A DNA stretch of 64,000 nucleotides, from NCBI RefSeq assembly GCF_021209385.1, contig NZ_JAJOIL010000016.1, forward strand, positions 1-64,000, in the 5' to 3' direction. The stretch comes from Seleniivibrio sp. (GTDB lineage: Bacteria; Chrysiogenota; Deferribacteres; Deferribacterales; Geovibrionaceae). Below are positions 1 through 64,000 of this stretch, piece by piece. The notes under the pieces are model-generated. The model was not told the DNA's origin. It ran no database searches and worked only from the letters and a program-made list of their open reading frames with translations. The stretch's first letter is position 1; each line of letters starts with the position of its first letter. A program made the position numbers and the translations under genes.

Positions 1-151
1 TCATACCCACGTGTCCGGGGATAAGATCGGTGAAACTGGAACAGATGCCTATGTGCGCTCTGCCCATGCTGCTTTCCGGCATACCCGTGCCATACATAAG
101 TGCTCTGGCGGGTGCTCTGTCTATGCCGACTTTTGTTCTGTCGCTTCTCAT
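1..151 (-). CDS. ilvD: dihydroxy-acid dehydratase, N-terminal 50 residues (cut by window start)
   Basis: The reverse complement from an ATG at 151 reads [18 protein letters not shown], then [10 protein letters not shown] and DLIPGHVGM, which matches the start of dihydroxy-acid dehydratase (IlvD/Edd family). IlvD dehydrates 2,3-dihydroxy-acids in isoleucine/valine synthesis with an Fe-S cluster. The start is preceded by a GAGGTG box (complement of 155-160), spaced only 3-5 nt. The frame is open to base 1, so the rest of the gene lies outside. A strong 12-bp stem hairpin lies directly upstream at 163-191 and could affect the leader of this gene. Assignment rests on 50 residues but the family signature is clear. 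Confidence 0.82.
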
Positions 152-305
152 ATTCACCTCTTATAAAAAACTGCGTCGTGCAGTTTTTTATCAAACGCTT
201 AACACAGGCAGAAGCCTGTGTACGCTCACACTACGCTTGGTTTCACCGCAAAGCGGCTCAACCAGCACTCCGTGTCGGCGCGTCCTGCGCCTCCGACACT
301 TTCAC
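148..305 (+). repeat. multi-hairpin structured repeat, diverged copy A
   Basis: Ordered blocks: CACCTC box (155-160); hairpin 1, stem ATAAAAAACTGC (163-174), loop GTCGT, stem to 191; CAAACGC (192-198); hairpin 2, ACACAGGC (202-209), loop AGAA, GCCTGTGT (214-221); box CGCTCACACTAC (223-234); a short CCGC-AAA-GCGG hairpin (246-256); CACTCCGTG (266-274); and a nested hairpin GTGTCGG...CCGACAC (272-299) whose tip is GGCGCG-TCC-TGCGCC. The block order matches the tandem repeat at 33438-33713, while the stem sequences differ, so structure is conserved more than sequence. No protein is supported here: the two short open frames on the plus strand run through hairpins. Confidence 0.6.
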
Positions 306-316
306 CTCTGTAAGAA

Positions 317-398
317 AATCCACCCCAACCATCCTTTTAACAAAGAAGGGAGCTTTTTCTCCCCCTTTAGCAAAGGGGGAGAAAGGGGGATTTACATT
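317..398 (+). repeat. dispersed CCCCCTT/AAGGGGG palindromic repeat, copy 1
   Basis: A module AATCCACCCCAACC...AAGAAGGGAG is followed by CTCCCCCTTTAGCAAAGGGGGAG and AAAGGGGGATTTACATT. The same two modules occur at 38401-38493 in swapped order. Each module is an imperfect palindrome, as expected of a non-coding dispersed repeat. The remaining sequence between this and the lipoprotein gene (484-624) shows no recognisable feature. Confidence 0.6.
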
Positions 399-416
399 CT
401 CTTTTGCAATCGTTGC

Positions 417-483
417 AGACTGCTTCGTGCAAGCCCTCGCAGAGACAAAAAGCCGTCATTGCGAGCGTAAGCAAAGCAATCTT
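417..483 (+). repeat. dispersed palindromic repeat of the AGATTGCTTCG family, copy 1
   Basis: AGACTGCTTCG at the left and GCAAAGCAATCTT at the right form the ends of an imperfect palindrome, with CTCGCAGAGAC and CATTGCGAGCG inside. Related copies lie at 14550-14636, 57577-57655 and 58831-58898, all intergenic. This layout is typical of small non-coding repeats found widely in bacteria. Confidence 0.6.
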
Positions 484-624
484 ATTTCAATACACCCCGA
501 AAAGTTCAGGGCGGCTTAAAAAATTTAAGTCATATAATCTATCACAGCATGGGGCGTATATCAAACACTAAAATAATCTTTTTAGCGAAAAAAAGGGGCG
601 CACGCTGCACCCCTTAATTGATTT

Positions 625-3600
625 TTACAGTCCGCCCCGGACACACCGGACATTGTAACTTTCCGAAGATTTAGCACCGAAATACATAGCGGGATAATCG
701 AACCAGATTGTCCATGCAGCCTCGACTGCGCCGAAAACCTTATATGTGGACGAAGACCAGTAGCCGCTCCAGGCGGTATTCTGGAACACTGAGCTTATTG
801 CAGGTTCGTGAGCGCTTTCTTCCCTGATAGACAAAAGCTCTCTGATGTTGGGCATTCTCCAGTCAGCATAGCCGCCAAGTTCTTTGTTTTCGCAATAGCT
901 TATTGCGTCTGCCCACACATCTGAAACTGATGCGGCCTCTGCATCGTCCTGCCACATAAGCCCTGTGTTATTGTCAGTCACTATCTCTTTCGTATCATTC
1001 CTCACGAAATCTGCAGCGGGATATGAATTACCGCGGACACATAAAACATGAAGCAAATCAGTTCCGATATACGTCTGCGAAACACCGTCACGGAAATACA
1101 TTCCCCAGTAATTTCCGTACGTACCATCGCCTTCTGCTGTTGACGACCAATAGTATGACTGGCTGACATTTACGAAGGCGGAATTTAACGCCGGACTGAA
1201 CCCGTCGTAATTTACGATGGTCTCCAGTTCTTCGATTGACGGAAGCCTCCAGTCGCTGTAGCTGTCGATGGTAAGGTCTGCACAGATAGTTACAGCATTG
1301 TCCCATGTATCCGAATAATCATCCCCGTTATCCTGCCACATAAGACCGTTCACATTGTCCACGATAGCGGCATCTGTTACGCTCTCTCTGGTGTAGTCAG
1401 GATCTGCACCCGCCTGATATGCTCCGTCCTGCCCGCTTAAAAGACATGCCGCAGCATCAAGGAGCGTTCCTGCACTGTCCCAGCAGCTTGTCTGCCCCGT
1501 TTTGGTCATTACCCATGAAACTATCGTAAGATCGAACGTAAGCGTGTTTACACCGCCTGTTCTGCCGTCGGATACTGTTATGACTACATCTTCATATACA
1601 CCCGCTTCCGCTGTTCCCGAAACCGCACCTGTAGAGGTGTCGATTGTCATCCACGTCGGATTGCCGGATATGCTGAATGTAAGGGTGTCGCCGTCATCGT
1701 CACTTGCCGTGGGCGTGAAGCTGAAAGCCTCACCGCTCATAACTGCAGTCGGTGTGCCGCTTATGGACGGTGCATGGTTCTGAACTTCTATATCGAACGA
1801 TGCCAGAGATACGCTTGCCGTACCGTCTGAAACGCTGATAACTATATCGCTGTAAGTTCCGCTCACCGTGGGAGTACCAGCAAGCGCTCCTGTAGTTGTG
1901 CTGAACGTTGCCCAGTCAGGCTTATTCTCAATGCTGAAAGTAAGAGTATCGCCGTCCGCATCAGCCGATGTGGGCGTGAAGCTGTATGCAGTGTTGACAT
2001 ACAGGGATGTCGTCGGAGTACCTGATATTGTCGGGGCATTGTTGGGGTCTTCAACCGTTATGCTGAACGCCGCAAGGTCTGTTGTGGCTATGCCGTCGCT
2101 TACGGTTATTATTATATTGGTAAACGTTCCGGCAGTTGTCGTTCCTGTCAGCCCACCTGTTGTTGTGCTGAATGTCGCCCAGCTCGGTTTGTTCTGTATG
2201 CTGTAGGTCAGAGTGTCGTCGTCTGCATCACTTCCCGTCGGTGTGAAGCTGTATGATGCTCCTGTATCCGCCGATGCCGACGGAGTGCCGCTTATTGATG
2301 GCGTACGGTTTGTCACCGTGATTGTAAATGCGCCCATACTTGTGTTGTCAGTACCGTCTGAAACCGTTATCACTATGCCGCTGTATGTACCCGCAACCGC
2401 TGTGCCTGTCAAGGCTCCGGTACTCTGGTTGAACACCGCCCAGTCAGGCTTGTTCTGTATCGTAAACGTAAGGGTATCGCCGTCGGCATCAGCCGATGTC
2501 GGCGTGAAACTGTACGAAGCGTTACGGTATACTGCTGTCGTCGGCGTGCCGCCGATGGTCGGTGCATTGTTTTCAGCAACCGTCTCTGTCACAGTAATTG
2601 TGAACGGAGTCAGACTCGCTGAATCCGTCCCGTCCGATACGCTGATGGTTATTCCGGCATAAGTGCCTGTAACAGCCGTTCCGGTCAATGCTCCGGTTGC
2701 CGTGTCAAAGCTCGCCCAGTCAGGCTTGTTTTCTATGCTGAATGTCAGAGTATCGCCGTCCTCATCACTCGCCGTTGGGGTGAAGCTGTAGCTTTCGCCA
2801 TCGGCTATGGTGTATGTGGGCGTTCCGCCGATTGTCGGTGCATTATTTACGGTTTCGTCGTCACCCGGTGTCGTCTGGCAGACATCGTTGCTTTTGACTA
2901 TCTCACACACTGCCCCGAGACTGCCTAACCCGCCTGACGGGATAAAACAGGTCATCTGATAGCTCGCCAAAGCGGCGTTGGCATAGGTCATGCCGTAAAC
3001 TTCCGCCAGTTTTGTTGTCATGGCAGTTTCAAGAGCATCACCGTTCCATGAACTGCCTATCTTCATATATATATTGCTGTCAACTGTCAGACCGCCGAAT
3101 ATAAATATCTTTGACAGTCCCACTGCTGATATTGCGTCGGATATTTCCGCAGCGGTGTAGCAGTCTGTTGACCAGCCCGTGCCGGTTCGTTCAGACGAGC
3201 CCATATATGCGCTGTTGAGATTCTTCGCATCGCTGCTGAAACCTGTCGGCAACCCGCCGTTCCGTTTGAGAACCAGCCCAAGATTATAGGAAGTCGCCCG
3301 CTCGGAACTGTATTTCACTTTTTTGTATCGGGGATATTGTGCCGCCAGCTCGGAAGGAGTGCCAATCAGCACGATATCTTCGTAAGTACCGCTGGCGTCC
3401 GATATGTAGACAACTGATTTGCCGCCGCTCTCCGTGTAAGTCAGCTTAACACCGCTGACCGGCTGCCCGTCCTCGTTCAGAGCGGCAACTTCATAAACGA
3501 TCCCCAAAGAACTGCTTGTAATGTAAGATTTTCCGGAACTGTCCGTAACGGCGGATACGCTGTCTCCGCTGAATGTAACCTCGGAACTAAGATTCTCATC

Positions 3601-3681
3601 CGATGAAGAACCGCTGTCTAAATTGAAACAGCCTGAAAGCACAAGAAAGCATGCAAAAATAGCAATATGAATTAGTCTCAC
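625..3681 (-). CDS. surface lipoprotein with five cadherin-like/Ig repeats and two DUF1566 domains
   Basis: About 1018 residues. A GTG start at 3681 is preferred because a GGGGG box lies 8 nt upstream and the product begins directly with a lipoprotein signal ending in the lipobox LSGC. An upstream in-frame ATG at 3714 would add 11 residues. After an N-terminal region of about 270 residues come five repeats of roughly 90 residues (about 280-725), each opening with NNAPTIGGTP or a variant and containing SFTPTASDxDGDTLTFSI and ISVSDGT. These match putative-Ig/cadherin-like (He_PIG type) adhesion domains with DxDGD calcium-binding signatures. Two C-terminal DUF1566 (Lcl-like) domains follow, each with NGLMWQD, YxDWRxP and YWSS motifs and a final CVRG. 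Likely an outer-membrane-anchored adhesin. Monocistronic. Confidence 0.85.
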   Translation of the reverse strand: MRLIHIAIFACFLVLSGCFNLDSGSSSDENLSSEVTFSGDSVSAVTDSSGKSYITSSSLGIVYEVAALNEDGQPVSGVKLTYTESGGKSVVYISDASGTYEDIVLIGTPSELAAQYPRYKKVKYSSERATSYNLGLVLKRNGGLPTGFSSDAKNLNSAYMGSSERTGTGWSTDCYTAAEISDAISAVGLSKIFIFGGLTVDSNIYMKIGSSWNGDALETAMTTKLAEVYGMTYANAALASYQMTCFIPSGGLGSLGAVCEIVKSNDVCQTTPGDDETVNNAPTIGGTPTYTIADGESYSFTPTASDEDGDTLTFSIENKPDWASFDTATGALTGTAVTGTYAGITISVSDGTDSASLTPFTITVTETVAENNAPTIGGTPTTAVYRNASYSFTPTSADADGDTLTFTIQNKPDWAVFNQSTGALTGTAVAGTYSGIVITVSDGTDNTSMGAFTITVTNRTPSISGTPSASADTGASYSFTPTGSDADDDTLTYSIQNKPSWATFSTTTGGLTGTTTAGTFTNIIITVSDGIATTDLAAFSITVEDPNNAPTISGTPTTSLYVNTAYSFTPTSADADGDTLTFSIENKPDWATFSTTTGALAGTPTVSGTYSDIVISVSDGTASVSLASFDIEVQNHAPSISGTPTAVMSGEAFSFTPTASDDDGDTLTFSISGNPTWMTIDTSTGAVSGTAEAGVYEDVVITVSDGRTGGVNTLTFDLTIVSWVMTKTGQTSCWDSAGTLLDAAACLLSGQDGAYQAGADPDYTRESVTDAAIVDNVNGLMWQDNGDDYSDTWDNAVTICADLTIDSYSDWRLPSIEELETIVNYDGFSPALNSAFVNVSQSYYWSSTAEGDGTYGNYWGMYFRDGVSQTYIGTDLLHVLCVRGNSYPAADFVRNDTKEIVTDNNTGLMWQDDAEAASVSDVWADAISYCENKELGGYADWRMPNIRELLSIREESAHEPAISSVFQNTAWSGYWSSSTYKVFGAVEAAWTIWFDYPAMYFGAKSSESYNVRCVRGGL

Positions 3682-3965
3682 TGTAAATACCCCCGCATAC
3701 ATAAAAATAACCATATAGAGATAACCGAGTTAAACACATAAGTTTTAATTGTCAACATGCATATATGTGAATTTTAACAAAAAGAATATCAGATCACTTT
3801 TTCTTTCATTTTATCAATTTGTTTAAACATCAGCGAAAAAATATGTTGTTTTTATGTGTTTTGATGCATGCAGAATTCTGAAACCGTGTAACAGAGGCAA
3901 ACGTCTAATATTAATTGCCTCGCCCCCGCCCGCATGATATAAAGGTATATATTCACGGGGGAAAT

Positions 3966-4412
3966 ATGACGTTTGAAAACTACTTTGACATGGCAGTAAA
4001 GACTTTCAGATCAATGGCAATGGGGCTTTTTCTTTATCCGCTCTTCGTTGCTCTTGCCGAAACGCTGGATATGAAGGTGCATTATTACCTGCCCAGACCC
4101 ACTGTCGACCACTTGGGGATAGCTTTCATCATCATAGCTGTAATTTTTTTCCCGCTGTCAAACGCACTTCTGCCGCTTCTGCGCAGAAAATGCGGACGTT
4201 CGTGTGATCTCGGCAAAAAACTCATGATAGCCTCCGTCATAACCGCGGCAATGGCGGAAACAATAGCGCTGTTCGGACTTGTCATATATATAGTGTCAGC
4301 GGACGTGCGTTTCTTCTATCTTTTCTTTGTTCTCTCTCTTGTGCATCTTTTCATGCACAGACCGAAGATGGAGCAGTGGCAAAGGTATCTTGACGATCTC
4401 AATAAAGATTAA
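3966..4412 (+). CDS. small four-helix integral membrane protein, function unknown
   Basis: 148 residues. The ATG at 3966 follows a GGGGGAAAT ribosome-binding site; an upstream ATG at 3915 would add 17 Pro/Arg-rich residues and has no such site. Four hydrophobic stretches are visible: about 15-35, 44-68, 82-108 and 110-126. The tail is charged. I recognise no family. It lies 39 bp before the next membrane protein gene in the same direction and probably starts the plus-strand run that continues to 9017, so a role in cell-envelope or polysaccharide handling is possible by context only. Confidence 0.7.
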   Translation: MTFENYFDMAVKTFRSMAMGLFLYPLFVALAETLDMKVHYYLPRPTVDHLGIAFIIIAVIFFPLSNALLPLLRRKCGRSCDLGKKLMIASVITAAMAETIALFGLVIYIVSADVRFFYLFFVLSLVHLFMHRPKMEQWQRYLDDLNKD

Positions 4413-4451
4413 GTTCTTTTAAAATTGGTCTTTTCTTGATAAAATAAAAGT

Positions 4452-5720
4452 ATGGCATACAGAAGTTATATAAAAAAAGTCCCCGGATTCACCTTTCTGG
4501 GACCAACCCTTATATTTGCCGGAATGCTAACCGCTTCGGACACAGGGCTTACCTATGCTCTGAATCCTGAGATGGTTCTGGACGAAATGAGCCGCAATTT
4601 TGCTGTGTTCTATTTCGTCTCCACAGCATTTTTCAGCTTTCTTCTCATGCATGCGGGTTATCTGCTGTACAACGGTATGGTATACAGCAGGTATTATGCA
4701 AGCATAGTTCTATACGCATGTCTGACTGCTGTTCTTGCCCGTGTTTTTCTTCTCGGCACAGAGCCTGCGCCATGGAAAATATATCTGGAGGCAGGATGCC
4801 TGGCAGTCGCTCTTCTTTACCTTGGTCAGAAACAGTTCCGTGTACGTTTTGAATACAAACGCAGCATTCTGGGCGTCACAGTCTTTTTTACATGGGTAAT
4901 GGTGATGATGTCCGCAGGATACGCGTATATGCGTCTTAAAGACGGCTATACAGTTCTGCCGATCAACAGAATTTCATTTGAAGAATCACCATATAACGTA
5001 AACCTTACCCCGCTGCCTTTCAGCTTCGGTTTGCGGGTGCCGCCGAACTTCCACCTCTCTTCAATTGAGAACGAGGCAGGAACTCTTTCCGTTACATTCC
5101 ACAATCCCGACTACGGATATATTATATTAAGCAATTTCTCCGCAATAACCCCCGTGTTCAAACGTATGAGAATATTGGGTTTTCACGATGAACTGGATTT
5201 CACCCGCAGGTTTTTCAACGAGACCGTCGGACTTGTTCCGCTATATCTGCGCAAGGCGATGACCAGCATGAACGTAAAGGAATACGACAGGGTTGACGTT
5301 GGCGGCATGTCGCTCCTTCTTGAAAAATCCGACGGCGACAACTCCATCGCACATATATTCCGCGGAAAAGAGCTTCTCGGTGAGGTAAATATCCTCTCCA
5401 TCTCAATGAACGACACCGGACTTTACAACGAAATATTCTCCACGCTGAAAAGCCGTGAGCCGGAGACAGACGCACAGAAACTCTTTGAAGAGGGACTGAA
5501 ACTCCAGAAAGACGAACACATTGAAGAGGCGAAAAGGCTTTTCGCATGCGCATCGGTGATAAATCCTGAAGACGCTGAATACAGATATGTGCTGGCGGAA
5601 ACACTGGCGCTCACAGGGTACGTCTCAAGCGCAAAAAAACAGCTCGAAACATGCATCAAACTGTCTCCCGGACATCAGAGAGCGCAAAAGCTTATGGAAG
5701 CGCTCAACAAACTTAATTAG
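4452..5720 (+). CDS. membrane protein with five N-terminal helices and a C-terminal TPR domain
   Basis: 422 residues. The first 165 residues hold about five hydrophobic helices (13-33, 46-70, 80-100, 108-127, 140-162). A soluble region follows (about 170-335, opening PYNVNLTPLPFSFG). The last 80 residues are TPR-like: LFEEGLKLQKDEHIEEAKRL, then EYRYVLAETLALTGYVSSAK. No catalytic motif is visible. The gene stops 10 bp before the DUF342 gene, so the two are probably co-transcribed. A scaffold role for an envelope complex is plausible, but that is inference. Confidence 0.75.
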   Translation: MAYRSYIKKVPGFTFLGPTLIFAGMLTASDTGLTYALNPEMVLDEMSRNFAVFYFVSTAFFSFLLMHAGYLLYNGMVYSRYYASIVLYACLTAVLARVFLLGTEPAPWKIYLEAGCLAVALLYLGQKQFRVRFEYKRSILGVTVFFTWVMVMMSAGYAYMRLKDGYTVLPINRISFEESPYNVNLTPLPFSFGLRVPPNFHLSSIENEAGTLSVTFHNPDYGYIILSNFSAITPVFKRMRILGFHDELDFTRRFFNETVGLVPLYLRKAMTSMNVKEYDRVDVGGMSLLLEKSDGDNSIAHIFRGKELLGEVNILSISMNDTGLYNEIFSTLKSREPETDAQKLFEEGLKLQKDEHIEEAKRLFACASVINPEDAEYRYVLAETLALTGYVSSAKKQLETCIKLSPGHQRAQKLMEALNKLN

Positions 5721-5730
5721 GGCAGAAAAA

Positions 5731-7302
5731 ATGCCTGTAACAACCCTTAAAACACTTACTCCGCACAATGAACATGAGCTGAAAAAACTCCTCGAACACG
5801 TCTACGGCATAGAACAGGACTGGATAAACTTAACCTTCGACGAACAATGGCTTGCAACTATTGAAATAGAAACTGAAATGGACATAGACGCCCGCGTTGC
5901 CGTTGTTCTCTCCGAAGACAAAATGAAAGCTGAATTCTCACTCTTTCCTGCCATCAACAAAGGAAAAACCCTTAACAACGAAGCTGTTGAGAACTATCTC
6001 ATAAAAGAGAAACGGCTCTCGAAGGAACTCTTCCACTGGGACGTCATAAAGCACTCAATTCAGTATTACCTGTCGGGTTATATTGTCGAAAAGGTTCTGA
6101 TATCCGAAGGAATACCCGTAGAGGACGGTCAGGATGCATGGATGACCCTGCATTTTGAGATGGATGACAGGCGCCCGCGGGAACTTGACGACGGCAGAGT
6201 GGATTTCAAGGATATAAACCACATAGTAACGGCGGCGGAGAACGAACTGCTGATCTCTTACCACCCCGAAACGTCCGGCAGGGACGGAACCAAAGTTACC
6301 GGAGAAAAGATACCCGCCATACGGGGCAAAAAACTTGTAATTCATAAGGGCAGAGGCATATATTTCGACGAAGAGCGTCAGGGGTATGCCGCAAAAGAGG
6401 GCGGATACGTCATCTTTGAAAGCAACAGACTGAGCGTTAACCCCATCTATTCGGTCTACGGCGACGTGGACTATTCTGTAGGCAACATAAAATTCGACGG
6501 CACCGTATCCGTATCCGGCGACGTGCTGAGCGGATTTGAGATACACGCCAAAAACATTGTGGTTTGGGGAATTGTGCGTGACGCGCTCCTCACCGCTACG
6601 GACGACATCACCGTTAAAACCGGTGTAAAATCCACAGGCAAATGCGTTCTGAAAGCCGGAAGACATATCACCGCCGGATTCATAGAGAATTCCGACGTTG
6701 AGGCGGTTACAAGTATAACAATAAAAAATTACTGCATTAACTCGCATCTCAGATGCGAAGGCGAAATAACAGCCACATCCGGCGACGGCACCATAAGCGG
6801 CGGCGAGATAAGGGCGTTTTCGTCAATACACGTCCGCAGGCTTGGACTTGAGCAGGGACCGCAGTTCAAAGTTTTCGTCGGTGTAAAACATACTCTGGAA
6901 AGCAAACTGGAAACCGCGATGGCTGATAAAGACAAGCTGGAACAGATAATAAGGGAAGCCGACGAGAAAATCCGTGCGCTGGCAAAGGCAAACCCTGACA
7001 TAAAAAAGAATCCTAAGCTGAAATCCATCATAACATCCAGAACCCTTCTGATGAAAAAATACGAAACTATGGATGAGCGGGTAGATCAGATGATAAAATC
7101 GTCGATGCATCCTATGCCTTTCATCCGCGTTGACCAGTCGGTACACGACGGCGTTACAATAGTTTTTTACGGCACCGAGAAAAACTTCACCGAAACCGAA
7201 GGATCGGGAAAGTTCGTATTTGACAAAGCGACAGGTAAAATTGTAAAGCTGAAAGCGGACGCCGTTCTGGAAAGCACGGTAACTGAAGTCAAGCTGGACT
7301 AA
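5731..7302 (+). CDS. DUF342 (FapA-type) protein
   Basis: 523 residues from the ATG at 5731, just after the upstream gene's stop. An open frame extends further upstream but only through the coding region of the previous gene. The centre (about 190-375) is a run of short repeated beta segments (GDVDYSVGNIKFDG, VSVSGDVLSGFEI, ITVKTGVKSTGKCVLKAG) typical of the DUF342/FapA right-handed helix fold. A predicted coiled coil follows (about 388-415, LESKLETAMADKDKLEQI). FapA proteins are implicated in flagellar assembly or envelope polymer functions, but no flagellar genes are nearby. The next gene's GTG starts immediately after this stop codon, so translation is likely coupled. Confidence 0.8.
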   Translation: MPVTTLKTLTPHNEHELKKLLEHVYGIEQDWINLTFDEQWLATIEIETEMDIDARVAVVLSEDKMKAEFSLFPAINKGKTLNNEAVENYLIKEKRLSKELFHWDVIKHSIQYYLSGYIVEKVLISEGIPVEDGQDAWMTLHFEMDDRRPRELDDGRVDFKDINHIVTAAENELLISYHPETSGRDGTKVTGEKIPAIRGKKLVIHKGRGIYFDEERQGYAAKEGGYVIFESNRLSVNPIYSVYGDVDYSVGNIKFDGTVSVSGDVLSGFEIHAKNIVVWGIVRDALLTATDDITVKTGVKSTGKCVLKAGRHITAGFIENSDVEAVTSITIKNYCINSHLRCEGEITATSGDGTISGGEIRAFSSIHVRRLGLEQGPQFKVFVGVKHTLESKLETAMADKDKLEQIIREADEKIRALAKANPDIKKNPKLKSIITSRTLLMKKYETMDERVDQMIKSSMHPMPFIRVDQSVHDGVTIVFYGTEKNFTETEGSGKFVFDKATGKIVKLKADAVLESTVTEVKLD

Positions 7303-8601
7303 GTGAAACAATACATTGATAAACTGAAACAAAGACTGCAGGGCGACGGAGCGGCGGGAGTATTCCGCAACATGCTCATCCTCGCAACCGGAACAGGGGC
7401 GGCAAAGGCAATAGGCTTTCTGGCATCACTTGTGGTCACAAGGCTTTTCACGCCGGAGGACTTCGGCGTAATGTCCCTTTTCATAGCTTTTACATCGCTG
7501 ATAGCCCCCATTTCAACCCTTTGCTATTCGTATGCAATTCCTCTTCCGAAAAACAGACACCTCGCGGTGAACATCATTCTGATGAATTTTTGCATAACAG
7601 CCGTAATGACAATGCTCACGGCTCTGGCATTCATCTTCGCAGGAAATTACATATTCCGCGCGGCAAACGCCGACGGTCTTCAACCATATGTCTGGCTTAT
7701 AATTCTGACTCAGTTTTTCGCAGGAATATATGAAACGCTCAGCAGTTTCGCCACACGCGAACGAGCTTTCAAACCCATCGCCAGAACCAAGATGATACAG
7801 GCGTTCTTCGGGGCGCTGGTAAAGGTGGTTTCAGGTTTTGCCCACTTCGGCGTTCCTGGGCTTTTAATAGGTCAGGCATACACTCAGGCTGGAGGCAGTT
7901 TTGTTTATTACAAAGCATTTAAAGAAACACTCCGCACATCATTGCACAGGGTAAGCATAAAAAGAGTAATAAGAACCGCAAAGATATACAGAGATTTCCC
8001 TATGTACAGACTGCCTTCGCAGTTTCTGCTGACATTTTCCATTCAGGCGCCTCTGCTTATGACCGGAAAACTATTCGGTATGGCAACAGTGGGGCAGCTG
8101 GGGCTTGCCACATCTGTTCTGTCACTGCCTGTCATACTTTTCGGTGTGTCCGCAGGACAGGCATATTATGCAGAAGCCGCGCGCATAGGTGCAAACAATC
8201 CCAGAGAGATATACGATCTTTCAAAAAAGGTCGCTAAGAAACTGTTCATAGTCAGTCTTCTGCCGTTCGCGGTTTTACAGCTTGCAGGCGAACCTCTTTT
8301 CGTGCTTGTTTTCGGCAAGGCATGGCACCAGTCCGGTTCATTCGCCTCCATGCTTTCCGTATCGCTCCTTGCACAATTCGTCGTAGTGCCTATCGTAAAT
8401 GTTCTAAGCGTTCTGGGCAAACAGGGCATGTTCCTTATGTTCAACATCATGCGCACGGTCAGTATAGTCGTTCTGTTCTCGGTGTGCGGCTGGTTCAGCA
8501 TGCAGGCGGACACTGTTATACTGATATACAGCTTCGTGCTGGCATTAAACTATGCGCTGATGGCGTTTGTGATCTTCAGAGTGATACGGAGCAGATTTTA
8601 A
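7303..8601 (+). CDS. polysaccharide flippase (Wzx-like, MOP superfamily)
   Basis: 432 residues from a GTG directly abutting the preceding TAA. The N-terminus has the pattern of oligosaccharide flippases: FRNMLILATGTGAAKAIGFL, then VVTRLFTPEDFGVMSLFIAF. Ten to twelve hydrophobic segments span the protein. Family members move undecaprenyl-linked sugar repeat units across the inner membrane. No glycosyltransferase or polymerase genes are adjacent, unlike a typical O-antigen or capsule cluster, so the substrate cannot be named. Co-directional with the DUF342 gene and the downstream RseC-like gene, which starts 2 bp after this stop. Confidence 0.85.
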   Translation: MKQYIDKLKQRLQGDGAAGVFRNMLILATGTGAAKAIGFLASLVVTRLFTPEDFGVMSLFIAFTSLIAPISTLCYSYAIPLPKNRHLAVNIILMNFCITAVMTMLTALAFIFAGNYIFRAANADGLQPYVWLIILTQFFAGIYETLSSFATRERAFKPIARTKMIQAFFGALVKVVSGFAHFGVPGLLIGQAYTQAGGSFVYYKAFKETLRTSLHRVSIKRVIRTAKIYRDFPMYRLPSQFLLTFSIQAPLLMTGKLFGMATVGQLGLATSVLSLPVILFGVSAGQAYYAEAARIGANNPREIYDLSKKVAKKLFIVSLLPFAVLQLAGEPLFVLVFGKAWHQSGSFASMLSVSLLAQFVVVPIVNVLSVLGKQGMFLMFNIMRTVSIVVLFSVCGWFSMQADTVILIYSFVLALNYALMAFVIFRVIRSRF

Positions 8602-8603
8602 AA

Positions 8604-9017
8604 ATGGCGGAACTTCTTAAACATACAGGCGTGGTTATCAGCGTTGATTCCAACCGTACGGCAACTGTCGAGGTGATGCGCGAACACGCATGTACCGGAT
8701 GCGGTGAAAAATCATCATGCACAATGTCCGACGGAAACAATGTACGCATCACATTTAAAAACGCAAACGACCTTGCAAAAGGCGACCATGTTGAGATAGC
8801 CATCGACAGCAGGAGCTTTTTCCGCTCACTGCTGACAGTTTACGCCGTCCCTCTGGTTCTGATGCTGGTCTTTGCCGCCGTTGCGGATTCCGTTCAGAAA
8901 AATCAGCTCGTCACAGCCGCTTCGGCACTCGCCGCACCAGCCGTATACTTCCCTATGCTGAAAATATTCCGACGCGGAAAAGTTTCGCAAACCTACCGAA
9001 AAGTCACCACGCCCTGA
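8604..9017 (+). CDS. rseC: RseC/MucC-type SoxR-reducing system protein
   Basis: 137 residues from the ATG at 8604; a longer frame upstream overlaps the flippase and is not supported. The N-terminal half carries the Cys cluster HACTGCGEKSSC of RseC/MucC proteins (CxxC then Cys six residues later), and two membrane helices follow (about 73-95 and 99-122). RseC belongs with Rsx/Rnf systems that keep SoxR reduced or tune the sigma-E response, and the Cys cluster is thought to be redox-active. No rnf/rsx genes are in this window. The last 14 bp overlap the convergent transglutaminase-like gene. Confidence 0.8.
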   Translation: MAELLKHTGVVISVDSNRTATVEVMREHACTGCGEKSSCTMSDGNNVRITFKNANDLAKGDHVEIAIDSRSFFRSLLTVYAVPLVLMLVFAAVADSVQKNQLVTAASALAAPAVYFPMLKIFRRGKVSQTYRKVTTP

Positions 9018-10014
9018 CTACCTCTTTTTTCGCATGCACAAATTTCGGCATCTCTTCGCCTATATCCGCACCCGAACCCCTGTATGACGGGTCGAGCATT
9101 ATACACGGCATCTTGTCAAACTCATACTGGCGAACGTTCGGAGCATGAACCGATTCTATCTGAACCTTCACGTCTGCATCCCCTTTGCCGGAAAGCATCA
9201 GCACGGCACCGTTTGAAGGAAACGCGCACTCTTTACTGAAGACCGTTACATCATCCGCGGAACAGTCGGGATAATAAGTCGAAGGTTTCTTCTCCATATG
9301 CCTTTTCTGGTCGAGCTTTGACGGAAACACCATAATGCCGAACCGCTGGTTCGACTGGGCTATGATGCGCACACGGCTGTTCTTGCCAAGTTCCATCAGC
9401 ATGTACTTATTATCACTGACCTGAGTTGCTTTATCGTACACAACGTTATAGACAGGCTCGAAAACATGACCGCCGTTCAGCCCGCACGCCATGACATACA
9501 TATGCTTCGGAACCGCTATAAGATATGGTTTCACTCCGTTCACACTGTTTAGCATGGAGGCGAGGAGAATTGACAGATCTTCACAGTCGCCGCCCTTTCC
9601 CAGTGTTTCATAAGGCGGAAGAATATTGTTAACCCCGTTGGGTTCGCCCACATACGGAACGTTGCCCCTGACATACTCAAATATCTTCTGCACCTTGCAA
9701 TATGTATCATCTCCGCAGGAGGCTGTAATATTTGCAACAAGCGCTTCCAGAGCGGGATCATCCTTATAAACCTTTGAACTGTACTCATAAAACGGCGAAC
9801 TCCTGTCCGTCGTTTTAAGAAAAGATTTCAGCGATGATTTCCCGTTTTCAGGCTGTGTCTCGGTCTCCGTAACTGTCAGCACAGGAGGGTGTTCCTCTTT
9901 CACGACCTTTTTCAGTGCAGAAGAGTTGTTCAGAAACGCGACATAATGGTCGGGAAAAAATGCAACGTACATCATCAGAAGAAAAATTATAAAAGATACT
10001 ATTTTAAATTTCAT
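9004..10014 (-). CDS. membrane-anchored transglutaminase-like cysteine protease family protein
   Basis: 336 residues. One hydrophobic segment at 5-22 looks like a signal anchor, so the rest is probably periplasmic. The transglutaminase core is visible at about 80-210: VRGNVPYVGEPNGVNNILPP, then GKGGDCEDLSILLASML with the nucleophilic Cys in the GDCED motif, and a GGHVFEPVYNV segment supplying the likely catalytic His. Bacterial members often act as peptidases on cell-wall or surface proteins. The divergent DUF389 gene starts 69 bp away and shares the promoter region. The 3' end overlaps rseC by 14 bp. Confidence 0.8.
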   Translation of the reverse strand: MKFKIVSFIIFLLMMYVAFFPDHYVAFLNNSSALKKVVKEEHPPVLTVTETETQPENGKSSLKSFLKTTDRSSPFYEYSSKVYKDDPALEALVANITASCGDDTYCKVQKIFEYVRGNVPYVGEPNGVNNILPPYETLGKGGDCEDLSILLASMLNSVNGVKPYLIAVPKHMYVMACGLNGGHVFEPVYNVVYDKATQVSDNKYMLMELGKNSRVRIIAQSNQRFGIMVFPSKLDQKRHMEKKPSTYYPDCSADDVTVFSKECAFPSNGAVLMLSGKGDADVKVQIESVHAPNVRQYEFDKMPCIMLDPSYRGSGADIGEEMPKFVHAKKEVVRAW

Positions 10015-10082
10015 GACAGCTCTTTATATTTATTGTCAGTTTTAATATTTAACTGATACAATTTGTGATACAGGAGTATCAT

Positions 10083-11450
10083 ATGACAAAATTTGAGAGA
10101 TTTCTCCAGTTTTTCAATATAGAAACTGAACCGCAGTTCTTTGAGGATCTTTATCTCCAGTCGGAAATGACTAAAACCTATACGGTTCTTCTTCTGCTGG
10201 CGAACTTTATAGCCCTTTTCGGGCTTATAACAAACAGCGTGGCGGTGATCATCGGCGCGATGCTTATATCCCCTTTGATGGGTCCCATCATCAGCTTCGG
10301 TTTCGCATACATCACATCCGAAAAGATACTCATGAGGCAATCGCTCACTACAATCGGGAAAAGCCTCGTATACGTTATACTGTCCGCCGCTGTCCTCTCG
10401 TTTATCTCACCGCTTAACGAAATGAATGAGCAGATACTTGCCAGAACAAAACCTAACCTCTATGACCTTTTCATAGCCGTGTTCTCCGGTCTTGCTGTTG
10501 CCGTCAGCTACCTTTCAAAACGGGCAAGCTCTTTCTCCATAATCACCGGAGTCGCCATTGCAACGTCGATCATTCCACCCTTAAGCGTAGTGGGATTCGG
10601 CATAGGTACGGGCAACTGGTCGGTGTCTGTGGGATCGTTTCTGCTGTTCTTCACCAACTTCACGGCGATAACCGCCACAACGGCTTTGAGCGGTATTCTG
10701 TTCGGAAACCAGTATTTCCAGCATCTTAAAGATTTCAACTACGTCAAAAAACGGCTTATCATGATAGTTCTGCTGATACTTGCCATCTGCCTGCCCCTCT
10801 CTTTCACCCTTAAACAGTCGGTGGAAAACATTAAGATACGCAGAATCGTAAACAGTGCAGTGGGCAGTATAAAAAACGCAACGGTATTCAACGTCAGCTA
10901 CAGTATGGACAAGGACAAGCTCACTCTGAATCTTGCCCTTGCCTCCAGCAAGCCGCTCACCCACGACGAAACACTTCTGCTCCGGTCTGAGATAGAAAGC
11001 AGACTGGGCAAAAAAAGTAACATAAACATCACACAGGTGGCACTGAAAGAGGATATCATCAGCAACACCAGAACCATAGTTAAGGCCGAAAAGCGGATAG
11101 TACCCGAAGAGACGGTGAAAAGCGCATCAGATAGATTTCTCAAAAAGACGGTCGGGATAAAAAGCGGCATAGAAAAACTTCTGGCTCCGGCAGAGGTGAC
11201 AGATTACAACGTGGTGCTTAAATCAGACGGCACAGCAGTGATGCAGCTTAAAGTGATAAGAGAAACACCTGTTTCGCCGGAAGAACTTACGATGCTGTCA
11301 AAATTCGTCTCTACCAATTTCAAATACAACATGACGGTGGAAGCGGAAACCACCGTTCCTGTTATAGTGGAAGAAATACCTGAACAGCAGCCGGAAGCTG
11401 AAAAAGAACCTGTGAAAAAAGAGGAACCGAAAAAACTGAAGAAAAAGTAA
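10083..11450 (+). CDS. DUF389 (TIGR00341-like) integral membrane protein
   Basis: 455 residues. The ATG at 10083 follows CAGGAG with good spacing; an ATG at 10065 would add six residues but has no site. The first 250 residues hold about six membrane helices with the DUF389 signatures LLANFIALFGLITNSVAVII, GAMLISPLMGPII and SIIPPLSVVG. The C-terminal 180 residues are soluble and end in a Glu/Lys/Pro-rich tail (EPVKKEEPKKLKKK). Function of the family is not established. Convergent with the following gene, with 2 bp between stop codons. Confidence 0.85.
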   Translation: MTKFERFLQFFNIETEPQFFEDLYLQSEMTKTYTVLLLLANFIALFGLITNSVAVIIGAMLISPLMGPIISFGFAYITSEKILMRQSLTTIGKSLVYVILSAAVLSFISPLNEMNEQILARTKPNLYDLFIAVFSGLAVAVSYLSKRASSFSIITGVAIATSIIPPLSVVGFGIGTGNWSVSVGSFLLFFTNFTAITATTALSGILFGNQYFQHLKDFNYVKKRLIMIVLLILAICLPLSFTLKQSVENIKIRRIVNSAVGSIKNATVFNVSYSMDKDKLTLNLALASSKPLTHDETLLLRSEIESRLGKKSNINITQVALKEDIISNTRTIVKAEKRIVPEETVKSASDRFLKKTVGIKSGIEKLLAPAEVTDYNVVLKSDGTAVMQLKVIRETPVSPEELTMLSKFVSTNFKYNMTVEAETTVPVIVEEIPEQQPEAEKEPVKKEEPKKLKKK

Positions 11451-11452
11451 CG

Positions 11453-12742
11453 TTAGTCCTTTTTCTGAAGATTGTTGTAATATGTGCGCATTTTTTCTGT
11501 GAGAAATTCGCAAGGGTAGTAGATCCCTGCGGCGTTACCAACACCGAAGTCACCCTCGTCGGTGGAAATGCTCTGTTTTTCGGGTATGAATGTTTTGTGC
11601 AGACCTGAATAGGCACACTCTTTGTCGCATATCAGCCTCACCGGCATCATGTCGCCTGTAATACCCCATACAAGGGGCTTCTGAGGACATGCCTGCCTGA
11701 GTTTGAAAGCGTATTCAAGAAGCTGCTGTTTCTTCATAGGCAGAAACAGCCTGCCCAGCAGTTTTACTGAATCTATATCGGCATATCCGGCATAGGCGAG
11801 TTCATACATCACCTTATGTACCTCTATGCTCCCTGTAGTGTACTTATTCTTCTTAACTATATCCACAAACAGATTGACCGTCATAAGGATACGCATGAAC
11901 GGGTTCTCCGCATTCTCCTGAATGTTAAAAACAGGAATTTCGTTATCATCACGATAGCTGTATCTGTGGAGTATCGCCCTGTAAACCTGCGGGTCGCGGC
12001 AAAGTTCCGATGCTATCTGAGCCGACTGGTGGCTTTTAAGCGACGCGTCAGAATCCTCCATTGCATATCCTGTAAAAATACCGGAATACTGCATGAAGGT
12101 TGTAAAAGTCATATTATGCATAAAATATTCTTTATCGGTGACGGAAGAGAGTCTGTTAAGATGCATGGAGGCAATGATAAGTCCGAGAAAGGTTGTATAC
12201 ACCGAGTTGGAAAACATATTCATGTGTCCGTCGATGTTACGCGCCATTTTAAGCAGAACCGTGATCCCCTTCGCGTTATCCATCACCTTTGCCAGAAAGC
12301 TTTCGAGACTTTTGCCTATCTTCGTCTTGTGGTCAACGTATTCATGGAATGCCTTGAATTTACCGCCGGCATTTTTAACCCTGTCCAAAGCTCTTTCAAT
12401 ACGTCCCTCAACTTTCAGTCTGTAAAGTTCCAGCACCTCGTCCGATACCTGAACCGCAAAAGAGGACGTTATGAATGACGGATTGGCAACATATCTTTCA
12501 AGGAGCGATTCAATATATTTCTCTACAGGAACATCTTTGTTTATCAGTATGTTCCCGCCCATATCACGAAGCTCGTTCGCCATGGGAACGTTGTGGGTAA
12601 ATATGCTTATATTGTGGTATTTCAGGTATTTGACAAATTCAGACGCACCCTGAACCGTCAGGCGGTCACGAAGTGTGCCTTCAGACAGATCCAGGTCGGC
12701 AGCAAGCATTTCAAAAACGTTGGCGTGGGAAATAGTCTGCAT
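11453..12742 (-). CDS. hypothetical protein resembling a degenerate HD-GYP phosphodiesterase
   Basis: 429 residues, soluble. The spacing of the middle and C-terminal segments follows HD-GYP domains: a HMNMFSNSVYTTFLGLIIAS segment where the first metal-binding His normally sits, then a KSHQSAQIASELCRDP segment, then NPFMRILMTVNLFVDIVKK and DSVKLLGRLF. The diagnostic HD and GYP motifs themselves are absent, so hydrolysis of cyclic di-GMP is unlikely if the comparison is right. The C-terminal 70 residues contain four Cys. It starts 174 bp from the divergent TPR gene. Treat the family link as a weak inference. Confidence 0.55.
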   Translation of the reverse strand: MQTISHANVFEMLAADLDLSEGTLRDRLTVQGASEFVKYLKYHNISIFTHNVPMANELRDMGGNILINKDVPVEKYIESLLERYVANPSFITSSFAVQVSDEVLELYRLKVEGRIERALDRVKNAGGKFKAFHEYVDHKTKIGKSLESFLAKVMDNAKGITVLLKMARNIDGHMNMFSNSVYTTFLGLIIASMHLNRLSSVTDKEYFMHNMTFTTFMQYSGIFTGYAMEDSDASLKSHQSAQIASELCRDPQVYRAILHRYSYRDDNEIPVFNIQENAENPFMRILMTVNLFVDIVKKNKYTTGSIEVHKVMYELAYAGYADIDSVKLLGRLFLPMKKQQLLEYAFKLRQACPQKPLVWGITGDMMPVRLICDKECAYSGLHKTFIPEKQSISTDEGDFGVGNAAGIYYPCEFLTEKMRTYYNNLQKKD

Positions 12743-12916
12743 CAGCAGCCTCTTTAATCATCTGGTTAAAACAATTGTATTAAAAAAAATCATGAATATC
12801 AACATATATTTACTGCATAAAAATTGTGCAGATGAACAAAAAAAAGGCAGTTTTCTATCATTTGTCATATGTGCATACTTGTGCTATCTTTGAAAAAACA
12901 TCAGACGGACGTGAAA

Positions 12917-14443
12917 ATGCAGAACGCAACACCCGAACAGATACTCCATGTGGCGATGCAGTACCACAAAGAGGGAAAACTGGACGCCGCCGAAAAGCTT
13001 TACAGGACAGTTTTAGAGGTTAAACCACATGCGGCGGAAGCATGGTTTTATCTGGGGATGATACAATATGCCAAAAGAAACCATTTTGAGGCGGAAACAT
13101 GCCTTAAAAAAGCTCTGGAACTCGACCCGAAGAACGCCGACTACAGCAATAACCTCGGCGAAATCTACAGACAGAACGGAATGCTCGATCAGGCGGAATA
13201 CTACATCCGCAACGCAATAGTAATAAACCCAAATCAGGCGGACGCATACGCAAACCTTGCACTCATCTGCAAAGCACGGGGCGATTACGACTCAGCAAAA
13301 CTTCATTTCTCCCGTTCTCTCGACATAAACCCTAAAAACATCAACACTATAGTAAACGTGGGCAGACTGTTTTTAACGCTTGAGGAATACGACGATGCCG
13401 CAGAATGTTTTGTAGCGGCACTCAGCATTTCACCTGACAATCCGGACGCACTGCGCGGATGCGCACAGAGCCTCTATGAAAAGGGAGAATACAACACAGC
13501 CGCAGCCATGCTGAGCAAGCTCACCGCAGGCAAACCGGACATGCACAGGGAAAAGGTCGATCTGGCACTCATAACACTCCGCAACAAGGACTTCCGCAAA
13601 GGTTTTCAGCTGCTGGAATCCCGACTTAAACACCTTCCGCACATTATGCAGGGGGATGAAAAAACTCTCTGGCGCGGAAATGACCTTAAAGGCAAAACGA
13701 TCTATATCTATGACGAAAAAGAGGGACTGGGAGGCTTCGGAGACACTCTGATGTTCGTCCGCTTCGTGCTCGACCTTGAAAAATATAATCCCGAAAGAAT
13801 AATTCTGCGGGTTCAGCCGGAACTCGTTTCGCTGACAGCCGCAAACATGCCGGAAAAAGTAACGGTCGTCGCAGAAAACTACGAGTCATTCAACTTCCAT
13901 TCGCCCCTTTTAAGCCTGCCTCTGGTACTTAACGTCAGAGCGAAATCAATGACGCACGCCGATGCATACCTTAAAGCGGACGGGGCAAAGACAGCACATT
14001 TCTTTGATAAATCAACAAAAAACATAGGCATAGCATTTGCGACGGATAAATCACACATCAAACACGAAACACGGAGTATCCCTCAGGATGCATTTGCTCC
14101 GCTTCTCTCAAAAGATGGTGTAAAGCTTTTCTACATATCAAAACAGGAACCCGACGCACCCCTTGACCCTGCCATAACCGATATGCGCCCGCACATAAGC
14201 ACTTTTGCCGACACGGCGGATGTAATAGCAAATCTTGATATGGTTATAACTGCCGACACAGCGGTTGCCCACCTTTCAGGAGCCATGGGTAAAGAGACCG
14301 CGCTCCTTCTGAACAGGCTCCACGACTGGCGCTGGTTTAACATAAAAACAGGTCAGAAAACCGTCTGGTATGAAAGTGTCACCGGATATGTGAAAGAGGA
14401 TGAAATGAGTTGGGAAGACCTGATTAAAACAGTCACAGTATAA
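12917..14443 (+). CDS. TPR protein with glycosyltransferase-family-9-like C-terminal domain
   Basis: 508 residues from the ATG at 12917; an ATG at 12869 would prepend a poorly conserved 16 residues. Residues about 1-235 are six or seven TPR units (AEAWFYLGMIQYAKRNHFEA; NADYSNNLGEIYRQNGMLDQ; QADAYANLALICKARGDYDS). After a linker the C-terminal part ends with ADVIANLDMVITADTAVAHL followed by SGAMGKETALLL and DWRWF, the signature seen in TPR-linked glycosyltransferase-like proteins of bacteria. These proteins are often annotated as O-linked GlcNAc-transferase-like or as flagellin/protein glycosylation enzymes; the substrate here is unknown. No partner gene is adjacent. Confidence 0.75.
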   Translation: MQNATPEQILHVAMQYHKEGKLDAAEKLYRTVLEVKPHAAEAWFYLGMIQYAKRNHFEAETCLKKALELDPKNADYSNNLGEIYRQNGMLDQAEYYIRNAIVINPNQADAYANLALICKARGDYDSAKLHFSRSLDINPKNINTIVNVGRLFLTLEEYDDAAECFVAALSISPDNPDALRGCAQSLYEKGEYNTAAAMLSKLTAGKPDMHREKVDLALITLRNKDFRKGFQLLESRLKHLPHIMQGDEKTLWRGNDLKGKTIYIYDEKEGLGGFGDTLMFVRFVLDLEKYNPERIILRVQPELVSLTAANMPEKVTVVAENYESFNFHSPLLSLPLVLNVRAKSMTHADAYLKADGAKTAHFFDKSTKNIGIAFATDKSHIKHETRSIPQDAFAPLLSKDGVKLFYISKQEPDAPLDPAITDMRPHISTFADTADVIANLDMVITADTAVAHLSGAMGKETALLLNRLHDWRWFNIKTGQKTVWYESVTGYVKEDEMSWEDLIKTVTV

Positions 14444-14549
14444 TAGTTGAAATAAGTCACAGGATGTGGCTCACGGAAACAATTTTTAGTGATTTATTAC
14501 CAGAGCATTTAACGAAATAAATGTCATATGCCGTGCAATAAGACAAATG

Positions 14550-14636
14550 CGAGATCGCGTCGTCGCTGTGCTCCTCGCGAAGACGAGCTTTCTATTCGTC
14601 TTTGCGAAGCCCTTTAGGGGTGAAGCAATCTCGTCT
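14550..14636. repeat. dispersed palindromic repeat of the AGATTGCTTCG family, copy 2
   Basis: GAGATCGCG at the left pairs with GAAGCAATCTCGTC at the right, and inside lies a near-perfect hairpin GCGAAGACGA...TCGTCTTTGCG. Same architecture as the copies at 417, 57577 and 58831. It lies in the 680-bp gene-free stretch 14444-15125. Apart from this repeat and the candidate RNA at 14760-14925, I see nothing in that stretch; the short plus-strand open frame at 14683-14994 runs straight through a terminator hairpin and is not coding. Confidence 0.6.
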
Positions 14637-14761
14637 TTCAGTATACGACATAACTTAAGTTAAGTACTCTAAAAGATGGAGTGTGAGCAAAACAAAGGCT
14701 TTGTCGTTGTTTCGAGTTATTAAAAAAGTACACATATGCAATTTTTTAAATGCTTTTTTAA

Positions 14762-14800
14762 CAAAAAAATTGGCGGAGGTTTCAGGACCTCCGCCTTTTT
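14762..14800. terminator. bidirectional intrinsic terminator
   Basis: GGCGGAGG (14772-14779) and CCTCCGCC (14788-14795) form a perfect 8-bp stem with an 8-nt loop. On the plus strand it is followed by TTTTT; on the minus strand it is followed by AATTTTTTT (complement of 14762-14771). No gene ends directly upstream on the minus strand, so the minus-strand orientation would terminate the candidate small RNA. Confidence 0.75.
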
Positions 14801-14925
14801 GTTTGCCCATCATCGGGCAGAATCTCCTGTGTCCACAGGCACCCTTAGCTGCGCTGCAAATCACATTTGCTTCCTCCCTTGTCTTTGAATTAAGACAGCA
14901 AATAACAAACTTCAGGGTGTATATA
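14801..14925 (-). ncRNA. candidate structured RNA of unknown class
   Basis: Reading the minus strand from about 14925 towards the terminator at 14795 gives several nested pairings: ATTTGCT with AGCAAAT enclosing a GTCTT/AAGAC hairpin; then GCAAAT-GTG-ATTTGC; then CCTGT-GGAC-ACAGG inside GGG...CCC; then GCCC-GATGAT-GGGC; then the terminator stem. This density of stems immediately before a strong terminator, with no protein gene in either direction, suggests a free-standing small RNA or an orphan aptamer. Segments such as GCGCAGCTAAGGG recall c-di-GMP (GEMM) riboswitch junctions, and GGGAGGAAGC recalls SRP RNA, but neither consensus fits well. No promoter is convincing. Confidence 0.35.
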
Positions 14926-15125
14926 TCGGATGATTTCGTCCGGGAAATTTCTTTCCTTTTCTGGCTTCATAATCGGACTATTCTCATCTTCTGATTACTA
15001 ACATATAACATGGCGTTGTTAATTCAATATGTAAATATTGTTTACATCATTATTTTTTTATTGCATAACGAATTGATTTAAAAGAACTTTTAATAAGGCT
15101 GTTTAATTTAACCTGTGTAATAGCG

Positions 15126-16136
15126 TTATTGCTGTGAATTGTCAAAGAGATGTAATATATCTTTATTCATCTTTCCGTGAACGCTTATCCTATCCACACT
15201 ATCGTCGTCTTCACACAGATCGTAGAACTTCTCGCGTTTGTTTTCGGCGCAAGGCGAGATGAACACCATATGATCTGCATTTTTTATAACTGTCAGTGTC
15301 TTATTGGGGATGATGGATGCAACGTAAAGAGCGTTCTTATCGCCTGTGACTACTGAATCGAATTCCGCCGCATAGACTGAGACAGGAATTTTTACGTTTT
15401 TAAACGAATCCCCGCCGAACAGCACACCATATGCCGGAGCCATAAGAACTGCCGCACGCAGATTCGGCAGAGTAAGGTTTATGTCCGCGTTTTTGAGCTT
15501 TGCAAGTTTCCTTTGATTTATAGGCAGGCAAAGAAGAACAGGCGAATCAGGTCTCTCGCAGAAGCTTTTCAGCAAGCCAAGATCGACCTTTCCGCCAGCA
15601 AGTACAGCCGCCGTGTAGCCGCCCATAGAGAAGCCCGCGACGTATATGTTACTGAATGCTTTCTTGTTAACAGTTCCCGACTTTCTCAGGTCTTCAAGCG
15701 AAAGAACGGCAAGTTTCGGACGAAGGTGTGCGGGATGAAAAACGGCATCTCTCTGTTTCAGTCCCCACATGTCGGGATATGTGAGCGTTACGACGGCATA
15801 ACCGTTCCGAGCCAGATATTCAGCCGTATCGTGCTGTCCGTACATGTTCCCGCCGAAACCGTGTGAGAGAACCACAACCCCTTTAATATCCGCAGACACG
15901 GGTGAGTTCTTTGCCGCCGATATCTCATAAAGACCGAACTCATGTTTTGTTTCAGCCTGTTTTGTCGGATACCAGAGAGCGTATTCAAAATCGTGTTCCT
16001 GATAGGGTAGAGAAAAATATCTGATTCCGGCATTAGAGGCGAAGGCTGTGACTGAAATGAAAAAAAACAGAAGTGAAAGGACGGAAACAAAAGAGACTGC
16101 CCCGCCTCCGGTTTGCAGAGTACGAAGCAGTCTCAT
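15126..16136 (-). CDS. secreted/membrane-anchored alpha/beta hydrolase (dienelactone-hydrolase-like)
   Basis: 336 residues with a signal-like hydrophobic stretch at about 15-34. Alpha/beta hydrolase features: oxyanion segment VVLSHGFGGNMYGQ, nucleophile elbow GFSMGG (about 167-172), acidic residue in AAEFDSV, and His in NADHMVF, so the catalytic triad looks complete. Resembles predicted dienelactone hydrolases and PAF-acetylhydrolase-like esterases. It starts 6 bp after the dapB stop, so it is likely the last gene of the lysA-dapF-dapA-dapB transcript, although a biochemical link to lysine synthesis is not obvious. Confidence 0.75.
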   Translation of the reverse strand: MRLLRTLQTGGGAVSFVSVLSLLFFFISVTAFASNAGIRYFSLPYQEHDFEYALWYPTKQAETKHEFGLYEISAAKNSPVSADIKGVVVLSHGFGGNMYGQHDTAEYLARNGYAVVTLTYPDMWGLKQRDAVFHPAHLRPKLAVLSLEDLRKSGTVNKKAFSNIYVAGFSMGGYTAAVLAGGKVDLGLLKSFCERPDSPVLLCLPINQRKLAKLKNADINLTLPNLRAAVLMAPAYGVLFGGDSFKNVKIPVSVYAAEFDSVVTGDKNALYVASIIPNKTLTVIKNADHMVFISPCAENKREKFYDLCEDDDSVDRISVHGKMNKDILHLFDNSQQ

Positions 16137-16142
16137 ATTATT

Positions 16143-16943
16143 TTACAACCCTAAAACGTCGAACATGTTGTAAAACCCGTTGGGCTTGTCAGCAACCCAC
16201 ACCGCCGCGGAGATGGCTCCGTTTGCGAATGTGTCTCTGGTGTGCGCTCTGTGGGTTATCTCGATGCGCTCGCCCTGCCCGCAGAACATTACGGTGTGTT
16301 CACCGACTATGTCCCCAGCGCGGAGGGTCTGCATACCGATCTCTTTATCGGTTCTGGGACCGATGATACCGTGGCGGCAGTATGCGCCGTCTTTTTCAAT
16401 ATCCCTGCCCAGAACGTTTGCGATAACTTCACCCATCTTCATGGCTGTGCCGCTGGGTGCGTCCTTTTTCAGCCTGTGGTGGGATTCCACTATCTCGATG
16501 TCATATCTTTCGCCGATTGCTTTTGCGACCATCTCAAGCACCTTAAAGGTGAGGTTTACGCCAAGACTCATGTTCGGCGAAAACAGAACGGGTACCTTTT
16601 CGCCGAGCTTTCTGACCTCTTCGGTCTGTGCGGCGCTAAGCCCCGTGCTTCCGATCACAACAGGCTTTCCAACCTTTCCGTAGGCTTCAAGGTTTTTCAT
16701 TGTCACCTCTGCGCCTGTAAAATCTATGAAAGCGTCGCAATCGCCGAGAGCTTCCTGCATATCGGACGTTATCTTAACACCTATTTTCCCGATGCCCGCA
16801 ACCTCTCCCGCGTCATGCCCCAGAAAGGGACACGCGGAGTGTTCCAGAGCGCCGGAAACGGTGCATCTTTCGTCTTCGTTAATAAGAGCTATGATGCGGC
16901 GTCCCATTTTACCTGCCGCACCCACCATTGCTATTTTCGTCAT
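16143..16943 (-). CDS. dapB: 4-hydroxy-tetrahydrodipicolinate reductase
   Basis: 266 residues, the usual length. The N-terminal nucleotide-binding loop is GAAGKMGRRI, and the conserved catalytic segment ESHHRLKKDAPSGTAMKMG is intact with the paired His and the Lys. It reduces the product of DapA to tetrahydrodipicolinate in the diaminopimelate/lysine and peptidoglycan pathway. The start overlaps the dapA stop by 4 bp (ATGA), indicating coupled translation. Confidence 0.95.
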   Translation of the reverse strand: MTKIAMVGAAGKMGRRIIALINEDERCTVSGALEHSACPFLGHDAGEVAGIGKIGVKITSDMQEALGDCDAFIDFTGAEVTMKNLEAYGKVGKPVVIGSTGLSAAQTEEVRKLGEKVPVLFSPNMSLGVNLTFKVLEMVAKAIGERYDIEIVESHHRLKKDAPSGTAMKMGEVIANVLGRDIEKDGAYCRHGIIGPRTDKEIGMQTLRAGDIVGEHTVMFCGQGERIEITHRAHTRDTFANGAISAAVWVADKPNGFYNMFDVLGL

Positions 16944-17812
16944 ATAATGCCGACCTGTTTCATCACGGCAGTGAGTTTCGCAGTTCCGGCTTCCGTCATA
17001 GGTATAAGGGGAAGGCGGATCTCAGATCCGATAAGTCCCATCATCTCCAGCGCTTTTTTAACGGGGATGGGGTTTGTTTCAAGGAACAGCGCATTGAACA
17101 GGGGCAGCAGTTTGTAGTGCAGTTCTCTGGCTGTCTTCATATCGCCTGCAACGAAAGCGTCGTAAAGAGCTGCGGCTTCCGCGGGGCAAACGTTGACAGA
17201 TGCGGAGATGACACCGCTCGCGCCGATGCACATCAGCGGATAGTAAAGTGAATCCTCGCCTGCGAACAGACCGAAACCTTTTTCTGCATTGCCGAGGATT
17301 GCGCCTGCCTGATCCATTGAACCGCTCGCCTCTTTAATAGCGACGATGTTCGGGATTTTGGAAAGGCGGACAACTGTGTCGGGCAGCATGTTAACGGATG
17401 TTCTGCCGGGAACGTTGTACATAACTATCGGGATGTCCACTCTTTCGGCAACGTATTTGAAGTGCTGATAAAGCCCTTCCTGAGTGGGTTTGTTGTAATA
17501 GGGCGTAATGATAAGCGCACCGTCTGCACCTGCTTTTTTAGCGTGTTCAGTAAGGAACACTGTCTCATGTGTGGAATTTGAACCTGAACCGGCAATAACC
17601 GGAACACGTTTTTTTGTCTGGTCTATAACTATGTCGATAACTCTGCAATGCTCTTCATGGGTAAGAGTAGCGGATTCGCCTGTGGTTCCACAGGGAACTA
17701 TGCCGTCCGTACCTCTGGCTATCTGGTATTCAACCAGATTTCTGAGAGCTTCTTCGTCGACCTGATCGTTTTTAAAAGGTGTAGCAATGGCAACAATACT
17801 GCCTTCAAACAT
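16940..17812 (-). CDS. dapA: 4-hydroxy-tetrahydrodipicolinate synthase
   Basis: 290 residues. Conserved features: TPFKNDQVDEEAL near the N-terminus, GTTGESATLTHEEH, the Tyr-containing YNVPGRTSVN, and the Schiff-base Lys in VAIKEASG. The enzyme condenses pyruvate with aspartate semialdehyde. A strong ribosome-binding site (GGAGGAATT) precedes the ATG. It lies 27 bp downstream of dapF and overlaps dapB by 4 bp. Confidence 0.96.
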   Translation of the reverse strand: MFEGSIVAIATPFKNDQVDEEALRNLVEYQIARGTDGIVPCGTTGESATLTHEEHCRVIDIVIDQTKKRVPVIAGSGSNSTHETVFLTEHAKKAGADGALIITPYYNKPTQEGLYQHFKYVAERVDIPIVMYNVPGRTSVNMLPDTVVRLSKIPNIVAIKEASGSMDQAGAILGNAEKGFGLFAGEDSLYYPLMCIGASGVISASVNVCPAEAAALYDAFVAGDMKTARELHYKLLPLFNALFLETNPIPVKKALEMMGLIGSEIRLPLIPMTEAGTAKLTAVMKQVGII

Positions 17813-17839
17813 TGGAATTCCTCCGGTATATATTCTTTG

Positions 17840-18658
17840 TCAATAATTTACAGCTTCTTCTGTCAGCTCGCCCGTGTATATGACTCTGGCTTCGCCCTCC
17901 AGATACACTTTGTCGCCTTCAAGATAAACCTTAAGCATTTTGCCGCTGGTTGTCTTTATGGTGACTGGGCTTTTCAGAAGTCCTTTAGATACGGCGAACA
18001 TGGCACATGCAACGGAACCCGTTCCGCAAGCCATAGTTTCGCCTTCAACCCCTCTCTCATAGGTTCTCACCCTGAGATGTCCGTTGTTGTCCACGCCGCA
18101 GAAGTTCACGTTTGTTCCTTTTGGCGCGTAATATTCGTGGTATCGCAGAGCGGGACCGTATTTCATAATATCCACACTCTCTACGTCGTCGGAGAAAACA
18201 ACGCAATGGGGAACACCCGTGTTTACGCTGTTAACCTCAAGTTTTTCACCCTTAACATCAAGGGTGTACGATTCTTTATAGTCAAAAGGCTGAGTCATTC
18301 GCACTTTCACGTCAGGCTCGCCTTTGATCTCCGCCTCTATTATCCCCGCAAGCGTCTCGAAAGACATTTTTTCGCCTGCGATACCGTTAAGGTATGCGAA
18401 GCGTGCCGCACAGCGGGAGCCGTTTCCGCACATCTCCGCAACGGAGCCGTCGGAATTATAAAACTGCCATGAAAAATCCGTTCCCTGTTTCGGAGCCTCA
18501 ATCAGAAAAAGACCGTCCGCACCCACAGAAACACAGCGGGCGCAAGTCTTCACAACGAAATCAACAAGGTTGATGCCGTCCATTTTTCCGTCTCTGTTGT
18601 CGATGATGATGAAATCGTTTCCGGAGCCGCTCATTTTGTAGAAAGGGATTTTTCTCAT
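17840..18658 (-). CDS. dapF: diaminopimelate epimerase
   Basis: 272 residues. Both active-site cysteines are present in their motifs: MCGNGSRCAARF (about 77) and MACGTGSVACAMF (about 216). The N-terminus KMSGSGNDFIIIDN is diagnostic. It interconverts LL- and meso-diaminopimelate, the last step before LysA and a direct peptidoglycan precursor. It starts 6 bp after the lysA stop, in the same transcript. Confidence 0.96.
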   Translation of the reverse strand: MRKIPFYKMSGSGNDFIIIDNRDGKMDGINLVDFVVKTCARCVSVGADGLFLIEAPKQGTDFSWQFYNSDGSVAEMCGNGSRCAARFAYLNGIAGEKMSFETLAGIIEAEIKGEPDVKVRMTQPFDYKESYTLDVKGEKLEVNSVNTGVPHCVVFSDDVESVDIMKYGPALRYHEYYAPKGTNVNFCGVDNNGHLRVRTYERGVEGETMACGTGSVACAMFAVSKGLLKSPVTIKTTSGKMLKVYLEGDKVYLEGEARVIYTGELTEEAVNY

Positions 18659-18664
18659 ATATTT

Positions 18665-19924
18665 TTACCTGTTCCTCAGAAATGCCGGAACCGATTCGGG
18701 TCCGGTCAGATCAGCATAGGTTTCTCTTCGTCTTATTATATAATACTTTCCGCCGCTCACAAGAACTTCCGCAGCTCTCGGGCGGGAATTATAGTTGCTC
18801 GCCATGCTCATACCGTACGCACCGGCGCTCAGAACAGCGTAAAGCCCGTCCACAGGTACATCCGCAATATCCCTGTCCCGCGCCAGAAAATCTCCTGTTT
18901 CGCAGATGGGACCTACCACATCACATGTTATCCTGTTTTCCGTTTCATACACAGGCTTTATGCCGTGGTATGCATCGTAAAGTGACGGTCTCGCCAGATC
19001 GTTCATGGCTGCATCAACAACCTTGAAATGCTTTGTACCCGAATCTTTTGTATAAAGCACACGGGTAACAAGAACCCCTGCATTGCCGGAAAGATTTCTG
19101 CCCGGCTCAAAGATAAGGGTTATGTCAAGATCGCCTACAGCATCCAGTATCGCTTTGGCGTAATCCTCATGTTTCGGTACAGTCTCGTCTTTATATGTTA
19201 TGCCGAGACCTCCGCCCATGTCCAGATATTTTATATTAATTCCGTCAGCCCGCAAGTCTTTAATAAGGCTTACCATAATCTTTGCGGCATCCGCAAAGGG
19301 GGAAACATCCGTAAGCTGTGAACCGATATGGCAGTGAACACCCTCAACATCAAGACTGTCAAGCCCTGCGGCATATCTGAACTGTTCCCGCACTGTCTCA
19401 ACAGATATTCCGAATTTATTCTTTTTAAGTCCTGTGGAGATGTACGGATGTGTCTTGGGATCAACGTTAGGGTTAACCCGTATCGCTATCTTTGCGCGCT
19501 TGCCCAGCTTTCGTGCTTCGTCGTTAAGTACGTCAAGCTCCTGCTCAGATTCGGCATTGAACATAAGTATGCCAGCCTCAAGCGCCTCGTGTATCTCCTG
19601 CCTTGTTTTGCCCACTCCGGCAAAAACTATCTTCTGCGGGTTAATCCCTGCCTTAAGCGCTCTGTCAAGCTCGCCGCCTGAAACTATGTCCGCACCAGCA
19701 CCGAGAGACGCAAGAAGGCTCAGAATACCGATATTAGGGCATGATTTGACCGCAAAGCAGATTATCCTTTCGCGTCCTTCAAAGGCATTGCTGAACGTAT
19801 TGAAACTGTCTGTAAATGATTTTGCGCTGTAGACATAAAATGGCGTGCCGATCTCGGAGGCTATCTGCTCAAGAGAGGTATCCTCACAGTACATTGTTCC
19901 GTTTTGATAAGTGAAATAATCCAT
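18665..19924 (-). CDS. lysA: diaminopimelate decarboxylase
   Basis: 419 residues. The PLP-binding Lys is in CFAVKSCPN, and HCHIGSQLTD, DMGGGLGI and GPICETGDFLA are the conserved fold-III decarboxylase motifs. It makes lysine from meso-diaminopimelate. The ATG follows GGGAG. It is the first gene of the dap operon and is separated by 84 bp from the msbA-like gene upstream. The usual tetrahydrodipicolinate aminotransferase/acylase genes (dapL, dapD, dapE) are not in this window. Confidence 0.95.
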   Translation of the reverse strand: MDYFTYQNGTMYCEDTSLEQIASEIGTPFYVYSAKSFTDSFNTFSNAFEGRERIICFAVKSCPNIGILSLLASLGAGADIVSGGELDRALKAGINPQKIVFAGVGKTRQEIHEALEAGILMFNAESEQELDVLNDEARKLGKRAKIAIRVNPNVDPKTHPYISTGLKKNKFGISVETVREQFRYAAGLDSLDVEGVHCHIGSQLTDVSPFADAAKIMVSLIKDLRADGINIKYLDMGGGLGITYKDETVPKHEDYAKAILDAVGDLDITLIFEPGRNLSGNAGVLVTRVLYTKDSGTKHFKVVDAAMNDLARPSLYDAYHGIKPVYETENRITCDVVGPICETGDFLARDRDIADVPVDGLYAVLSAGAYGMSMASNYNSRPRAAEVLVSGGKYYIIRRRETYADLTGPESVPAFLRNR

Positions 19925-20008
19925 TAAGGCTCCCGAAAATCACCAGATATCAAAATCCTGCAAAAGTATTATGAACGCTACCACCGCCCCGCACTTTTGT
20001 CAAAGTGA

Positions 20009-21742
20009 TTAATCCCCGACGCTCCCGAACTGAAGACGGCAAAGATTTGAATAAATATCACTGCTTTTAAGGAGTTCATTGTGTTTTCCGGTCGCCATCA
20101 CACGTCCGTTGTCAAGAACGACTATCATGTCCGCGTTAACTATAGTTGAAAGCCTGTGAGCGATCACAAAGCTTGTTCTTCCCTTCATAAGGTTTGTAAG
20201 AGCCTGCTGAACGATGCGTTCGGATTCAGTGTCCAGAGCGCTTGTCGCCTCGTCGAGTATCAGTATAGGCGGGTTCATCAGAAGCGCCCGCGCTATAGTG
20301 AGCCTCTGTTTCTGACCGCCGGAAAGCCTGTCGCCACGCTCGCCTATGACAGTGTCGAAACCGTCGGTAAGTTCGTTTATGAACCCTGTTGCATATGCGC
20401 TGTCAGCCGCGGAACGTATCTTGTCCATATCCGCTTCCTCAACTCCGTACGCTATGTTATTTTTCACAGTCTCGTTGAACAGAAAAGGTTCCTGCGAAAC
20501 TATGCCTATGTTGCGGCGCAGAGAGTTCAGGCTGAACTCGCGAATGTCAGTTCCGCCTATGGTTATGTGACCGCCAGTAACGTCGTAAAATCTGGGTATC
20601 AGCGCCGCTATGGTACTTTTACCCGCACCGCTGGCACCCACCAGCGCCACCGTCATTCCCGGCTCAACAGTGAGGTTCATGCCGTTAAGGACAATATCCT
20701 CACCTGTCTGATATTTGAAGAAGACGTTATCAAAACGTATCTCTTTGCCCTCAGCGTTGCACTCAAGGGTTCCGTCGTTGTCGAGCATCTCGTTCTGTTC
20801 GTCCAGAAGCTCAAATATTCTGTCGGCTGACGCAAACGCCGTCTGCACGGTGGTGTTGTCACCGATTATCTTTTTAAAAGGCTCGAACATAAGCCCGAAC
20901 GCCGTTACGAACGAGAAGAAAGTACCAGGCGTAGTGTTGCCCTTTATAACCTCAAAACCGCCGTAAAATATGATCCCCGCCACAGCGAACCCTGCGATGG
21001 TCTCCATCATGGGTGAGCTGAAAGCCGTAACGGCAAGTTTTTTCAGTTTATAATGCACTTCCTGATTGTTCAGGCGTATGAATTTGTTTATTTCGCGGTC
21101 TTCGGAAGCGAAAGCCTTAACGACCTTAACGCCTGTAAAGCTCTCCTGAAGAGCTGATGAAACAACCCCCACCTGCTCCTGTTCTTTGCGGCTGTATCTT
21201 TTTATCATCTTGCCGGATTTTTTGATGAGGAAAAGCATTATAGGCAGAGCGATGAATATAGTTGAACCGAGTTTAAAATCCTGATAAAGCACAACGCCGA
21301 TAAGGAAAAATACGGAAAGCGAGTCGCGGAATATTTTCACAGCGGATGGAATTGCGTTCTGCATGTTGTTCGCATCACTGATGATGCGCGCCATCATGGT
21401 TCCCGTCTCGTTGGTGTCATAGTAGCGCATGGGCAGGTATATCATTTTCGCATAAAGCTCTTCACGCAGTTTTTTGACCGCCATCTGAGCGGCGTACTGC
21501 ATCTGATGCACCTGAATGAAACGCGCTCCGCACCGGAACGAATACATCACAACAATAATGATTGGGATAAGCCGAAGCATATCCTCTTTTTTCGCGATGA
21601 AGATGTCATCCAGAACGTGTTTGACAATGTATGCAGTCGCGCCGTCGGTCGCCGAAACAAAGGCGGACGCTATGAGCGCGAAGATTATTTTTTTTCTGTT
21701 TGGTTTGAAATATTGGTATATACGTTTAAATCTGCTATTCAT
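20009..21742 (-). CDS. msbA: ABC exporter of the MsbA type (lipid A / lipid flippase)
   Basis: 577 residues from the ATG at 21742; a TTG at 21778 would add 12 residues. An N-terminal six-helix exporter domain (about 15-305) is fused to one nucleotide-binding domain with Walker A GASGAGKST, signature LSGGQKQR and Walker B ILILDEATSALD. Length and N-terminus (RFKRIYQYFKPNRKKI) match MsbA, which works as a homodimer to flip lipid A core across the inner membrane. Other half-size exporters look similar, so the substrate is inferred. Confidence 0.82.
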   Translation of the reverse strand: MNSRFKRIYQYFKPNRKKIIFALIASAFVSATDGATAYIVKHVLDDIFIAKKEDMLRLIPIIIVVMYSFRCGARFIQVHQMQYAAQMAVKKLREELYAKMIYLPMRYYDTNETGTMMARIISDANNMQNAIPSAVKIFRDSLSVFFLIGVVLYQDFKLGSTIFIALPIMLFLIKKSGKMIKRYSRKEQEQVGVVSSALQESFTGVKVVKAFASEDREINKFIRLNNQEVHYKLKKLAVTAFSSPMMETIAGFAVAGIIFYGGFEVIKGNTTPGTFFSFVTAFGLMFEPFKKIIGDNTTVQTAFASADRIFELLDEQNEMLDNDGTLECNAEGKEIRFDNVFFKYQTGEDIVLNGMNLTVEPGMTVALVGASGAGKSTIAALIPRFYDVTGGHITIGGTDIREFSLNSLRRNIGIVSQEPFLFNETVKNNIAYGVEEADMDKIRSAADSAYATGFINELTDGFDTVIGERGDRLSGGQKQRLTIARALLMNPPILILDEATSALDTESERIVQQALTNLMKGRTSFVIAHRLSTIVNADMIVVLDNGRVMATGKHNELLKSSDIYSNLCRLQFGSVGD

Positions 21743-21809
21743 TAGATTATTGTTACAGAAGTGCTTAAATATTTTCAACCGATTTTAATAAAATCACAAA
21801 AAAACCGTT

Positions 21810-22472
21810 TCACCGATACTGCTTCGCCGCCTCTTTGAACCACCGCAGAGCCTCTTTATTGTCCCGTTTGGTGCCGCGTCCGGCGCTGAGCATGCACCCG
21901 AGATTATACATAGCCTCGCCGTGTCCCTGCTCCGCCGCCTTTGTGTACCAGTAGACCGCGTCCTCATCGCTCTGTATTGTTCCTCTGCCGCCTGCGAAAA
22001 GCAGTCCGAGCTTGTTCTGTGCCGCAGCAAATCCCTGTTCTGCGGCTTTTTCAAAATAATCAAAAGCTTTCTCTGGATCCTTTTTGCCTGTATGCCCTCG
22101 CAGGTAATAAAGCCCGGCTTTATACTGCGCCTCTGCAAGCCCCTTCTGCGCCGCCGCCTCAAACATTTCAAGCGCGCCGTCAGCCCGCTGTTCCATGTAT
22201 ATCCCATGCCTCATGTAGTTGCCGAGAATAAGCATAGCATGGGGAGAACCGAGCTTCGCACTGAGAAAATACAGATTTATCGCCGCACGCACGTTCTTCT
22301 GTACCCCCTGCCCATTTTCATACATGGTTGCAAGTGTCAAACATGCCGCAGGATTCATCGCGTGCCTGCGAAGCACTTTCGCCGCCTTGCGAAACTGCCC
22401 TGCGGAATAAAGCTCACCTGCATATTCTATTGTAGGGTTAAAGAAATTTCTGATTCTGCGAAATAATCTCAT
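21810..22472 (-). CDS. Sel1-like repeat protein
   Basis: About 220 residues from an ATG at 22472, which overlaps the end of mpg by 35 bp. A TTG-type start further upstream at 22538 is less likely. At least four Sel1 repeats of about 36 residues fill the protein: AAINLYFLSAKLGSPHAMLI, ALEMFEAAAQKGLAEAQYKA, AFDYFEKAAEQGFAAAQNKL and AVYWYTKAAEQGHGEAMYNL. No signal peptide is obvious. Such proteins scaffold protein-protein contacts; the partner is unknown. Last gene of the ankyrin-mpg-sel1 set. Confidence 0.8.
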   Translation of the reverse strand: MRLFRRIRNFFNPTIEYAGELYSAGQFRKAAKVLRRHAMNPAACLTLATMYENGQGVQKNVRAAINLYFLSAKLGSPHAMLILGNYMRHGIYMEQRADGALEMFEAAAQKGLAEAQYKAGLYYLRGHTGKKDPEKAFDYFEKAAEQGFAAAQNKLGLLFAGGRGTIQSDEDAVYWYTKAAEQGHGEAMYNLGCMLSAGRGTKRDNKEALRWFKEAAKQYR

Positions 22473-23088
22473 TGTATCCGTACACACCGTAACAGCCCTT
22501 TTTAGGTTTTGCGGTGCATCTGTCCTGATATTTTTCATCTATGAAGCGGAACGGAAGATGCTCGTCCCTGCCCTGCGGAATCCCAAGACGCACGGTCTGA
22601 ACTATGCGCTCCGGTCTGTATCCGTCGTCGGTCACACGGATATCGGTTTCATCTATCTGTTTTCCGTCATAATCCTTAACATCCATGCCGAGTGACCTGC
22701 AAACAAGCGTCTGACCGGAAGCAAGCCTGTTAACATCTCTCGGTCTGCCGTCGGGCATGGGGTTGTTTCTCTTCATGCGTTCCAGCGGTTCGCCCAAGCA
22801 ATCCGTCACCGCCGATTTTATAAGCACCGCGTTGCCCTCTCCGTGCGCTGAAAAATTAAGCGAAGGTTTTCCGCGTGCGTAATACATGTATATCGTGCCG
22901 CCGTCCATGAACAATGCTTTGCGTTTTTCCGTGAATCCCAGTGAAGCATGACTGCCCCTGTCCGTTATAAAATAGCACTCAGTCTCCGCAATGCGAAGGC
23001 GCATACCGTCTCTGGTTATAATCTTGCCCAGAAGCTCAATGGCTACGAGCATAGCGTTGCGGTTAAAAAAGGCGGAGGAAAGATTCAT
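22438..23088 (-). CDS. mpg: 3-methyladenine DNA glycosylase (AAG/MPG family)
   Basis: 216 residues. Family signatures: FFNRNAMLVAIELLGKII, IAETECYFITDRGSHA (with the catalytic Glu in the ETE-like motif), GTIYMYYARGKP and GNAVLIKSAV. It removes alkylated purines as the first step of base-excision repair. The start overlaps the ankyrin gene stop by 4 bp (ATGA), and its own 3' end overlaps the Sel1 gene. Full length and intact. Confidence 0.92.
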   Translation of the reverse strand: MNLSSAFFNRNAMLVAIELLGKIITRDGMRLRIAETECYFITDRGSHASLGFTEKRKALFMDGGTIYMYYARGKPSLNFSAHGEGNAVLIKSAVTDCLGEPLERMKRNNPMPDGRPRDVNRLASGQTLVCRSLGMDVKDYDGKQIDETDIRVTDDGYRPERIVQTVRLGIPQGRDEHLPFRFIDEKYQDRCTAKPKKGCYGVYGYNEIISQNQKFL

Positions 23089-24104
23089 TGCAGGTTGCTT
23101 CTGAACTGCGTCGGCTGCTGGTTCTGCTGTTGAGGCACAGGCTGCGCCTGCATCGGCTGTGTCTGCGCGGGAGCGGCAGGTGTCGTCGGGACAGGCTGGT
23201 TGAGCAACGGCTGTGCTGGTGTCTGCGTATCGACAGGAGCCTCCGGCATGGGTTCGCCCACGACGGTGCCGTCCTCTGCCTGCTGACCTGAAAGTATCTC
23301 CGCTATGTCCTCATGACCGAAGCGGAAGGCGTAGTCCTGTGCCGTCTGCCCTACGTTGTCGCGGGCGGTCTTGTCAGCGCCGAGGCTGAGTAGGGAAAGC
23401 ACTATTTTTGTATATCCGTTGGCAGAAGCCTCTATAAGAGCCGTGCGACCAAGCTTGTCTTTAACGTTTACGTTGGCGTTATTGTGCAGAAGGAGTTCCG
23501 CAAGGTCTTCATGCCCGTAATGGGCGGCTATCATGAGCGGTGTTTGTCCTTCATTATTCGGCTTGTTTGGATTCGCTCCCCTTTCAAGGAGCAGTTTCGC
23601 AAGGTTCAGCCGTTCCTGTCTGGATGCGTGTGCTGTAGGTGTCATGCCGTTTACATCGGGAATGTTAGGATTTGCTCCGCCGATGAGAAGGGTTTTGACA
23701 GCCTGTTCCTTGCCCATGTATACGGCAAGATTCAGTGCCGTGAACCCAAGCAGATCCTGTTTATTAATACCGGAGCTGTCTGAGTTCATAAGCTCCATAA
23801 GTTTTTTTTCATCACCCTTCATAACAGCCTGCATCATGGGTGTGCGGCTTTCGGAATAGGTGGGGATATCAACTGACGGCGGTTCATCCATGCCGCCCTG
23901 CTCCTGTGCTGAAAGATCCTCCTGCCCCTGTTGAGCAGTTTCCTCATCCTTCAGCCCTTTTTTCTTTTCAGGATCCCAGTCCGGATATATCGCTTTGATT
24001 ATTTTATTAGTAACGATGGGTCTGTCGAGGGTAGAATCTATTATCAGAAGAACTATGATAACAGCAAGAAGAACAGCAGAAATACTCAATACCTTTTTGT
24101 TCAT
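23085..24104 (-). CDS. membrane-anchored ankyrin-repeat protein
   Basis: 339 residues. One N-terminal hydrophobic helix (about 5-25) anchors the protein. About five ankyrin repeats span 90-265 (LGFTALNLAVYMGKEQAVKT; NGMTPTAHASRQERLNLAKL; EGQTPLMIAAHYGHEDLAEL; LGRTALIEASANGYTKIVLS; VGQTAQDYAFRFGHEDIAEI). The tail is rich in Pro and Gln (PMQAQPVPQQQNQQPTQ) and probably disordered. Function unknown; ankyrin arrays mediate protein contacts. It heads the mpg-sel1 gene set. Confidence 0.82.
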   Translation of the reverse strand: MNKKVLSISAVLLAVIIVLLIIDSTLDRPIVTNKIIKAIYPDWDPEKKKGLKDEETAQQGQEDLSAQEQGGMDEPPSVDIPTYSESRTPMMQAVMKGDEKKLMELMNSDSSGINKQDLLGFTALNLAVYMGKEQAVKTLLIGGANPNIPDVNGMTPTAHASRQERLNLAKLLLERGANPNKPNNEGQTPLMIAAHYGHEDLAELLLHNNANVNVKDKLGRTALIEASANGYTKIVLSLLSLGADKTARDNVGQTAQDYAFRFGHEDIAEILSGQQAEDGTVVGEPMPEAPVDTQTPAQPLLNQPVPTTPAAPAQTQPMQAQPVPQQQNQQPTQFRSNLQ

Positions 24105-24151
24105 CAGTACCCCGTTCTCAGAGTATAATCATTAAACGGCATAGTGGCAAT

Positions 24152-24184
24152 AAAAAACAAAAGCCGGCACAAAGCCGGCTTTTT
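24152..24184 (-). terminator. intrinsic terminator after the SfrA-like gene
   Basis: On the minus strand AGCCGGC, loop TTTGT, GCCGGCT (24162-24180) forms a 7-bp GC-rich stem followed by TTTGTTTTTT. It lies 22 bp past the stop of the gene ending at 24206 and separates it from the ankyrin gene start at 24104. Confidence 0.8.
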
Positions 24185-24205
24185 CGTATTGATTTCAGAG
24201 AATTA

Positions 24206-26413
24206 TCAGAATTCTTTTGTTACGCAGAGAACACCTTTTGCGATATCGGCACATTCGGCACAAGTGACCTTTTCAGCCACAACCGGAAAGTGGAATTCCC
24301 TGTGTTCTTCCGTAGCGGGAAGGTATGACTTAGCAGTCATAATATTCGTATGATATCTGGGGTTAATTGGCATGATACACTCTTTCTCTGCGGGTTTCGC
24401 ATAGGCGTATGCCGTCTTTTCCCATCTGTTTGTCTTAACTTTTGCGATGTGTCCGTCAACTTCGCCCATTTCCATATCCTGAGCGCCGAATATGGGAGCC
24501 ACTTCGCTTTTAAATGTTTCGTAAGCACATGAATTGACGTCGGAGCCGATTATCTCGCCGAGATAAGCCGCAGTCTGAACGTGTGTCTTCTGTGTGCCTT
24601 TCGCCATCACAACACGGTTGACAGGAACAAGTCTGCCGTCCAGAGTTGTAAAGGTTCCCACTGTTTCAAGGCTGTCTTTAACGCCGAGAACGACCTGAGC
24701 ATTCTTGGCAGAACCGTCTTTGAACAGGTCAACTGCAACGAAAGTTCCGGCTTTACTGAACGCCGCCTCAAGGCTTTTTGCATGAGGACAGCTCTTAACG
24801 CCGTTGAATCCGGCGCTGATGAGCAGTTTTATCTTTCCTGCATTAAGGTCTGATTCAAGCTGTTTCGCAGTGTATCCGCCCATGAAACCTGCAACGATGG
24901 CGCCCATATAGTTCACCTGATCGTTCAGCACTATCACGGATTTCAGTTTATCCTGACCTATGAAGTCGCAGAAGGCAAGTACCGCTTCTGCTGGAGAGCC
25001 TGACTGCATATATTCGTTACCGACTATCACAGTTACCTTTTTCGCTTTCGCAAGGTGAGCGGGGATATATCTTTCTGGATCGTTTTCAACCTCTATAACC
25101 TTAGGGTTTGAAGAGGGCTTCGGAGCGGGTGCGTCCTGTTTCACAATTTCCAGAGCGCCTGCGAAGTCACCGTATTCAGCCATGAATGATTTTGCAACGA
25201 ACGAATCGTATTCATATTTTCTTGTGCCGACAGTGTAGAGCAGAGCATCGTTCTTTATGACCGCGTTCATCACTTTATGCTTAACGCCGACACATTCCCT
25301 GCGGAGGTCAGCGCCGATAACAAATATCATGTCGCTGTCCGCAACGTCGTCAAGAGTGCCGATGTTCTCCATAGTGCCGAATTTTTCAGCATATTTTTTG
25401 TAGAAATCACCGTAGTAAAGGTCAGTTTCAGACACATAATTTGAAGAACCGATAGAAGTCATAAGTTTTTTATATGCCGCGTATGCTTCATTTGTGAGCG
25501 ATGCGGATGCGATGAGAGCAACCTCCGAGCCTTTCAGTCCGGCTATCTTGCCTTTCAGAAGAGCAGTTACTTCATCCCAGTTAGTGTCTGTGCCGTTGAT
25601 GGCGGGATTAAGCGCGCGTGAATCGGCATCCAGATATTTATAGGCGAATCTGTCGGACGACGATATCTGTCCGCTGCCAACAGCTGTGGCACGCATTATC
25701 TGTCCGTTCATAGTGCCGTATTCAACCTGTTCGCCGCACGGAGAGAAAACGGAGGATGTAACAGTGTTTTCCAGATCCCATACTCTTGCGGCATGGTGGA
25801 ACTGGGCATCCAGAAGAGCGCCCACGGGGCATCTGTCGATGCAGGTTCCGCAGAAATCGCATTTCAGAGTATCGCCCCTTGAAGGAGTGACGTGATTAAA
25901 AAATCCTCTGTCCTCCATCTTAAGAGCGGAGCATCCTGTCATTTCGTGACAGGATTTTATACATTTTTCGCACAGAACGCAGAGGTTCTGGTTATAGACT
26001 ATCTTGTTCCATTTAACCACCGGGTCTTTCGGCTTGTCAGAAGTGACTATTTCTTCCATCATACCAAATTCGTACGCAGTATTCTGGAGTTCGCACTCGC
26101 CCGCCTTATCGCATACGGGGCAGTCCAGAGGGTGCTTAATGAGTATGAAGTCGAGCATCTGTTTTCTGTTCGCCCACACCCTTTCGTTTTCTGTGTCAAT
26201 CTTCATTCCGTCCATTGCGTATGTAACGCAGGCAGCCTGAAGTCTGTCGGCTCCTTCAACCTCAACAAGACAAAGTCTGCAAGCGCCCGTGGGGGTGATA
26301 TCTTTCAGGTAGCACAGCGTAGGGATCTTTATCCCGTTTCTGTTTGCCACGTCGAGAATGGACTCACCCTCGCTGAAAGAATAGGGTTTGTTATTTATGA
26401 TAATTTCAGCCAT
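24206..26413 (-). CDS. sfrA: NADPH oxidoreductase large Fe-S subunit (SfrA/NuoG-like)
   Basis: 735 residues. The N-terminal 2Fe-2S domain has CYLKDITPTGACRLC and a fourth Cys about 14 residues later. Next comes the His-Cys site HPLDCPVCDKAGECELQN, then two 4Fe-4S motifs, CVLCEKCIKSC and CDFCGTCIDRCP. The remaining 500 residues have the molybdopterin-oxidoreductase fold seen in NuoG, but the expected CxxC-CxxxC cluster is reduced to FSPCGEQ, so the extra cluster and cofactor may be missing. Size and order with the upstream gene match Geobacter SfrAB (soluble NADPH-dependent Fe(III)/acceptor reductase). A NuoG-like or NADP-hydrogenase subunit is the alternative. Confidence 0.75.
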   Translation of the reverse strand: MAEIIINNKPYSFSEGESILDVANRNGIKIPTLCYLKDITPTGACRLCLVEVEGADRLQAACVTYAMDGMKIDTENERVWANRKQMLDFILIKHPLDCPVCDKAGECELQNTAYEFGMMEEIVTSDKPKDPVVKWNKIVYNQNLCVLCEKCIKSCHEMTGCSALKMEDRGFFNHVTPSRGDTLKCDFCGTCIDRCPVGALLDAQFHHAARVWDLENTVTSSVFSPCGEQVEYGTMNGQIMRATAVGSGQISSSDRFAYKYLDADSRALNPAINGTDTNWDEVTALLKGKIAGLKGSEVALIASASLTNEAYAAYKKLMTSIGSSNYVSETDLYYGDFYKKYAEKFGTMENIGTLDDVADSDMIFVIGADLRRECVGVKHKVMNAVIKNDALLYTVGTRKYEYDSFVAKSFMAEYGDFAGALEIVKQDAPAPKPSSNPKVIEVENDPERYIPAHLAKAKKVTVIVGNEYMQSGSPAEAVLAFCDFIGQDKLKSVIVLNDQVNYMGAIVAGFMGGYTAKQLESDLNAGKIKLLISAGFNGVKSCPHAKSLEAAFSKAGTFVAVDLFKDGSAKNAQVVLGVKDSLETVGTFTTLDGRLVPVNRVVMAKGTQKTHVQTAAYLGEIIGSDVNSCAYETFKSEVAPIFGAQDMEMGEVDGHIAKVKTNRWEKTAYAYAKPAEKECIMPINPRYHTNIMTAKSYLPATEEHREFHFPVVAEKVTCAECADIAKGVLCVTKEF

Positions 26414-26428
26414 TTTGTCCGCTCCGCC

Positions 26429-28396
26429 TTATTTCGTTCCCAGACCGACCATTGCCATCCGCACACAGCGGAGGCATCTGGTAGCCTCGTCATAAGCCTG
26501 CTGAAGTGTGAAGGATCTCTCCACCTCTTCATAGTTGTTGCGTCTGTCTTCGCCCGACATTTTTGCCTGATGGGTTCTGTGGATTGTTGGTGTCTCAAGT
26601 TCACAGACCTTTTCCGCCTTGTCGAACACCTTGTTCTTATAGAGAGAAACCTCAAGTGTTTCCTGCTCCGTAAGATAGGGTGCGCCCGATTCAAGGAAAC
26701 GGTCTATCATTATTGCAGACCAGCGGGCAGCGCCGATAGCCTTAACAACAGTCATGGGACCCCATTCGCAGTCGCCTGCGGAGAATACTTTCGGGTCGGT
26801 GGTATCATAAAGGTCGTCTCTGACCTTGAATGTGTTCCATTTTGTAACAGCTATGCCATCCTTTTCCGTAAGGAAGGACAGATCAGAGAACTGACCGATA
26901 GCGGGGATGATCACGTCGCAGGGGAGTATTTTTTCAGAACCTGCTTTCGGTTCGGGTTTGCGTCTGCCGGATTCGTCAGGTTCACCCAGAACCATCTCAA
27001 CAACCTCAACGCCTACAACTTTTCCGTTCTCAGCTATTATTCTGGTGGGGTTCCAGAGGAAATGGAAGTTAACGCCCTCTTCCATAGCGTCGTCAATTTC
27101 CCATGGTTCTGCAGGCATTTCCGCGCGGGAACGTCTGTATACGAGGTTGACGTCTGTGGAACCTTCGCGCATTGCAACGCGAACGCAGTCGATCGCAGTG
27201 TTACCGCCGCCCACAACAACGACCTTTTTACCTTTAACGCCCGTATCCTTGCCCTCTGCCTGTTCACGGAGGAAACCGATACCGCTTGCAAAAACTCCGT
27301 CGTATCCCTCTTTTTCACCTTCGATGCCCATGTCTCTCGATTTCCATGCACCTATGGTGACAAGAACTGCGTCGTAGTTCTTTTTCATATATTCAATTGT
27401 GATGTCGTCTTTTTCGTCGCCCAGTTTCTTGCCGTATTCAATCTCAACGCCAAGTGACTGGATTATGTCCACTTCGCGGCGCAGAAGATGGCGGGGCTGT
27501 CTGTAATCAGGGATGCCCAGAGCCACCATACCGCCTGGTTCCTGCATCCATTCGTATATTTTTACCGAATAACCCATAAGAGCGAGGTAGTACGCGGCTG
27601 TGAGCCCTGCGGGACCCGCACCCACGATACCGACTTTTTTACCTTTGTCGGCAGCTTTTTCTGGCAGTTTCGGAGTTTTATTGTTGTAATATTCAAAATC
27701 CCATGGTGCGCGTTTGAGAACCATGATGCTGACGGGAGTGTCGTCAACAAGTCCTCTGCGGCAGTTCGCCTCGCAGGGGTGGGGGCAGACGCGTCCGCAT
27801 ACGCCCGGAAGGGGCATTGTCTCGCGGATTGTCGCCAGCGCTTCCATATATCTGTGATCTTTTATCTGTTCAATGAACTCAGGAATCTGTACATTCGCGG
27901 GACAGCCTGCCGTACAGGGCGCCGTCACCTTGCGGTAAAATTCCATTCCGTCCTTATTAACCTGTTTTGTTATCTGGTCTTTAAAGTGTGTCAGGAAAAG
28001 TCTAACGGGGATGGTGGATGTGGGAGCAACTGTACATTTCGCAGAATTGAATATTGACTCCGCCATCTCCACCGTTTTTTCGATGTCGGAGTTTTCGCAG
28101 GCGCCCGCTCTCATCTTCATAAGCTGTTCAGCGAGAAGACGCGTACCGACCCTGCCGGGAAAGCAGCGTCCGCAGCAACCGTGACCGCTTATTTCAAGCA
28201 TATAGTTGGCAAGAGCCGCAAGAATATCTGCACTTTCGTCAAAAACAAGGAAGCCGTCCCAGTCGATAAAAACCTTGAGCGGTTTGTCCCTGTACTCGTC
28301 AGGCGTTTTGAACGGGGATTCCGTCCACTCCGACCTGTCTTTTCCTCTGTTGTCTATTTTGGTATCCTTATAGTACCCGTAGCAAACTTGTGCCAT
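26429..28396 (-). CDS. sfrB: NADPH oxidoreductase flavoprotein subunit (SfrB-like: NuoF 4Fe-4S domain fused to GltD)
   Basis: 655 residues from the ATG at 28396, which has GGAG 6 nt upstream; a GTG at 28408 overlaps that site. Residues about 70-145 are the NuoF C-terminal 4Fe-4S domain (GCCGRCFPGRVGTRLL plus a distant Cys). Residues about 155-220 hold the two Fe-S motifs of glutamate synthase small subunit (CTAGCPANVQIPEF; GVCGRVCPHPCEANCRRG). The rest is a GltD-type FAD/NADPH module with GIVGAGPAGLTAAYYLA and VVVVGGGNTAIDC. This fusion and its 15-bp spacing to the SfrA-like gene match SfrB of Geobacter. Oxidises NADPH and passes electrons to the partner. Confidence 0.8.
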   Translation of the reverse strand: MAQVCYGYYKDTKIDNRGKDRSEWTESPFKTPDEYRDKPLKVFIDWDGFLVFDESADILAALANYMLEISGHGCCGRCFPGRVGTRLLAEQLMKMRAGACENSDIEKTVEMAESIFNSAKCTVAPTSTIPVRLFLTHFKDQITKQVNKDGMEFYRKVTAPCTAGCPANVQIPEFIEQIKDHRYMEALATIRETMPLPGVCGRVCPHPCEANCRRGLVDDTPVSIMVLKRAPWDFEYYNNKTPKLPEKAADKGKKVGIVGAGPAGLTAAYYLALMGYSVKIYEWMQEPGGMVALGIPDYRQPRHLLRREVDIIQSLGVEIEYGKKLGDEKDDITIEYMKKNYDAVLVTIGAWKSRDMGIEGEKEGYDGVFASGIGFLREQAEGKDTGVKGKKVVVVGGGNTAIDCVRVAMREGSTDVNLVYRRSRAEMPAEPWEIDDAMEEGVNFHFLWNPTRIIAENGKVVGVEVVEMVLGEPDESGRRKPEPKAGSEKILPCDVIIPAIGQFSDLSFLTEKDGIAVTKWNTFKVRDDLYDTTDPKVFSAGDCEWGPMTVVKAIGAARWSAIMIDRFLESGAPYLTEQETLEVSLYKNKVFDKAEKVCELETPTIHRTHQAKMSGEDRRNNYEEVERSFTLQQAYDEATRCLRCVRMAMVGLGTK

Positions 28397-28449
28397 TACA
28401 CACTCCACGGAAATTTATCTTTATGCACTGACATGCACTAATACGCCAA

Positions 28450-28466
28450 TGGTATACTGTATACAA
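28450..28466. promoter_or_regulatory. GTATAC-repeat operator candidate upstream of sfrB
   Basis: TGGTATACTGTATACAA contains two adjacent GTATAC half-sites (28452-28457 and 28459-28464), forming a near-perfect inverted repeat of the TTGTATAC type used by FadR/GntR-family regulators. It sits 54 bp upstream of the sfrB start in the sfrB / 28686 divergent intergenic region. No GntR regulator gene is in the window. A partial third half-site (GTATAAC) follows at 28471. Confidence 0.35.
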
Positions 28467-28685
28467 TTTCGTATAACACAATTATAAATCCATGTCTATA
28501 ATTTTGTTAGATTTTGCGGGTGTAAAAACTGTCGGCGCGCAATCCTTTAACAAGCCTAAATTACGCTGATTTAAGCCTTATCCGCAGTTAAACAAAGATG
28601 AACTTATGCTCTGGTGGAAACTGCCTGATTTTTTTGATATCATTAAAACGGTTGCAATGTTCTATAATTTTCGGGGTTTAATATC

Positions 28686-29204
28686 ATGAAAAATACGATT
28701 TTTTTCCTGACATTTCTTTTCGCATTTAACGCTTTCGCCTTAGGAACACTGGATATAAACGTAATACACGAACGCTCGTCATTTGAGATAAAAGAGACAA
28801 TATGCGGATGGTCGCCAGATCCGGAAAAGGGTTTTATGCCCGACGGAAACGGATGCTTCTATACTGCATATGAAATGAAAGCTCCGCTGAAAGGATTCAG
28901 CATAGTCCCCAGAACAGGCGACGTGCCTCAGGCTGCCAGGGCGGCATACTACATTCAGTTCCTTGGACCTGATCTTCCTGCGCAGGAAAACCTGCATGCA
29001 GAGGTGACCTCAGGCGGAAAACCGGTTCGTTCAATAGATTCCGTCTATCATGACAACACCTTGCAAGGCATAGCAGCTCTGGAAACGGGCGAAGCTTTAA
29101 GGCTTTACAGTGATGCTGAACCGTCTTATATGTACATATATGTTATCACCGTCATCATCATTATATTGGGTATGACATTCATAGTGAGGCGTAAAGACAA
29201 ATGA
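28686..29204 (+). CDS. small periplasm-facing protein with signal peptide and C-terminal membrane helix
   Basis: 172 residues. The signal peptide is clear (KNTIFFLTFLFAFNAFA, cleavage near 18), and a hydrophobic helix at about 147-166 is followed by RRKDK, so the protein is probably anchored with its body outside the cytoplasm. The body has two Cys (ICGWSP, GNGCFY) that could form a disulfide. No known family recognised. The ATG has GGGG upstream, and a TATAAT-like -10 lies at 28663-28668. The stop overlaps the next start by 4 bp, so the formyltransferase-like protein is translationally coupled. Confidence 0.7.
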   Translation: MKNTIFFLTFLFAFNAFALGTLDINVIHERSSFEIKETICGWSPDPEKGFMPDGNGCFYTAYEMKAPLKGFSIVPRTGDVPQAARAAYYIQFLGPDLPAQENLHAEVTSGGKPVRSIDSVYHDNTLQGIAALETGEALRLYSDAEPSYMYIYVITVIIIILGMTFIVRRKDK

Positions 29205-30085
29205 ACATAACCCTGTTCACAGCCAATGTCACAGGCGTATTACTTCTGGAAGACCTGAAATCCGAAGGGATTTTCCCGCGCGTTGTAACCTATGCCAGAG
29301 GTTTCCAGCGCACTGGACTTGCCTGCGATTTTGAAAGGTTTGAAAAAGATTTTATAGTGACCTACCTCAGCTCAAATAACTATTCTGAATCGGCAGACAT
29401 ATTGGGGGACATCGGACTTCCGGTCTGTATAGATTTCACCAAGGATTTCTTTGAGGGTGCAGAGTTCCCCGTCATATATGCTCATCCCTCACAACTCCCT
29501 CTGTACAGGGGTTACAGCGCTGTTACAGAGCAGTTCGAGCGTGGAGTGGCGGTGAGCGGAGCCTCTTTTTATCTTCGGGGAGAAAAGATCGACGGCGGGG
29601 ATGTGATTTATAAAACACCGTTACGAATAGGCTTCGAGGACTATCCTGATGACTTCCTTGCCAAATATGCCATAGCCTGCGCTGAGTTTATAAAAGCCCT
29701 TTATGTAAAGGGGCTTGACGGTTTCACGTCAGTTCAGCAGGACGATGCGGCGGCATTTTATCTTCAAAGAAAGCGCACACGGGACGCACTCATAGACTTC
29801 AACAGGGATTCTTTCAGCCTTTACAACCACATACGCGCATACAGCCATCCGTATTTCGGAGCATATTTTCTGTCAGGCGGGCAACGGTATGTAATCTGGC
29901 GGGCAAAACCTGAAAAATGGCAGGGTGATTACGGAGACGTAGGCACTGTTCTTAACATATCCGACGACGGCATAGAAATAGCCTGCGGCAGCGGCACCAT
30001 ACTTCTCACCGATATTGAGGGCTTCAAACCCGAAGATTTTCCTTTCGCGGCGGGTACAAATATTCTATTTAACGAACAAATCTGA
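29201..30085 (+). CDS. formyltransferase-fold protein lacking the catalytic Asn
   Basis: 294 residues. The Fmt/PurN-type formyltransferase core is visible: HPSQLPLYRGYSAV (normally NxHPSLLPxYRG), then a GASFYLRGEKIDGGDVIY segment containing the conserved Asp (DxGD), then a C-terminal domain similar to the tRNA- or sugar-formyltransferase tail (FNRDSFSLYNHIRAYSHPY). The catalytic triad of the family is Asn-His-Asp; here the Asn position reads Tyr (VIYAHPS) while His and Asp stay. It may act on a non-standard substrate or be inactive. It overlaps the preceding membrane protein gene by 4 bp and the convergent larA-like gene by 21 bp. Confidence 0.7.
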   Translation: MNITLFTANVTGVLLLEDLKSEGIFPRVVTYARGFQRTGLACDFERFEKDFIVTYLSSNNYSESADILGDIGLPVCIDFTKDFFEGAEFPVIYAHPSQLPLYRGYSAVTEQFERGVAVSGASFYLRGEKIDGGDVIYKTPLRIGFEDYPDDFLAKYAIACAEFIKALYVKGLDGFTSVQQDDAAAFYLQRKRTRDALIDFNRDSFSLYNHIRAYSHPYFGAYFLSGGQRYVIWRAKPEKWQGDYGDVGTVLNISDDGIEIACGSGTILLTDIEGFKPEDFPFAAGTNILFNEQI

Positions 30086-31357
30086 CGGAAAAGGCACAAA
30101 GCCGATTCTGTCGGCACTTGCGGCGAGATGTGGTACACCTGAAAGGTCGGCAAGTTTCAGAAAGCCCATGCGTTCGCAGTCTTTTTCTGAAAAATCCGAA
30201 TAGAGGTACACTTCAAACCTCTCCAGATTACTTTTCAGGTTAAAAGCCGTCTGGCGGTTTATTTTATAGTCATCCATCAGCCCTTTAAGCATATCCGAAC
30301 TGAGTTTGACATCAAAAAAATCTTCAAAAAATTTATTGCCGTATCCGTCGGGACACTGCGCAAAGAATACTATTCTGCCGCCCTCTTGCACCAGAGGCAA
30401 TACTCTGTCCAGATATTTCTGGGACTGTATCATATTTATATCTTTAGGATATCCGCCTGCACTGACAAACAGTAGATCGAATTTTTCTTCAGCTTCGTAA
30501 AGACAGTAGGAATCCAGCCTGTTGCACGCCTCAATATGGGACATAAAAAGGTCGCCGCACACCATGTCGGCAATCTCCCCCTCTTCCGTCAGAATGGTAT
30601 TGATGGCATAGAAGTTATGACCGGAACGGGCTATCATCACCGCTTCCACAAGGTCGTCGTGGACAGGATTATTCCTAAGATTACCTGTGACCGCGTTGAT
30701 GTGGCGCTTCTTTTCAACAGGGTCGATGGCAAGTTTATGGTTTGCCGTTATCGCCTTATGTCCGCCGAGTCCCGGAAAGATGAGCTTGCGTCCGCCGCCG
30801 TAGCCGGCGAAATAATGATAGCTCACTGAACCGATGGTTATGATGGTGTCGTGAAGTCTGTATGCCTTGTTCAGAAGAACGGTGGTCTTGCGTTTTGTTA
30901 TGCCGTAAAAGTCCATATCGGCATAGTTCTCGCTGTCGTGGCGAAGGATGTTCCCTGAGTATTTTTCATATATTTCAGGTGTCATTATCTTTTTGAGTTC
31001 AGCTTCGGTGGGCTGTCTGTGTGTACCGACAGCTATGATGAAATTCAGCTCTTTGCCCTTCTCCTGCGCATAGGCTGTAAGTTCGGGTAGAATTTTTTCC
31101 GCGCCGGATTTTCTGGTGGCATCGGGAAGGACAACGAGTATCTTTTCTGCATCTTCTATGGTTTCGTACAGGTTCGGAGACATAACGCCGTCAGCGGACA
31201 GAACATCTTTTATCTGTCCGTCGGTCATGGCGGTCATGCGTTTTTCGGCTTTTATTATCTCCGCCGTTTTCGGCAGAGCTATGTCAACGGCAGAGTTTCC
31301 GCAGGCGAGCCTGAAGTTATCCGCCGATCTTGGACATTGTGCGTTTGAATCCCTCAT
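30065..31357 (-). CDS. lactate-racemase-like (LarA / DUF2088) protein
   Basis: 430 residues. Conserved LarA-type segments: VVLPDATRKSG, IIAVGTHRQPTEAEL, ILRHDSENY, and SVSYHYFAGYGGGRKLIFPG followed by GGHKAITANHKL. These hold the His and Lys positions that bind the nickel-pincer nucleotide in LarA. Many homologues are 2-hydroxyacid racemases other than lactate racemase, and no larB, larC or larE is here. The only in-frame start before the conserved region is ATG 31357, inside the last 41 bp of moaA in another frame, so it appears to be the coupled last gene of the tatB-tatC-moaA operon. Confidence 0.75.
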   Translation of the reverse strand: MRDSNAQCPRSADNFRLACGNSAVDIALPKTAEIIKAEKRMTAMTDGQIKDVLSADGVMSPNLYETIEDAEKILVVLPDATRKSGAEKILPELTAYAQEKGKELNFIIAVGTHRQPTEAELKKIMTPEIYEKYSGNILRHDSENYADMDFYGITKRKTTVLLNKAYRLHDTIITIGSVSYHYFAGYGGGRKLIFPGLGGHKAITANHKLAIDPVEKKRHINAVTGNLRNNPVHDDLVEAVMIARSGHNFYAINTILTEEGEIADMVCGDLFMSHIEACNRLDSYCLYEAEEKFDLLFVSAGGYPKDINMIQSQKYLDRVLPLVQEGGRIVFFAQCPDGYGNKFFEDFFDVKLSSDMLKGLMDDYKINRQTAFNLKSNLERFEVYLYSDFSEKDCERMGFLKLADLSGVPHLAASADRIGFVPFPSDLFVK

Positions 31358-32306
31358 CCCTGTGCTCCGACATCAGATGGTGCTCTTTCTCTTTAAGGCG
31401 CAGTCCGTTGATTATCTCTTTGCGCACAGCCTCTCTGTCTCCGCTTCTGATGGCGGGCATAAGGTCTATTTCCGCATCGGAAAGCAGGCAGGGGCGGAGT
31501 TTTCCGTCCGCTGTAATGCGCAGTTTATCGCAGTCGGCGCAGAAGTGGTTTGAGATGGGCGTTATGATGCCTATTCTGGCACCGTTCGACAGTTTATAGT
31601 TCACTGCCGGACCCGAGAGCTTCTCTTTCTGAATCTGTTCGTATTTGTATTTCGTGCCGATGATGTCCAGAATCTCTTTTCCGGTGATGGGTCCCGTATC
31701 TTTCCATTCCTCAAAATTGCCCACAGGCATGAATTCGATAAAACGGACGTTGATATCGTTCTCAACAGCGAATTCGCAGAAATCCAGTATCTCATCGTGG
31801 TTGAAATTCTTTATGGCAACCGTATTGGTTTTGACGCCAAGCCCGATACTTTTGGCATATTTAATGCCGTCCAGTATCTGCGCCATTCCGAACCCGCCTG
31901 TTATGGAGGCATATCTGTCCTCGCGCAGCGAATCGAGACTGACGTTTATGCGTTTGATACCCGCTGCCTTAATATCGTCAGCATGACGTTTCAGCAGCGA
32001 ACCGTTTGTGGTGATGGTCACCTCTTCTATACCTTCGAGCTTTCCGACCTTTGCCAGAAAAACGTCGACACCGCGGCGCACAAGCGGTTCCCCGCCGGTG
32101 ACGCGCACTTTGCGGACTCCAAGCTCGACAAACACCTCCACAGCGAGCATCATCTCTTCATAAGAGAGGATGTTCGGATGCGGGATGAAGTTAAAATCGT
32201 GTATCGGCATACAGTATTTGCATCTGAAATTGCATCTGTCTGTGATGGATATCCTGAGATATCTTATCTCTCTGCCGAATTTATCAACTATATTAGGCGT
32301 AGACAT
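31317..32306 (-). CDS. moaA: GTP 3',8-cyclase
   Basis: 329 residues. The radical-SAM motif CNFRCKYC is at about 24-31. A second cluster segment is near the C-terminus (FCADCDKLRITADGKLRPC), and the protein ends in the Gly-Gly tail typical of MoaA. It makes the cyclic pyranopterin precursor of the molybdenum cofactor. The start overlaps the tatC stop by 14 bp, which fits since many molybdoenzymes are Tat-exported. No other moa genes are in the window. Confidence 0.95.
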   Translation of the reverse strand: MSTPNIVDKFGREIRYLRISITDRCNFRCKYCMPIHDFNFIPHPNILSYEEMMLAVEVFVELGVRKVRVTGGEPLVRRGVDVFLAKVGKLEGIEEVTITTNGSLLKRHADDIKAAGIKRINVSLDSLREDRYASITGGFGMAQILDGIKYAKSIGLGVKTNTVAIKNFNHDEILDFCEFAVENDINVRFIEFMPVGNFEEWKDTGPITGKEILDIIGTKYKYEQIQKEKLSGPAVNYKLSNGARIGIITPISNHFCADCDKLRITADGKLRPCLLSDAEIDLMPAIRSGDREAVRKEIINGLRLKEKEHHLMSEHRDEGFKRTMSKIGG

Positions 32307-33060
32307 CTTCCTCTTTTATCTCGCGTTTGCGTCCGAAAACTTTTGCAACAAAGACGCTCACTTCATACAATATCATCATAGGGCAAGCCATCATCATTTG
32401 CGAAAATACATCGGGTGGTGTAAGTATAGCCGCGATGATGAATATCCCAAGATAGGAATATTTTCTGTATTTGTTCATCATTCTTGATGTCAGAAATCCC
32501 ATCTTTGCCAGAAAGAAGGTGAAAACCGGCATTTCAAAAACAAATCCGAACGCCATTATCATCTTCGTGAAAAAGCCGAGGTATTCCTGCAGCGAAAGGG
32601 TAGCCGTTACGCTCCCCTGCGCATAACCGAGGAAAAACTTAAAACCGAACGGAAACGCACCGTAATAAGCAAATGCCGCACCGCCGATGAAAAGCAAAGT
32701 GGCGGATATTACGAACGAAACTATATATTTCTTTTCCTGAGCGTAAAGTCCGGGAGCAATGAATTTCCAGAGTTCATAAAATATTGCGGGCATACTGAAA
32801 AAGACCGCAACAACAGCGCAAAGCTTAAGCTCTACGAAGAATCCTTCTGTTATCTTTATCATAGAAAGGCTGGCATGTGGGGGCAGAGCCGCAATTACCG
32901 GAGCTGTCACAAAATCCATAAATATCTTGCTGTTGCTGTATACAGCGCAAAAAACTATTATTACGATTATAAATATTCGGATGAGCCTTTTTCTGAGCTC
33001 CTCCAGGTGTTCCATAAGGGGCTGTTTCGCTTCAACGCCCGTATCTTTCTCGTTAGGCAT
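32293..33060 (-). CDS. tatC: Sec-independent protein translocase TatC
   Basis: 255 residues with six predicted membrane helices. The N-terminal cytoplasmic motif MEHLEELRKRLI and the conserved Glu in GFVFEMPVFTFFL are intact; both belong to the twin-arginine signal recognition site. TatC is the receptor of the Tat pathway in the inner membrane. The start overlaps the upstream tat gene by 8 bp and its end overlaps moaA by 14 bp. The C-terminal tail is charged (KREIKEEDVYA). Confidence 0.94.
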   Translation of the reverse strand: MPNEKDTGVEAKQPLMEHLEELRKRLIRIFIIVIIVFCAVYSNSKIFMDFVTAPVIAALPPHASLSMIKITEGFFVELKLCAVVAVFFSMPAIFYELWKFIAPGLYAQEKKYIVSFVISATLLFIGGAAFAYYGAFPFGFKFFLGYAQGSVTATLSLQEYLGFFTKMIMAFGFVFEMPVFTFFLAKMGFLTSRMMNKYRKYSYLGIFIIAAILTPPDVFSQMMMACPMMILYEVSVFVAKVFGRKREIKEEDVYA

Positions 33061-33379
33061 CCTGTTTCTTCTCCTCCGCCTTTGCAGGCTCCTCTTTCGC
33101 AGGTTCCGCCTTCACCGGTTCAGCATCAACATCAGCGGGTTCATCCTTAACTGTGTCTTTGTAGTGTTCTTCATATACTTTCTGAGCGGGAGAGGGTTTG
33201 GGTTTTTCAACTTCGTCGATACCGACGTTAACTGCATCTTTGAATTCATTCATGTATTTTCTGAATTCTCCATATGCCTTTCCAAGTCCCTTCGCTATTT
33301 CGGGCAGCTTTTTGGGCCCGACAACCACCAATGCAATGGCAAGAATCAAAACTATTTCACCGAATCCTAGTCCGAACAT
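33053..33379 (-). CDS. tatB: Tat translocase TatA/TatB subunit
   Basis: 108 residues from ATG 33379, which follows a near-perfect GGGAGGTGAGG ribosome-binding site; a GTG at 33394 lies inside that site. Features: FGLGFGEIVLILAIALVVVG helix, PKKLPEIAKGLGKAYGEFR amphipathic segment with the hinge GP, and a long acidic/Pro/Ala/Lys-rich tail. The tail length and absence of an FGxxK motif lean to TatB, but one TatA/B protein may serve both roles. First gene of the tatB-tatC-moaA-larA-like overlap operon. Confidence 0.85.
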   Translation of the reverse strand: MFGLGFGEIVLILAIALVVVGPKKLPEIAKGLGKAYGEFRKYMNEFKDAVNVGIDEVEKPKPSPAQKVYEEHYKDTVKDEPADVDAEPVKAEPAKEEPAKAEEKKQDA

Positions 33380-33437
33380 ATCCTCACCTCCCACATGATA
33401 ATATTAAATTGACGGCAAAAAGCAAGAAAGGTTTTCA

Positions 33438-33575
33438 ATTACCACCTCAAAAATGACTTCCTGTCATTTTTGAGCAACGCAAAACACGGGTAAAACCCGT
33501 GCTTTGCTCACACTACTTAAATTTTTGTCATAAATTGCCAAAAATTCACTCCGTGAGACACATCCATGTGTCTTT
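33438..33575 (+). repeat. multi-hairpin structured repeat, tandem copy B1
   Basis: 138-bp unit. Blocks: ACCACCTC box; hairpin 1 CAAAAATGAC-TTCCT-GTCATTTTTG (33448-33472); AGCAACGC; hairpin 2 CACGGG-TAAAA-CCCGTG with outer GCAAA/TTTGC (33479-33507); GCTCACACTAC (33506-33516); an AT-rich spacer; CAC-TCC-GTG (33547-33555); hairpin 3 AGACACA-TCCA-TGTGTCT (33556-33573). Every hairpin of this copy is perfect or nearly so. It fills the tatB-radC intergenic region together with B2; no open frame is supported there. Confidence 0.8.
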
Positions 33576-33713
33576 ATTACCACCTCAAAAATGACTTCCT
33601 ACAATTTTGAGCAACGCAAAACACGGGTAAAATCCGTGCTTTGCTCACACTACTTAAATTTTTGTCATAAATTGCCAAAAATTCACTCCGTAAGACACAA
33701 CCCCCTGTCTTTC
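33576..33713 (+). repeat. multi-hairpin structured repeat, tandem copy B2 (partly decayed)
   Basis: Direct repeat of 33438-33575 at period 138, nearly identical through the core. Differences fall in hairpins: the right arm of hairpin 1 reads ACAATTTTG instead of GTCATTTTTG, hairpin 2 has one C-to-T change that keeps a G-T pair, and hairpin 3 has lost its right arm (ACAACCCCCTGTCT). The duplication therefore looks older than the decay of this copy. It ends about 37 bp before the RadC-like gene start. Confidence 0.8.
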
Positions 33714-33750
33714 GTTTACACTTTTAACCAGTTTATGATATATTTACCTT

Positions 33751-34416
33751 ATGAAAGAACACTACACCGGACATAGGCAAAGGCTCAAACAGAGGTTTTC
33801 AAAAGAGCCGGAATCTCTGTATGACTATGAAGTTATAGAACTTCTGCTCGGATACGTTATTCGCGGCAGAGATGTTAAACCGCAGGCGAAGGCTCTTATA
33901 GAGAAAGCAGGCGGTATAAGCGGGGTCGCAGGATATTCAATGGCAGACGTCGAAGGATTGGGGGACGAGGCGAAATTTTTCTTCTCCGTGCTGAAAGAAC
34001 TCTATTCCCGCATAAGCTACGAAGAGATAGAGATTGAAACAGTCACCATCGACAATCCTGAAAAAGCGGCATCCTTCCTCCGTTTCCGCATAGGATACGA
34101 ACAGAAGGAACAGTTTTTCGCGCTGTTCATGGATGTGAATAAAAAGCTCCTCGGCTACAAAACCTTTTTCAAAGGGACGGTGGACAGACTTTCCGTTTAC
34201 CCGCGCGAGATAGCAGAAGAAGCGCTTAAAAGAAAAGCAAGCTTTGTTATCGTGGCGCATAACCATCCGGCGGGCAGTCTGAACCCTTCGGAAGAGGACA
34301 TAACCCTCACGGATAAACTTATAAAGGCGCTCGGCGCACTTGATATAGCAATGGCTGACCACATAATTGTCAGCAAGACAGGTTTCTTCAGTTTCAAAAA
34401 GGAGCATGTCATATGA
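33751..34416 (+). CDS. radC: RadC-like JAB-domain protein
   Basis: 221 residues. The metal-binding JAMM motif is intact (HNHPAGSLNPSEED, with a distal GYKTFFKGT segment). N-terminal residues (YTGHRQRLKQRF, then YEVIELLLGYVIRGRDVKPQ) form the UPF0758 helix-hairpin part. The historical name RadC implies DNA repair, but the family's activity is not proven; the JAB fold suggests a metalloprotease or nuclease. The stop overlaps the next gene by 4 bp. Confidence 0.85.
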   Translation: MKEHYTGHRQRLKQRFSKEPESLYDYEVIELLLGYVIRGRDVKPQAKALIEKAGGISGVAGYSMADVEGLGDEAKFFFSVLKELYSRISYEEIEIETVTIDNPEKAASFLRFRIGYEQKEQFFALFMDVNKKLLGYKTFFKGTVDRLSVYPREIAEEALKRKASFVIVAHNHPAGSLNPSEEDITLTDKLIKALGALDIAMADHIIVSKTGFFSFKKEHVI

Positions 34417-35300
34417 AGAAAGTACTCATAACAGGAGCCACAGGCTTCGTCGGCAACGCGGTCATAGAATCGCTGAACAGACACGGATACGTCCCCTATG
34501 CACTTGTTCGCAGAGGCAGTGAAAAAAAACTGAAATATCCCGCAGTGGAACTTTATGGAGACGTACTCGACCATGTCAGCCTCACAAAAGCTATGCAAGG
34601 CATGGACGCCGTCATCCATCTCGTTGGGATAATCCGCGAATTTCCGCGGAAATGGATAACCTTTGAAAACATGCACACCCGCGCCTCTGAAAACGTTGCG
34701 TCCGCGGCAGCAGAGTGCGGAGTCAAACGCTTCATACACATGTCCGCCAACGGCACCAGAGAAAATGCCGTGAGCATGTACCACATAACCAAATGCCGCG
34801 GGGAAAACGCCGTAATGACCAAAGGGCTGGACTATACCATCTTCCGTCCGTCGCTCATATACGGTCCGCAGGACACTTTCATAAACATGCTGGCTGACTA
34901 TATGAAAAAGACACCTGTTTTCAGCTATTTCGGCGACGGTTCATACCCCATGCAGCCCATATACGTTCAGGACGTGGCGGACTGCTTCGTTAAAGCTATC
35001 GAAACGCCTGAGACCATAGGGCAGACTTATAGCCTTTGCGGATCTGACGTCGTGACATATAAGGGACTTTTGAAGATGATAAGCCGCGTACTGGGCAAAA
35101 ACCACCTTCTGCTCCCCGTGCCGGAGGTATTCATTAAAGCGGCAATAGGGATGCTCGGAAAAACCGACTGGTTCCCCATAACAAAGGATCAGTTCATCAT
35201 GCTGACTGAGGGCAACGTCTGTTCAGACGACAGCGTATTCAAAATTCTCGGCGTGGAAAGACACAGACTGGAAGAAACAGTCAGGGGCTATCTTAAATAA
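34413..35300 (+). CDS. NAD(P)-binding epimerase-like protein (complex I 39-kDa/NDUFA9-like SDR)
   Basis: 295 residues. The Rossmann motif GATGFVGNAVIESL is at the N-terminus, followed by GDVLDHVSLTKAMQGMDAVIHLVGI, typical of atypical extended SDRs of the NDUFA9 type (TGxxGxxG). The YxxxK pair is replaced by YHITKCRGE, so it may be a non-catalytic or unusual reductase. The gene overlaps radC by 4 bp. No complex I genes are adjacent. Confidence 0.78.
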   Translation: MKKVLITGATGFVGNAVIESLNRHGYVPYALVRRGSEKKLKYPAVELYGDVLDHVSLTKAMQGMDAVIHLVGIIREFPRKWITFENMHTRASENVASAAAECGVKRFIHMSANGTRENAVSMYHITKCRGENAVMTKGLDYTIFRPSLIYGPQDTFINMLADYMKKTPVFSYFGDGSYPMQPIYVQDVADCFVKAIETPETIGQTYSLCGSDVVTYKGLLKMISRVLGKNHLLLPVPEVFIKAAIGMLGKTDWFPITKDQFIMLTEGNVCSDDSVFKILGVERHRLEETVRGYLK

Positions 35301-35400
35301 TATTGCATTTATGTAACCGTCCGGAAAAAAATTGCATATCTTTATAACTTATGATAGAGCATACATGCACAAATAAAACAACTAACCAAGAGGATTAATG

Positions 35401-35814
35401 ATGGAAAGAACATTCGCGATCATCAAACCCGACGCAACTGCAAAAGGCAACGCAGGCGCTATCATCAGCAGAATTGAAAAAGAGGGCTTCAAAATAGTAG
35501 GTCTGAAAAAAATGCACATGACAAAAGCTGAAGCTGAAGGCTTCTACGCTGTTCACGCTGCACGTCCCTTCTTCAACGACCTTACAAACTTTATGTGCAG
35601 CGCCCCCTGCATAGTAATGGTTCTTGAAAAAGACAACGCGATCAAAGGCTGGCGTGACCTTATGGGTGCAACTAACCCCAAAGACGCAGCAGAAGGCACA
35701 CTGAGAAAAGAGTTCGGCGAAAGCATCGACAACAACGCAACTCACGGTTCCGACGCTCCCGAAACAGCTGCACAGGAGATAGCTTACTTCTTCTCTCAGC
35801 TTGAACTTGTTTAA
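35401..35814 (+). CDS. ndk: nucleoside diphosphate kinase
   Basis: 137 residues; two ATGs in a row at 35398 and 35401, with AGAGGA just upstream. The phospho-acceptor His is in [10 protein letters not shown], and the N-terminus [11 protein letters not shown] is diagnostic. It transfers gamma-phosphate between nucleoside tri- and diphosphates to balance NTP pools. Separated by about 100 bp from the epimerase gene and closed by an intrinsic terminator, so probably its own transcript. Confidence 0.96.
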
Positions 35815-35836
35815 TTTTTTCAAAACGAAATAATCT

Positions 35837-35866
35837 GAAAAGGGGGCTTTATGCCCCCTGTTTTTT
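35837..35866 (+). terminator. intrinsic terminator after ndk
   Basis: AGGGGGC (35841-35847), loop TTTAT, GCCCCCT (35853-35859) then GTTTTTT. The T-run ends 18 bp before the thrC ATG, whose ribosome-binding site GGAAGAGG follows directly, so this hairpin also sits in the thrC leader. Confidence 0.85.
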
Positions 35867-35883
35867 CACCGGAAGAGGCAAAG

Positions 35884-37260
35884 ATGAAATATATCAGCAC
35901 AAGAGGAAAAACTGAACCGGTCGGTTTCAAAGATGCCGTCATGATGGGACTTGCGGAGGACGGAGGACTACTTCTCCCCGAAAAGATTCCCGCACTTACC
36001 AAAGACGAACTGAAAGCTATGTCAAAAATGACATACCCTGAGCTTGCGTTCGCAGTACTCAGCAAATTTGCGGACGACATCCCTGCAAACGACCTTAAAG
36101 AGCTGATAAACAAGAGCTACGCTTCTTTCGATACACCGGAAGTGGCACCCGTTATAAAGAAAGGTGAACTGTTCGTTCAGGAACTTTTCCACGGTCCCAC
36201 CTTCGCGTTCAAAGACGTTGCGCTCCAGCTTCTCGGCAATCTGTTTGAATATATTCTGAAAGAACGCGGAGAAAAGCTGAACATTATCGGCGCAACCAGC
36301 GGCGACACAGGCTCAGCTGCAATCTACGGCGTGCGCGGAAAGGATAATATCAATATATTCATCCTCCACCCCGAAGGCAGGGTCAGCCGTGTTCAGAAAA
36401 TGCAAATGACCTCCGTCACCGATAAAAACGTTTTCAACGTCGCCATAAACGGCACGTTCGACGACTGTCAGGACATAGTGAAAGCTATCTTCGCAGACGT
36501 TGAATTCAAAAAACAGAACAAGCTCGGCGCGGTGAACTCAATAAACTGGGCAAGGGTTCTGGCACAGGTTGTCTACTACTTTTACGGATATTTCCGCGCG
36601 CAGGAACAGGGAGCTGAAAAGATACGCTTCGTTGTCCCCACTGGCAACTTCGGCAACATTTTTGCCGGATACTTTGCCATGCGCATGGGTCTGAACATCG
36701 ACAAGCTGATACTCGCCACCAACGCAAACAACATCCTGTCACGCTTTATAAACGACGGCGACTACAGCACAAAAGAAGTTGTCATCACACACAGCCCCAG
36801 CATGGACATTCAGATAGCGTCCAACTTTGAGCGTTACCTCTATTTCCTTTACGGAGAAAATCCGGCAAAGGTTGTGGAGAAAATGGCTGAACTGAAAACT
36901 ACAGGAAAAATCACCTTCACCGACAAAGAAATAAAAGACACTCAGAAACTGTTCGGCACTTTCAGCGCGTCAAACATCCTGACCGAAACTGTAATTCAGT
37001 ATTTCTACAATACGTTCAAATATATCCTCGACCCACACACAGCATGCGGAGTGGGCGCGGCGCTGGAATTCCACGATGCGGACTATATCTGCCTTTCAAC
37101 TGCGCATCCGGCAAAATTTCCGGAAGTTGCGGAAAAAGCGGCAGGCGTAAAACCCGCTGTTCCGTCGGGAATATCCCAGCTTGAGGATCTGCCGAAGAAA
37201 TGTATTCTGATGGACAACGACATAGATAAGGTTAAGAAATATCTTGCGGATAATATCTAA
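35884..37260 (+). CDS. thrC: threonine synthase
   Basis: 458 residues from ATG 35884 (site GGAAGAGG). Features: YISTRGKTEPVGFKDAVMMG at the N-terminus, PLP-binding Lys in GPTFAFKDVALQLLG, and ATSGDTGSAAIYG phosphate-binding loop. Converts O-phosphohomoserine to threonine. Length fits the long, plant/fungal-like thrC subfamily found in many Gram-negative bacteria. Its 3' end overlaps the queA start by 17 bp. Confidence 0.93.
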   Translation: MKYISTRGKTEPVGFKDAVMMGLAEDGGLLLPEKIPALTKDELKAMSKMTYPELAFAVLSKFADDIPANDLKELINKSYASFDTPEVAPVIKKGELFVQELFHGPTFAFKDVALQLLGNLFEYILKERGEKLNIIGATSGDTGSAAIYGVRGKDNINIFILHPEGRVSRVQKMQMTSVTDKNVFNVAINGTFDDCQDIVKAIFADVEFKKQNKLGAVNSINWARVLAQVVYYFYGYFRAQEQGAEKIRFVVPTGNFGNIFAGYFAMRMGLNIDKLILATNANNILSRFINDGDYSTKEVVITHSPSMDIQIASNFERYLYFLYGENPAKVVEKMAELKTTGKITFTDKEIKDTQKLFGTFSASNILTETVIQYFYNTFKYILDPHTACGVGAALEFHDADYICLSTAHPAKFPEVAEKAAGVKPAVPSGISQLEDLPKKCILMDNDIDKVKKYLADNI

Positions 37261-38272
37261 TAAGACACCGATAAGCGATTACGATTTCAACCTGCCGGAA
37301 GAGCTCATCGCTCAGAATCCTGCCGAGACCCGCGGTAAATCGAGACTGATGAACATCAGCCGTGCGAACGGAACAATATCAGACCGCGTGTTCACTGATA
37401 TCACTGATATGATAGACGACAACTGCTTTCTGGTGGTGAACTCCACACGCGTCATGAAGGCACGCCTTTATGCTAAAAAGCCCACAGGCGGACTGGTTGA
37501 GCTTCTGGTTCTGGAAAAACTGGATAATGAACACTGTATGTGCCTGACCAAAGGCAACGTTAAACAGGGAACAGAACTGAATTTTCCAAATGCTTCCGCT
37601 GTCATAGAAGAGATGCGGGAGGACGGAACACGTCTTGTGCGTTTCAGCGCCGACCCGTCGGAAATAATGCACAGATTCGGGCATATCCCCCTTCCTCCTT
37701 ATATCCACAGAGAGGACACCGAAACCGACGCGAACAGATACCAGACGGTCTATTCTGCGGACGAGGCGTCCGTTGCCGCACCCACTGCCGGGTTGCATTT
37801 TACCGATGAGATACTCGACAAACTGAGAGAGAAAGGGGTTAAGATACTTGAGCTGACCCTTAATATAGGAATCGGGACTTTCAGACCCGTTAAAGCGGAC
37901 TATCTGGAAGACCACGACATGCACTGGGAGAAATACTATATTTCGCCGGAAACGGCAAAAGAGATAAACCATCTGCGGGCAAACGGAAAACAGCTTGTAG
38001 CTGTGGGAACCACAGCGGTTCGGGCGCTGGAATCAGCATACGATGAGGGCAACATAAAGGCTGGCTACGGAGAGACGAATCTTTTCATCAAGCCCGGCTA
38101 TAAGTTTAAGGTCATCGACCGCATGATAACCAATTTCCACCTGCCGAAATCAACTCTACTGGTGCTGGTGAGCATGTTTGCAGGATACGGACTGACAATG
38201 AACGCATACAAACACGCCGTTAAAAAGAAATATAAATTTTTCAGCTACGGCGATGCGATGTATATAGAATAA
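37244..38272 (+). CDS. queA: S-adenosylmethionine:tRNA ribosyltransferase-isomerase
   Basis: 342 residues. No ATG precedes the conserved start (SDYDFNLPEELIAQNPAETR); the start is the TTG at 37244, 17 bp inside thrC, implying translational coupling. Conserved motifs include RVMKARLYAKK, APTAGLHFTDEIL and THxPKSTLL (here NFHLPKSTLL). It transfers ribose from SAM to make epoxyqueuosine in tRNA. Followed by tgt, yajC and secDF, the common order. The final codons recur 120 bp downstream as an extra copy. Confidence 0.92.
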   Translation: MRIISNKTPISDYDFNLPEELIAQNPAETRGKSRLMNISRANGTISDRVFTDITDMIDDNCFLVVNSTRVMKARLYAKKPTGGLVELLVLEKLDNEHCMCLTKGNVKQGTELNFPNASAVIEEMREDGTRLVRFSADPSEIMHRFGHIPLPPYIHREDTETDANRYQTVYSADEASVAAPTAGLHFTDEILDKLREKGVKILELTLNIGIGTFRPVKADYLEDHDMHWEKYYISPETAKEINHLRANGKQLVAVGTTAVRALESAYDEGNIKAGYGETNLFIKPGYKFKVIDRMITNFHLPKSTLLVLVSMFAGYGLTMNAYKHAVKKKYKFFSYGDAMYIE

Positions 38273-38371
38273 GGTTTCAGGATGAAACCCGCTTGCGAAA
38301 GCAAGACAAGGCTTTGCTTTGGCTTGCGTTGGCAAAATTTTCCCAAGGATGGGCAAAATTTTGTAGTTATT
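38273..38371 (-). repeat. multi-hairpin structured repeat, copy C (inverted) between queA stop and a second queA tail
   Basis: On the minus strand the order is: hairpin 1 CAAAATTTTGCCCA-TCC-TTGGGaAAATTTTG (38333-38363); CCAACGCAA; a CTTGC-TTTC-GCAAG hairpin (38292-38305); hairpin 3 GGTTTCA-TCC-TGAAACC (38273-38289). This is the same order as in copies A and B: long hairpin, CAACGC, middle hairpins, TCC-loop hairpin. The middle segment differs in sequence from the other copies. It is about 40 bp shorter than B1. Confidence 0.55.
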
Positions 38372-38392
38372 GACGCGATGTATATAGAGTAA
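38372..38392 (+). pseudogene. second, non-coding copy of the queA 3' end
   Basis: The 21 bases read GACGCGATGTATATAGAGTAA, compared with GATGCGATGTATATAGAATAA at the true queA end (38252-38272). Both encode D-A-M-Y-I-E-stop and the two differences are in third codon positions. Similarity continues a little upstream (AGTTAT versus AGCTAC), with a short gap that would break the frame. This looks like the end of a divergent queA allele, not a random repeat. Confidence 0.5.
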
Positions 38393-38400
38393 TTGGATCT

Positions 38401-38493
38401 TCTCTCCCCCTTAGAAAAAGGGGGATTAAGGGGGATTTACATTAAGTAGAATGAAATCCACCCCAGCCCTCCTTTATCAAAGGAGGGAGAAAA
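38401..38493 (+). repeat. dispersed CCCCCTT/AAGGGGG palindromic repeat, copy 2 (modules swapped)
   Basis: TCTCTCCCCCTTAGAAAAAG and GGGGATTAAGGGGGATTTACATT come first, then AAATCCACCCCAGCCC and TCCTTTATCAAAGGAGGGAG. The same modules at 317-398 are in the opposite order. The repeat ends about 15 bp before the tgt ATG. Confidence 0.6.
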
Positions 38494-38498
38494 TATAA

Positions 38499-39617
<1,119 letters not shown>

Positions 39618-39938
39618 ATGTTCAATAGTATCGCATATGCAGCAGACGGAGCCACCGCACAGGGCAGCCCTTTCGCGCCTCTTCTTATGATGGTCGTGAT
39701 ATTCGGTATATTCTACTTCCTGCTTATCAGACCTCAGCAGAAAAAACAGAAAGAGCATTTGAACATGCTGAACGCCATCAAAGCCGGCGATGAACTCATC
39801 ACCGGAGGCGGTATCTATTGCAAAGTAACTAAAGTTCTCGACAACAATACTTTTCTGGTTGAGATTGCAGACGGTGTCACCGTTAAGCTCACCAAAAACG
39901 GCATCGCACAGAAAGTCACCGAACAGGAGAAAAAATAA
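39618..39938 (+). CDS. yajC: preprotein translocase subunit YajC
   Basis: 106 residues. One N-terminal membrane helix (PLLMMVVIFGIFYFLLIRPQ) then KKQKEHLNMLNAIKAGDELITGGGIYCKVTKV, the YajC signature. It joins SecDF. Starts 1 bp after the tgt stop and is 2 bp from secD, so tgt-yajC-secD-secF are one transcript. Confidence 0.92.
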   Translation: MFNSIAYAADGATAQGSPFAPLLMMVVIFGIFYFLLIRPQQKKQKEHLNMLNAIKAGDELITGGGIYCKVTKVLDNNTFLVEIADGVTVKLTKNGIAQKVTEQEKK

Positions 39939-39940
39939 AC

Positions 39941-41485
39941 ATGAACCTGAAAGTCCGCTGGGCAGTAATTTTAATTGTTCTCGCCTGGTCGCTCTATTCA
40001 ATGTTTCCGCTTAAGGACAAGATCAATCTCGGTCTCGACCTTCAGGGCGGTATGCACGTTGTACTCGGTGTCGACACAGACAAAGCTGTCGAAGGAAAAA
40101 TCGACAACACCGTTGTACAGCTCAGAAAAGAGCTTGCAGCCGAAAAAATAAACTTTAATTATGTACAGAAAGCCAGCGGGGGAAAGATAAACATCTCACT
40201 TAAAACCCCCGAAGACTTTAACAAGGCAAAAGACGTCATAGCCAAGAACTATAACACTCTTCAGGACGTCAGCATCTCCGAAGAGAACACACTCTCCTTT
40301 ATCCTTGACCCAAAAGCGGTCAAAGATATCAAGGAATCAGCTATCGACCAATCCCTTGAGGTTGTCCGAAACAGGGTTGACCAGTTCGGTGTTGCCGAAC
40401 CCATCATCCAGAGACAGGGAACCAATCAGGTGGTCGTACAGCTCCCCGGTATCACAGACCCAGAGCGCGCAATCAACCTTATCGGTAAAACTGCGCAGCT
40501 CACTTTCCACATGGTTGACGATACCGTCTCCGAAGCGGAAGCAACAAGCGGCAACATACCGTTTGACGATATTATCCTCTACCAGAAACACACAGACAAA
40601 GCCTCAGGCGCTGTCAGCAAGATACCTTTTGTTCTGAAACGGGACGTGGTTCTCACAGGGGACTATCTTACAGACGCACAGGTGAGCTTCTCAAACACAT
40701 ATAACCAGCCCATAGTTGAGTTCAAGCTTGATGCGGCAGGAAGCAAACTCTTTGAAGAACTTACCGGAGAGAACATAGGAAAACGCATGGCGATAGTTCT
40801 TGACGACAACGTGTACAGCGCGCCCGTCATCAAGTCAAAAATCCCCGGCGGTTCCGCATATATCGACGGTATGTCAAACATGCAGGAAGCGAAAGACCTC
40901 GCGATAGTTCTTCGCGCCGGCTCTCTGCCCGCTCCTGTTAAGATCGAAGAGAACAGAACCGTCGGTCCCTCACTCGGTCAGGACTCCATCAACGCAGGCG
41001 TTAAGGCATCAGCCATCGGCTTCGTTCTCATCGTTGTGTTTATGGGCGTCTACTACAGATGGTCAGGCTGGGTTGCGAACCTCGCACTGTTCACAAACTT
41101 TGTGATCATCCTCGGAGTCATGGCGCAGTTCGGCGCAACGCTCACCCTTCCCGGTATAGCAGGTATCATCCTCACCGTGGGTATGGCTGTTGACGCGAAC
41201 GTGCTTATCTTCGAGCGTGTGCGTGAAGAGCTGAGGCTGGGCAGAACCCCGCTGAACGCTCTGGAATACGGTTACGAAAAAGCGTTTTCAACAATTATGG
41301 ATGCGAACATCACAACGATCATCGCTGCGGTTGTTCTGTTCCAGTTCGGCACAGGTCCCATCAAGGGCTTCGCCATAACGCTTTCAATCGGTATCGTGGC
41401 ATCCCTTTTCACGGCTATCTTCGTTACTAAGGCGGTCTTCTGGACTTTCCTCGGCAAAAAAGATGTCAAATCACTGAGCATATAG
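39941..41485 (+). CDS. secD: protein translocase subunit SecD
   Basis: 514 residues. DLGLDLQGGMHVVL-type motif (NLGLDLQGGMHVVLGVD), periplasmic P1 domain, DNVYSAPVIKSKIPGG, and the C-terminal helices with VGMAVDANVLIFERVREEL. SecD with SecF uses the proton gradient to pull secreted proteins out of the translocon. Full length. The gap to secF is 16 bp. Confidence 0.95.
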   Translation: MNLKVRWAVILIVLAWSLYSMFPLKDKINLGLDLQGGMHVVLGVDTDKAVEGKIDNTVVQLRKELAAEKINFNYVQKASGGKINISLKTPEDFNKAKDVIAKNYNTLQDVSISEENTLSFILDPKAVKDIKESAIDQSLEVVRNRVDQFGVAEPIIQRQGTNQVVVQLPGITDPERAINLIGKTAQLTFHMVDDTVSEAEATSGNIPFDDIILYQKHTDKASGAVSKIPFVLKRDVVLTGDYLTDAQVSFSNTYNQPIVEFKLDAAGSKLFEELTGENIGKRMAIVLDDNVYSAPVIKSKIPGGSAYIDGMSNMQEAKDLAIVLRAGSLPAPVKIEENRTVGPSLGQDSINAGVKASAIGFVLIVVFMGVYYRWSGWVANLALFTNFVIILGVMAQFGATLTLPGIAGIILTVGMAVDANVLIFERVREELRLGRTPLNALEYGYEKAFSTIMDANITTIIAAVVLFQFGTGPIKGFAITLSIGIVASLFTAIFVTKAVFWTFLGKKDVKSLSI

Positions 41486-41501
41486 CCGGAGGGAGCAAGA
41501 C

Positions 41502-42395
41502 ATGTTTCAATTGATAAAACAAGGAACAAAAATAGATTTCATGGGCAAAGCGTATTATTTCTTTGCCTTTTCCGGACTGCTCATTGCCATCAGCATTGCG
41601 CTCATGGTGACAAAGGGATTCAACTACGGAATCGACTTTGCGGGCGGTTCAATCATTCAGGTCAAGTTTGAAAAAGCACCCGATCTGAACTCTATCCGAT
41701 CTGTTGTGGATGAACTGAAACTCGGTGAAACCATAATCCAGAACTTCGGAACCGACGAAGAGGTTCTTATCCGCGTTGTAAAAAACGACAAAGACCTTAA
41801 AAACGTATCCGATTCCATTCAGCTGGGACTGAAAGAGAAGATGAAAGACAACAAGTTCGAGGTTGAAAGGGTTGAACAGGTTGGTCCGCAGGTCGGTAAG
41901 GAACTGAAAAAGATGGCTATTTACGCCGTTCTTTACTCTCTGATAGGTATCCTTATCTATGTTGCTTTCAGATTCCAGATAATATTCTCTGTGGCGGCGG
42001 TTGTTGCGCTGTTCCACGACGTTATAATCACCATGGGCTTTTTCAGCCTTATGGGAAAAGAGATATCCATCTCTGTGGTTGCGGCGATTCTTACTCTTGT
42101 GGGTTACTCGCTTAACGACACAATCGTCGTTTTTGACCGTATAAGGGAAACGATGCACGAGGACAAAGAGGGCAAAATATCTCTGAGGGATCTTATGAAC
42201 CTCAGCATAAACGAAACACTCAGCCGTACGATAATTACATCTTTCCTGACACTGCTTACAGTTATAGCGCTGTATTTCTTCGGCGGAGAGGTGATAAACG
42301 GCTTCGCGTTCACACTGCTCATCGGTATCATAATAGGTACCTACTCTTCAATAGCGGTCGCAAGCGCACTGGTTTATACAGTCAAAAAGAAATAA
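41502..42395 (+). CDS. secF: protein translocase subunit SecF
   Basis: 297 residues. FNYGIDFAGGSIIQVKF near the N-terminus, then six helices and VGYSLNDTIVVFDRIRE, the SecF version of the SecD motif. It completes the SecDF-YajC complex. GGAGGGAGC is the ribosome-binding site. An intrinsic terminator follows at 42403-42440. Confidence 0.95.
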   Translation: MFQLIKQGTKIDFMGKAYYFFAFSGLLIAISIALMVTKGFNYGIDFAGGSIIQVKFEKAPDLNSIRSVVDELKLGETIIQNFGTDEEVLIRVVKNDKDLKNVSDSIQLGLKEKMKDNKFEVERVEQVGPQVGKELKKMAIYAVLYSLIGILIYVAFRFQIIFSVAAVVALFHDVIITMGFFSLMGKEISISVVAAILTLVGYSLNDTIVVFDRIRETMHEDKEGKISLRDLMNLSINETLSRTIITSFLTLLTVIALYFFGGEVINGFAFTLLIGIIIGTYSSIAVASALVYTVKKK

Positions 42396-42402
42396 CTCCT
42401 TC

Positions 42403-42440
42403 AGCGGCGTGCCTGTCTAAAACACGCCGCTCTCTTTTTT
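42403..42440 (+). terminator. intrinsic terminator after secF
   Basis: AGCGGCGTG (42403-42411), 11-nt loop, CACGCCGCT (42423-42431), followed by CTCTTTTTT. A 9-bp GC-rich stem ends the queA-tgt-yajC-secDF run and insulates the kinase gene that starts at 42486. Confidence 0.88.
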
Positions 42441-42485
42441 ATCAACTTTCGTTTGAATGTCAACTTCCGCGGGTTATACTTCACT

Positions 42486-44699
42486 ATGGAATATAACCAA
42501 GGGATTAAACACAAAATATTCATTTATGTCAGTATAGTTCTTATAACTGTATGTGTACTTTTTGCGGTTTCAAACATAACGGTACGCTACATCGAATACA
42601 CTTCCGCCATGCGTCAGGAAGGCTATTTAGTGGAGAACAATCAAAGATTTCTTACATCGCAGCTTTCGCGGGTGCTTAAATCAAACCTGAGCAGAATTAT
42701 TTATGATTCATCTCTCGTAGAAGCTGTGGTAAGCAGAAACATACCGCTTCTAATGGGCAGAATGTCCATGCACACAAATGCACTTGATTTTGAATACCCG
42801 GACGATGTATTTGTCTTCCGTATCGTGGCAAAAGACGGCAGGCTCCTTTTCTCAAGTGACCGCAGAACGGATCACTGTCCTAAACCGATCTCTGACGCCG
42901 CATTGAACGAGCTTTCAGGGAAAGCCGCAGGCAATGCTTACGAACTATGTACCAATAAGATACTCCAGTTTTCCGCTCTGCCTATTTACAATAGCGGCGA
43001 GCTGGTAGGTGTGGTCGAGCTTGGCACTTCGCTCGAATTTTACGGAAGAGCAATGGAACAATCCACAGGCTACAGCATGGCTGTGCTTGCCAACACAGAT
43101 ACAAATCTCTTGGAGGGCATGCCCAGATACGGCAGATACGCTCTCATGCAGAACACTGACCAGACCATGTTCAGAAGGCTGCTCAATTCTGTACAGAACT
43201 ATGACAAACTGCCGGATATGGTTAACATCGGGAACATGCATTACCGAATTTCAGACGACATGCGTTTCTACTCTGCGGAAGGCAGGGAAGCTGGACGCTT
43301 TATATACGCCAAAGACGTCACATCCGACGTTTCTGCAATGCTTTCGTATACTCTCAGCGTTGTATTTATGACCATGGTTTTCTGTATCATATCCCTTATG
43401 CTTATCCGTGTCGGTTTCAACAGAACAGTAGGGACACTTGAAAAGGCACATGAACTCACAATCAACAAACTCCTTGTAAGTGAAGAGAAGCATAAGGAAT
43501 ACATAGATAACTCACCCATGTCCATTTTCACGACGAATGATTCAAAAATCTTTACGGATGCAAATAAGCGATTTCTTGATATGACCGGCACGTCAAAGAA
43601 CGAACTGGTTGTAAAAAGCCTTTACGATTTTGTAACGGATAACAGACGCAACGACATAAATAAGTTCTATTCAAAAGCTTTCCATGAAGGCAGCAACTCC
43701 GGCGTTTTATACGTCGTCAACAGGACAGGAAAAGAGATCGCCATGATGGCAAAGGCTGTAAAAATGAGCGAAAGATCGCTTCTGTTCAACTGTCTCGACA
43801 TAACTCACTCAATCGAAATGGAAAACAAACTAAAAGAACTCAACTTTGAACTTGAAACAATGAACAGAAACCTTGAAAAACGTATTGAAGAGGAGGTTGA
43901 AAAGAACCGTCGGCAGTCGCATATTCTGGCGGAACAGAAAAAGCTGGCGGATATGGGTCTGATGGTCAGCGCAATCGCCCACCAGTGGCGGCAGCCTCTG
44001 AATGCACTGGGCATAATGCTGCAATCAATACCGGATGCATTAAATATTGATGAAACTTCCCCGGAATATACCGATTATGAAAAGACCGCCATGCTGCTTG
44101 TAAAAAAGATGTCGGATACAATAGATAACTTCAGATTGTTTTTTGAAACAGGCGAAAGAAAAGAAAAATTCAATGTTGTGGATGAACTGCAAAACACTCA
44201 CGCGCTGCTTTCAGTACACATAGCCTCAAAGAACATAAAGACAAAATTCATGTGCAGAAGAGAACCGGACATACATTTTTCACCCTGCCTGTCTTGCGGA
44301 AGATGCAACGAAATAACGCTTTACGGCCAGCCGGGGGAATTCCGTCAGATGCTGATGAATATACTGAACAACAGTTACGAAGCGATAATCGAACGTATGA
44401 GCAGGCAACCGGAGCTGGAGGGCAGTATAGCAATCAACATAGTATGTTCTGATGAAAGGGTAACCATAAGCGTGGAAGACAACGGAACAGGCGTTTCGCC
44501 TGAGATACTCGACAGGATATTTGAACCCTATTTCTCAACAAAGAACGACGCTAAGTTTTCCGGTATCGGTCTCTATATGGTCAAGGTTCTCACTGAACAG
44601 AACCTCGGCGGCAAGGTAGCGGCATTCAACAATCACCTTGGCGGACTCACCGTTGTGATGGATTTCAGGCTGAGTGGGAAACCGGATCAGGTTTCCTGA
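42486..44699 (+). CDS. orphan sensor histidine kinase (kinase A) with Cys4 insert in the ATPase domain
   Basis: 737 residues from ATG 42486; a TTG at 42453 could add 11. Membrane helix at about 10-32, an extracytoplasmic Cache-like region to about 280, a second helix (YTLSVVFMTMVFCIISLML), a PAS domain (about 335-450), then a coiled coil and the HisKA region with phospho-acceptor His499 in AHQWRQPLNALG. Between the last HisKA segment and the ATPase N box is a Cys insert C590-x10-C601-x2-C604-x2-C607. ATPase motifs follow: FRQMLMNILNNSYEAI and VEDNGTGVSPEILDRIFEPY. No response regulator is adjacent. Its last 35 bp overlap the convergent kinase B gene. Confidence 0.88.
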   Translation: MEYNQGIKHKIFIYVSIVLITVCVLFAVSNITVRYIEYTSAMRQEGYLVENNQRFLTSQLSRVLKSNLSRIIYDSSLVEAVVSRNIPLLMGRMSMHTNALDFEYPDDVFVFRIVAKDGRLLFSSDRRTDHCPKPISDAALNELSGKAAGNAYELCTNKILQFSALPIYNSGELVGVVELGTSLEFYGRAMEQSTGYSMAVLANTDTNLLEGMPRYGRYALMQNTDQTMFRRLLNSVQNYDKLPDMVNIGNMHYRISDDMRFYSAEGREAGRFIYAKDVTSDVSAMLSYTLSVVFMTMVFCIISLMLIRVGFNRTVGTLEKAHELTINKLLVSEEKHKEYIDNSPMSIFTTNDSKIFTDANKRFLDMTGTSKNELVVKSLYDFVTDNRRNDINKFYSKAFHEGSNSGVLYVVNRTGKEIAMMAKAVKMSERSLLFNCLDITHSIEMENKLKELNFELETMNRNLEKRIEEEVEKNRRQSHILAEQKKLADMGLMVSAIAHQWRQPLNALGIMLQSIPDALNIDETSPEYTDYEKTAMLLVKKMSDTIDNFRLFFETGERKEKFNVVDELQNTHALLSVHIASKNIKTKFMCRREPDIHFSPCLSCGRCNEITLYGQPGEFRQMLMNILNNSYEAIIERMSRQPELEGSIAINIVCSDERVTISVEDNGTGVSPEILDRIFEPYFSTKNDAKFSGIGLYMVKVLTEQNLGGKVAAFNNHLGGLTVVMDFRLSGKPDQVS

Positions 44700-46662
44700 C
44701 AGGCAGAACAATGCAGAACACAACTCCGTTTTCAGTATTCTCAAAATACAGCTTCCCGCGCATGTAGTTCTCAATGATATTCTTAGTAAGATACAGCCCG
44801 ATGCCGGTACCCTTGCCTTCACCCTTTGTCGTGAAATACGGGTTGTATATCCTCTCCGCGACATATTCAGGTATGGTCTTGCCGTTATTGAATATTTTTA
44901 TTACAATACGATCGCCGTCCAAATCGACGTCAATCGAAATGGTCTTTTCCCTGCCGTTTTCATCGAAATCTTCATCCACTGCGTCAACAGCATTCTGAAG
45001 AACATTGATGAAAGCCTGTTTGAACTCGTCCTTATATCCGTCAACCACAACGCTGGTATACTCACACCCCATGTTTTCATAAAATCCCTGACAGTCCATA
45101 AAGTTTGAACCGCAGATGCATGAAGCGTTAAACGTTATCCCATGATAAGCGAGTTTAGCTTCGTATATTTTCAGTATCTCACGAACCTCAGACATTACCC
45201 TGAAAGCAGAACTGTTGCCCTGCGGTCTGAAAAATTCGCTGAAATTGTCTATAGTTGATGAGAGATTTCCTATGAGATGCATACATGTGCTTTCAAATCC
45301 CTTTATGTAGTCATTGTCCAGACCGTCGTCCCTGTATGTCTGGCAGATATCCTGAATATACAGCCCCAGTGCGTTCAAAGGCTGACGCCAGTGGTGTGCC
45401 ATGGCGCTTATTATGTTGCCAATATCTGCAAGTTTCTTCTGATTAAAAAGTATCTGCTCATATTTTCTGTTCTTTTCAGTCTCTCTGGCAATAGTGGCGT
45501 GAAGATTCAGGTTGATATCCTGAAGCTCGCAGGACTGCCTGTGAAGCTCGGTTATGTCGCGGCTTATACCAAACAAACCCACAAGTTCACCATCGGCATC
45601 CAAAAAAGGAGTTTTAACTGTTGACATAAGGTGTCTTGAACCGTTTTTAAACTCAACCCATTCGTCATTCAGGCGCGACTGGCGCATTGCAAACATGATC
45701 CTGTCGTTTGCTATGAATTCCTCCGCAACCTTTTTGCCGAAAAGGTCGAAATCTGTCTTTCCGATTACAGTGTCCGGTTCTTCACCTACAAAATCCGCAA
45801 ACGCTTTGTTGCATCCGAGGTAAACTCCATTCATATCTTTATAGAAGATAAGATCGGGAATGATATCGAACAGAGATTTTATAAGTCCCGCCTGCCTTCT
45901 TATCTCGTTGTATGCATTTTTGAGGTCGGTTATGTCTCTTCCGAGAACCACCAGACCTTTACGCATAGTCTTCTCATCATCGTAGAAAAGCGGGACTTTT
46001 ATAGTATCAAAGACCCGCACAGTGCCGTCCGGCATTGTAACAATCTCTTCTTCGCGGTTAATCACCTTCTTCTCCCATGTCGTCTCATCCGAATTGGCAC
46101 AGGCTTCCAGAGCCTCTTTATATATGGGAAGAGTGTAGTTTGCGAGTTCCTGATCGTTTTTACCGGTAAAATCATCTTTTCTGAGTGAAAAAGCGGTAAG
46201 ACAGCTTGAATTCGCCTCCAGCCAGCGTCCTTTGCTGTCTTTGAAACAGATAATGTCCGGTGTGGCATTTATAAGAGTTCGGAGCTGTTCCTGTTTCTCT
46301 CTGAGAACTGTGACTGCGGATGACAGTTCGCTGTCGTCACGAACTATAAGCGCAAGTTCACCGTCTGAGGATCTCACCGATTCGATGTGAAATCCTTTGT
46401 CAAGCTCGGCAACAAAATAGAAAACCGGAATGGTTATCGCATCTTTTACAACGTTTTCAAAATCGTTTTTAAAGAAAAGGCAGCAGAGATCCGCAACGTT
46501 ACTGCCTATCAGTTTTTCCACAGGACATCCTGTCATAGCTGTAAAAGCTTCGTTTGCATCCAGAATGACAGTTTTTTGGAAATTATCAGCAACAGCGGAA
46601 CTTAGAAGCACATACCCGAAATCAGCCTTATTAATAATGGATCTAAAAAAATCTTTCTCCAT
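44665..46662 (-). CDS. orphan cytosolic multi-PAS sensor histidine kinase (kinase B) with Cys4 insert
   Basis: 665 residues, no membrane helix. Three PAS domains: about 1-110, 125-250 and 255-375 (DFGYVLLSSAVADNFQK; LINATPDIICFKDSKGRWLE; LFDIIPDLIFYKDMNGVYLG). His423 lies in AHHWRQPLNALGLYIQ. A four-Cys insert (C515-x-C517-x6-C524-x8-C533) sits before the N box YKDEFKQAFINVLQNAVDAV. The catalytic GKTI-PEYVAERIYNPYF and [15 protein letters not shown] segments are intact. It is convergent with kinase A, with overlapping 3' ends. The PAS domains suggest a cytosolic ligand or redox signal. Confidence 0.88.
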   Translation of the reverse strand: MEKDFFRSIINKADFGYVLLSSAVADNFQKTVILDANEAFTAMTGCPVEKLIGSNVADLCCLFFKNDFENVVKDAITIPVFYFVAELDKGFHIESVRSSDGELALIVRDDSELSSAVTVLREKQEQLRTLINATPDIICFKDSKGRWLEANSSCLTAFSLRKDDFTGKNDQELANYTLPIYKEALEACANSDETTWEKKVINREEEIVTMPDGTVRVFDTIKVPLFYDDEKTMRKGLVVLGRDITDLKNAYNEIRRQAGLIKSLFDIIPDLIFYKDMNGVYLGCNKAFADFVGEEPDTVIGKTDFDLFGKKVAEEFIANDRIMFAMRQSRLNDEWVEFKNGSRHLMSTVKTPFLDADGELVGLFGISRDITELHRQSCELQDINLNLHATIARETEKNRKYEQILFNQKKLADIGNIISAMAHHWRQPLNALGLYIQDICQTYRDDGLDNDYIKGFESTCMHLIGNLSSTIDNFSEFFRPQGNSSAFRVMSEVREILKIYEAKLAYHGITFNASCICGSNFMDCQGFYENMGCEYTSVVVDGYKDEFKQAFINVLQNAVDAVDEDFDENGREKTISIDVDLDGDRIVIKIFNNGKTIPEYVAERIYNPYFTTKGEGKGTGIGLYLTKNIIENYMRGKLYFENTENGVVFCIVLPVRKPDPVSHSA

Positions 46663-46774
46663 CGGAAAACTCCGAAATGATAATCAAATAAGCTCTCATA
46701 CTTATTATACACATATAAAAACTTAAACGGCAATTTCATTAAATATTATTACATAAAAAAGCGGACGTATGATT

Positions 46775-47254
46775 TCAGATGTGCCAGAGAGGACCATCCT
46801 GATCATCTATCAGATTGGCGAGAACTTTGTTGTCTCTTTCATTGATGTTGGTGCGGTCAACACAACAGGTGGGGCAAAGGATATCGTCTTCAACATAAAC
46901 CGGAACACCCATACGCATGGCAAGAGCTATTCCGTCGGATGGTCTGCAGTCTATCTTTTTCTCGGACTTGCTGCATATAACATAGATGCTCGCCTTGTAG
47001 TTGCCCTGTTCGTACCTGTCAACTACAACACGGTCAATGTTCGCATCCTCTATGCTGTCTATGATGCGTGCTATGAATTCATATGTCATGGGTCTGGGGG
47101 TGTTGATCCTGTTTAAAACGCAGTAAATGGACTCCGCTTCGAGATCTCCGACATTGACAGGGATAAGATAGTGTCCGCAAAGGGTTTCCAGCAAAAGAAC
47201 GTATCTGGACGTAAGTGGTTCTCTGATGACACATTTAACCGTTGTCTCTATCAT
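46775..47254 (-). CDS. bifunctional nuclease family (DUF151) protein
   Basis: 159 residues. The DUF151 pattern is visible: LPVNVGDLEAESIYCVLN-like segment (PVNVGDLEAESIYCVLNR), RPMTYEFIARIIDSI, and RPSDGIALAMRMGVPVYVED, the last being the family's most conserved block. Family members have reported DNase/RNase activity, but substrate and role are uncertain. The C-terminus has a CPTCC cluster. GGAGGAATC precedes the ATG. It lies between the kinase B gene and the tlpA-like gene. Confidence 0.8.
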   Translation of the reverse strand: MIETTVKCVIREPLTSRYVLLLETLCGHYLIPVNVGDLEAESIYCVLNRINTPRPMTYEFIARIIDSIEDANIDRVVVDRYEQGNYKASIYVICSKSEKKIDCRPSDGIALAMRMGVPVYVEDDILCPTCCVDRTNINERDNKVLANLIDDQDGPLWHI

Positions 47255-47333
47255 TAAGATTCCTCCGGATCAAGCGTAATACCTATGTTAAAAATAGTTT
47301 TGCCAAACATAAAATCAATGGCAAATCCGGCAC

Positions 47334-47816
47334 TTATTTTAATTTTGTGGCGATATATTCAAGCTGGTTCTCTGTGAGGGGACCTTCAGCCCTGTCGAAC
47401 AGCTTGCCGTCCGGTTTAAAAATAAAGGAAACGGGGATGGTGTTAACGCTCATCTCCATGCCAAGGCTGTCGTCGCTGTGAACAACGGGGTAGGTTATCT
47501 TGAACTCATCTACAAATTTCTGTGCGTCCTCTGCTGTTTTGTCCACAGAGATACCGACTATAACGAAATCTTGGTCTTTATATTTTTCATACGCTTTAAC
47601 AAAATCGGGTGTTTCGCCGCGGCAGGGGGGACACCACGAAGCGAAGAAATTGACGATCAGGGTCTTTCCTGCATACTGCTTTTTCAGTTCCTCTAAATAG
47701 CCTTTTGAGACTGTCTGTATTCCCTGTTTATTTTCGGTTTTTTCCTTGCTGCCGAAACAACCGGACAGAAGGAACAGAGACATAAGCGCTATAAGCAGAA
47801 AGATCACTTTTTTCAT
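47334..47816 (-). CDS. TlpA/ResA-type thioredoxin-like lipoprotein
   Basis: 160 residues from ATG 47816, with GGAGG six nt upstream. Signal with lipobox LSGC (KKVIFLLIALMSLFLLSGC), so it is anchored to the outer face of a membrane. The thioredoxin fold carries the active site ASWCPPCRGETPDF and a later cis-Pro in NTIPVSFIF. Such proteins reduce c-type cytochromes or other periplasmic disulfides. Divergent from the CsoR-like gene: 121 bp between starts. Confidence 0.88.
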   Translation of the reverse strand: MKKVIFLLIALMSLFLLSGCFGSKEKTENKQGIQTVSKGYLEELKKQYAGKTLIVNFFASWCPPCRGETPDFVKAYEKYKDQDFVIVGISVDKTAEDAQKFVDEFKITYPVVHSDDSLGMEMSVNTIPVSFIFKPDGKLFDRAEGPLTENQLEYIATKLK

Positions 47817-47902
47817 TTTCATCCTCCGAAGTATCACCTTCCAAATATGCACTTTCGGCTATATTGCGTCAAGGATTTTCAAACGACTTTTATATTTTTT
47901 GA

Positions 47903-47932
47903 TTGACATATCCTATCCTATAGGATAGGATA
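47903..47932 (+). promoter_or_regulatory. promoter with perfect 24-bp palindrome upstream of the CsoR-like gene
   Basis: TTGACA (47903-47908) is followed at exactly 17 bp by TAGGAT (47926-47931). A perfect palindrome, half-site TATCCTATCCTA and its reverse complement (47909-47932), fills the spacer and the -10. The ATG at 47938 is six bp further on. AGGA inside the palindrome (47927-47930) could double as the ribosome-binding site. This arrangement indicates strong auto-repression by a dimer or tetramer. It may also affect the divergent tlpA-like gene. Confidence 0.7.
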
Positions 47933-47937
47933 TTCTC

Positions 47938-48174
47938 ATGGAACAGACGGCAAACGAGGATATCGTTAAAAGACTGCAAAGAGCGAACGGGCATTTATCA
48001 AAAGTCATCGAAATGCTGATTGAAGGTGATGCGGAACTGAACGTCGCCCAGCAGATGCAGGCGGTTTCAAAAGCGGTAATAAACGCGAAGAATCAATACA
48101 TAAGAAACAGTATAGATGCGCGGCTGGACAAAACGGCAGCAAGAGAGCTTGCCGAGCTTTCAAAATTTCTCTGA
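47938..48174 (+). CDS. CsoR/RcnR/FrmR-family repressor lacking the metal ligands
   Basis: 78 residues. The four-helix family pattern is clear: IVKRLQRANGHLSKVIEMLI, then LNVAQQMQAVSKAVINAK, then YIRNSIDARL. CsoR-type repressors usually place Cys in the first conserved position and His-x-x-x-Cys later; here there is no Cys or His at these positions (no Cys anywhere, and the only His is in NGHL). It therefore cannot bind copper or nickel in the standard way and may sense another signal or act as a constitutive DNA binder. The likely operator is the 24-bp palindrome upstream. Confidence 0.82.
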   Translation: MEQTANEDIVKRLQRANGHLSKVIEMLIEGDAELNVAQQMQAVSKAVINAKNQYIRNSIDARLDKTAARELAELSKFL

Positions 48175-48233
48175 ACGGATACTATGCGCTGCGGATGCTG
48201 CGAACTCCGCTGCGCTTGCTCATATCATACCTC

Positions 48234-48268
48234 GAAAAAAAAAGCGGGATTTCACACCCGCTTTTTTT
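48234..48268 (+). terminator. intrinsic terminator after the CsoR-like gene
   Basis: AAAGCGGG (48241-48248), loop ATTTCACA, CCCGCTTT (48257-48264), then TTTT. An A-run before the stem makes it work in both directions. The following gene-free stretch 48269-48757 holds only a weak minus-strand frame. Confidence 0.82.
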
Positions 48269-48390
48269 ACTACAGAACCCGAAGGTCTGCGCAATAACAT
48301 ATCGGCATCTTTTTATATCAATGCATGCCTTTTTGAATATGCAGAGAACTCAGTTTGTATTCTACACGCTATAAAGAGGTCTATTCCATA

Positions 48391-48649
48391 ATTTTAACAT
48401 AACCCGAAACCATATCCGCGCTCTTCCGGAAACCGGAGCGTATAACCGACGCCCCAAACGCAAACAACGCCCTCTCTGTCCCTTCATGAGCAAACACACC
48501 GGAAAAATTGCTGCCAACATCCGCACCCATTTCCGGATATAGAAGGGGCATTGCGATCGTCCTCAGGTTCAAACCGGATAAGCCGCTTCCGCTGTTTTCT
48601 CCGCTTTTTTATTCTTCGCCGCCGCTGTTATTGCAGTATCGTCATTCAT
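48391..48649 (-). pseudogene. possible degraded small gene
   Basis: On the minus strand an ATG at 48649 gives a 26-residue Ala/Lys-rich frame (MNDDTAITAAAKNKKAEKTA) ending at a stop, and a second frame, shifted by two, continues from about 48572 (IAMPLLYPEMGADVGSNFSG) to a stop near 48381. Codon choice looks coding-like, but there is no ribosome-binding site or family match. It could be a small frameshifted gene or chance. I see nothing else in 48269-48757. Confidence 0.2.
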
Positions 48650-48757
48650 AACAGAGCTTAAATAAAAATTACGGAAAAAACATCGACCATAAGGCTGAAA
48701 TTTCAGAGGAAATATCTAATACTAAAGTATGAGAGAGTAAATTATCAGATAGTTAGC

Positions 48758-50137
48758 CTATCTGCTTTTAAGAAGCAGGCTGATAAGTTCCGCACGCGTA
48801 TTCACATTGTATTTTGAAAAGATACTGCGCGCATGGGTTTTGACAGTGCTTTCGCTGATGTTCAGAGAATCGGCTATCGCCCTGTTTGATATTCCTGTGA
48901 GAATAAGCTCCAGAACCTCCTGTTCGCGTGCAGTCAGCGGTTCAAAGACGCTTATCTCCTGAACCTGTGCAGGCTCTGTGACATAATCCTCTTCCACAAG
49001 GTACGCGTGACTTTTGAGCTTCATGACAAGCATGCGGTTCAGAAGCGGCAGCATCGCAAGTGTTATACAAACCACCGTAAGGGCTATCACTGCAATCTCG
49101 GAATCAGCCAGCCCAGCGGATGTAATGAACATCCCCAGAGCGCCGCCGCATAGCACTCCCAGAACGTTTGCTGAAAGATTCATTCCGAACATCTTCACCG
49201 GATTGTCTGTATAATCAAGCATTTCACCAATTATACTCCACCAGAAAAGATCAAATATACCGCATGCACCCAACATCAGAGTATTTACTATGAGATAGTC
49301 AACAACGCCTCTGCCCAGAAGCATGAAACAGATGAACGACGCTATTATGGTCGCCATACCGACATAGAGTATCACATAACGCTTTATCCTGCCCGGCAGG
49401 TTGCGCATCACTGCCAGAGCAGCAATATAGGGGACAGCCCAGTACCAGCTTGTCAGCGTTGTAAGATGCCCGAAAGCCGGATTCATAACCTCGTACATCA
49501 GACCAGAATTTATTGTGATCACAAAAACGAACAGAAACAATATGAGCATGGGTTTCTTTGTGCCGCCCGCTTCGCAGCACCTTTTCTCCTGAACGTCGGA
49601 AGGGAGCTTCCGGATTAAAACGGCACCTGCCGCTATACAGGCAAGCGAAAAGGTAAGCCCGACAGTGTGCGATATATGTACAGCGGACATATTAACCAGT
49701 ATCATAATGATGTTGGAGTATATCAGGACATCAGCGCAAGTCTTTATACGCTGTTTTTTCGGTGTAAATGTCTTCAGGAAATATCCCCATGAAGCGACTG
49801 CCAGAGCAGACGAATAGCCCGCTATAACAAGCGATACGAACCATAGAGCCGACGGTTTGAAATAGAAAGGAAGAGTGCAGATAAAACTGACCGCCATACC
49901 GATAAGAACAACCTGTTTCGCTCTGCGGAGTGAACTAACGAAAAAACCGCATGTGAAGAGCCCCGCAAAATGGGCAACTATTGCAGAAAGAACAAGACTG
50001 CCCTCCTGAACTCCGTAAAATTCCATCACGCTGTAGAGAGCTCTCCCTTCAAAAAGGAAAGAAAGAATGTACGCAAAAAGGAGTGAGAATCCCCCTAAAG
50101 ACACTATACGACTGTTCACTGCACCATGTTCATTCAT
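48758..50137 (-). CDS. 12-helix membrane protein with C-terminal LuxR-type HTH
   Basis: 459 residues. Twelve hydrophobic helices fill residues 10-375, resembling an MFS-type fold (helices at SLLFAYILSFLF, VVLIGMAVSFICTLPF, LWFVSLVIAGYSSALAV and others). A cytoplasmic linker leads to a LuxR/GerE HTH at about 395-455: LTAREQEVLELILTGISNRA, then SESTVKTHARSIFSKYNVNT. It therefore looks like a one-component membrane regulator whose sensor is transporter-like. This architecture is known mainly from Actinobacteria such as Eggerthella; the ligand is unknown. Monocistronic. Confidence 0.85.
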   Translation of the reverse strand: MNEHGAVNSRIVSLGGFSLLFAYILSFLFEGRALYSVMEFYGVQEGSLVLSAIVAHFAGLFTCGFFVSSLRRAKQVVLIGMAVSFICTLPFYFKPSALWFVSLVIAGYSSALAVASWGYFLKTFTPKKQRIKTCADVLIYSNIIMILVNMSAVHISHTVGLTFSLACIAAGAVLIRKLPSDVQEKRCCEAGGTKKPMLILFLFVFVITINSGLMYEVMNPAFGHLTTLTSWYWAVPYIAALAVMRNLPGRIKRYVILYVGMATIIASFICFMLLGRGVVDYLIVNTLMLGACGIFDLFWWSIIGEMLDYTDNPVKMFGMNLSANVLGVLCGGALGMFITSAGLADSEIAVIALTVVCITLAMLPLLNRMLVMKLKSHAYLVEEDYVTEPAQVQEISVFEPLTAREQEVLELILTGISNRAIADSLNISESTVKTHARSIFSKYNVNTRAELISLLLKSR

Positions 50138-50215
50138 TAGTTATCCCATATTTACAAAGACATAGAATAATATAGTTTAACTTCGTTACGCACCTTAGTC
50201 AAAACAAAATACCCG

Positions 50216-50704
50216 CTATTTGTCTATCGCCACTTCAACTTCCACAGGTTTCAATATCTTTGTAACCACGGCAGGACTGATGCTCACCAGAAAACCCCGC
50301 TTGCCTCCGTTGATATATATTTCCGGCAAAGCTGCGATGGTTTTTTCCATATATACTTTCATAGCGCGTTTAGTACCGAACGGAGAGGTTCCGCCAACGA
50401 GATATCCGGTATGTCTGTTCGCCGTATCCGGTTCACACGGCTTTAAAGTTTTGACATTGATGTCCCTTGCGAGCTTTTTAAGCGATATTTCTTTATCGCC
50501 GTGCATCAGCACAACTATTGGGGTTTTAGTCTCGTCTTCAAGTATTATGGTCTTTATAACCATATGCATGTCCACCCCAAGCGCCTCGCTGGAATGTTTA
50601 GTTCCGCCCTTTTCAACATAATCATAAAGATGCGGCTCAAAATCCGCTTTATTGTCCCGCAGAACCCTTATCGCCTGCGTAACGGGAAACTTATCCTTCG
50701 ACAT
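50216..50704 (-). CDS. ybaK: Cys-tRNA(Pro)/Cys-tRNA(Cys) deacylase YbaK
   Basis: 162 residues from ATG 50704 (a GTG at 50713 would add three). Conserved YbaK features: FVEKGGTKHSSEALG-like YVEKGGTKHSSEALGV, VLMHGDKEISLKKLARDINV, and GYLVGGTSPFGTKRAM with the GxSPFG loop. It hydrolyses mischarged Cys-tRNA(Pro). It overlaps or abuts the upstream flavin-binding gene, so it is part of the EVE - flavin-binding - ybaK unit. In the wider window it adds to the tRNA quality and modification theme (queA, tgt, YhhQ). Confidence 0.9.
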   Translation of the reverse strand: MSKDKFPVTQAIRVLRDNKADFEPHLYDYVEKGGTKHSSEALGVDMHMVIKTIILEDETKTPIVVLMHGDKEISLKKLARDINVKTLKPCEPDTANRHTGYLVGGTSPFGTKRAMKVYMEKTIAALPEIYINGGKRGFLVSISPAVVTKILKPVEVEVAIDK

Positions 50705-50705
50705 C

Positions 50706-51176
50706 TCACTCACCTTTTACGGGAGCTGGAGAGGTTTTGCCTGTACAGCTATCTATAGTCAGTTTCAGGACGCACGTCCTCTCCACCATCTTATCGGCAT
50801 AGGTATTCTCCATTTTGCCGTAATGCTCCATCAGCGCGTCCAGTCCCGCACGTTTTTCCGCATCGCCTTCAATGATTTCTATGGTTCCGTCTCCCATAAC
50901 GCTGGTGAAGGCGCATGTCCAGCCGCAAGACGTTTCCTTCTTTATCAGCTCGCTTGAAGAAACAACCATAAAAGCCGCCTTCGGGTTTTTCTTTATGATA
51001 TCCATCTTGCGCCCTTCATATGCGCAGTGCAGGTAAACGGCTCCGTCCTTATATCCGTAGTTCATCGCAACTCCGTAAGGCGTGCCTTCGTCCGCCAGCG
51101 AAAGATACATCACTTCGCCCTTTTTAAGCAGTTCCTTAGTCTGGTCGTCCGTGAGCTGTTTTTCACTTCTTCTCAT
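50706..51176 (-). CDS. pyridoxamine 5'-phosphate oxidase-like flavin-binding protein (NimA-like)
   Basis: 156 residues. Split-barrel flavin-binding pattern: MYLSLADEGTPYGVAMNYGY, AVYLHCAYEGRKMDII, NPKAAFMVV and WTCAFTSVMGDGTIEII. It matches the NimA/heme-oxygenase-like subgroup of PNPOx-fold proteins, which contain FMN or related cofactors. Nitroimidazole resistance is reported for Nim proteins but does not follow from sequence alone. Its start overlaps the EVE gene end by 14 bp. Confidence 0.8.
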   Translation of the reverse strand: MRRSEKQLTDDQTKELLKKGEVMYLSLADEGTPYGVAMNYGYKDGAVYLHCAYEGRKMDIIKKNPKAAFMVVSSSELIKKETSCGWTCAFTSVMGDGTIEIIEGDAEKRAGLDALMEHYGKMENTYADKMVERTCVLKLTIDSCTGKTSPAPVKGE

Positions 51177-51639
51177 TGTATCCCGCCATCTTTAATATTA
51201 TTCCGTATTCCTCTGCGGAAACAGGCTGAACGGACAGTCTGGAACCCTTTTTAACCAGCTCCATACCGGAAAGTCTGCCATCCGCTTTTATCTCTTTCAG
51301 GCTGACGAGCCTGTCGAATTTCGCAATATACTTAACGTCCACCATCATCCATATGGGTTTTTCAGGAATTGATTTCGGGTCGTAATGCTGATTTGCCGGA
51401 TCAAAGGCTGTGAAATCAGCATAGGATTCGCTCGCCACCTCCGCAAGCCCCACAACACCGGGTTCATCGCAGTTTGAATAATAAAAGAGCACCCTGTCGC
51501 CGATCTTCATATCGTCGCGCATGAAGTTGCGCGCCTGATAGTTTCGCACGCCGTCCCACGGACTAGTGCTTTCGGGCAGAGCCTTCAGATCTTCCATGGA
51601 AAAACACCCGGGTTCTGATTTCATTAGCCAGTAACGCAT
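51163..51639 (-). CDS. EVE-domain (PUA-like) protein
   Basis: 158 residues from ATG 51639, giving the standard start MRYWLMKSEPGCFSMEDL; a longer frame upstream overlaps the divergent transporter's promoter. EVE hallmarks: WDGVRNYQARNFMRDDM, GDRVLFYYSN and GVVGLAEVASESY. The EVE domain reads modified nucleotides in RNA or DNA and is common near restriction or repair genes. It starts 76 bp from the divergent YhhQ gene. Confidence 0.88.
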   Translation of the reverse strand: MRYWLMKSEPGCFSMEDLKALPESTSPWDGVRNYQARNFMRDDMKIGDRVLFYYSNCDEPGVVGLAEVASESYADFTAFDPANQHYDPKSIPEKPIWMMVDVKYIAKFDRLVSLKEIKADGRLSGMELVKKGSRLSVQPVSAEEYGIILKMAGYNEKK

Positions 51640-51715
51640 GTCAGCCTCATATTTATCTGGATTTTTAACCCGCATGGGGATATATTCCGCAGTTATACAC
51701 CAAAAAGAGGGAAAA

Positions 51716-52345
51716 ATGAACGACAGAAGTCTTGCCGTACTCACGGCAGTGTTTATTTCATCACTGACGATAGCTTCGGTTCTCGCCAGCAAGATAATCA
51801 TGATAGCGGGAGTTGTTGTCCCGGCGGGTATACTCGCCTATTCCGTGACATTCATAATGTCCGACACGATAACAGAGGTCTGGGGAAGAAAGACCGCCAA
51901 CAATATTGTGACAGGCGGATTCATAAGCCTTGCGGTGGTCGCCGTACTTATACAGATATCTGTTGCGCTGCCGTCTGCACCTTTCTGGCAGAATCAGCAA
52001 GCATACACGTCCGTACTTTCATCTTCATCACGGATAATAGTTGCGTCCCTCGCAGCATATCTCATAAGCCAGTACCATGACGTGTGGCTGTTCCACTTCA
52101 TAAAAGCAAAAACAGGTGACAAACACCTCTGGATACGCAACAACCTCTCAACAGCTATGTCACAGCTTCTGGATTCGGTTATCTTTATCATGATAGCGTT
52201 CTACGGACAGATGCCTGTCATTCCGCTCATTCTCGGACAGTGGGCTGTGAAACTTGTGATAGCGCTTCTCGACACACCGATAGTATATCTTCTGGTGCAT
52301 CTGCTCAGAGATAAAAAACAAAACGAAGCGGCAGAGGCTATTTGA
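51716..52345 (+). CDS. queuosine precursor transporter (YhhQ/VUT family)
   Basis: 209 residues from ATG 51716 (GAGGGAAAA upstream). Six hydrophobic helices with VUT-family motifs: FIMSDTITEVWGRKTAN, FHFIKAKTGDKHLWIRNNLS and QLLDSVIFIMIAFYG. YhhQ imports queuine or preQ1 bases and belongs with tgt/queA, both elsewhere in the window. Its end overlaps the convergent methyltransferase gene by 8 bp. Confidence 0.88.
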   Translation: MNDRSLAVLTAVFISSLTIASVLASKIIMIAGVVVPAGILAYSVTFIMSDTITEVWGRKTANNIVTGGFISLAVVAVLIQISVALPSAPFWQNQQAYTSVLSSSSRIIVASLAAYLISQYHDVWLFHFIKAKTGDKHLWIRNNLSTAMSQLLDSVIFIMIAFYGQMPVIPLILGQWAVKLVIALLDTPIVYLLVHLLRDKKQNEAAEAI

Positions 52346-52952
52346 CCCCTGTTGCCAGAAATACGGGATAGGCGGTGACAACGCCGCCTCTCTCCTTCTT
52401 TATCTCCGCCGCATTTGCAATGACAACATCCTTAAATCCCGCTTTTTCAAAAAGCTCTCTCACAAGAGCCATGCTGAATCCGTGATGATGCACTTCGCTG
52501 TGGTTATCGTGGAAATCCCCGCCCTCTTCGCAAAGATCGCTGACGCAGAGATATCCGCCATTAGAAAGCCCTTTGTAAGCCTTGTTGAAAAGTTTTTCAG
52601 GATGCTTAAGGTGATGGGTGACCATGCTCGCCGTGATGATGTCCGCGCCCTCCGGCTCAAAATCATCCTTCTCTATATCAAACTCGCGGGTGGTGATATC
52701 TATCCCCGCGGCTTTCGCCTTCTCTCTCAGAACGTCGAGCATCCCTTTTGAAAAATCAAGCCCGGTCAGGCTGCCTGCAATATCCGAAAGCCCCAGAAGG
52801 ATAAGCCCCGTTCCGGTTCCGAAATCTGTCAGCCTGCTGTTTCGGTCTATTTTCACGCGTTCCTTTATAGCCGCGCATACCTTTTTTGCCAGTTCGATCC
52901 TGCGGGGTTTCTCATCCCATTTTTTTGCTGCCGTATCGAATCTTTCAGACAT
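52338..52952 (-). CDS. class I SAM-dependent methyltransferase
   Basis: 204 residues. Motif I is LTDFGTGTGLILLGLSD, followed by GLDFSKGMLDVL and ASMVTHHLKHPEKLFNKAY, typical of the Methyltransf_11/25 type. Substrate unknown. No partner gene is adjacent except the convergent transporter. Confidence 0.85.
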   Translation of the reverse strand: MSERFDTAAKKWDEKPRRIELAKKVCAAIKERVKIDRNSRLTDFGTGTGLILLGLSDIAGSLTGLDFSKGMLDVLREKAKAAGIDITTREFDIEKDDFEPEGADIITASMVTHHLKHPEKLFNKAYKGLSNGGYLCVSDLCEEGGDFHDNHSEVHHHGFSMALVRELFEKAGFKDVVIANAAEIKKERGGVVTAYPVFLATGVK

Positions 52953-53013
52953 TCCGCCCCCATATTACATGCAGTTTTTCATATAATTGCACATCGGGAC
53001 ACAATGTCAAGTG

Positions 53014-54750
53014 TCAGGACTGGAAGACAGGAACAAGGATGATAAATGACGCACCGTCGTCTGTGTTGTGGGCATAGATTCGCCCGTTCATATGTTTTTC
53101 GATTATATTTTTAGTAATGAAAAGCCCGAGACCGCTGTATCCGCTCCCCTTCGTGGTATATCCGGAGTCAAATATCCTTGCGATATTGTCTATGCCGCCT
53201 CCGTTGTCCGTAACTGCGACCCGAACGTTCCCGCCGTCCACCTCAACGTTTATACGGACAGCCGCTTCAAAATCAACCGAGTCGGGATGTTTCACTTTCA
53301 GAGCGTCCACAGAGTTGGTTATAATGTTCATCAGCGCCTGTTTAAACTCGCCTCTGTACCCGAAAACCTCCATGCTGACAGCTTCCTTCTCAGTAAGATA
53401 GACCTTTATATCGTTCTGTTTCAGGTGACTGCGCATGATGTAAAGAAGCGCCTGTATCTCTTCGGAAACGTCAAACACCTCTTTTCCGTCGTATTTGCGG
53501 AAATAGCTGTTCACCTCGTCCAGATACTGCTCCATCTCCGCAATCAGTGCCAGCTGTTCTTTGGCGGTTTCACTGTTTTCCATCTTCTGTATGCTGTTCT
53601 TCATGTAAGACAGCGGCTTTGCAATCTTCTGGGACATAGCGTCGGTTATGCGTTCTATATCCGACATCTTTTTTCTGTTCTGTATGGTCTGTTCGGATTC
53701 AGCCAGTTTCTCAAGCGCAGTGTCCATCTGATTTTCAAGATTCCGGCTGTAATCTTTCAGCTGCTGTTCAATCTTGTTATGTCTGTATTCCAGATCGCCT
53801 ATAAGGTCTATGAAGTTACGCTTCATAACCAGGATTGAGATGACAATTATGAACACGCCGATAAGCGCGGAAATTACGATATGACGCATCATTTTATGAT
53901 ATTGCCCCGTCTCGTCGGACAGAAAAACCAGTTCGCCGATTACGGTACCCGTAACATCCGGTATGTCTATACCGCTTATGATATGATATTTTCTGTTCTG
54001 GTAAGATTCATGGACATCCTTTCCCTCGCTCTCGTAGAAACTGCTGAGTATCGAACGGAAAAGCACGTCGTCCGTGCTGAAAAGCATGTATCTGTCAGAG
54101 AATCTCGTATAGTCGGTTATTCCTGATATCATGTCGGCAAATCTGCTGAAAATAATGACAGCGCCGTCCATTTTCATTGTTGAGCTTATGCGCTTTACCA
54201 GAAAATCAATGATAACGCCCGTCTCCGCGTAGCCTATGCATATGCCTTCGGAGTAGATGGGAAGGATATTGCGTATGAAAACCCCGCTCAGCCCCTCTTC
54301 AGTTCCGGATTGTCCGAAACCTGTTTCAGCAGCCCTGTCCAAAAGAACCCGGCTTCCTTTCAGAATATCCCCGTATTTTTTCGGTGCCGACATACGCAAA
54401 AGAACTGTGCCGTCCGGCGTTATAAAATTCATGATGATCTTTTCGCGGTTAAACTCGTCCGCCATTCTGTCATAAAGATTATATGCGGCGGCGGACAATG
54501 CGGTTCGGTCTTTTCTTTTCAGGGCTGAAACGACATCTCTGTCCGAAGCTAATTCTCTTGTTTTCTGGCTTAAAAGTTTGTCGATGCGAATGGGGAAATC
54601 GTTGTAAAGACCGGATATGACCTCTTTCTTTTCTTCTGCCGCTTTTGCTGCCTGACGTGCGCCCTCATACTCCAGAAGACCGGTGTATATGGTGCAAATC
54701 AGCACAATAATAGCCGTGATAAAAACAAAGGTACGCTTCTGAACTGACAT
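53014..54750 (-). CDS. orphan sensor kinase (kinase D) with the phospho-acceptor His replaced
   Basis: 578 residues from ATG 54750. TM helix at about 8-28, an extracytoplasmic Cache-like region, a second helix (VISALIGVFIIVISILVM), and a coiled coil. The HisKA region reads ITDAMSQKIAKPLSYMKNSI, where the sister kinases have AHQWRQPL; the residue in the His position is Gln374. The ATPase domain is intact: YRGEFKQALMNIITNSVDAL, VTDNGGGIDNIARIF and SGLGLFITKNIIEKHMNG. It lacks the Cys insert of kinases A-C. It could be a pseudokinase that acts through its ATPase domain or a partner. Confidence 0.85.
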   Translation of the reverse strand: MSVQKRTFVFITAIIVLICTIYTGLLEYEGARQAAKAAEEKKEVISGLYNDFPIRIDKLLSQKTRELASDRDVVSALKRKDRTALSAAAYNLYDRMADEFNREKIIMNFITPDGTVLLRMSAPKKYGDILKGSRVLLDRAAETGFGQSGTEEGLSGVFIRNILPIYSEGICIGYAETGVIIDFLVKRISSTMKMDGAVIIFSRFADMISGITDYTRFSDRYMLFSTDDVLFRSILSSFYESEGKDVHESYQNRKYHIISGIDIPDVTGTVIGELVFLSDETGQYHKMMRHIVISALIGVFIIVISILVMKRNFIDLIGDLEYRHNKIEQQLKDYSRNLENQMDTALEKLAESEQTIQNRKKMSDIERITDAMSQKIAKPLSYMKNSIQKMENSETAKEQLALIAEMEQYLDEVNSYFRKYDGKEVFDVSEEIQALLYIMRSHLKQNDIKVYLTEKEAVSMEVFGYRGEFKQALMNIITNSVDALKVKHPDSVDFEAAVRINVEVDGGNVRVAVTDNGGGIDNIARIFDSGYTTKGSGYSGLGLFITKNIIEKHMNGRIYAHNTDDGASFIILVPVFQS

Positions 54751-54910
54751 GACACGCCTCGCAACGGAGTTTTGCCGCTTATTAAATATAAAGCATCGCC
54801 TTGTTTTTAATATCAAAGAAATGTAAGATTAAGATTGAAAATGAATGAAACTATTTCACCTCCGTTTTAGTCTTCGCGAAGGCTTCAGCCTGAAGCGATT
54901 TCATTTTTAT

Positions 54911-55705
54911 CTAAGACAGCAAAAGTTTATCGTCCTCTATGCCTTCGCCGCGCACCTGCTCAAACATGTGCATAAGGTCTGCCACCTTAAGCCCCTGCCT
55001 CTCGGCGCCGCTGACATCAACGACAACCTCGCCGCCGTGCATCATGATAATGCGCGAACCGAACTCTATCGCCTGTTTCATGTTGTGAGTCACCATCAGG
55101 CATGTCAGGTTCATCTCCTCCACAAGCTTTCTGGTAAGACTCATAACAAGTTCAGCAGTCTTCGGGTCAAGAGCCGCCGTGTGCTCATCCAGAAGCAGTA
55201 TTTCCGGGTTCGCCATAACAGCCATCAGAAGTGTGAGGCATTGTCTCTGACCACCGGAAAGAAGCCCTGCGTTGCTCTTAAGCCTGTTTTCAAGTCCAAG
55301 CCCCAGTGTCGCAAGCTTTTCTGTGAAAAATTGCCTGTTTTTCCTGTTCACGCCCTTGCGGAACCATCTGCCATGCCCCCTTTTGAGGGCTATCGCCAGA
55401 TTTTCCTCTATGGTAAGGGATTTCGCAGTTCCGCTCAGCGGATCCTGAAAAACAGAGCCGATGAACGATGCCCGCTTATAATCCGCAAGCGCAGTTATGT
55501 CTCTGCCGTTTGCAAGAACCTGCCCGCCGTCAGGCGACAGTATCCCCGCTATCAGGTTAAGCATAGTGGATTTTCCGGCTCCGTTGCTGCCTATCACTGC
55601 AACAAACTCGCCCTTTTCTATCTTAAGGTTAAGCCCCTTTATGGCGACGTTCTCGTTTACCGTTTTCGGGTTGAATACCTTGCGTACGTTTACAAGCTCT
55701 ATCAT
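54911..55705 (-). CDS. ABC transporter ATP-binding protein (TrpY/COG1101-like)
   Basis: 264 residues. Walker A GSNGAGKST, signature LSGGQRQCL, Walker B ILLLDEHTAALD and H-loop THNMKQAIEFG are all intact. It overlaps the permease gene by 4 bp and is the last gene of the three-gene importer operon. Confidence 0.88.
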   Translation of the reverse strand: MIELVNVRKVFNPKTVNENVAIKGLNLKIEKGEFVAVIGSNGAGKSTMLNLIAGILSPDGGQVLANGRDITALADYKRASFIGSVFQDPLSGTAKSLTIEENLAIALKRGHGRWFRKGVNRKNRQFFTEKLATLGLGLENRLKSNAGLLSGGQRQCLTLLMAVMANPEILLLDEHTAALDPKTAELVMSLTRKLVEEMNLTCLMVTHNMKQAIEFGSRIIMMHGGEVVVDVSGAERQGLKVADLMHMFEQVRGEGIEDDKLLLS

Positions 55706-56592
55706 TTTCCGACCCCAACCTTTCTGCGCATCCCCGGAAACGTCAGCGCCGCAACGACTATCACCGCGGTGATCATGTTCAGGTCGCCGGGAGAGAAGCG
55801 GAAATCACCTATCTGGAAAGAAAGCGCGTAGGCTATCGCCATGCGGTATATCATCGAACCGAGAATGACGCCTATAACAGCACGCAGAACACTGCGGCTT
55901 GAAAGCACCGCCTCGCCGACTATGACAGACGCAAGCCCCGCAACAACGGTGCCTATGCCCATGTTAACATCGGAAAAACCGAGGGACTGAGCCGCTATCG
56001 CACCGCAAAGCCCAACCAGACCGTTACTGAACGAAACGCCGATGAATATCATTCTGTCGGTGCTTATCCCCTGCGCGCGCACCATCTTCATATTGTCGCC
56101 CGTAGCACGGAGCGCAAGCCCCATATCAGTATGGAAAAACCATATGAGAAACAGCCCTGCCAGAACTGCCGCACATGCGGAAAAGATTATCGCGGCTATC
56201 TGCGGTGAAAACCCGAGATTCTCAATGGGTGTGAAGATGGTGTCATATCCCAGAAGCGGAAGGTTCGGCATACCCATAATGCGCAGAATGACTGAATATG
56301 ACGCTATCATCGTAAGGATACCCGCAAGCAGATTCAGTATTTTAAGCTTAGTGTTGAGAAAAGCTGTAACAAAACCGAGACCGGCTCCGGCAAAACCGCC
56401 GGCAACAACAGCGGCATAAGGATTTATCCCCTTTGTGATGCAAACTGCACAGACTGCCGCACCCATAGGGAAAGAGCCGTCGACGGACAGGTCTGGAAAA
56501 TCCAGAGCGCGGAATGTAAGAAAAACACCGAGAGCCATGAGGCTGAACATAAGTCCATGCTCAACGGCTCCCAGTAAAGCGTATGTCGTCAT
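55702..56592 (-). CDS. ABC transporter permease (COG4120-like)
   Basis: 296 residues with eight to nine hydrophobic helices. Begins MTTYALLGAVEHGLMFSLMA, with RALDFPDLSVDGSFPMG, GMPNLPLLGYDTIF and SFSNGLVGLCGAIAAQSLGF, resembling branched-chain-type permeases of tryptophan/tyrosine importers (TrpX/Z type). The start shares one base with the end of the binding protein gene. Confidence 0.85.
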   Translation of the reverse strand: MTTYALLGAVEHGLMFSLMALGVFLTFRALDFPDLSVDGSFPMGAAVCAVCITKGINPYAAVVAGGFAGAGLGFVTAFLNTKLKILNLLAGILTMIASYSVILRIMGMPNLPLLGYDTIFTPIENLGFSPQIAAIIFSACAAVLAGLFLIWFFHTDMGLALRATGDNMKMVRAQGISTDRMIFIGVSFSNGLVGLCGAIAAQSLGFSDVNMGIGTVVAGLASVIVGEAVLSSRSVLRAVIGVILGSMIYRMAIAYALSFQIGDFRFSPGDLNMITAVIVVAALTFPGMRRKVGVGK

Positions 56593-57557
56593 TATTTTAT
56601 AACTTCGTCAGCGTTTTTAAGCATTACAGCGGGAACTTTAAAACCGATCAGAGCTGCTGTTTTGGCGTTTATAACTAGCTGAAGGTCGTGCTGAAACTCA
56701 ACGGGAGTGTCTGCAGGCTTAGCACCTTTCAGCACTCTGCAAACCATTGCACCTGTCTGGAGACCGTGTTTGTAATAGTCGAAACCCCTCGCCGCCAGAG
56801 CGCCGCGTTTAACGGAATCCGTATCCGACATAAAGACGGGAACCTTGTTTGCGTTGGCAACCTTAAACACTGATTCCAGTGCGGAAACCACTGTGTTGTC
56901 GGTTGTTATGAATATTGCGTCAACCTGCCCCATAAGCCCGTTTGTAGCCGCGGCAACGTCAGCCGAGCTTGCGATGGCGCGCTCAACCAGCTTAACCTTG
57001 CGGGCGGCGGCGGCCTTTTTGGTCAGATCAAGCTGAGAACGGCTGTTCTGCTCGCCTGCGTTATATATTATGCCCACTGCCTTTGGTTTAAGTCCCATGT
57101 CGTAGATAAGCTGAAACTGTGTGTCTATAGGGAGCATGTCGCTCACGCCTGTGATGTTTCCGCCTGGTTTTTTGATATCCTTCACCAGCTTCGCACCGAC
57201 AGGATCGGTCACTGCCGAAAAGATAACAGGTGTTTTGGGTGAATTTTTCATGTATGCACTTGCAAGAGCAAGAGCCGTCGGGGTGGCTATGCCCACAACA
57301 ACATCCTTTTTCGCACCGATGAATTTATCGGCTATCTGACCAGCCGTCACCATGTTTCCGTTGGCAAGCTGAACGTCGAAAACAACGTCTTTACCGTTTT
57401 TAAGTCCGCATTTTTCAACACCGTCGATGATACCTTTCTGAACGGCGTCAAGAGCGGGATGCGCAACTATCTGGGAAATACCTATCTGTTTGGGTCCGCC
57501 CGCCGCGTATGCTGAAAAGCACACCAGTGAAAGAACAACTGCTAATATCTTTTTCAT
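56592..57557 (-). CDS. ABC transporter substrate-binding protein (COG2984/TrpX-like)
   Basis: 321 residues with a signal peptide (KKILAVVLSLVCFSAYAAGG). Typical TrpX/COG2984 segments: IGISQIVAHPALDAVQKGII, TPTALALASA, KNPGGNITGVSD-like (KKPGGNITGVSDMLPIDTQF), IFITTDNTVVSALES and GALAARGFDYYKHGLQTG. Related proteins bind tryptophan, tyrosine or short-chain precursors; the ligand here is not proven. AAAAGGTGAG precedes the ATG. Confidence 0.85.
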   Translation of the reverse strand: MKKILAVVLSLVCFSAYAAGGPKQIGISQIVAHPALDAVQKGIIDGVEKCGLKNGKDVVFDVQLANGNMVTAGQIADKFIGAKKDVVVGIATPTALALASAYMKNSPKTPVIFSAVTDPVGAKLVKDIKKPGGNITGVSDMLPIDTQFQLIYDMGLKPKAVGIIYNAGEQNSRSQLDLTKKAAAARKVKLVERAIASSADVAAATNGLMGQVDAIFITTDNTVVSALESVFKVANANKVPVFMSDTDSVKRGALAARGFDYYKHGLQTGAMVCRVLKGAKPADTPVEFQHDLQLVINAKTAALIGFKVPAVMLKNADEVIK

Positions 57558-57576
57558 AAACTCACCTTTTAAAAGC

Positions 57577-57655
57577 AGACTGCCGCGTCAGCCTCCGGCT
57601 TCCTCGCAGAGACGGTTTAAATCTTCGTGAGGAATAAAACAACGAAGCGATCTCA
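57577..57655. repeat. dispersed palindromic repeat of the AGATTGCTTCG family, copy 3
   Basis: Degenerate copy: AGACTGCCGCGTCAG and CTCGCAGAGACGG at the left, TCTTCGTGAGGAA and CGAAGCGATCTCA at the right. It lies just upstream of the ABC operon start at 57557 in the divergent intergenic region, so it probably lies in the operon's 5' region. Confidence 0.5.
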
Positions 57656-57834
57656 TTATCTTTTTGTCATAAACTGTGTAAAGAACCGATTTTAAACTGT
57701 TGACCGTAAATTTCAAGTGTTAAGTCGCTCTGAGGTTTTTTTCATATTTTCAAAACAGCTTTTTTATGCCAAACTAACGCTGTATTCAACAGCTTATTTT
57801 ACTATTTGTTTAAAGATACATTGGAGGTACAAAA

Positions 57835-58827
57835 ATGAAGGCAGTCCTGCTCAAAGAATTCGGACCGGCAGAGAACATGTATGTGGGCGAGGCGGAAAAA
57901 CCTGTACCGTCGGCAGATCAGGTTCTCATAAAAGTTGCCGCAACATCCATCAACAGACCCGACCTTGTTCAGCGCGAGGGCAAATATCCGCCCCCCGCAG
58001 GCGATTCCGAGATCCTCGGACTTGAGGTCGCAGGTGTAATCGAAGAACTGGGCGCGGATGTCAAAGGATGGAAAAAAGGCGACAGGGTAATGACGCTGGT
58101 CGGCGGCGGCGGTTATGCCGAATATGCCGTTGCATATGCATGTCATCTCATGCCTATCCCCGATTCCATGACATACGAAGAGGCTGCATGCGTTTGCGAA
58201 TCATACATCACGGCGTTTTCAAATGTCTTCATGATAGGCGGACTGAAAAACGGCGAATCCGCCATCTTCCACGGCGGCGGCGGCGGCGTCAACACTGCCG
58301 CGATACAGCTTACGAACGCACTGGCTCCCGATTCAAAATACATTGTCACAGCGGCTCCCGCAAAAATTGAGGAAGTCAAAAAACTCGGCGCGGCACTGGT
58401 TATTGACTATACAACAACTCCCGACTTCTCCGAAGCGGTTAAAGAATTCACCAATAAAAAGGGCGTGGACGTGATACTCGACCACGTCGGCGCTAAATAC
58501 CTGAAACCCAACATGGATTCTCTGGGATATGCAGGCAGGCTTGTAATCATAGGCGTTATCAGCGGCATCAAGGCGGAACTCAACCTAGCCCTGATGATGG
58601 TAAAACGTCAGCAGATAATCGGTTCCGTTCTCAGAAGCCGTCCGGTACCCATGAAAGGTGAGATCGTTGCGGAATTCACAAAGACCGCACTGCCCAAATT
58701 CGCAGACAGAAGCATAGTCCCCATCATCTCTGACGTTTTCCCTATTGAAAAGGTCGTGGAAGCGCATAAAATGATGGAAGCCGACGCGCACTTCGGCAAA
58801 ATCGTTCTTAAAATTCAGGATATATAA
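57835..58827 (+). CDS. quinone oxidoreductase, MDR superfamily (PIG3-like)
   Basis: 330 residues. Begins MKAVLLKEFGPAENMYVGEA; conserved segments include TSINRPDLVQREGKYPPPAG, GWKKGDRVMTLVGGGGYAEY, the nucleotide loop GGGGGVNTAAI and GVDVILDHVGAKYLK. Zinc ligands are absent, so it is a zeta-crystallin-type NADPH:quinone reductase. GGAGG sits 7 nt before the ATG. Followed by a palindromic repeat, then phzF. Confidence 0.85.
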   Translation: MKAVLLKEFGPAENMYVGEAEKPVPSADQVLIKVAATSINRPDLVQREGKYPPPAGDSEILGLEVAGVIEELGADVKGWKKGDRVMTLVGGGGYAEYAVAYACHLMPIPDSMTYEEAACVCESYITAFSNVFMIGGLKNGESAIFHGGGGGVNTAAIQLTNALAPDSKYIVTAAPAKIEEVKKLGAALVIDYTTTPDFSEAVKEFTNKKGVDVILDHVGAKYLKPNMDSLGYAGRLVIIGVISGIKAELNLALMMVKRQQIIGSVLRSRPVPMKGEIVAEFTKTALPKFADRSIVPIISDVFPIEKVVEAHKMMEADAHFGKIVLKIQDI

Positions 58828-58830
58828 AAA

Positions 58831-58898
58831 AGATTGCTTCGTCACTTCGTTCCTCGCAAAGACCCTCAGCGGTCTCTGCGAGCGAAGCGAAGCAGTCT
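58831..58898. repeat. dispersed palindromic repeat of the AGATTGCTTCG family, copy 4
   Basis: AGATTGCTTCG (58831-58841) pairs with CGAAGCAGTCT (58888-58898), and inside CTCGCAAAGACC pairs with GGTCTCTGCGAG. Clearest of the four copies. It lies between the stop of the quinone reductase and the phzF-like gene and can form a long hairpin in their transcript. Confidence 0.7.
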
Positions 58899-58914
58899 AT
58901 TAAGAGGTTAAAAC

Positions 58915-59703
58915 ATGGCGGAAATCACATTTTATCAGGTGGATGCATTTACAGGAAACGTGTTCGGAGGAAACCCAGCCGGCGTATGTCCATTGAAAGC
59001 TGAACTTTCCGATGATTTGATGCAGAAGATAGCCGCCGAAAACAACCTTTCTGAAACAGCCTTCATCTTCACCCGCGAAGGCAGACTCCACATCCGCTGG
59101 TTCACACCTGAAGCAGAAGTAGATCTCTGCGGACATGCAACCCTTGCCTCTGCACATGTGATGTTCCACCACGAAGGTTTCACAGGACAAATACTAGAAT
59201 TCCAGTCGAAAAGCGGAGCACTGCGAGTTAAAAACAAAGGCGACATCCTTGAACTGGATTTCCCCGTTGCACAGTACGAACCCTGCGCAGAACCGGAAGG
59301 TCTGACAGAAGCGCTGGGATGCAAACCGGTTGAGGTCTATGCGGGTGCGGATTATATGGCGGTATTCGAGAAAGAACAGGATATCGTTGATATGAAACCG
59401 GATTTCGCGTCGCTTAAAAAACTTTCTCTCAGGGGAGTGATGGTTACTGCGAAAGGTTCTTCATGCGATTTTATAAGCAGGTTCTTCGCCCCGAACATCG
59501 GCATAAACGAAGATCCGGTAACAGGTTCCGCACACTGTCTTCTCACACCCTACTGGACGGAGAAGCTGAACAAAAAGCTTTTGATCGCAAGGCAGGTGTC
59601 AAAACGCGGCGGACTGCTGTTCTGTACTCTCGACTATGACAGGGTGCTTATAGCCGGAAAATGCGCAGACTACCTTAAAGGAACAATCACACTGGCGGAT
59701 TGA
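58915..59703 (+). CDS. PhzF-family isomerase-like protein
   Basis: 262 residues. PhzF hallmarks: QVDAFTGNVFGGNPAGVC, ENNLSETAFIF with the catalytic Glu, IRWFTPEAEVDLCGHATLAS and DPVTGSAHCLL. The family covers phenazine biosynthesis and other isomerases; no phenazine genes are nearby, so the substrate is unknown. GAGG precedes the ATG. The last 17 bp overlap the convergent kinase C gene. Confidence 0.9.
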   Translation: MAEITFYQVDAFTGNVFGGNPAGVCPLKAELSDDLMQKIAAENNLSETAFIFTREGRLHIRWFTPEAEVDLCGHATLASAHVMFHHEGFTGQILEFQSKSGALRVKNKGDILELDFPVAQYEPCAEPEGLTEALGCKPVEVYAGADYMAVFEKEQDIVDMKPDFASLKKLSLRGVMVTAKGSSCDFISRFFAPNIGINEDPVTGSAHCLLTPYWTEKLNKKLLIARQVSKRGGLLFCTLDYDRVLIAGKCADYLKGTITLAD

Positions 59704-61600
59704 GTTTCTTGATCTTCGGGCTGACCCTTGGCAGCACAATGACAAATACTGCTCCCATTTCGTCGTTATATACAGATATCTTGCCGCCCATGTGTTCTTC
59801 AACTATCAGCCGCGACATATAAAGCCCTATCCCTGTGCCTTTGCCCTCAGGTTTAGTGGTAAAATACGGATCGAATATCTTTTTCTTTATGCTTTCCGGC
59901 ACACCGCCTCCGTTGTCTGAGATAGATATCGTCACGTTCTCGTCCATTGCGGAAACTGCAATCGTAACCTTTTTATTACCCTGTCTGTCGAGAAGAACAT
60001 CCTTCGCATTCTGAACAAGATTCATAAGCACCTGACGGAATTCGGATGAAAACCCGTTAACAAGTGTTTCGGGAAGTTCGCACGGCGGGCGCAGCAGGTT
60101 ATTGCAAACCTCAAAATCGCGTTCTTTGCACCTGCATGTTACTGCAAAATCAATCGAAACGTTTTTAAGCTGTGCCTCAACCAGCGAAACGGTGTCTATC
60201 ACCGCCTTTATAACCTCAAAAGAGGTCTCTTCGCTGCGAGGATTGAAAAAACTGCGGAAATCATCTATGGTCTTTGACATATGCTGGATGAGCTTCATGG
60301 AATCCGTCTTAAAATTCTCCAGCATATCCTCATCAAGAGATTTATCCTTAAAGCTTTCGTATACAAGCTGAATATACAATCCAACCGAGTTTATCGGCTG
60401 ACGCCACTGGTGTGCGATGGCGTTTATCATCTGTCCCATATCAGCAAATTTTTTCTGCTCGAAAAAAAGCTGTTCCTGCATCATACGCTTCGCAGTCTCC
60501 TCGTGTACCCTCTCCTCAAGATCGGCAGTAAGTCTCTGCAATTCTCTGGAACGGGCTATAAGAGCCTCTTTTGTAACTGCCTCCAGTGTTCTGTCGCTGG
60601 CGCGCACGACTATTCCCTGTACTTCCCCGTCAACTATATGCGGCAGAAAAGATGCATCCAGATACGTTTCTCCTCTGCCCGGCAGAGTGAACCAGCCGGA
60701 AAACGATACAAAACTGCCTTTGAGTGCCTTTGCAAAGTACGGCGAGAGTATTTCGTCCATCTGGGTCTTTTTCATTTTTTCGCCGAAAGGCTTTCCTATG
60801 ATCTCTGCCTGTTTCTCATCAAGAATGGTCAGATACGCCTTGTTCGCAGACAGGTATCTCATATTCTTATCCAAAAAAGCGACATATTCGTCCAGACTGT
60901 CGAATATGTTCCCATAAAGTTCGAGTTCCTTCTTCGCCTTAACCAGCCTGTCCACACGGCGCGAGGAGAATATGTAAAAACCCAGACCGCCGCCGACAAT
61001 TATCACCAGCGCCATAAGCACCGACGAAACCACCGCTCTTGTTTTTGGAGATATTACATCTATATATTTTATCTTTGCCACCATACCGTAACGAACGTTT
61101 CCGATATCCACATGGTCATATGCGGCAAGCACTTTTTCTCCGGTAAAATCCATTGCGGATGTAAGTCCGCTTTTGTCCGAAAGAGCCATGGCAAGTATCG
61201 AATCCGACGGAACGTTTGAAAAATCGCCTGAATGGTCGTCCAGATTATCGCGCCTGCTGTGGCTTAAAATGGCAAATTTGCCGCCTGTCAGCGAGGCGGT
61301 GTAAAACTCAGTGGAATACCTTTTATATACTGTCGGGCTGAAACTTTTTCTGAGTACATCAATGGCGTCCGCCGCCGCAGTTTCCGGGTTGTCTTCATAA
61401 AATCTGGCATAAACGGATATGAAGATATCCTTGCGCGCCCGCACTATCTCCATCAGACGCTGTTCATAAATGGACTTGGTATTTTCGTACCAGTACACGG
61501 CAACAGCAGCGCCGACGGCGATGGTCAGAACTGATAGAAGTATGAAGAGCAAAACAACTCTTTTACTGTCCTTCAAGGTAAAACTCCAATTAAAGGTCAA
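59687..61600 (-). CDS. orphan membrane sensor histidine kinase (kinase C) with Cys4 insert
   Basis: 637 residues. TM helix at about 15-36, a Cache-like extracytoplasmic region (to about 190), a second helix ([21 protein letters not shown]), a PAS domain (about 225-345), then His397 in [16 protein letters not shown]. Before the N box [20 protein letters not shown] is a four-Cys insert C489-x-C491-x7-C499-x7-C507, spaced very like that of kinase B. ATPase motifs [20 protein letters not shown] and [18 protein letters not shown] are intact. No response regulator adjacent; its end overlaps phzF. Confidence 0.88.
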
Positions 61601-61712
61601 TCAATACAAAACAAAATAATTATAAATAACAGTATCAGTTAATTGGGATTATAACACAAAAAAGAGACGGAAAACGTGATTTTTACCAGTCCGATAAAGT
61701 TTGACTATTTAT

Positions 61713-61728
61713 TTATCTATGCAGATAA
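61713..61728. promoter_or_regulatory. inverted repeat upstream of the DUF4412-like gene
   Basis: TTATCT-ATGC-AGATAA is a perfect 6-bp inverted repeat 50 bp before the ATG at 61778. A TATAAT at 61736-61741 follows. TTGACT at 61701 has the wrong spacing for a standard promoter with it. A possible operator. Confidence 0.3.
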
Positions 61729-61777
61729 GGTATCATATAATTGGTTTATAACGTTTGTGTGTAACGGAGCATCACAT

Positions 61778-62509
61778 ATGAAGAGTCTTCTGGTAACTGT
61801 ATTAACATTTTTTGCGATGTATGCTTTTGCCGACGTGACCCTGACAGAAAAAACTGACGGAGTTGTCTCCACCAGCTACTTTTCAAAGAACAGGGTAGCC
61901 GTTCAGGAGAACGGACAAATTCTTAATATCACCGACCTGAAAACCCAGACCGTCTACGGGTTTAATCCGGAAGGAAAAACATATTTCAAGGCAACCTTTA
62001 AGGAACTTGCAGAAATGAACAAGGCCGACATGGAGGGGGTTGACCCCGAAATGGTGAAGCAGTTCAATATGGAAAACGGGGCAAAGGCTCCCGTTGTCAT
62101 TAAGAAAACTGGAAAAGGGGAATATGGCGGTTATGCTTGTGACAGGTATGAAGTCGGTCTGCAGAACCAGCCCGCAACTTCACAGATATGCGTTTCGCCG
62201 CAGGTTCGTCAGCTTATCCTGAACGAAATCAACGGAGCGGCACTTAAAAACTGGCTGAAAGTAATGGATTTTGAGGGCAACGTTGATCCGGTACGCACGA
62301 AACTGGACGAAATATCCGAAAAAGTGGGCTATGTGATCTATGAAAAGACGGTTCACAGCATCCCCGGAGTTCCCATGAGTGCAGGCGCTGCGGATTCATA
62401 CACTACCGTTCTGCAATCGGTTTCCACAAAACCCATTGAAAACGGCAAATTCTCTATCCCCGCAGGATACAAAAAGATAAGCATCATGGATGCTATGGGA
62501 AGCGAATAA
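61778..62509 (+). CDS. periplasmic DUF4412-like protein
   Basis: 243 residues from ATG 61778 (GGAG upstream), which gives a clean signal peptide (KSLLVTVLTFFAMYAFA). The rest is a secreted beta-rich protein: DGVVSTSYFSKNRVAVQENG, TVYGFNPEGKTYFKATFKE, GGYACDRYEV and a pair of Cys (YACDRY, SQICVS) that could be disulfide-bonded. The pattern of a hydrophilic, lysine-rich region with a fixed spacing resembles DUF4412 proteins. Function unknown. An intrinsic terminator closes the gene. Confidence 0.7.
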   Translation: MKSLLVTVLTFFAMYAFADVTLTEKTDGVVSTSYFSKNRVAVQENGQILNITDLKTQTVYGFNPEGKTYFKATFKELAEMNKADMEGVDPEMVKQFNMENGAKAPVVIKKTGKGEYGGYACDRYEVGLQNQPATSQICVSPQVRQLILNEINGAALKNWLKVMDFEGNVDPVRTKLDEISEKVGYVIYEKTVHSIPGVPMSAGAADSYTTVLQSVSTKPIENGKFSIPAGYKKISIMDAMGSE

Positions 62510-62520
62510 ACAACATATAG

Positions 62521-62546
62521 AGGCAGCCTTTCGGCTGCCTTTTTTT
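62521..62546 (+). terminator. intrinsic terminator after the DUF4412-like gene
   Basis: AGGCAGCC (62521-62528), loop TTTC, GGCTGCCT (62533-62540), then TTTTTT. Strong GC-rich stem twelve bp after the stop at 62509. Its T-run touches the stop of the convergent epimerase gene (62545). Confidence 0.92.
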
Positions 62547-63432
62547 ATACTGTATAATTCATGTTTTTAAGGTCTTCTATCATACCAGTGCCAGAGGGAA
62601 CCCAGCCGAGTTTTTTCTGTGTCAGGATGCTTGAAGCCAGCATATCATTTGACACAAAATTATACATCCAGCCGAAATATCCCTTTGCCTCTTCACCTGT
62701 CATTGATACCACGGGAATCTTAAGTCCCCGACCGATATTTTCCGCTATTTCCAGCATAGACACCCCTTCTTCTCCCACAGCATGATATCGAGCACCCGTT
62801 TCATGTTTCTCAAGCGCCAGCCTGTAAAGACGGGCAACATCTGAAATATGCCCCGCAGACCATCTGTTTGAGCCGTTATCCACATATGCGGCAACACCCT
62901 TCTGACGTGCCAGCGCTATCAGATATGAGACAAATCCCTGTTTGACCGTGTTATGCACCTGCGGCAGACGCACAACTGCGGAGCTTACGCCTTTTGAGAT
63001 AAGAGCCATTGCCGTTTGCTCGGAAACACGGGGCAGTTTTGAATCTGAGGGGATCTCAAACTCTTCGGTTGCGGTTATTCCAGCGCCAGCGAGTCCACCG
63101 GCACCGGCAGTGACTATGAAAGGTTTGCCCGAACCTGCGAGCACCTCTCCCATTGCTTCAATGGCAGCCTTATCTTTCTGACAATTCTCCGAGAATTTAG
63201 AAAAATCATGAATGAATGCAAGATGAATGACTGCATCGGAATCTTCCGCACCGCGGCGAAGACTGTCGATATCTTCCAGTGAACCGTGATGCGCATCGGC
63301 TCCCATACCTAAAAGTAATCCACGCCCCTCTTCGGAGCGGGTAAGCCCAAGAACACTATGCCCAAACGAAATCAGCTCTTTAACTACTGCAAGACCTATG
63401 AACCCTGTTGCACCCGTGACAAAAATACGCAT
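62545..63432 (-). CDS. NAD-dependent epimerase/dehydratase-like SDR
   Basis: 295 residues. Rossmann motif GATGFIGLAVVKEL, then GLTRSEEGRGLLLGMGADAH and GSLEDIDSLRRGAEDSDAVI. The usual YxxxK is not obvious. Similar to atypical extended SDRs (SDR_a5-like). It lies 15 bp downstream of the SDR gene and is probably co-transcribed with it. Confidence 0.82.
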   Translation of the reverse strand: MRIFVTGATGFIGLAVVKELISFGHSVLGLTRSEEGRGLLLGMGADAHHGSLEDIDSLRRGAEDSDAVIHLAFIHDFSKFSENCQKDKAAIEAMGEVLAGSGKPFIVTAGAGGLAGAGITATEEFEIPSDSKLPRVSEQTAMALISKGVSSAVVRLPQVHNTVKQGFVSYLIALARQKGVAAYVDNGSNRWSAGHISDVARLYRLALEKHETGARYHAVGEEGVSMLEIAENIGRGLKIPVVSMTGEEAKGYFGWMYNFVSNDMLASSILTQKKLGWVPSGTGMIEDLKNMNYTV

Positions 63433-63447
63433 ATTTTTCTCCTTTTA

Positions 63448-64000
63448 TTAAACGTTTATGCCGCCTGAGGCTTCAATCCTCTGCGCATTGACCCATCGGC
63501 AGTCGTCGGAAAGCACAGCCGCTATCAAAGACCCGATATCCTCTGCCAGACCTATCCTGCCGAGCAGAGTATTTTCACCTATGGACTTTCTCTGCCCGTC
63601 GGTGCGCCCGCCACCGAAATCTGTGTCCAATGCACCCGGCGCTATGCAGTTTGCGCGTATCTTCCTGTCGGAAAATTCCAACGCAATATATCTGGTCAGA
63701 ACCTCAACAGCGCCTTTCACCGCCGCATACACTGCAACTCCGTTGTGTGAAAAACGTGTCAGCCCGGACGAAATAAAAATAATATGTCCTTCGTCCGCCA
63801 TAAACGGCAAAAGTTCGCGTGTTAAAAAGAAAACTCCTTTGAAATGCACCTGAACGAGCTCGTCAAACTGTTCTTCCGTAACATCTTTGATAAGGCTTCG
63901 CTGGGCTGTTCCGGCATTGTTGACCAGATAATCAAAGCTGCTGCGTCTCCATTCTTTTTCAAGAACGTGCAGAACCTGATCTTTGAAATCACCGAAAGAT
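63448..64000 (-). CDS. short-chain dehydrogenase/reductase, 5' part outside the window
   Basis: The minus-strand frame is open to base 64000, giving at least 184 residues; the true start lies outside. Visible motifs: DYLVNNAGTAQRSLI (NNAG), IIFISSGLTRFSHNGVAVYA with active-site Ser and YAAVK (YxxxK), ANCIAPGALDTDFGGG and a typical final segment RWVNAQRIEASGGINV. A classical SDR, probably a ketoacyl or sugar reductase type; substrate unknown. Confidence 0.85.
   Translation of the reverse strand, partial: SFGDFKDQVLHVLEKEWRRSSFDYLVNNAGTAQRSLIKDVTEEQFDELVQVHFKGVFFLTRELLPFMADEGHIIFISSGLTRFSHNGVAVYAAVKGAVEVLTRYIALEFSDRKIRANCIAPGALDTDFGGGRTDGQRKSIGENTLLGRIGLAEDIGSLIAAVLSDDCRWVNAQRIEASGGINV

Follow-up and report, generated by a model that had tools for sequence, protein, structure and literature searches.

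An extended beta1-beta2 hairpin with a putative four-ligand metal site in the histidine kinase catalytic domain of Seleniivibrio and its relatives

Histidine kinases are generally thought to sense by way of their N-terminal domains, the catalytic core being standard. In a search of the mostly open-access literature, no cysteine, zinc or Fe-S insert was found in the beta1-beta2 hairpin of the catalytic (CA) domain, and the only precedents were SrrB, FixT and WalK. The CA domain of Staphylococcus aureus SrrB (6paj) carries a redox-active disulfide that has been proposed as a redox reporter (reviewed in PMC8534201). FixT of Caulobacter is a receiver that binds Fe-S through a four-cysteine motif and exerts redox-dependent control of a kinase (PMC7078487), and WalK is a histidine kinase regulated by cytoplasmic zinc, which is bound in its PAS domain (PMC6624279, PMC8534201). 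A ligand at the CA sheet itself is described for CckA, where c-di-GMP binds (PMC8534201).

The kinases described here resemble SrrB in a possible tie between CA-domain cysteines and redox state, and FixT in the addition of a four-cysteine motif to a two-component protein. They differ from SrrB, which has a single intramolecular disulfide and no four-cysteine insert, and for which the review reports no metal (PMC8534201); from FixT, which is a receiver domain rather than a kinase and whose cluster affects stability and not inhibition in vitro (PMC7078487); and from WalK, in having their insert in the CA domain. The string HQWRQPL, the H box of one of them, is absent from the literature searched. 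A histidine kinase catalytic domain with such an insert is thus apparently undescribed so far, as an earlier note on this DNA had supposed; most subscription literature lay outside the search, so that this does not prove the absence of an earlier description.

The window, that is, the whole 64 kb stretch of DNA analysed (47% GC), belongs to a 2.9 Mb genome whose closest relatives among those compared are Deferribacteraceae. Seleniivibrio woodruffii is of the same genus as the host, and UBA6793 is 84% identical to the core of kinase A. Three kinases of the window, A, B and C, carry the insert, and a fourth, D, serves for comparison (Table 1). Kinases A, B and C have the acceptor His, the N, G and F boxes and a HATPase_c domain (Pfam, E 2e-16 to 1e-21) of sensor histidine kinases. 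They share the DHp H box and the CA N, F and G boxes with HK853, ThkA/TM1359 and ZraS, and sequence and AF2 model alike match these folds; ThkA, unlike kinases A, B and C, has no insert. The 3' ends of kinases A and B overlap by 35 bp (44665-44699), and the same A-B arrangement recurs in three further species of the genus (G009, G010, G011). No response regulator or metal-homeostasis gene was found among the gene neighbours of A, B and C. The G1 box of kinase B reads NNGKT (NNGKQ in its UBA6793 ortholog) in place of the usual DxGxG, with Asn for the adenine-contacting Asp; kinase B may be a weak kinase or chiefly a phosphatase.

Table 1. Positions in the window of the four kinases and of the parts discussed
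Feature	Coordinates	Strand	Remark
Kinase A, dCache_3 + PAS + DHp (HQWRQPL) + CA domain	42453..44699	+	
Kinase A, H box HQWRQPL	43980..44000	+	
Kinase A, CA strand beta1 to N-box FRQ	44235..44348	+	insert inside
Kinase A, four-Cys insert, C-x10-C-x2-C-x2-C, CRREPDIHFSPCLSCGRC	44253..44306	+	Cys invariant in 4 genus species
Kinase B, soluble, PAS domains + DHp (HHWRQPL) + CA	44665..46662	-	convergent with kinase A
Kinase B, four-Cys insert, C-x-C-x6-C-x8-C, CICGSNFMDCQGFYENMGC	45064..45120	-	
Kinase D, dCache_3 + degenerate DHp (no acceptor His) + CA without insert	53014..54816	-	comparison only
Kinase C, N-terminal membrane region + PAS_4 + DHp (HQWRQPI) + CA	59687..61600	-	
Kinase C, four-Cys insert, C-x-C-x7-C-x7-C	60080..60136	-	

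The earlier note had placed four cysteines after the first ATPase strand and ahead of the N box (FRQ or FKQ) in all three kinases. The translations agree, and the spacings and coordinates it gave are right; only its numbering for kinase A (590-607) counts from an internal ATG, the cysteines lying at 601-618 of the TTG-started ORF. It had also put the insert inside the ATPase domain. This holds in structural terms, the insert being part of the catalytic domain's beta1-beta2 hairpin, and fails in terms of the Pfam HATPase_c model, which in kinase A starts at residue 628, just beyond it. ThkA (3a0r) aligns on both sides of the insert with a 16-residue gap exactly at it, and many matches to the kinase profile have a beta1-beta2 hairpin about 17 aa longer. 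A Pfam search gave no named domain for the insert, and a PDB sequence search gave no solved structure containing it and no solved kinase that spans the hairpin. AF2 models of the DHp-CA region have mean pLDDT values of 84.6 for kinase C, whose model matches HK853, ThkA and similar folds, and 83.2 for kinase B. They place a hairpin at the insert, where the pLDDT is only 58-73. In kinase C, beta1 spans 110-117 and ends with C115 and C117, the connecting segment holds C125 and C133, and beta2 spans 139-142. In kinase B, beta1 (111-119) bears C117 and C119, C126 follows a short return strand (122-125), and C135 lies ahead of beta2 (141-144).

The concentration of cysteine in this hairpin is extreme. 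At least four Cys within 24 aa occur in 55 of 169 long loops and in none of 1354 segments of the same length elsewhere in DHp and CA; cysteine accounts for 5.6% of the loop sequence, as against 0.5% in DHp and 0.7% in CA outside the loop. Under a binomial model with Cys rates of 0.6-2%, a stretch of 20 aa would contain at least four Cys with a probability of 6e-6 to 6e-4. Among the orthologs of A, of B, of C and of a further kinase, L004, the Cys columns are 100% identical and other loop positions 46-74%, and the S. woodruffii ortholog of kinase B retains its cysteines despite a one-residue indel before C30 (column numbers are positions within the loop). Enrichment and ortholog conservation together bear out the suggestion of a four-Cys site that is kept by selection at a single structural position, though with varying spacing; such a site is compatible with the zinc or Fe-S binding that the earlier note had suggested. 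They weigh against a loop for docking or partner recognition in which the cysteines are incidental, or a neutral Cys-rich insertion. Although the strong variation of the non-Cys residues is what specificity loops would display, and Cys-free versions exist, no other residues of the loop are as conserved as the cysteines, and this is the least probable of the explanations considered.

The columns themselves look like metal ligands. Among 50 non-redundant 43-aa loops of the family, Cys is found at C12 in 44, C14 in 42, C21 in 25, C22 in 5 and C30 in 45, and C14 is found only together with C30 (47 of 47 in the family). Four conserved candidate Cys/His ligands, as in structural or regulatory zinc-site proteins, are present as C12, C14, C21/22 and C30 with Cys/His swaps. 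Several loops with only C12, C14 and C30 bear an extra His (H32, H33, H20 or H22), which could be the fourth ligand; at least four such loops show no evident fourth Cys or His. A metal site is likely, being indicated by ligands that are fixed in place, swap identity between Cys and His and keep their number in most members. For C-x-C...C...C in a cytoplasmic protein, Zn(II) is the default expectation, and it would be the most likely metal in kinases B and C. In kinase A, the only one of the three with CxxCxxC plus a distal Cys, a [4Fe-4S] cluster is possible. Our preferred reading, with a probability of about 0.42, is that the insert is an extended beta1-beta2 hairpin whose putative four-ligand metal site acts as a metal or redox input.

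In the main class, three ligands would be provided by C12 and C14, where beta1 ends, and by C30 just before beta2; either the connecting turn (C21/22) or beta2 (C32 or H32-34) would supply the fourth. His would fill some of these places in other phyla (C-H-x-H...C), and kinase A would use a different set, C-x10-C-x2-C-x2-C, nearer to Fe-S motifs. Binding of metal would fold and stiffen the hairpin at the entry to CA. As the CA domain starts with this hairpin, adjacent to the DHp-CA hinge, we propose coupling to CA mobility: loading with metal or oxidation of the thiols could alter the reach of CA to the acceptor His, and with it the autokinase or phosphatase output. A cytoplasmic metal or redox input would in this way be added to kinases with differing N-terminal sensors. 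The insert accompanies dCache, PAS or neither at the N-terminus, as expected of a property of the catalytic part.

The same ligand evidence would serve a permanent Zn(II) that holds the long hairpin together without any sensing role. Structural zinc sites typically show swaps of Cys to His, and such a clip would also be present whatever the type of N-terminal sensor. The hairpin can nevertheless manage without metal, since the cysteines have been lost repeatedly while the hairpin stayed: it is Cys-free in paralogues of the host genome (L006, L009, L010), and a minority of close relatives retain it without Cys, so that the site is dispensable for folding in those kinases. The CxxCxxC of kinase A would moreover be unusual for structural zinc. 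We regard a purely structural role as somewhat unlikely, whilst weighting it nearly equally with sensing.

How the ligands have changed in evolution bears on a further explanation. On a tree of 168 long-loop kinases built without the loop, 14 losses of C12 and 15 of C30 are inferred, and the two were lost on the same branch seven times against 1.56 expected (p=0.0005). Joint change of C14 and C30 has marginal support (p=0.056) and the middle Cys varies independently; neither it nor C14 shows joint loss with others significantly above chance in this test. Fisher tests on the loop columns, which take no account of relatedness, are given no weight here. Joint loss is significant for C12-C30 only, and we therefore do not claim that the four cysteines evolve as one unit. 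C12 and C30 look like an old pair to which further ligands were added by different routes, apparently C14 and C21/22 in the family, H13/H15 in Nitrospirota and CxxCxxC in kinase A. A metal-free thiol switch, in which oxidation produces disulfides that alter kinase activity, on the model proposed for the SrrB CA domain (PMC8534201), would fit a pair that flanks the hairpin in sequence order, is apparently the oldest and is lost jointly, and also the loops of Nitrospirota type, which mostly have just this pair plus His. Four cysteines, often as C-x-C and swapping with His, exceed the needs of a disulfide, however, and His cannot replace a disulfide partner, which makes such a switch improbable. 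The pattern with its Cys/His swaps points to a metal site, as in the preferred reading.

The earlier note had proposed searching HQWRQPL-type kinases for the spread of the insert, and the site proves to be present in all 12 genomes of the family, with a related hairpin in other phyla. The kinase profile gives 19-33 strong matches in each family genome; this sample was ranked by a profile of four-Cys kinases, which makes any share of site-bearing kinases taken from it an upper estimate. A DNA pattern (C-x-C...C...C, then E-[F]-[KR]-Q at 12 residues) is matched in 11 of the 12 family genomes, in 0 of 39 other phylum genomes and not at all in a reversed control. The twelfth (G007) has the site as variants that the pattern misses (L119, L236). 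The C-x10-C-x2-C-x2-C of kinase A was seen only in four species of the genus; a DNA pattern for it misses the window's own copy. When the four-Cys DNA pattern was applied to 296 Nitrospirota genomes, the matches mostly looked unrelated to these kinases, and spread there was therefore judged by profile.

By profile, the same hairpin occurs in relatives from Nitrospirota, Desulfobulbaceae, Syntrophus and Riflebacteria, mostly with 39 residues. Outside the family it usually takes the form C-H-x-H...C: 28 loops of 39 aa from other phyla have C12 in 25, H13 in 17, H15 in 23 and C28 in 24. The Nitrospirota with the hairpin are chiefly magnetotactic-type genomes with 19-40 strong matches each (G052, G060, G124, G145, G161, G196, G233), whose long-loop kinases are mostly of this His-containing version. 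Lone four-Cys loops were found in two Nitrospirota genomes (L171, L172) and one Gallionellaceae genome (L070); otherwise, even samples of Desulfobacterota (148) and Gammaproteobacteria (185) contained no long-loop kinases among the strong matches. L171, from Nitrospirota genome G051, is fused to an N-terminal receiver domain.

Were the site metal-responsive, cytoplasmic metal or redox state would act directly on the enzyme part of these kinases, whatever the sensor reads. The broader proposition is of a metal or Fe-S sensor in the kinase catalytic domain, independent of the N-terminal sensor; as each genome would carry it in many paralogues, a single cytoplasmic metal or redox state would gate many signalling pathways at once. 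Taken as a whole, this is unlikely.

Kinase D does lack both the insert and the acceptor His, as noted earlier, with Gln at the His position (AMSQKIAKPL, 53611-53637). Its orthologs are 81-83% identical; the Gln is shared by the window and UBA6793 copies, and the S. woodruffii copy (L329) reads AMSHKLAKPL, with His. The loss of His in kinase D thus looks recent and limited to some species. A link between the missing insert and the lost His, which the earlier note had drawn, is ruled out by this ortholog and by the many kinases that retain HQWRQP without the insert or its cysteines.

Two further observations concern relatives of these kinases. Several such kinases of Denitrovibrio BM704 and BM701 (G003 and G002) have one in-frame stop (TAG, TAA or TGA) in frames that are otherwise intact, for example L080 (G003:C11:76178-76924); these are pseudogenes or assembly errors. 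In the host genome, L018 (G000:C30:139478-140233), which is close to the four-Cys kinase L004 on the same contig, has a longer and differently arranged Cys-rich insert at the same place, in a 57-aa loop (CAMGG...HSCGRGRFFCDDVC).

Follow-up and report, generated by a model that had tools for sequence, protein, structure and literature searches.

A predicted autorepressor without the NreA metal pocket and a conserved 3′ RNA element in Seleniivibrio

Repressors of the CsoR/RcnR family such as CsoR, RcnR, FrmR, CstR and InrS sense metals, formaldehyde or persulfide with cysteine (and histidine) residues, whereas a 78-residue family member encoded in a stretch of 64,000 nucleotides from a Seleniivibrio sp. 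genome (hereafter the window) is Cys-free. This raises the question of what such a protein regulates and to what, if anything, it responds. A preliminary description of the locus had pointed to the missing metal ligands and to a perfect palindrome directly upstream of the gene, and had proposed either a signal other than metal, with a hint at redox or sulfur, or autoregulation without a ligand. We analyzed the gene, here termed csoR, and its surroundings (Table 1) in the five genomes of the genus, G000 (the source of the window, 2.9 Mb) and G025 to G028; Seleniivibrio woodruffii and a MAG assigned to the Deferribacteraceae are closely related to the source genome.

Table 1. Features of the csoR locus (window coordinates)
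Feature	Position	Strand	Basis
Divergent thioredoxin-like lipoprotein; probably not a target	47337..47819	-	profile, promoter scan, sister-genus orthologues
Promoter TTGACA-17-TAGGAT; predicted +1 is the A of the ATG at 47938	47903..47931	+	consensus scan
Perfect 26-bp palindrome, read as autoregulatory operator	47908..47933	.	5/5 genus genomes, one copy each
NreA-type site A, TATCC-N9-GGATA	47909..47927	.	motif scoring; consensus from PMC12724321
NreA-type site B, TATCC-N9-GGATA	47914..47932	.	read directly; overlaps site A, 5-bp offset
csoR, NreA/NcrB-clade CsoR/RcnR-family repressor, 78 aa, metal pocket absent	47938..48174	+	profile, alignment, tree
Conserved hairpin of the csoR 3′UTR, loop UGCUGCGAAC	48186..48215	+	stem varies, pairing retained
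Conserved unpaired strand GCUCAUAUCAUACCUC	48218..48233	+	complementary to ribosome-binding site plus AUG
Terminator-like hairpin between A-tract and T-tract, bidirectional in form	48236..48269	.	sequence and folds

Family membership and the metal pocket

The family assignment and the lack of cysteine were both confirmed. The protein scores 42.3 bits against PF02583 (DUF156; curated cut-off 22.8), and histidine is indeed absent from the ligand positions, the only one, H19, being located in the family's G-H-L helix motif. An AlphaFold2 model derived from a 4-row alignment consists of three helices (pLDDT 85.5). When it was compared to the PDB using Foldseek, all of the best 17 matches, which include 5lcy, 2hh7, 7mq3, 5lbm and 5fmn, were members of the CsoR/RcnR family, with FrmR, CsoR, CstR and InrS as the best; their probabilities range from 0.91 to 1.00 and their TMq values from 0.57 to 0.73, but their E-values from 0.07 to 0.7. 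PF02583 and the three-helix fold are shared with the five sensors named above.

In a tree of 37 rows, the proteins of the genus are placed inside the NreA/NcrB/NirB clade (support 99/98), while E. coli RcnR, E. coli FrmR and the Deferribacterota CsoR-like proteins that were also included fall outside of it. The clade comprises 22 rows, namely the five genus members, which form one group (support 100/97), and 17 outside members (15 plasmid records, one phage-collection record and one Oligoflexia MAG); long branches elsewhere in the tree were flagged by the program. The outside relatives go by the names of NcrB, NirB or metal-sensing repressor, and most of them adjoin rcnA/ncrC, MFS or HupE genes. 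Among 50 genomes of the phylum, the 78-residue query matched exactly the five of the genus (identity 60–100%), and PF02583 matched 27, among whose loci that were read ordinary C-H-C proteins prevail. A tblastn search matched 526 plasmid records, all at less than 60% identity; the 15 plasmid records in the tree were drawn from these. Carriage by phages or viruses was considered and rejected, as the single match in phage records is an unverified faecal scaffold and no relative was found in the viral contigs searched.

The residues that form the metal pocket and contact DNA in NreA are described in PMC12724321. Because the sequence of NreA itself is not part of our alignment, its numbering was transferred by motif spacing (R17-R20, C38-Q44, C38-H63 and H63-C67). 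By this mapping, the Cys-His-(His)-Cys nickel pocket of the clade is missing, with C38 replaced by E33, H63 by S58, H66 by A61 and C67 by R62, while the DNA-contact residues R12, R15, Q39 and K76 are retained (R17, R20, Q44 and K91 in NreA). The efflux gene in the operon that goes with the clade is likewise missing, csoR standing alone before the terminator.

Loss of the metal ligands is, on this alignment, common to the whole genus: at the positions of C38, H63 and C67, none of the three residues is kept in any of the five genus members versus all three in 17 of 17 outside members of the clade. Four of the five genus proteins are Cys-free. The exception is the most divergent one, G025, which has a single cysteine two residues before the first ligand Cys position and retains the peripheral histidine (H66 position). 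The three pocket positions read Asp/Ser/Arg in G027 and Gly/Gln/Ala in G025. Judged by codon comparison, csoR is under purifying selection, with dN/dS values of 0.03–0.08 (NG86; computable in three of six pairs) that are rough because dS lies above 1. The preliminary description would have given way had the ligands disappeared only recently and from this genome alone, with orthologues retaining Cys and His. This is not what is seen, as the loss extends to all five genus members and is accompanied by purifying selection; relatives outside the genus do carry such ligands.

According to tree and alignment, the gene is a genus-specific descendant of the Ni(II)-responsive NreA/NcrB/NirB repressors in which the metal pocket has been replaced. 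One might regard it as a relic, now in decay, of a nickel-efflux operon that has been lost, since csoR lacks the efflux-type partner that most relatives have and NicO-family genes occur in only two of the five genus genomes. The low dN/dS values and the conservation of operator and RNA element in 5/5 genus genomes (see below) make this reading very unlikely.

The source genome encodes a second CsoR (G000:C13:179442-179672), which keeps C-H-C, has a G/C-tract operator, is CstR-like by appearance and is preceded by ATACCCCATACCCCTATGGGGTAT. In a sister genus (G018, C1:2474061-2474306), another PF02583 protein without any cysteine lies behind the palindromic TATAGTATAGGGGGGTATACTATA; it belongs to the RcnR/FrmR side of the tree, and the CsoR/RcnR family may have lost its ligands a second time here.

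Operator and promoter

The palindrome TATCCTATCCTATAGGATAGGATA was confirmed at 47909-47932, and an additional A/T pair extends its perfect symmetry to 26 bp. It is the sole perfect gap-free palindrome of at least 18 bp in the window, for which base composition predicts 0.004 such palindromes at a length of 24 bp and 0.001 at 26 bp. The promoter noted earlier was also recovered: TTGACA (47903-47908) and TAGGAT (47926-47931), separated by a 17-nt spacer, constitute the best promoter-like match in 47250-48760 (10/12). Five bases separate the 24-mer from the ATG of csoR, the A of which is the seventh base after the -10 element, and from this promoter position the csoR mRNA is predicted to be leaderless.

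This architecture closely resembles that of Mesorhizobium NreA. Jensen and Griffitts described an operator TATCC-N9-GGATA within the -35/-10 spacer, of which TCC-N9-GGA is essential while G-poor variants are still functional, a -10 element TAGNAT and a leaderless mRNA, the architecture being mapped by 5′-RACE (PMC12724321). The csoR locus shares with it the operator inside the spacer, the TAGNAT -10 element, the start codon at the predicted +1, the DNA-contact residues and the position of the gene as the first of its unit. It differs from NreA in the absent C38/H63/H66/C67 pocket, in the absence of efflux genes behind the gene, in a pair of overlapping sites centred on CTATAG and in the conserved 3′ RNA. 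NcrB/NirB of plasmid-borne nickel resistance and of Leptospirillum ferriphilum are similar to csoR in their clade, in an inverted-repeat operator and in repression, which is predicted here; however, L. ferriphilum NcrB has two conserved Cys and one conserved His, and its operator is GC-rich (ATCCCCCTGGGGGGGAT) and released by nickel (PMC3046157).

The operator had been regarded as unusual for the family. This holds true for its centre, where CTATAG replaces a G/C tract, but its A/T-richness and TATCC repeats are not foreign to the family, since they correspond to two overlapping copies of the TATCC-N9-GGATA motif of the NreA/NcrB clade (motif from PMC12724321). Because the centre is CTATAG, site B overlaps site A at a 5-bp shift, which creates the direct TATCC repeats. 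When gaps of 7 to 10 were scored, the csoR operator reached 10/10 at gap 9, a value obtained in none of 300 shuffles. The motif is present upstream of all 20 genes scored (five genus members and 15 relatives) at 9/10 or 10/10, with 10/10 in 15 of them. It ends 10 bp before the start codon in 4/5 genus members and 6/15 relatives, and this is also the distance from site A of the window to the ATG. In two NcrB-clade relatives (L042 and L049), the operator is 80 and 39 bp away from the start codon, so that not all clade members share the leaderless layout.

The operator before csoR is present in all five genomes of the genus, with one central change in G027 and one change in a half in G025, and no second operator was found in any of them at up to three mismatches, a search that weaker sites would escape. 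Operator identity and single copy per genome are thereby shown at the sequence level, and with one operator per genome, the only evident target of the repressor is its own transcript.

That the divergent neighbour encodes a thioredoxin-like lipoprotein was confirmed, its type being ResA/TlpA-like, and the divergent arrangement is retained in 5/5 genus genomes, as would be expected if csoR encoded a redox or sulfur regulator of this gene. The 78-residue protein, however, has no thiol to react, the lipoprotein gene possesses a separate promoter-like site, which lies past the palindrome at a distance of about 35 bp, and its sister-genus orthologues (3/3) have another gene upstream and no csoR. 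The suggested redox or sulfur link was therefore not borne out and is very improbable. On the other side, convergent to csoR, a minus-strand gene (48758-50137) encodes an MFS-like membrane part with a C-terminal LuxR-type HTH (GerE, 66 bits).

A conserved RNA element behind csoR

In all five genus genomes, a hairpin followed by GCUCAUAUCAUACCUC is located between the csoR stop codon and the terminator, with one change in the strand of G025. The stem pairs differ and yet pair (GCGCuGCGGA/UCCGCuGCGC; GUCUGUGGA/UCCACAGAC; GACGGAUGCGG/CCGCAUUCGUC), whereas 32 of 32 nucleotides, comprising the unpaired strand (16 nt) and 16 nt surrounding the loop, do not vary among the four closer species; none of the 21 fourfold codon sites of csoR is invariant in the same species. 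A covariance model built from these five elements, with stricter filters applied, gave one strong match per genus genome directly after csoR (5/5, E 1.8e-15 to 2.1e-10); in the 45 other genomes of the phylum, all matches stayed at noise level (E 0.14 or worse). A multi-copy repeat is ruled out by the single copy per genome. We thus show, by comparison of sequences, that the RNA element is conserved in the genus.

Hairpin stability relative to shuffles amounts to z-scores of -1.5 to -1.8 in four species and -3.1 in G025; as these energies are only moderately better than those of shuffles, the case for an RNA rests on conservation. In MAFFT columns, two-sided changes affect 4 of 22 pairs and the covariation term is slightly unfavourable, which is partly due to misalignment of a bulge. 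In the Rfam scan of 47300-48800, no plus-strand hit with an E-value of up to 10 overlapped the element; the best hit lies on the opposite strand and falls short of its gathering score. The consensus scan found no plus-strand promoter-like site between the csoR start and the 3′ hairpin, and the terminator-like hairpin is absent from its list. A peptide reading (LRTP..A(H/R)IIP, in frame in G026, G028 and G027, and in G025 without ATG) was not adopted: the window lacks one base in this part, so that its frame is shifted, and codon third positions within the element stay fixed.

The position of the element, always between the csoR stop and the terminator, would suit a mere stabilizer or processing signal of the csoR mRNA rather than an acting RNA. 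This alternative, which competes with the RNA part of our explanation only and is compatible with the rest, has a reasonable chance of being correct, though we would not favor it: the loop and the unpaired 16-nt strand are fixed while the stem letters vary, which suggests recognition by sequence and not plain stability. The strand is the complement of a ribosome-binding site with start codon (GAGG-N6-AUG), which suggests an RNA output. For the same reason, near matches of the strand often lie at gene starts. Its complement occurs within two mismatches at 17 non-self places, at 10 of which an ORF of more than 200 residues begins at the ATG. The pattern GAGGTA-N4-6-ATGAGC is found at 26 places in the five genomes, 4 of them the element's own; the 22 others include satP (5), a purA-like gene (4) and an oxidoreductase-subunit gene (4). 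The satP/YaaH-family acetate transporter gene carries GAGGUA...AUGAGC at its start in 5/5 genus genomes (L106-L110), and the predicted duplexes with the strand have -17.7 to -21.3 kcal/mol. Since ribosome-binding sites are conserved between orthologues anyway, this conservation is not independent evidence, and the satP-like transporter, although the best lead to a target, is no more than a candidate. The lipoprotein mRNA was rejected as a target: its duplex of -10.3 kcal/mol is within one s.d. of the starts of 92 window ORFs (mean -7.7, s.d. 2.8 kcal/mol), mechanical ORFs of which many are not genes, and the G025 gene start reaches -4.6 kcal/mol.

A ligand-blind autorepressor and its possible output

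In our proposal, the csoR product would bind as a tetramer to the two overlapping NreA operators between the -35 and -10 elements of the leaderless csoR promoter. It would shut off its own transcription in this way, and metal would no longer be able to release it. The NreA variants C38A, H63A and C67A, which super-repress in that nickel no longer relieves repression (PMC12724321), would have a natural equivalent in this protein. Autoregulation without a metal ligand, one of the options initially raised, is supported as a likely mode. Without an inducer, the transcript level would be set by negative feedback alone, so that the unit would act as a homeostat with a low, steady transcript level as its output. 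From the layout we infer a transcript of csoR, the conserved hairpin, the anti-RBS strand and the terminator. As this unit holds only csoR and the RNA, no product other than the repressor and this RNA is evident, and the RNA may be set free from the csoR 3′UTR as a small RNA. Taken together, we consider it probable that csoR encodes a natural, ligand-blind autorepressor of the pocket-less NreA type, working as a homeostat with the RNA. That a small RNA is the real output of this homeostat, its anti-RBS strand blocking ribosome-binding sites, is a tentative extension that we consider less likely than not.

Ligand blindness also faces objections. The tested NreA mutants carried alanines, whereas Glu/Asp and Arg occupy the pocket here, and the authors suggest that side chains which are bulky or carry a positive charge may instead imitate the non-repressing, metal-bound state (PMC12724321). 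G025 keeps the peripheral histidine and possesses a cysteine close by, and it is difficult to see why a repressor should regulate nothing but itself if the RNA is of no importance. The pocket might instead have been rebuilt for another signal, with an inter-subunit ion pair of Glu/Asp33 and Arg62 that would respond to pH, to an anion or to a small molecule. The two Cys positions of CsoR lie opposite one another across the subunit interface. The metal pocket of NreA is intersubunit (PMC12724321). An acid at 33 and Arg at 62 are present in 4/5 genus members, with Asp for Glu in G027, and the strong purifying selection on csoR would fit a rebuilt pocket. In G025, however, the two residues are Gly and Ala, so that the pair is not general, and the neighbours suggest no effector; we regard a rebuilt pocket as unlikely and retain ligand-blind autorepression as the preferred reading.

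The CsoR fold, the NreA operator and the leaderless start are known parts. In the open-licence PMC literature, our searches turned up neither a pocket-less NreA/CsoR nor an RNA located behind csoR, the nearest study being that on NreA (PMC12724321); the combination seen here, a pocket-less member kept by selection throughout a genus and linked to a conserved RNA, did not come up in them. If true, csoR would be a natural metalloregulator without its metal that is maintained by selection, which asks for the purpose of pure self-repression. The locus would provide a natural test of the findings on NreA that pocket mutants are super-repressors and that operator G tracts are dispensable, and with one operator, one 78-residue repressor and one conserved RNA in about 370 bp it offers a compact unit that can be dissected.
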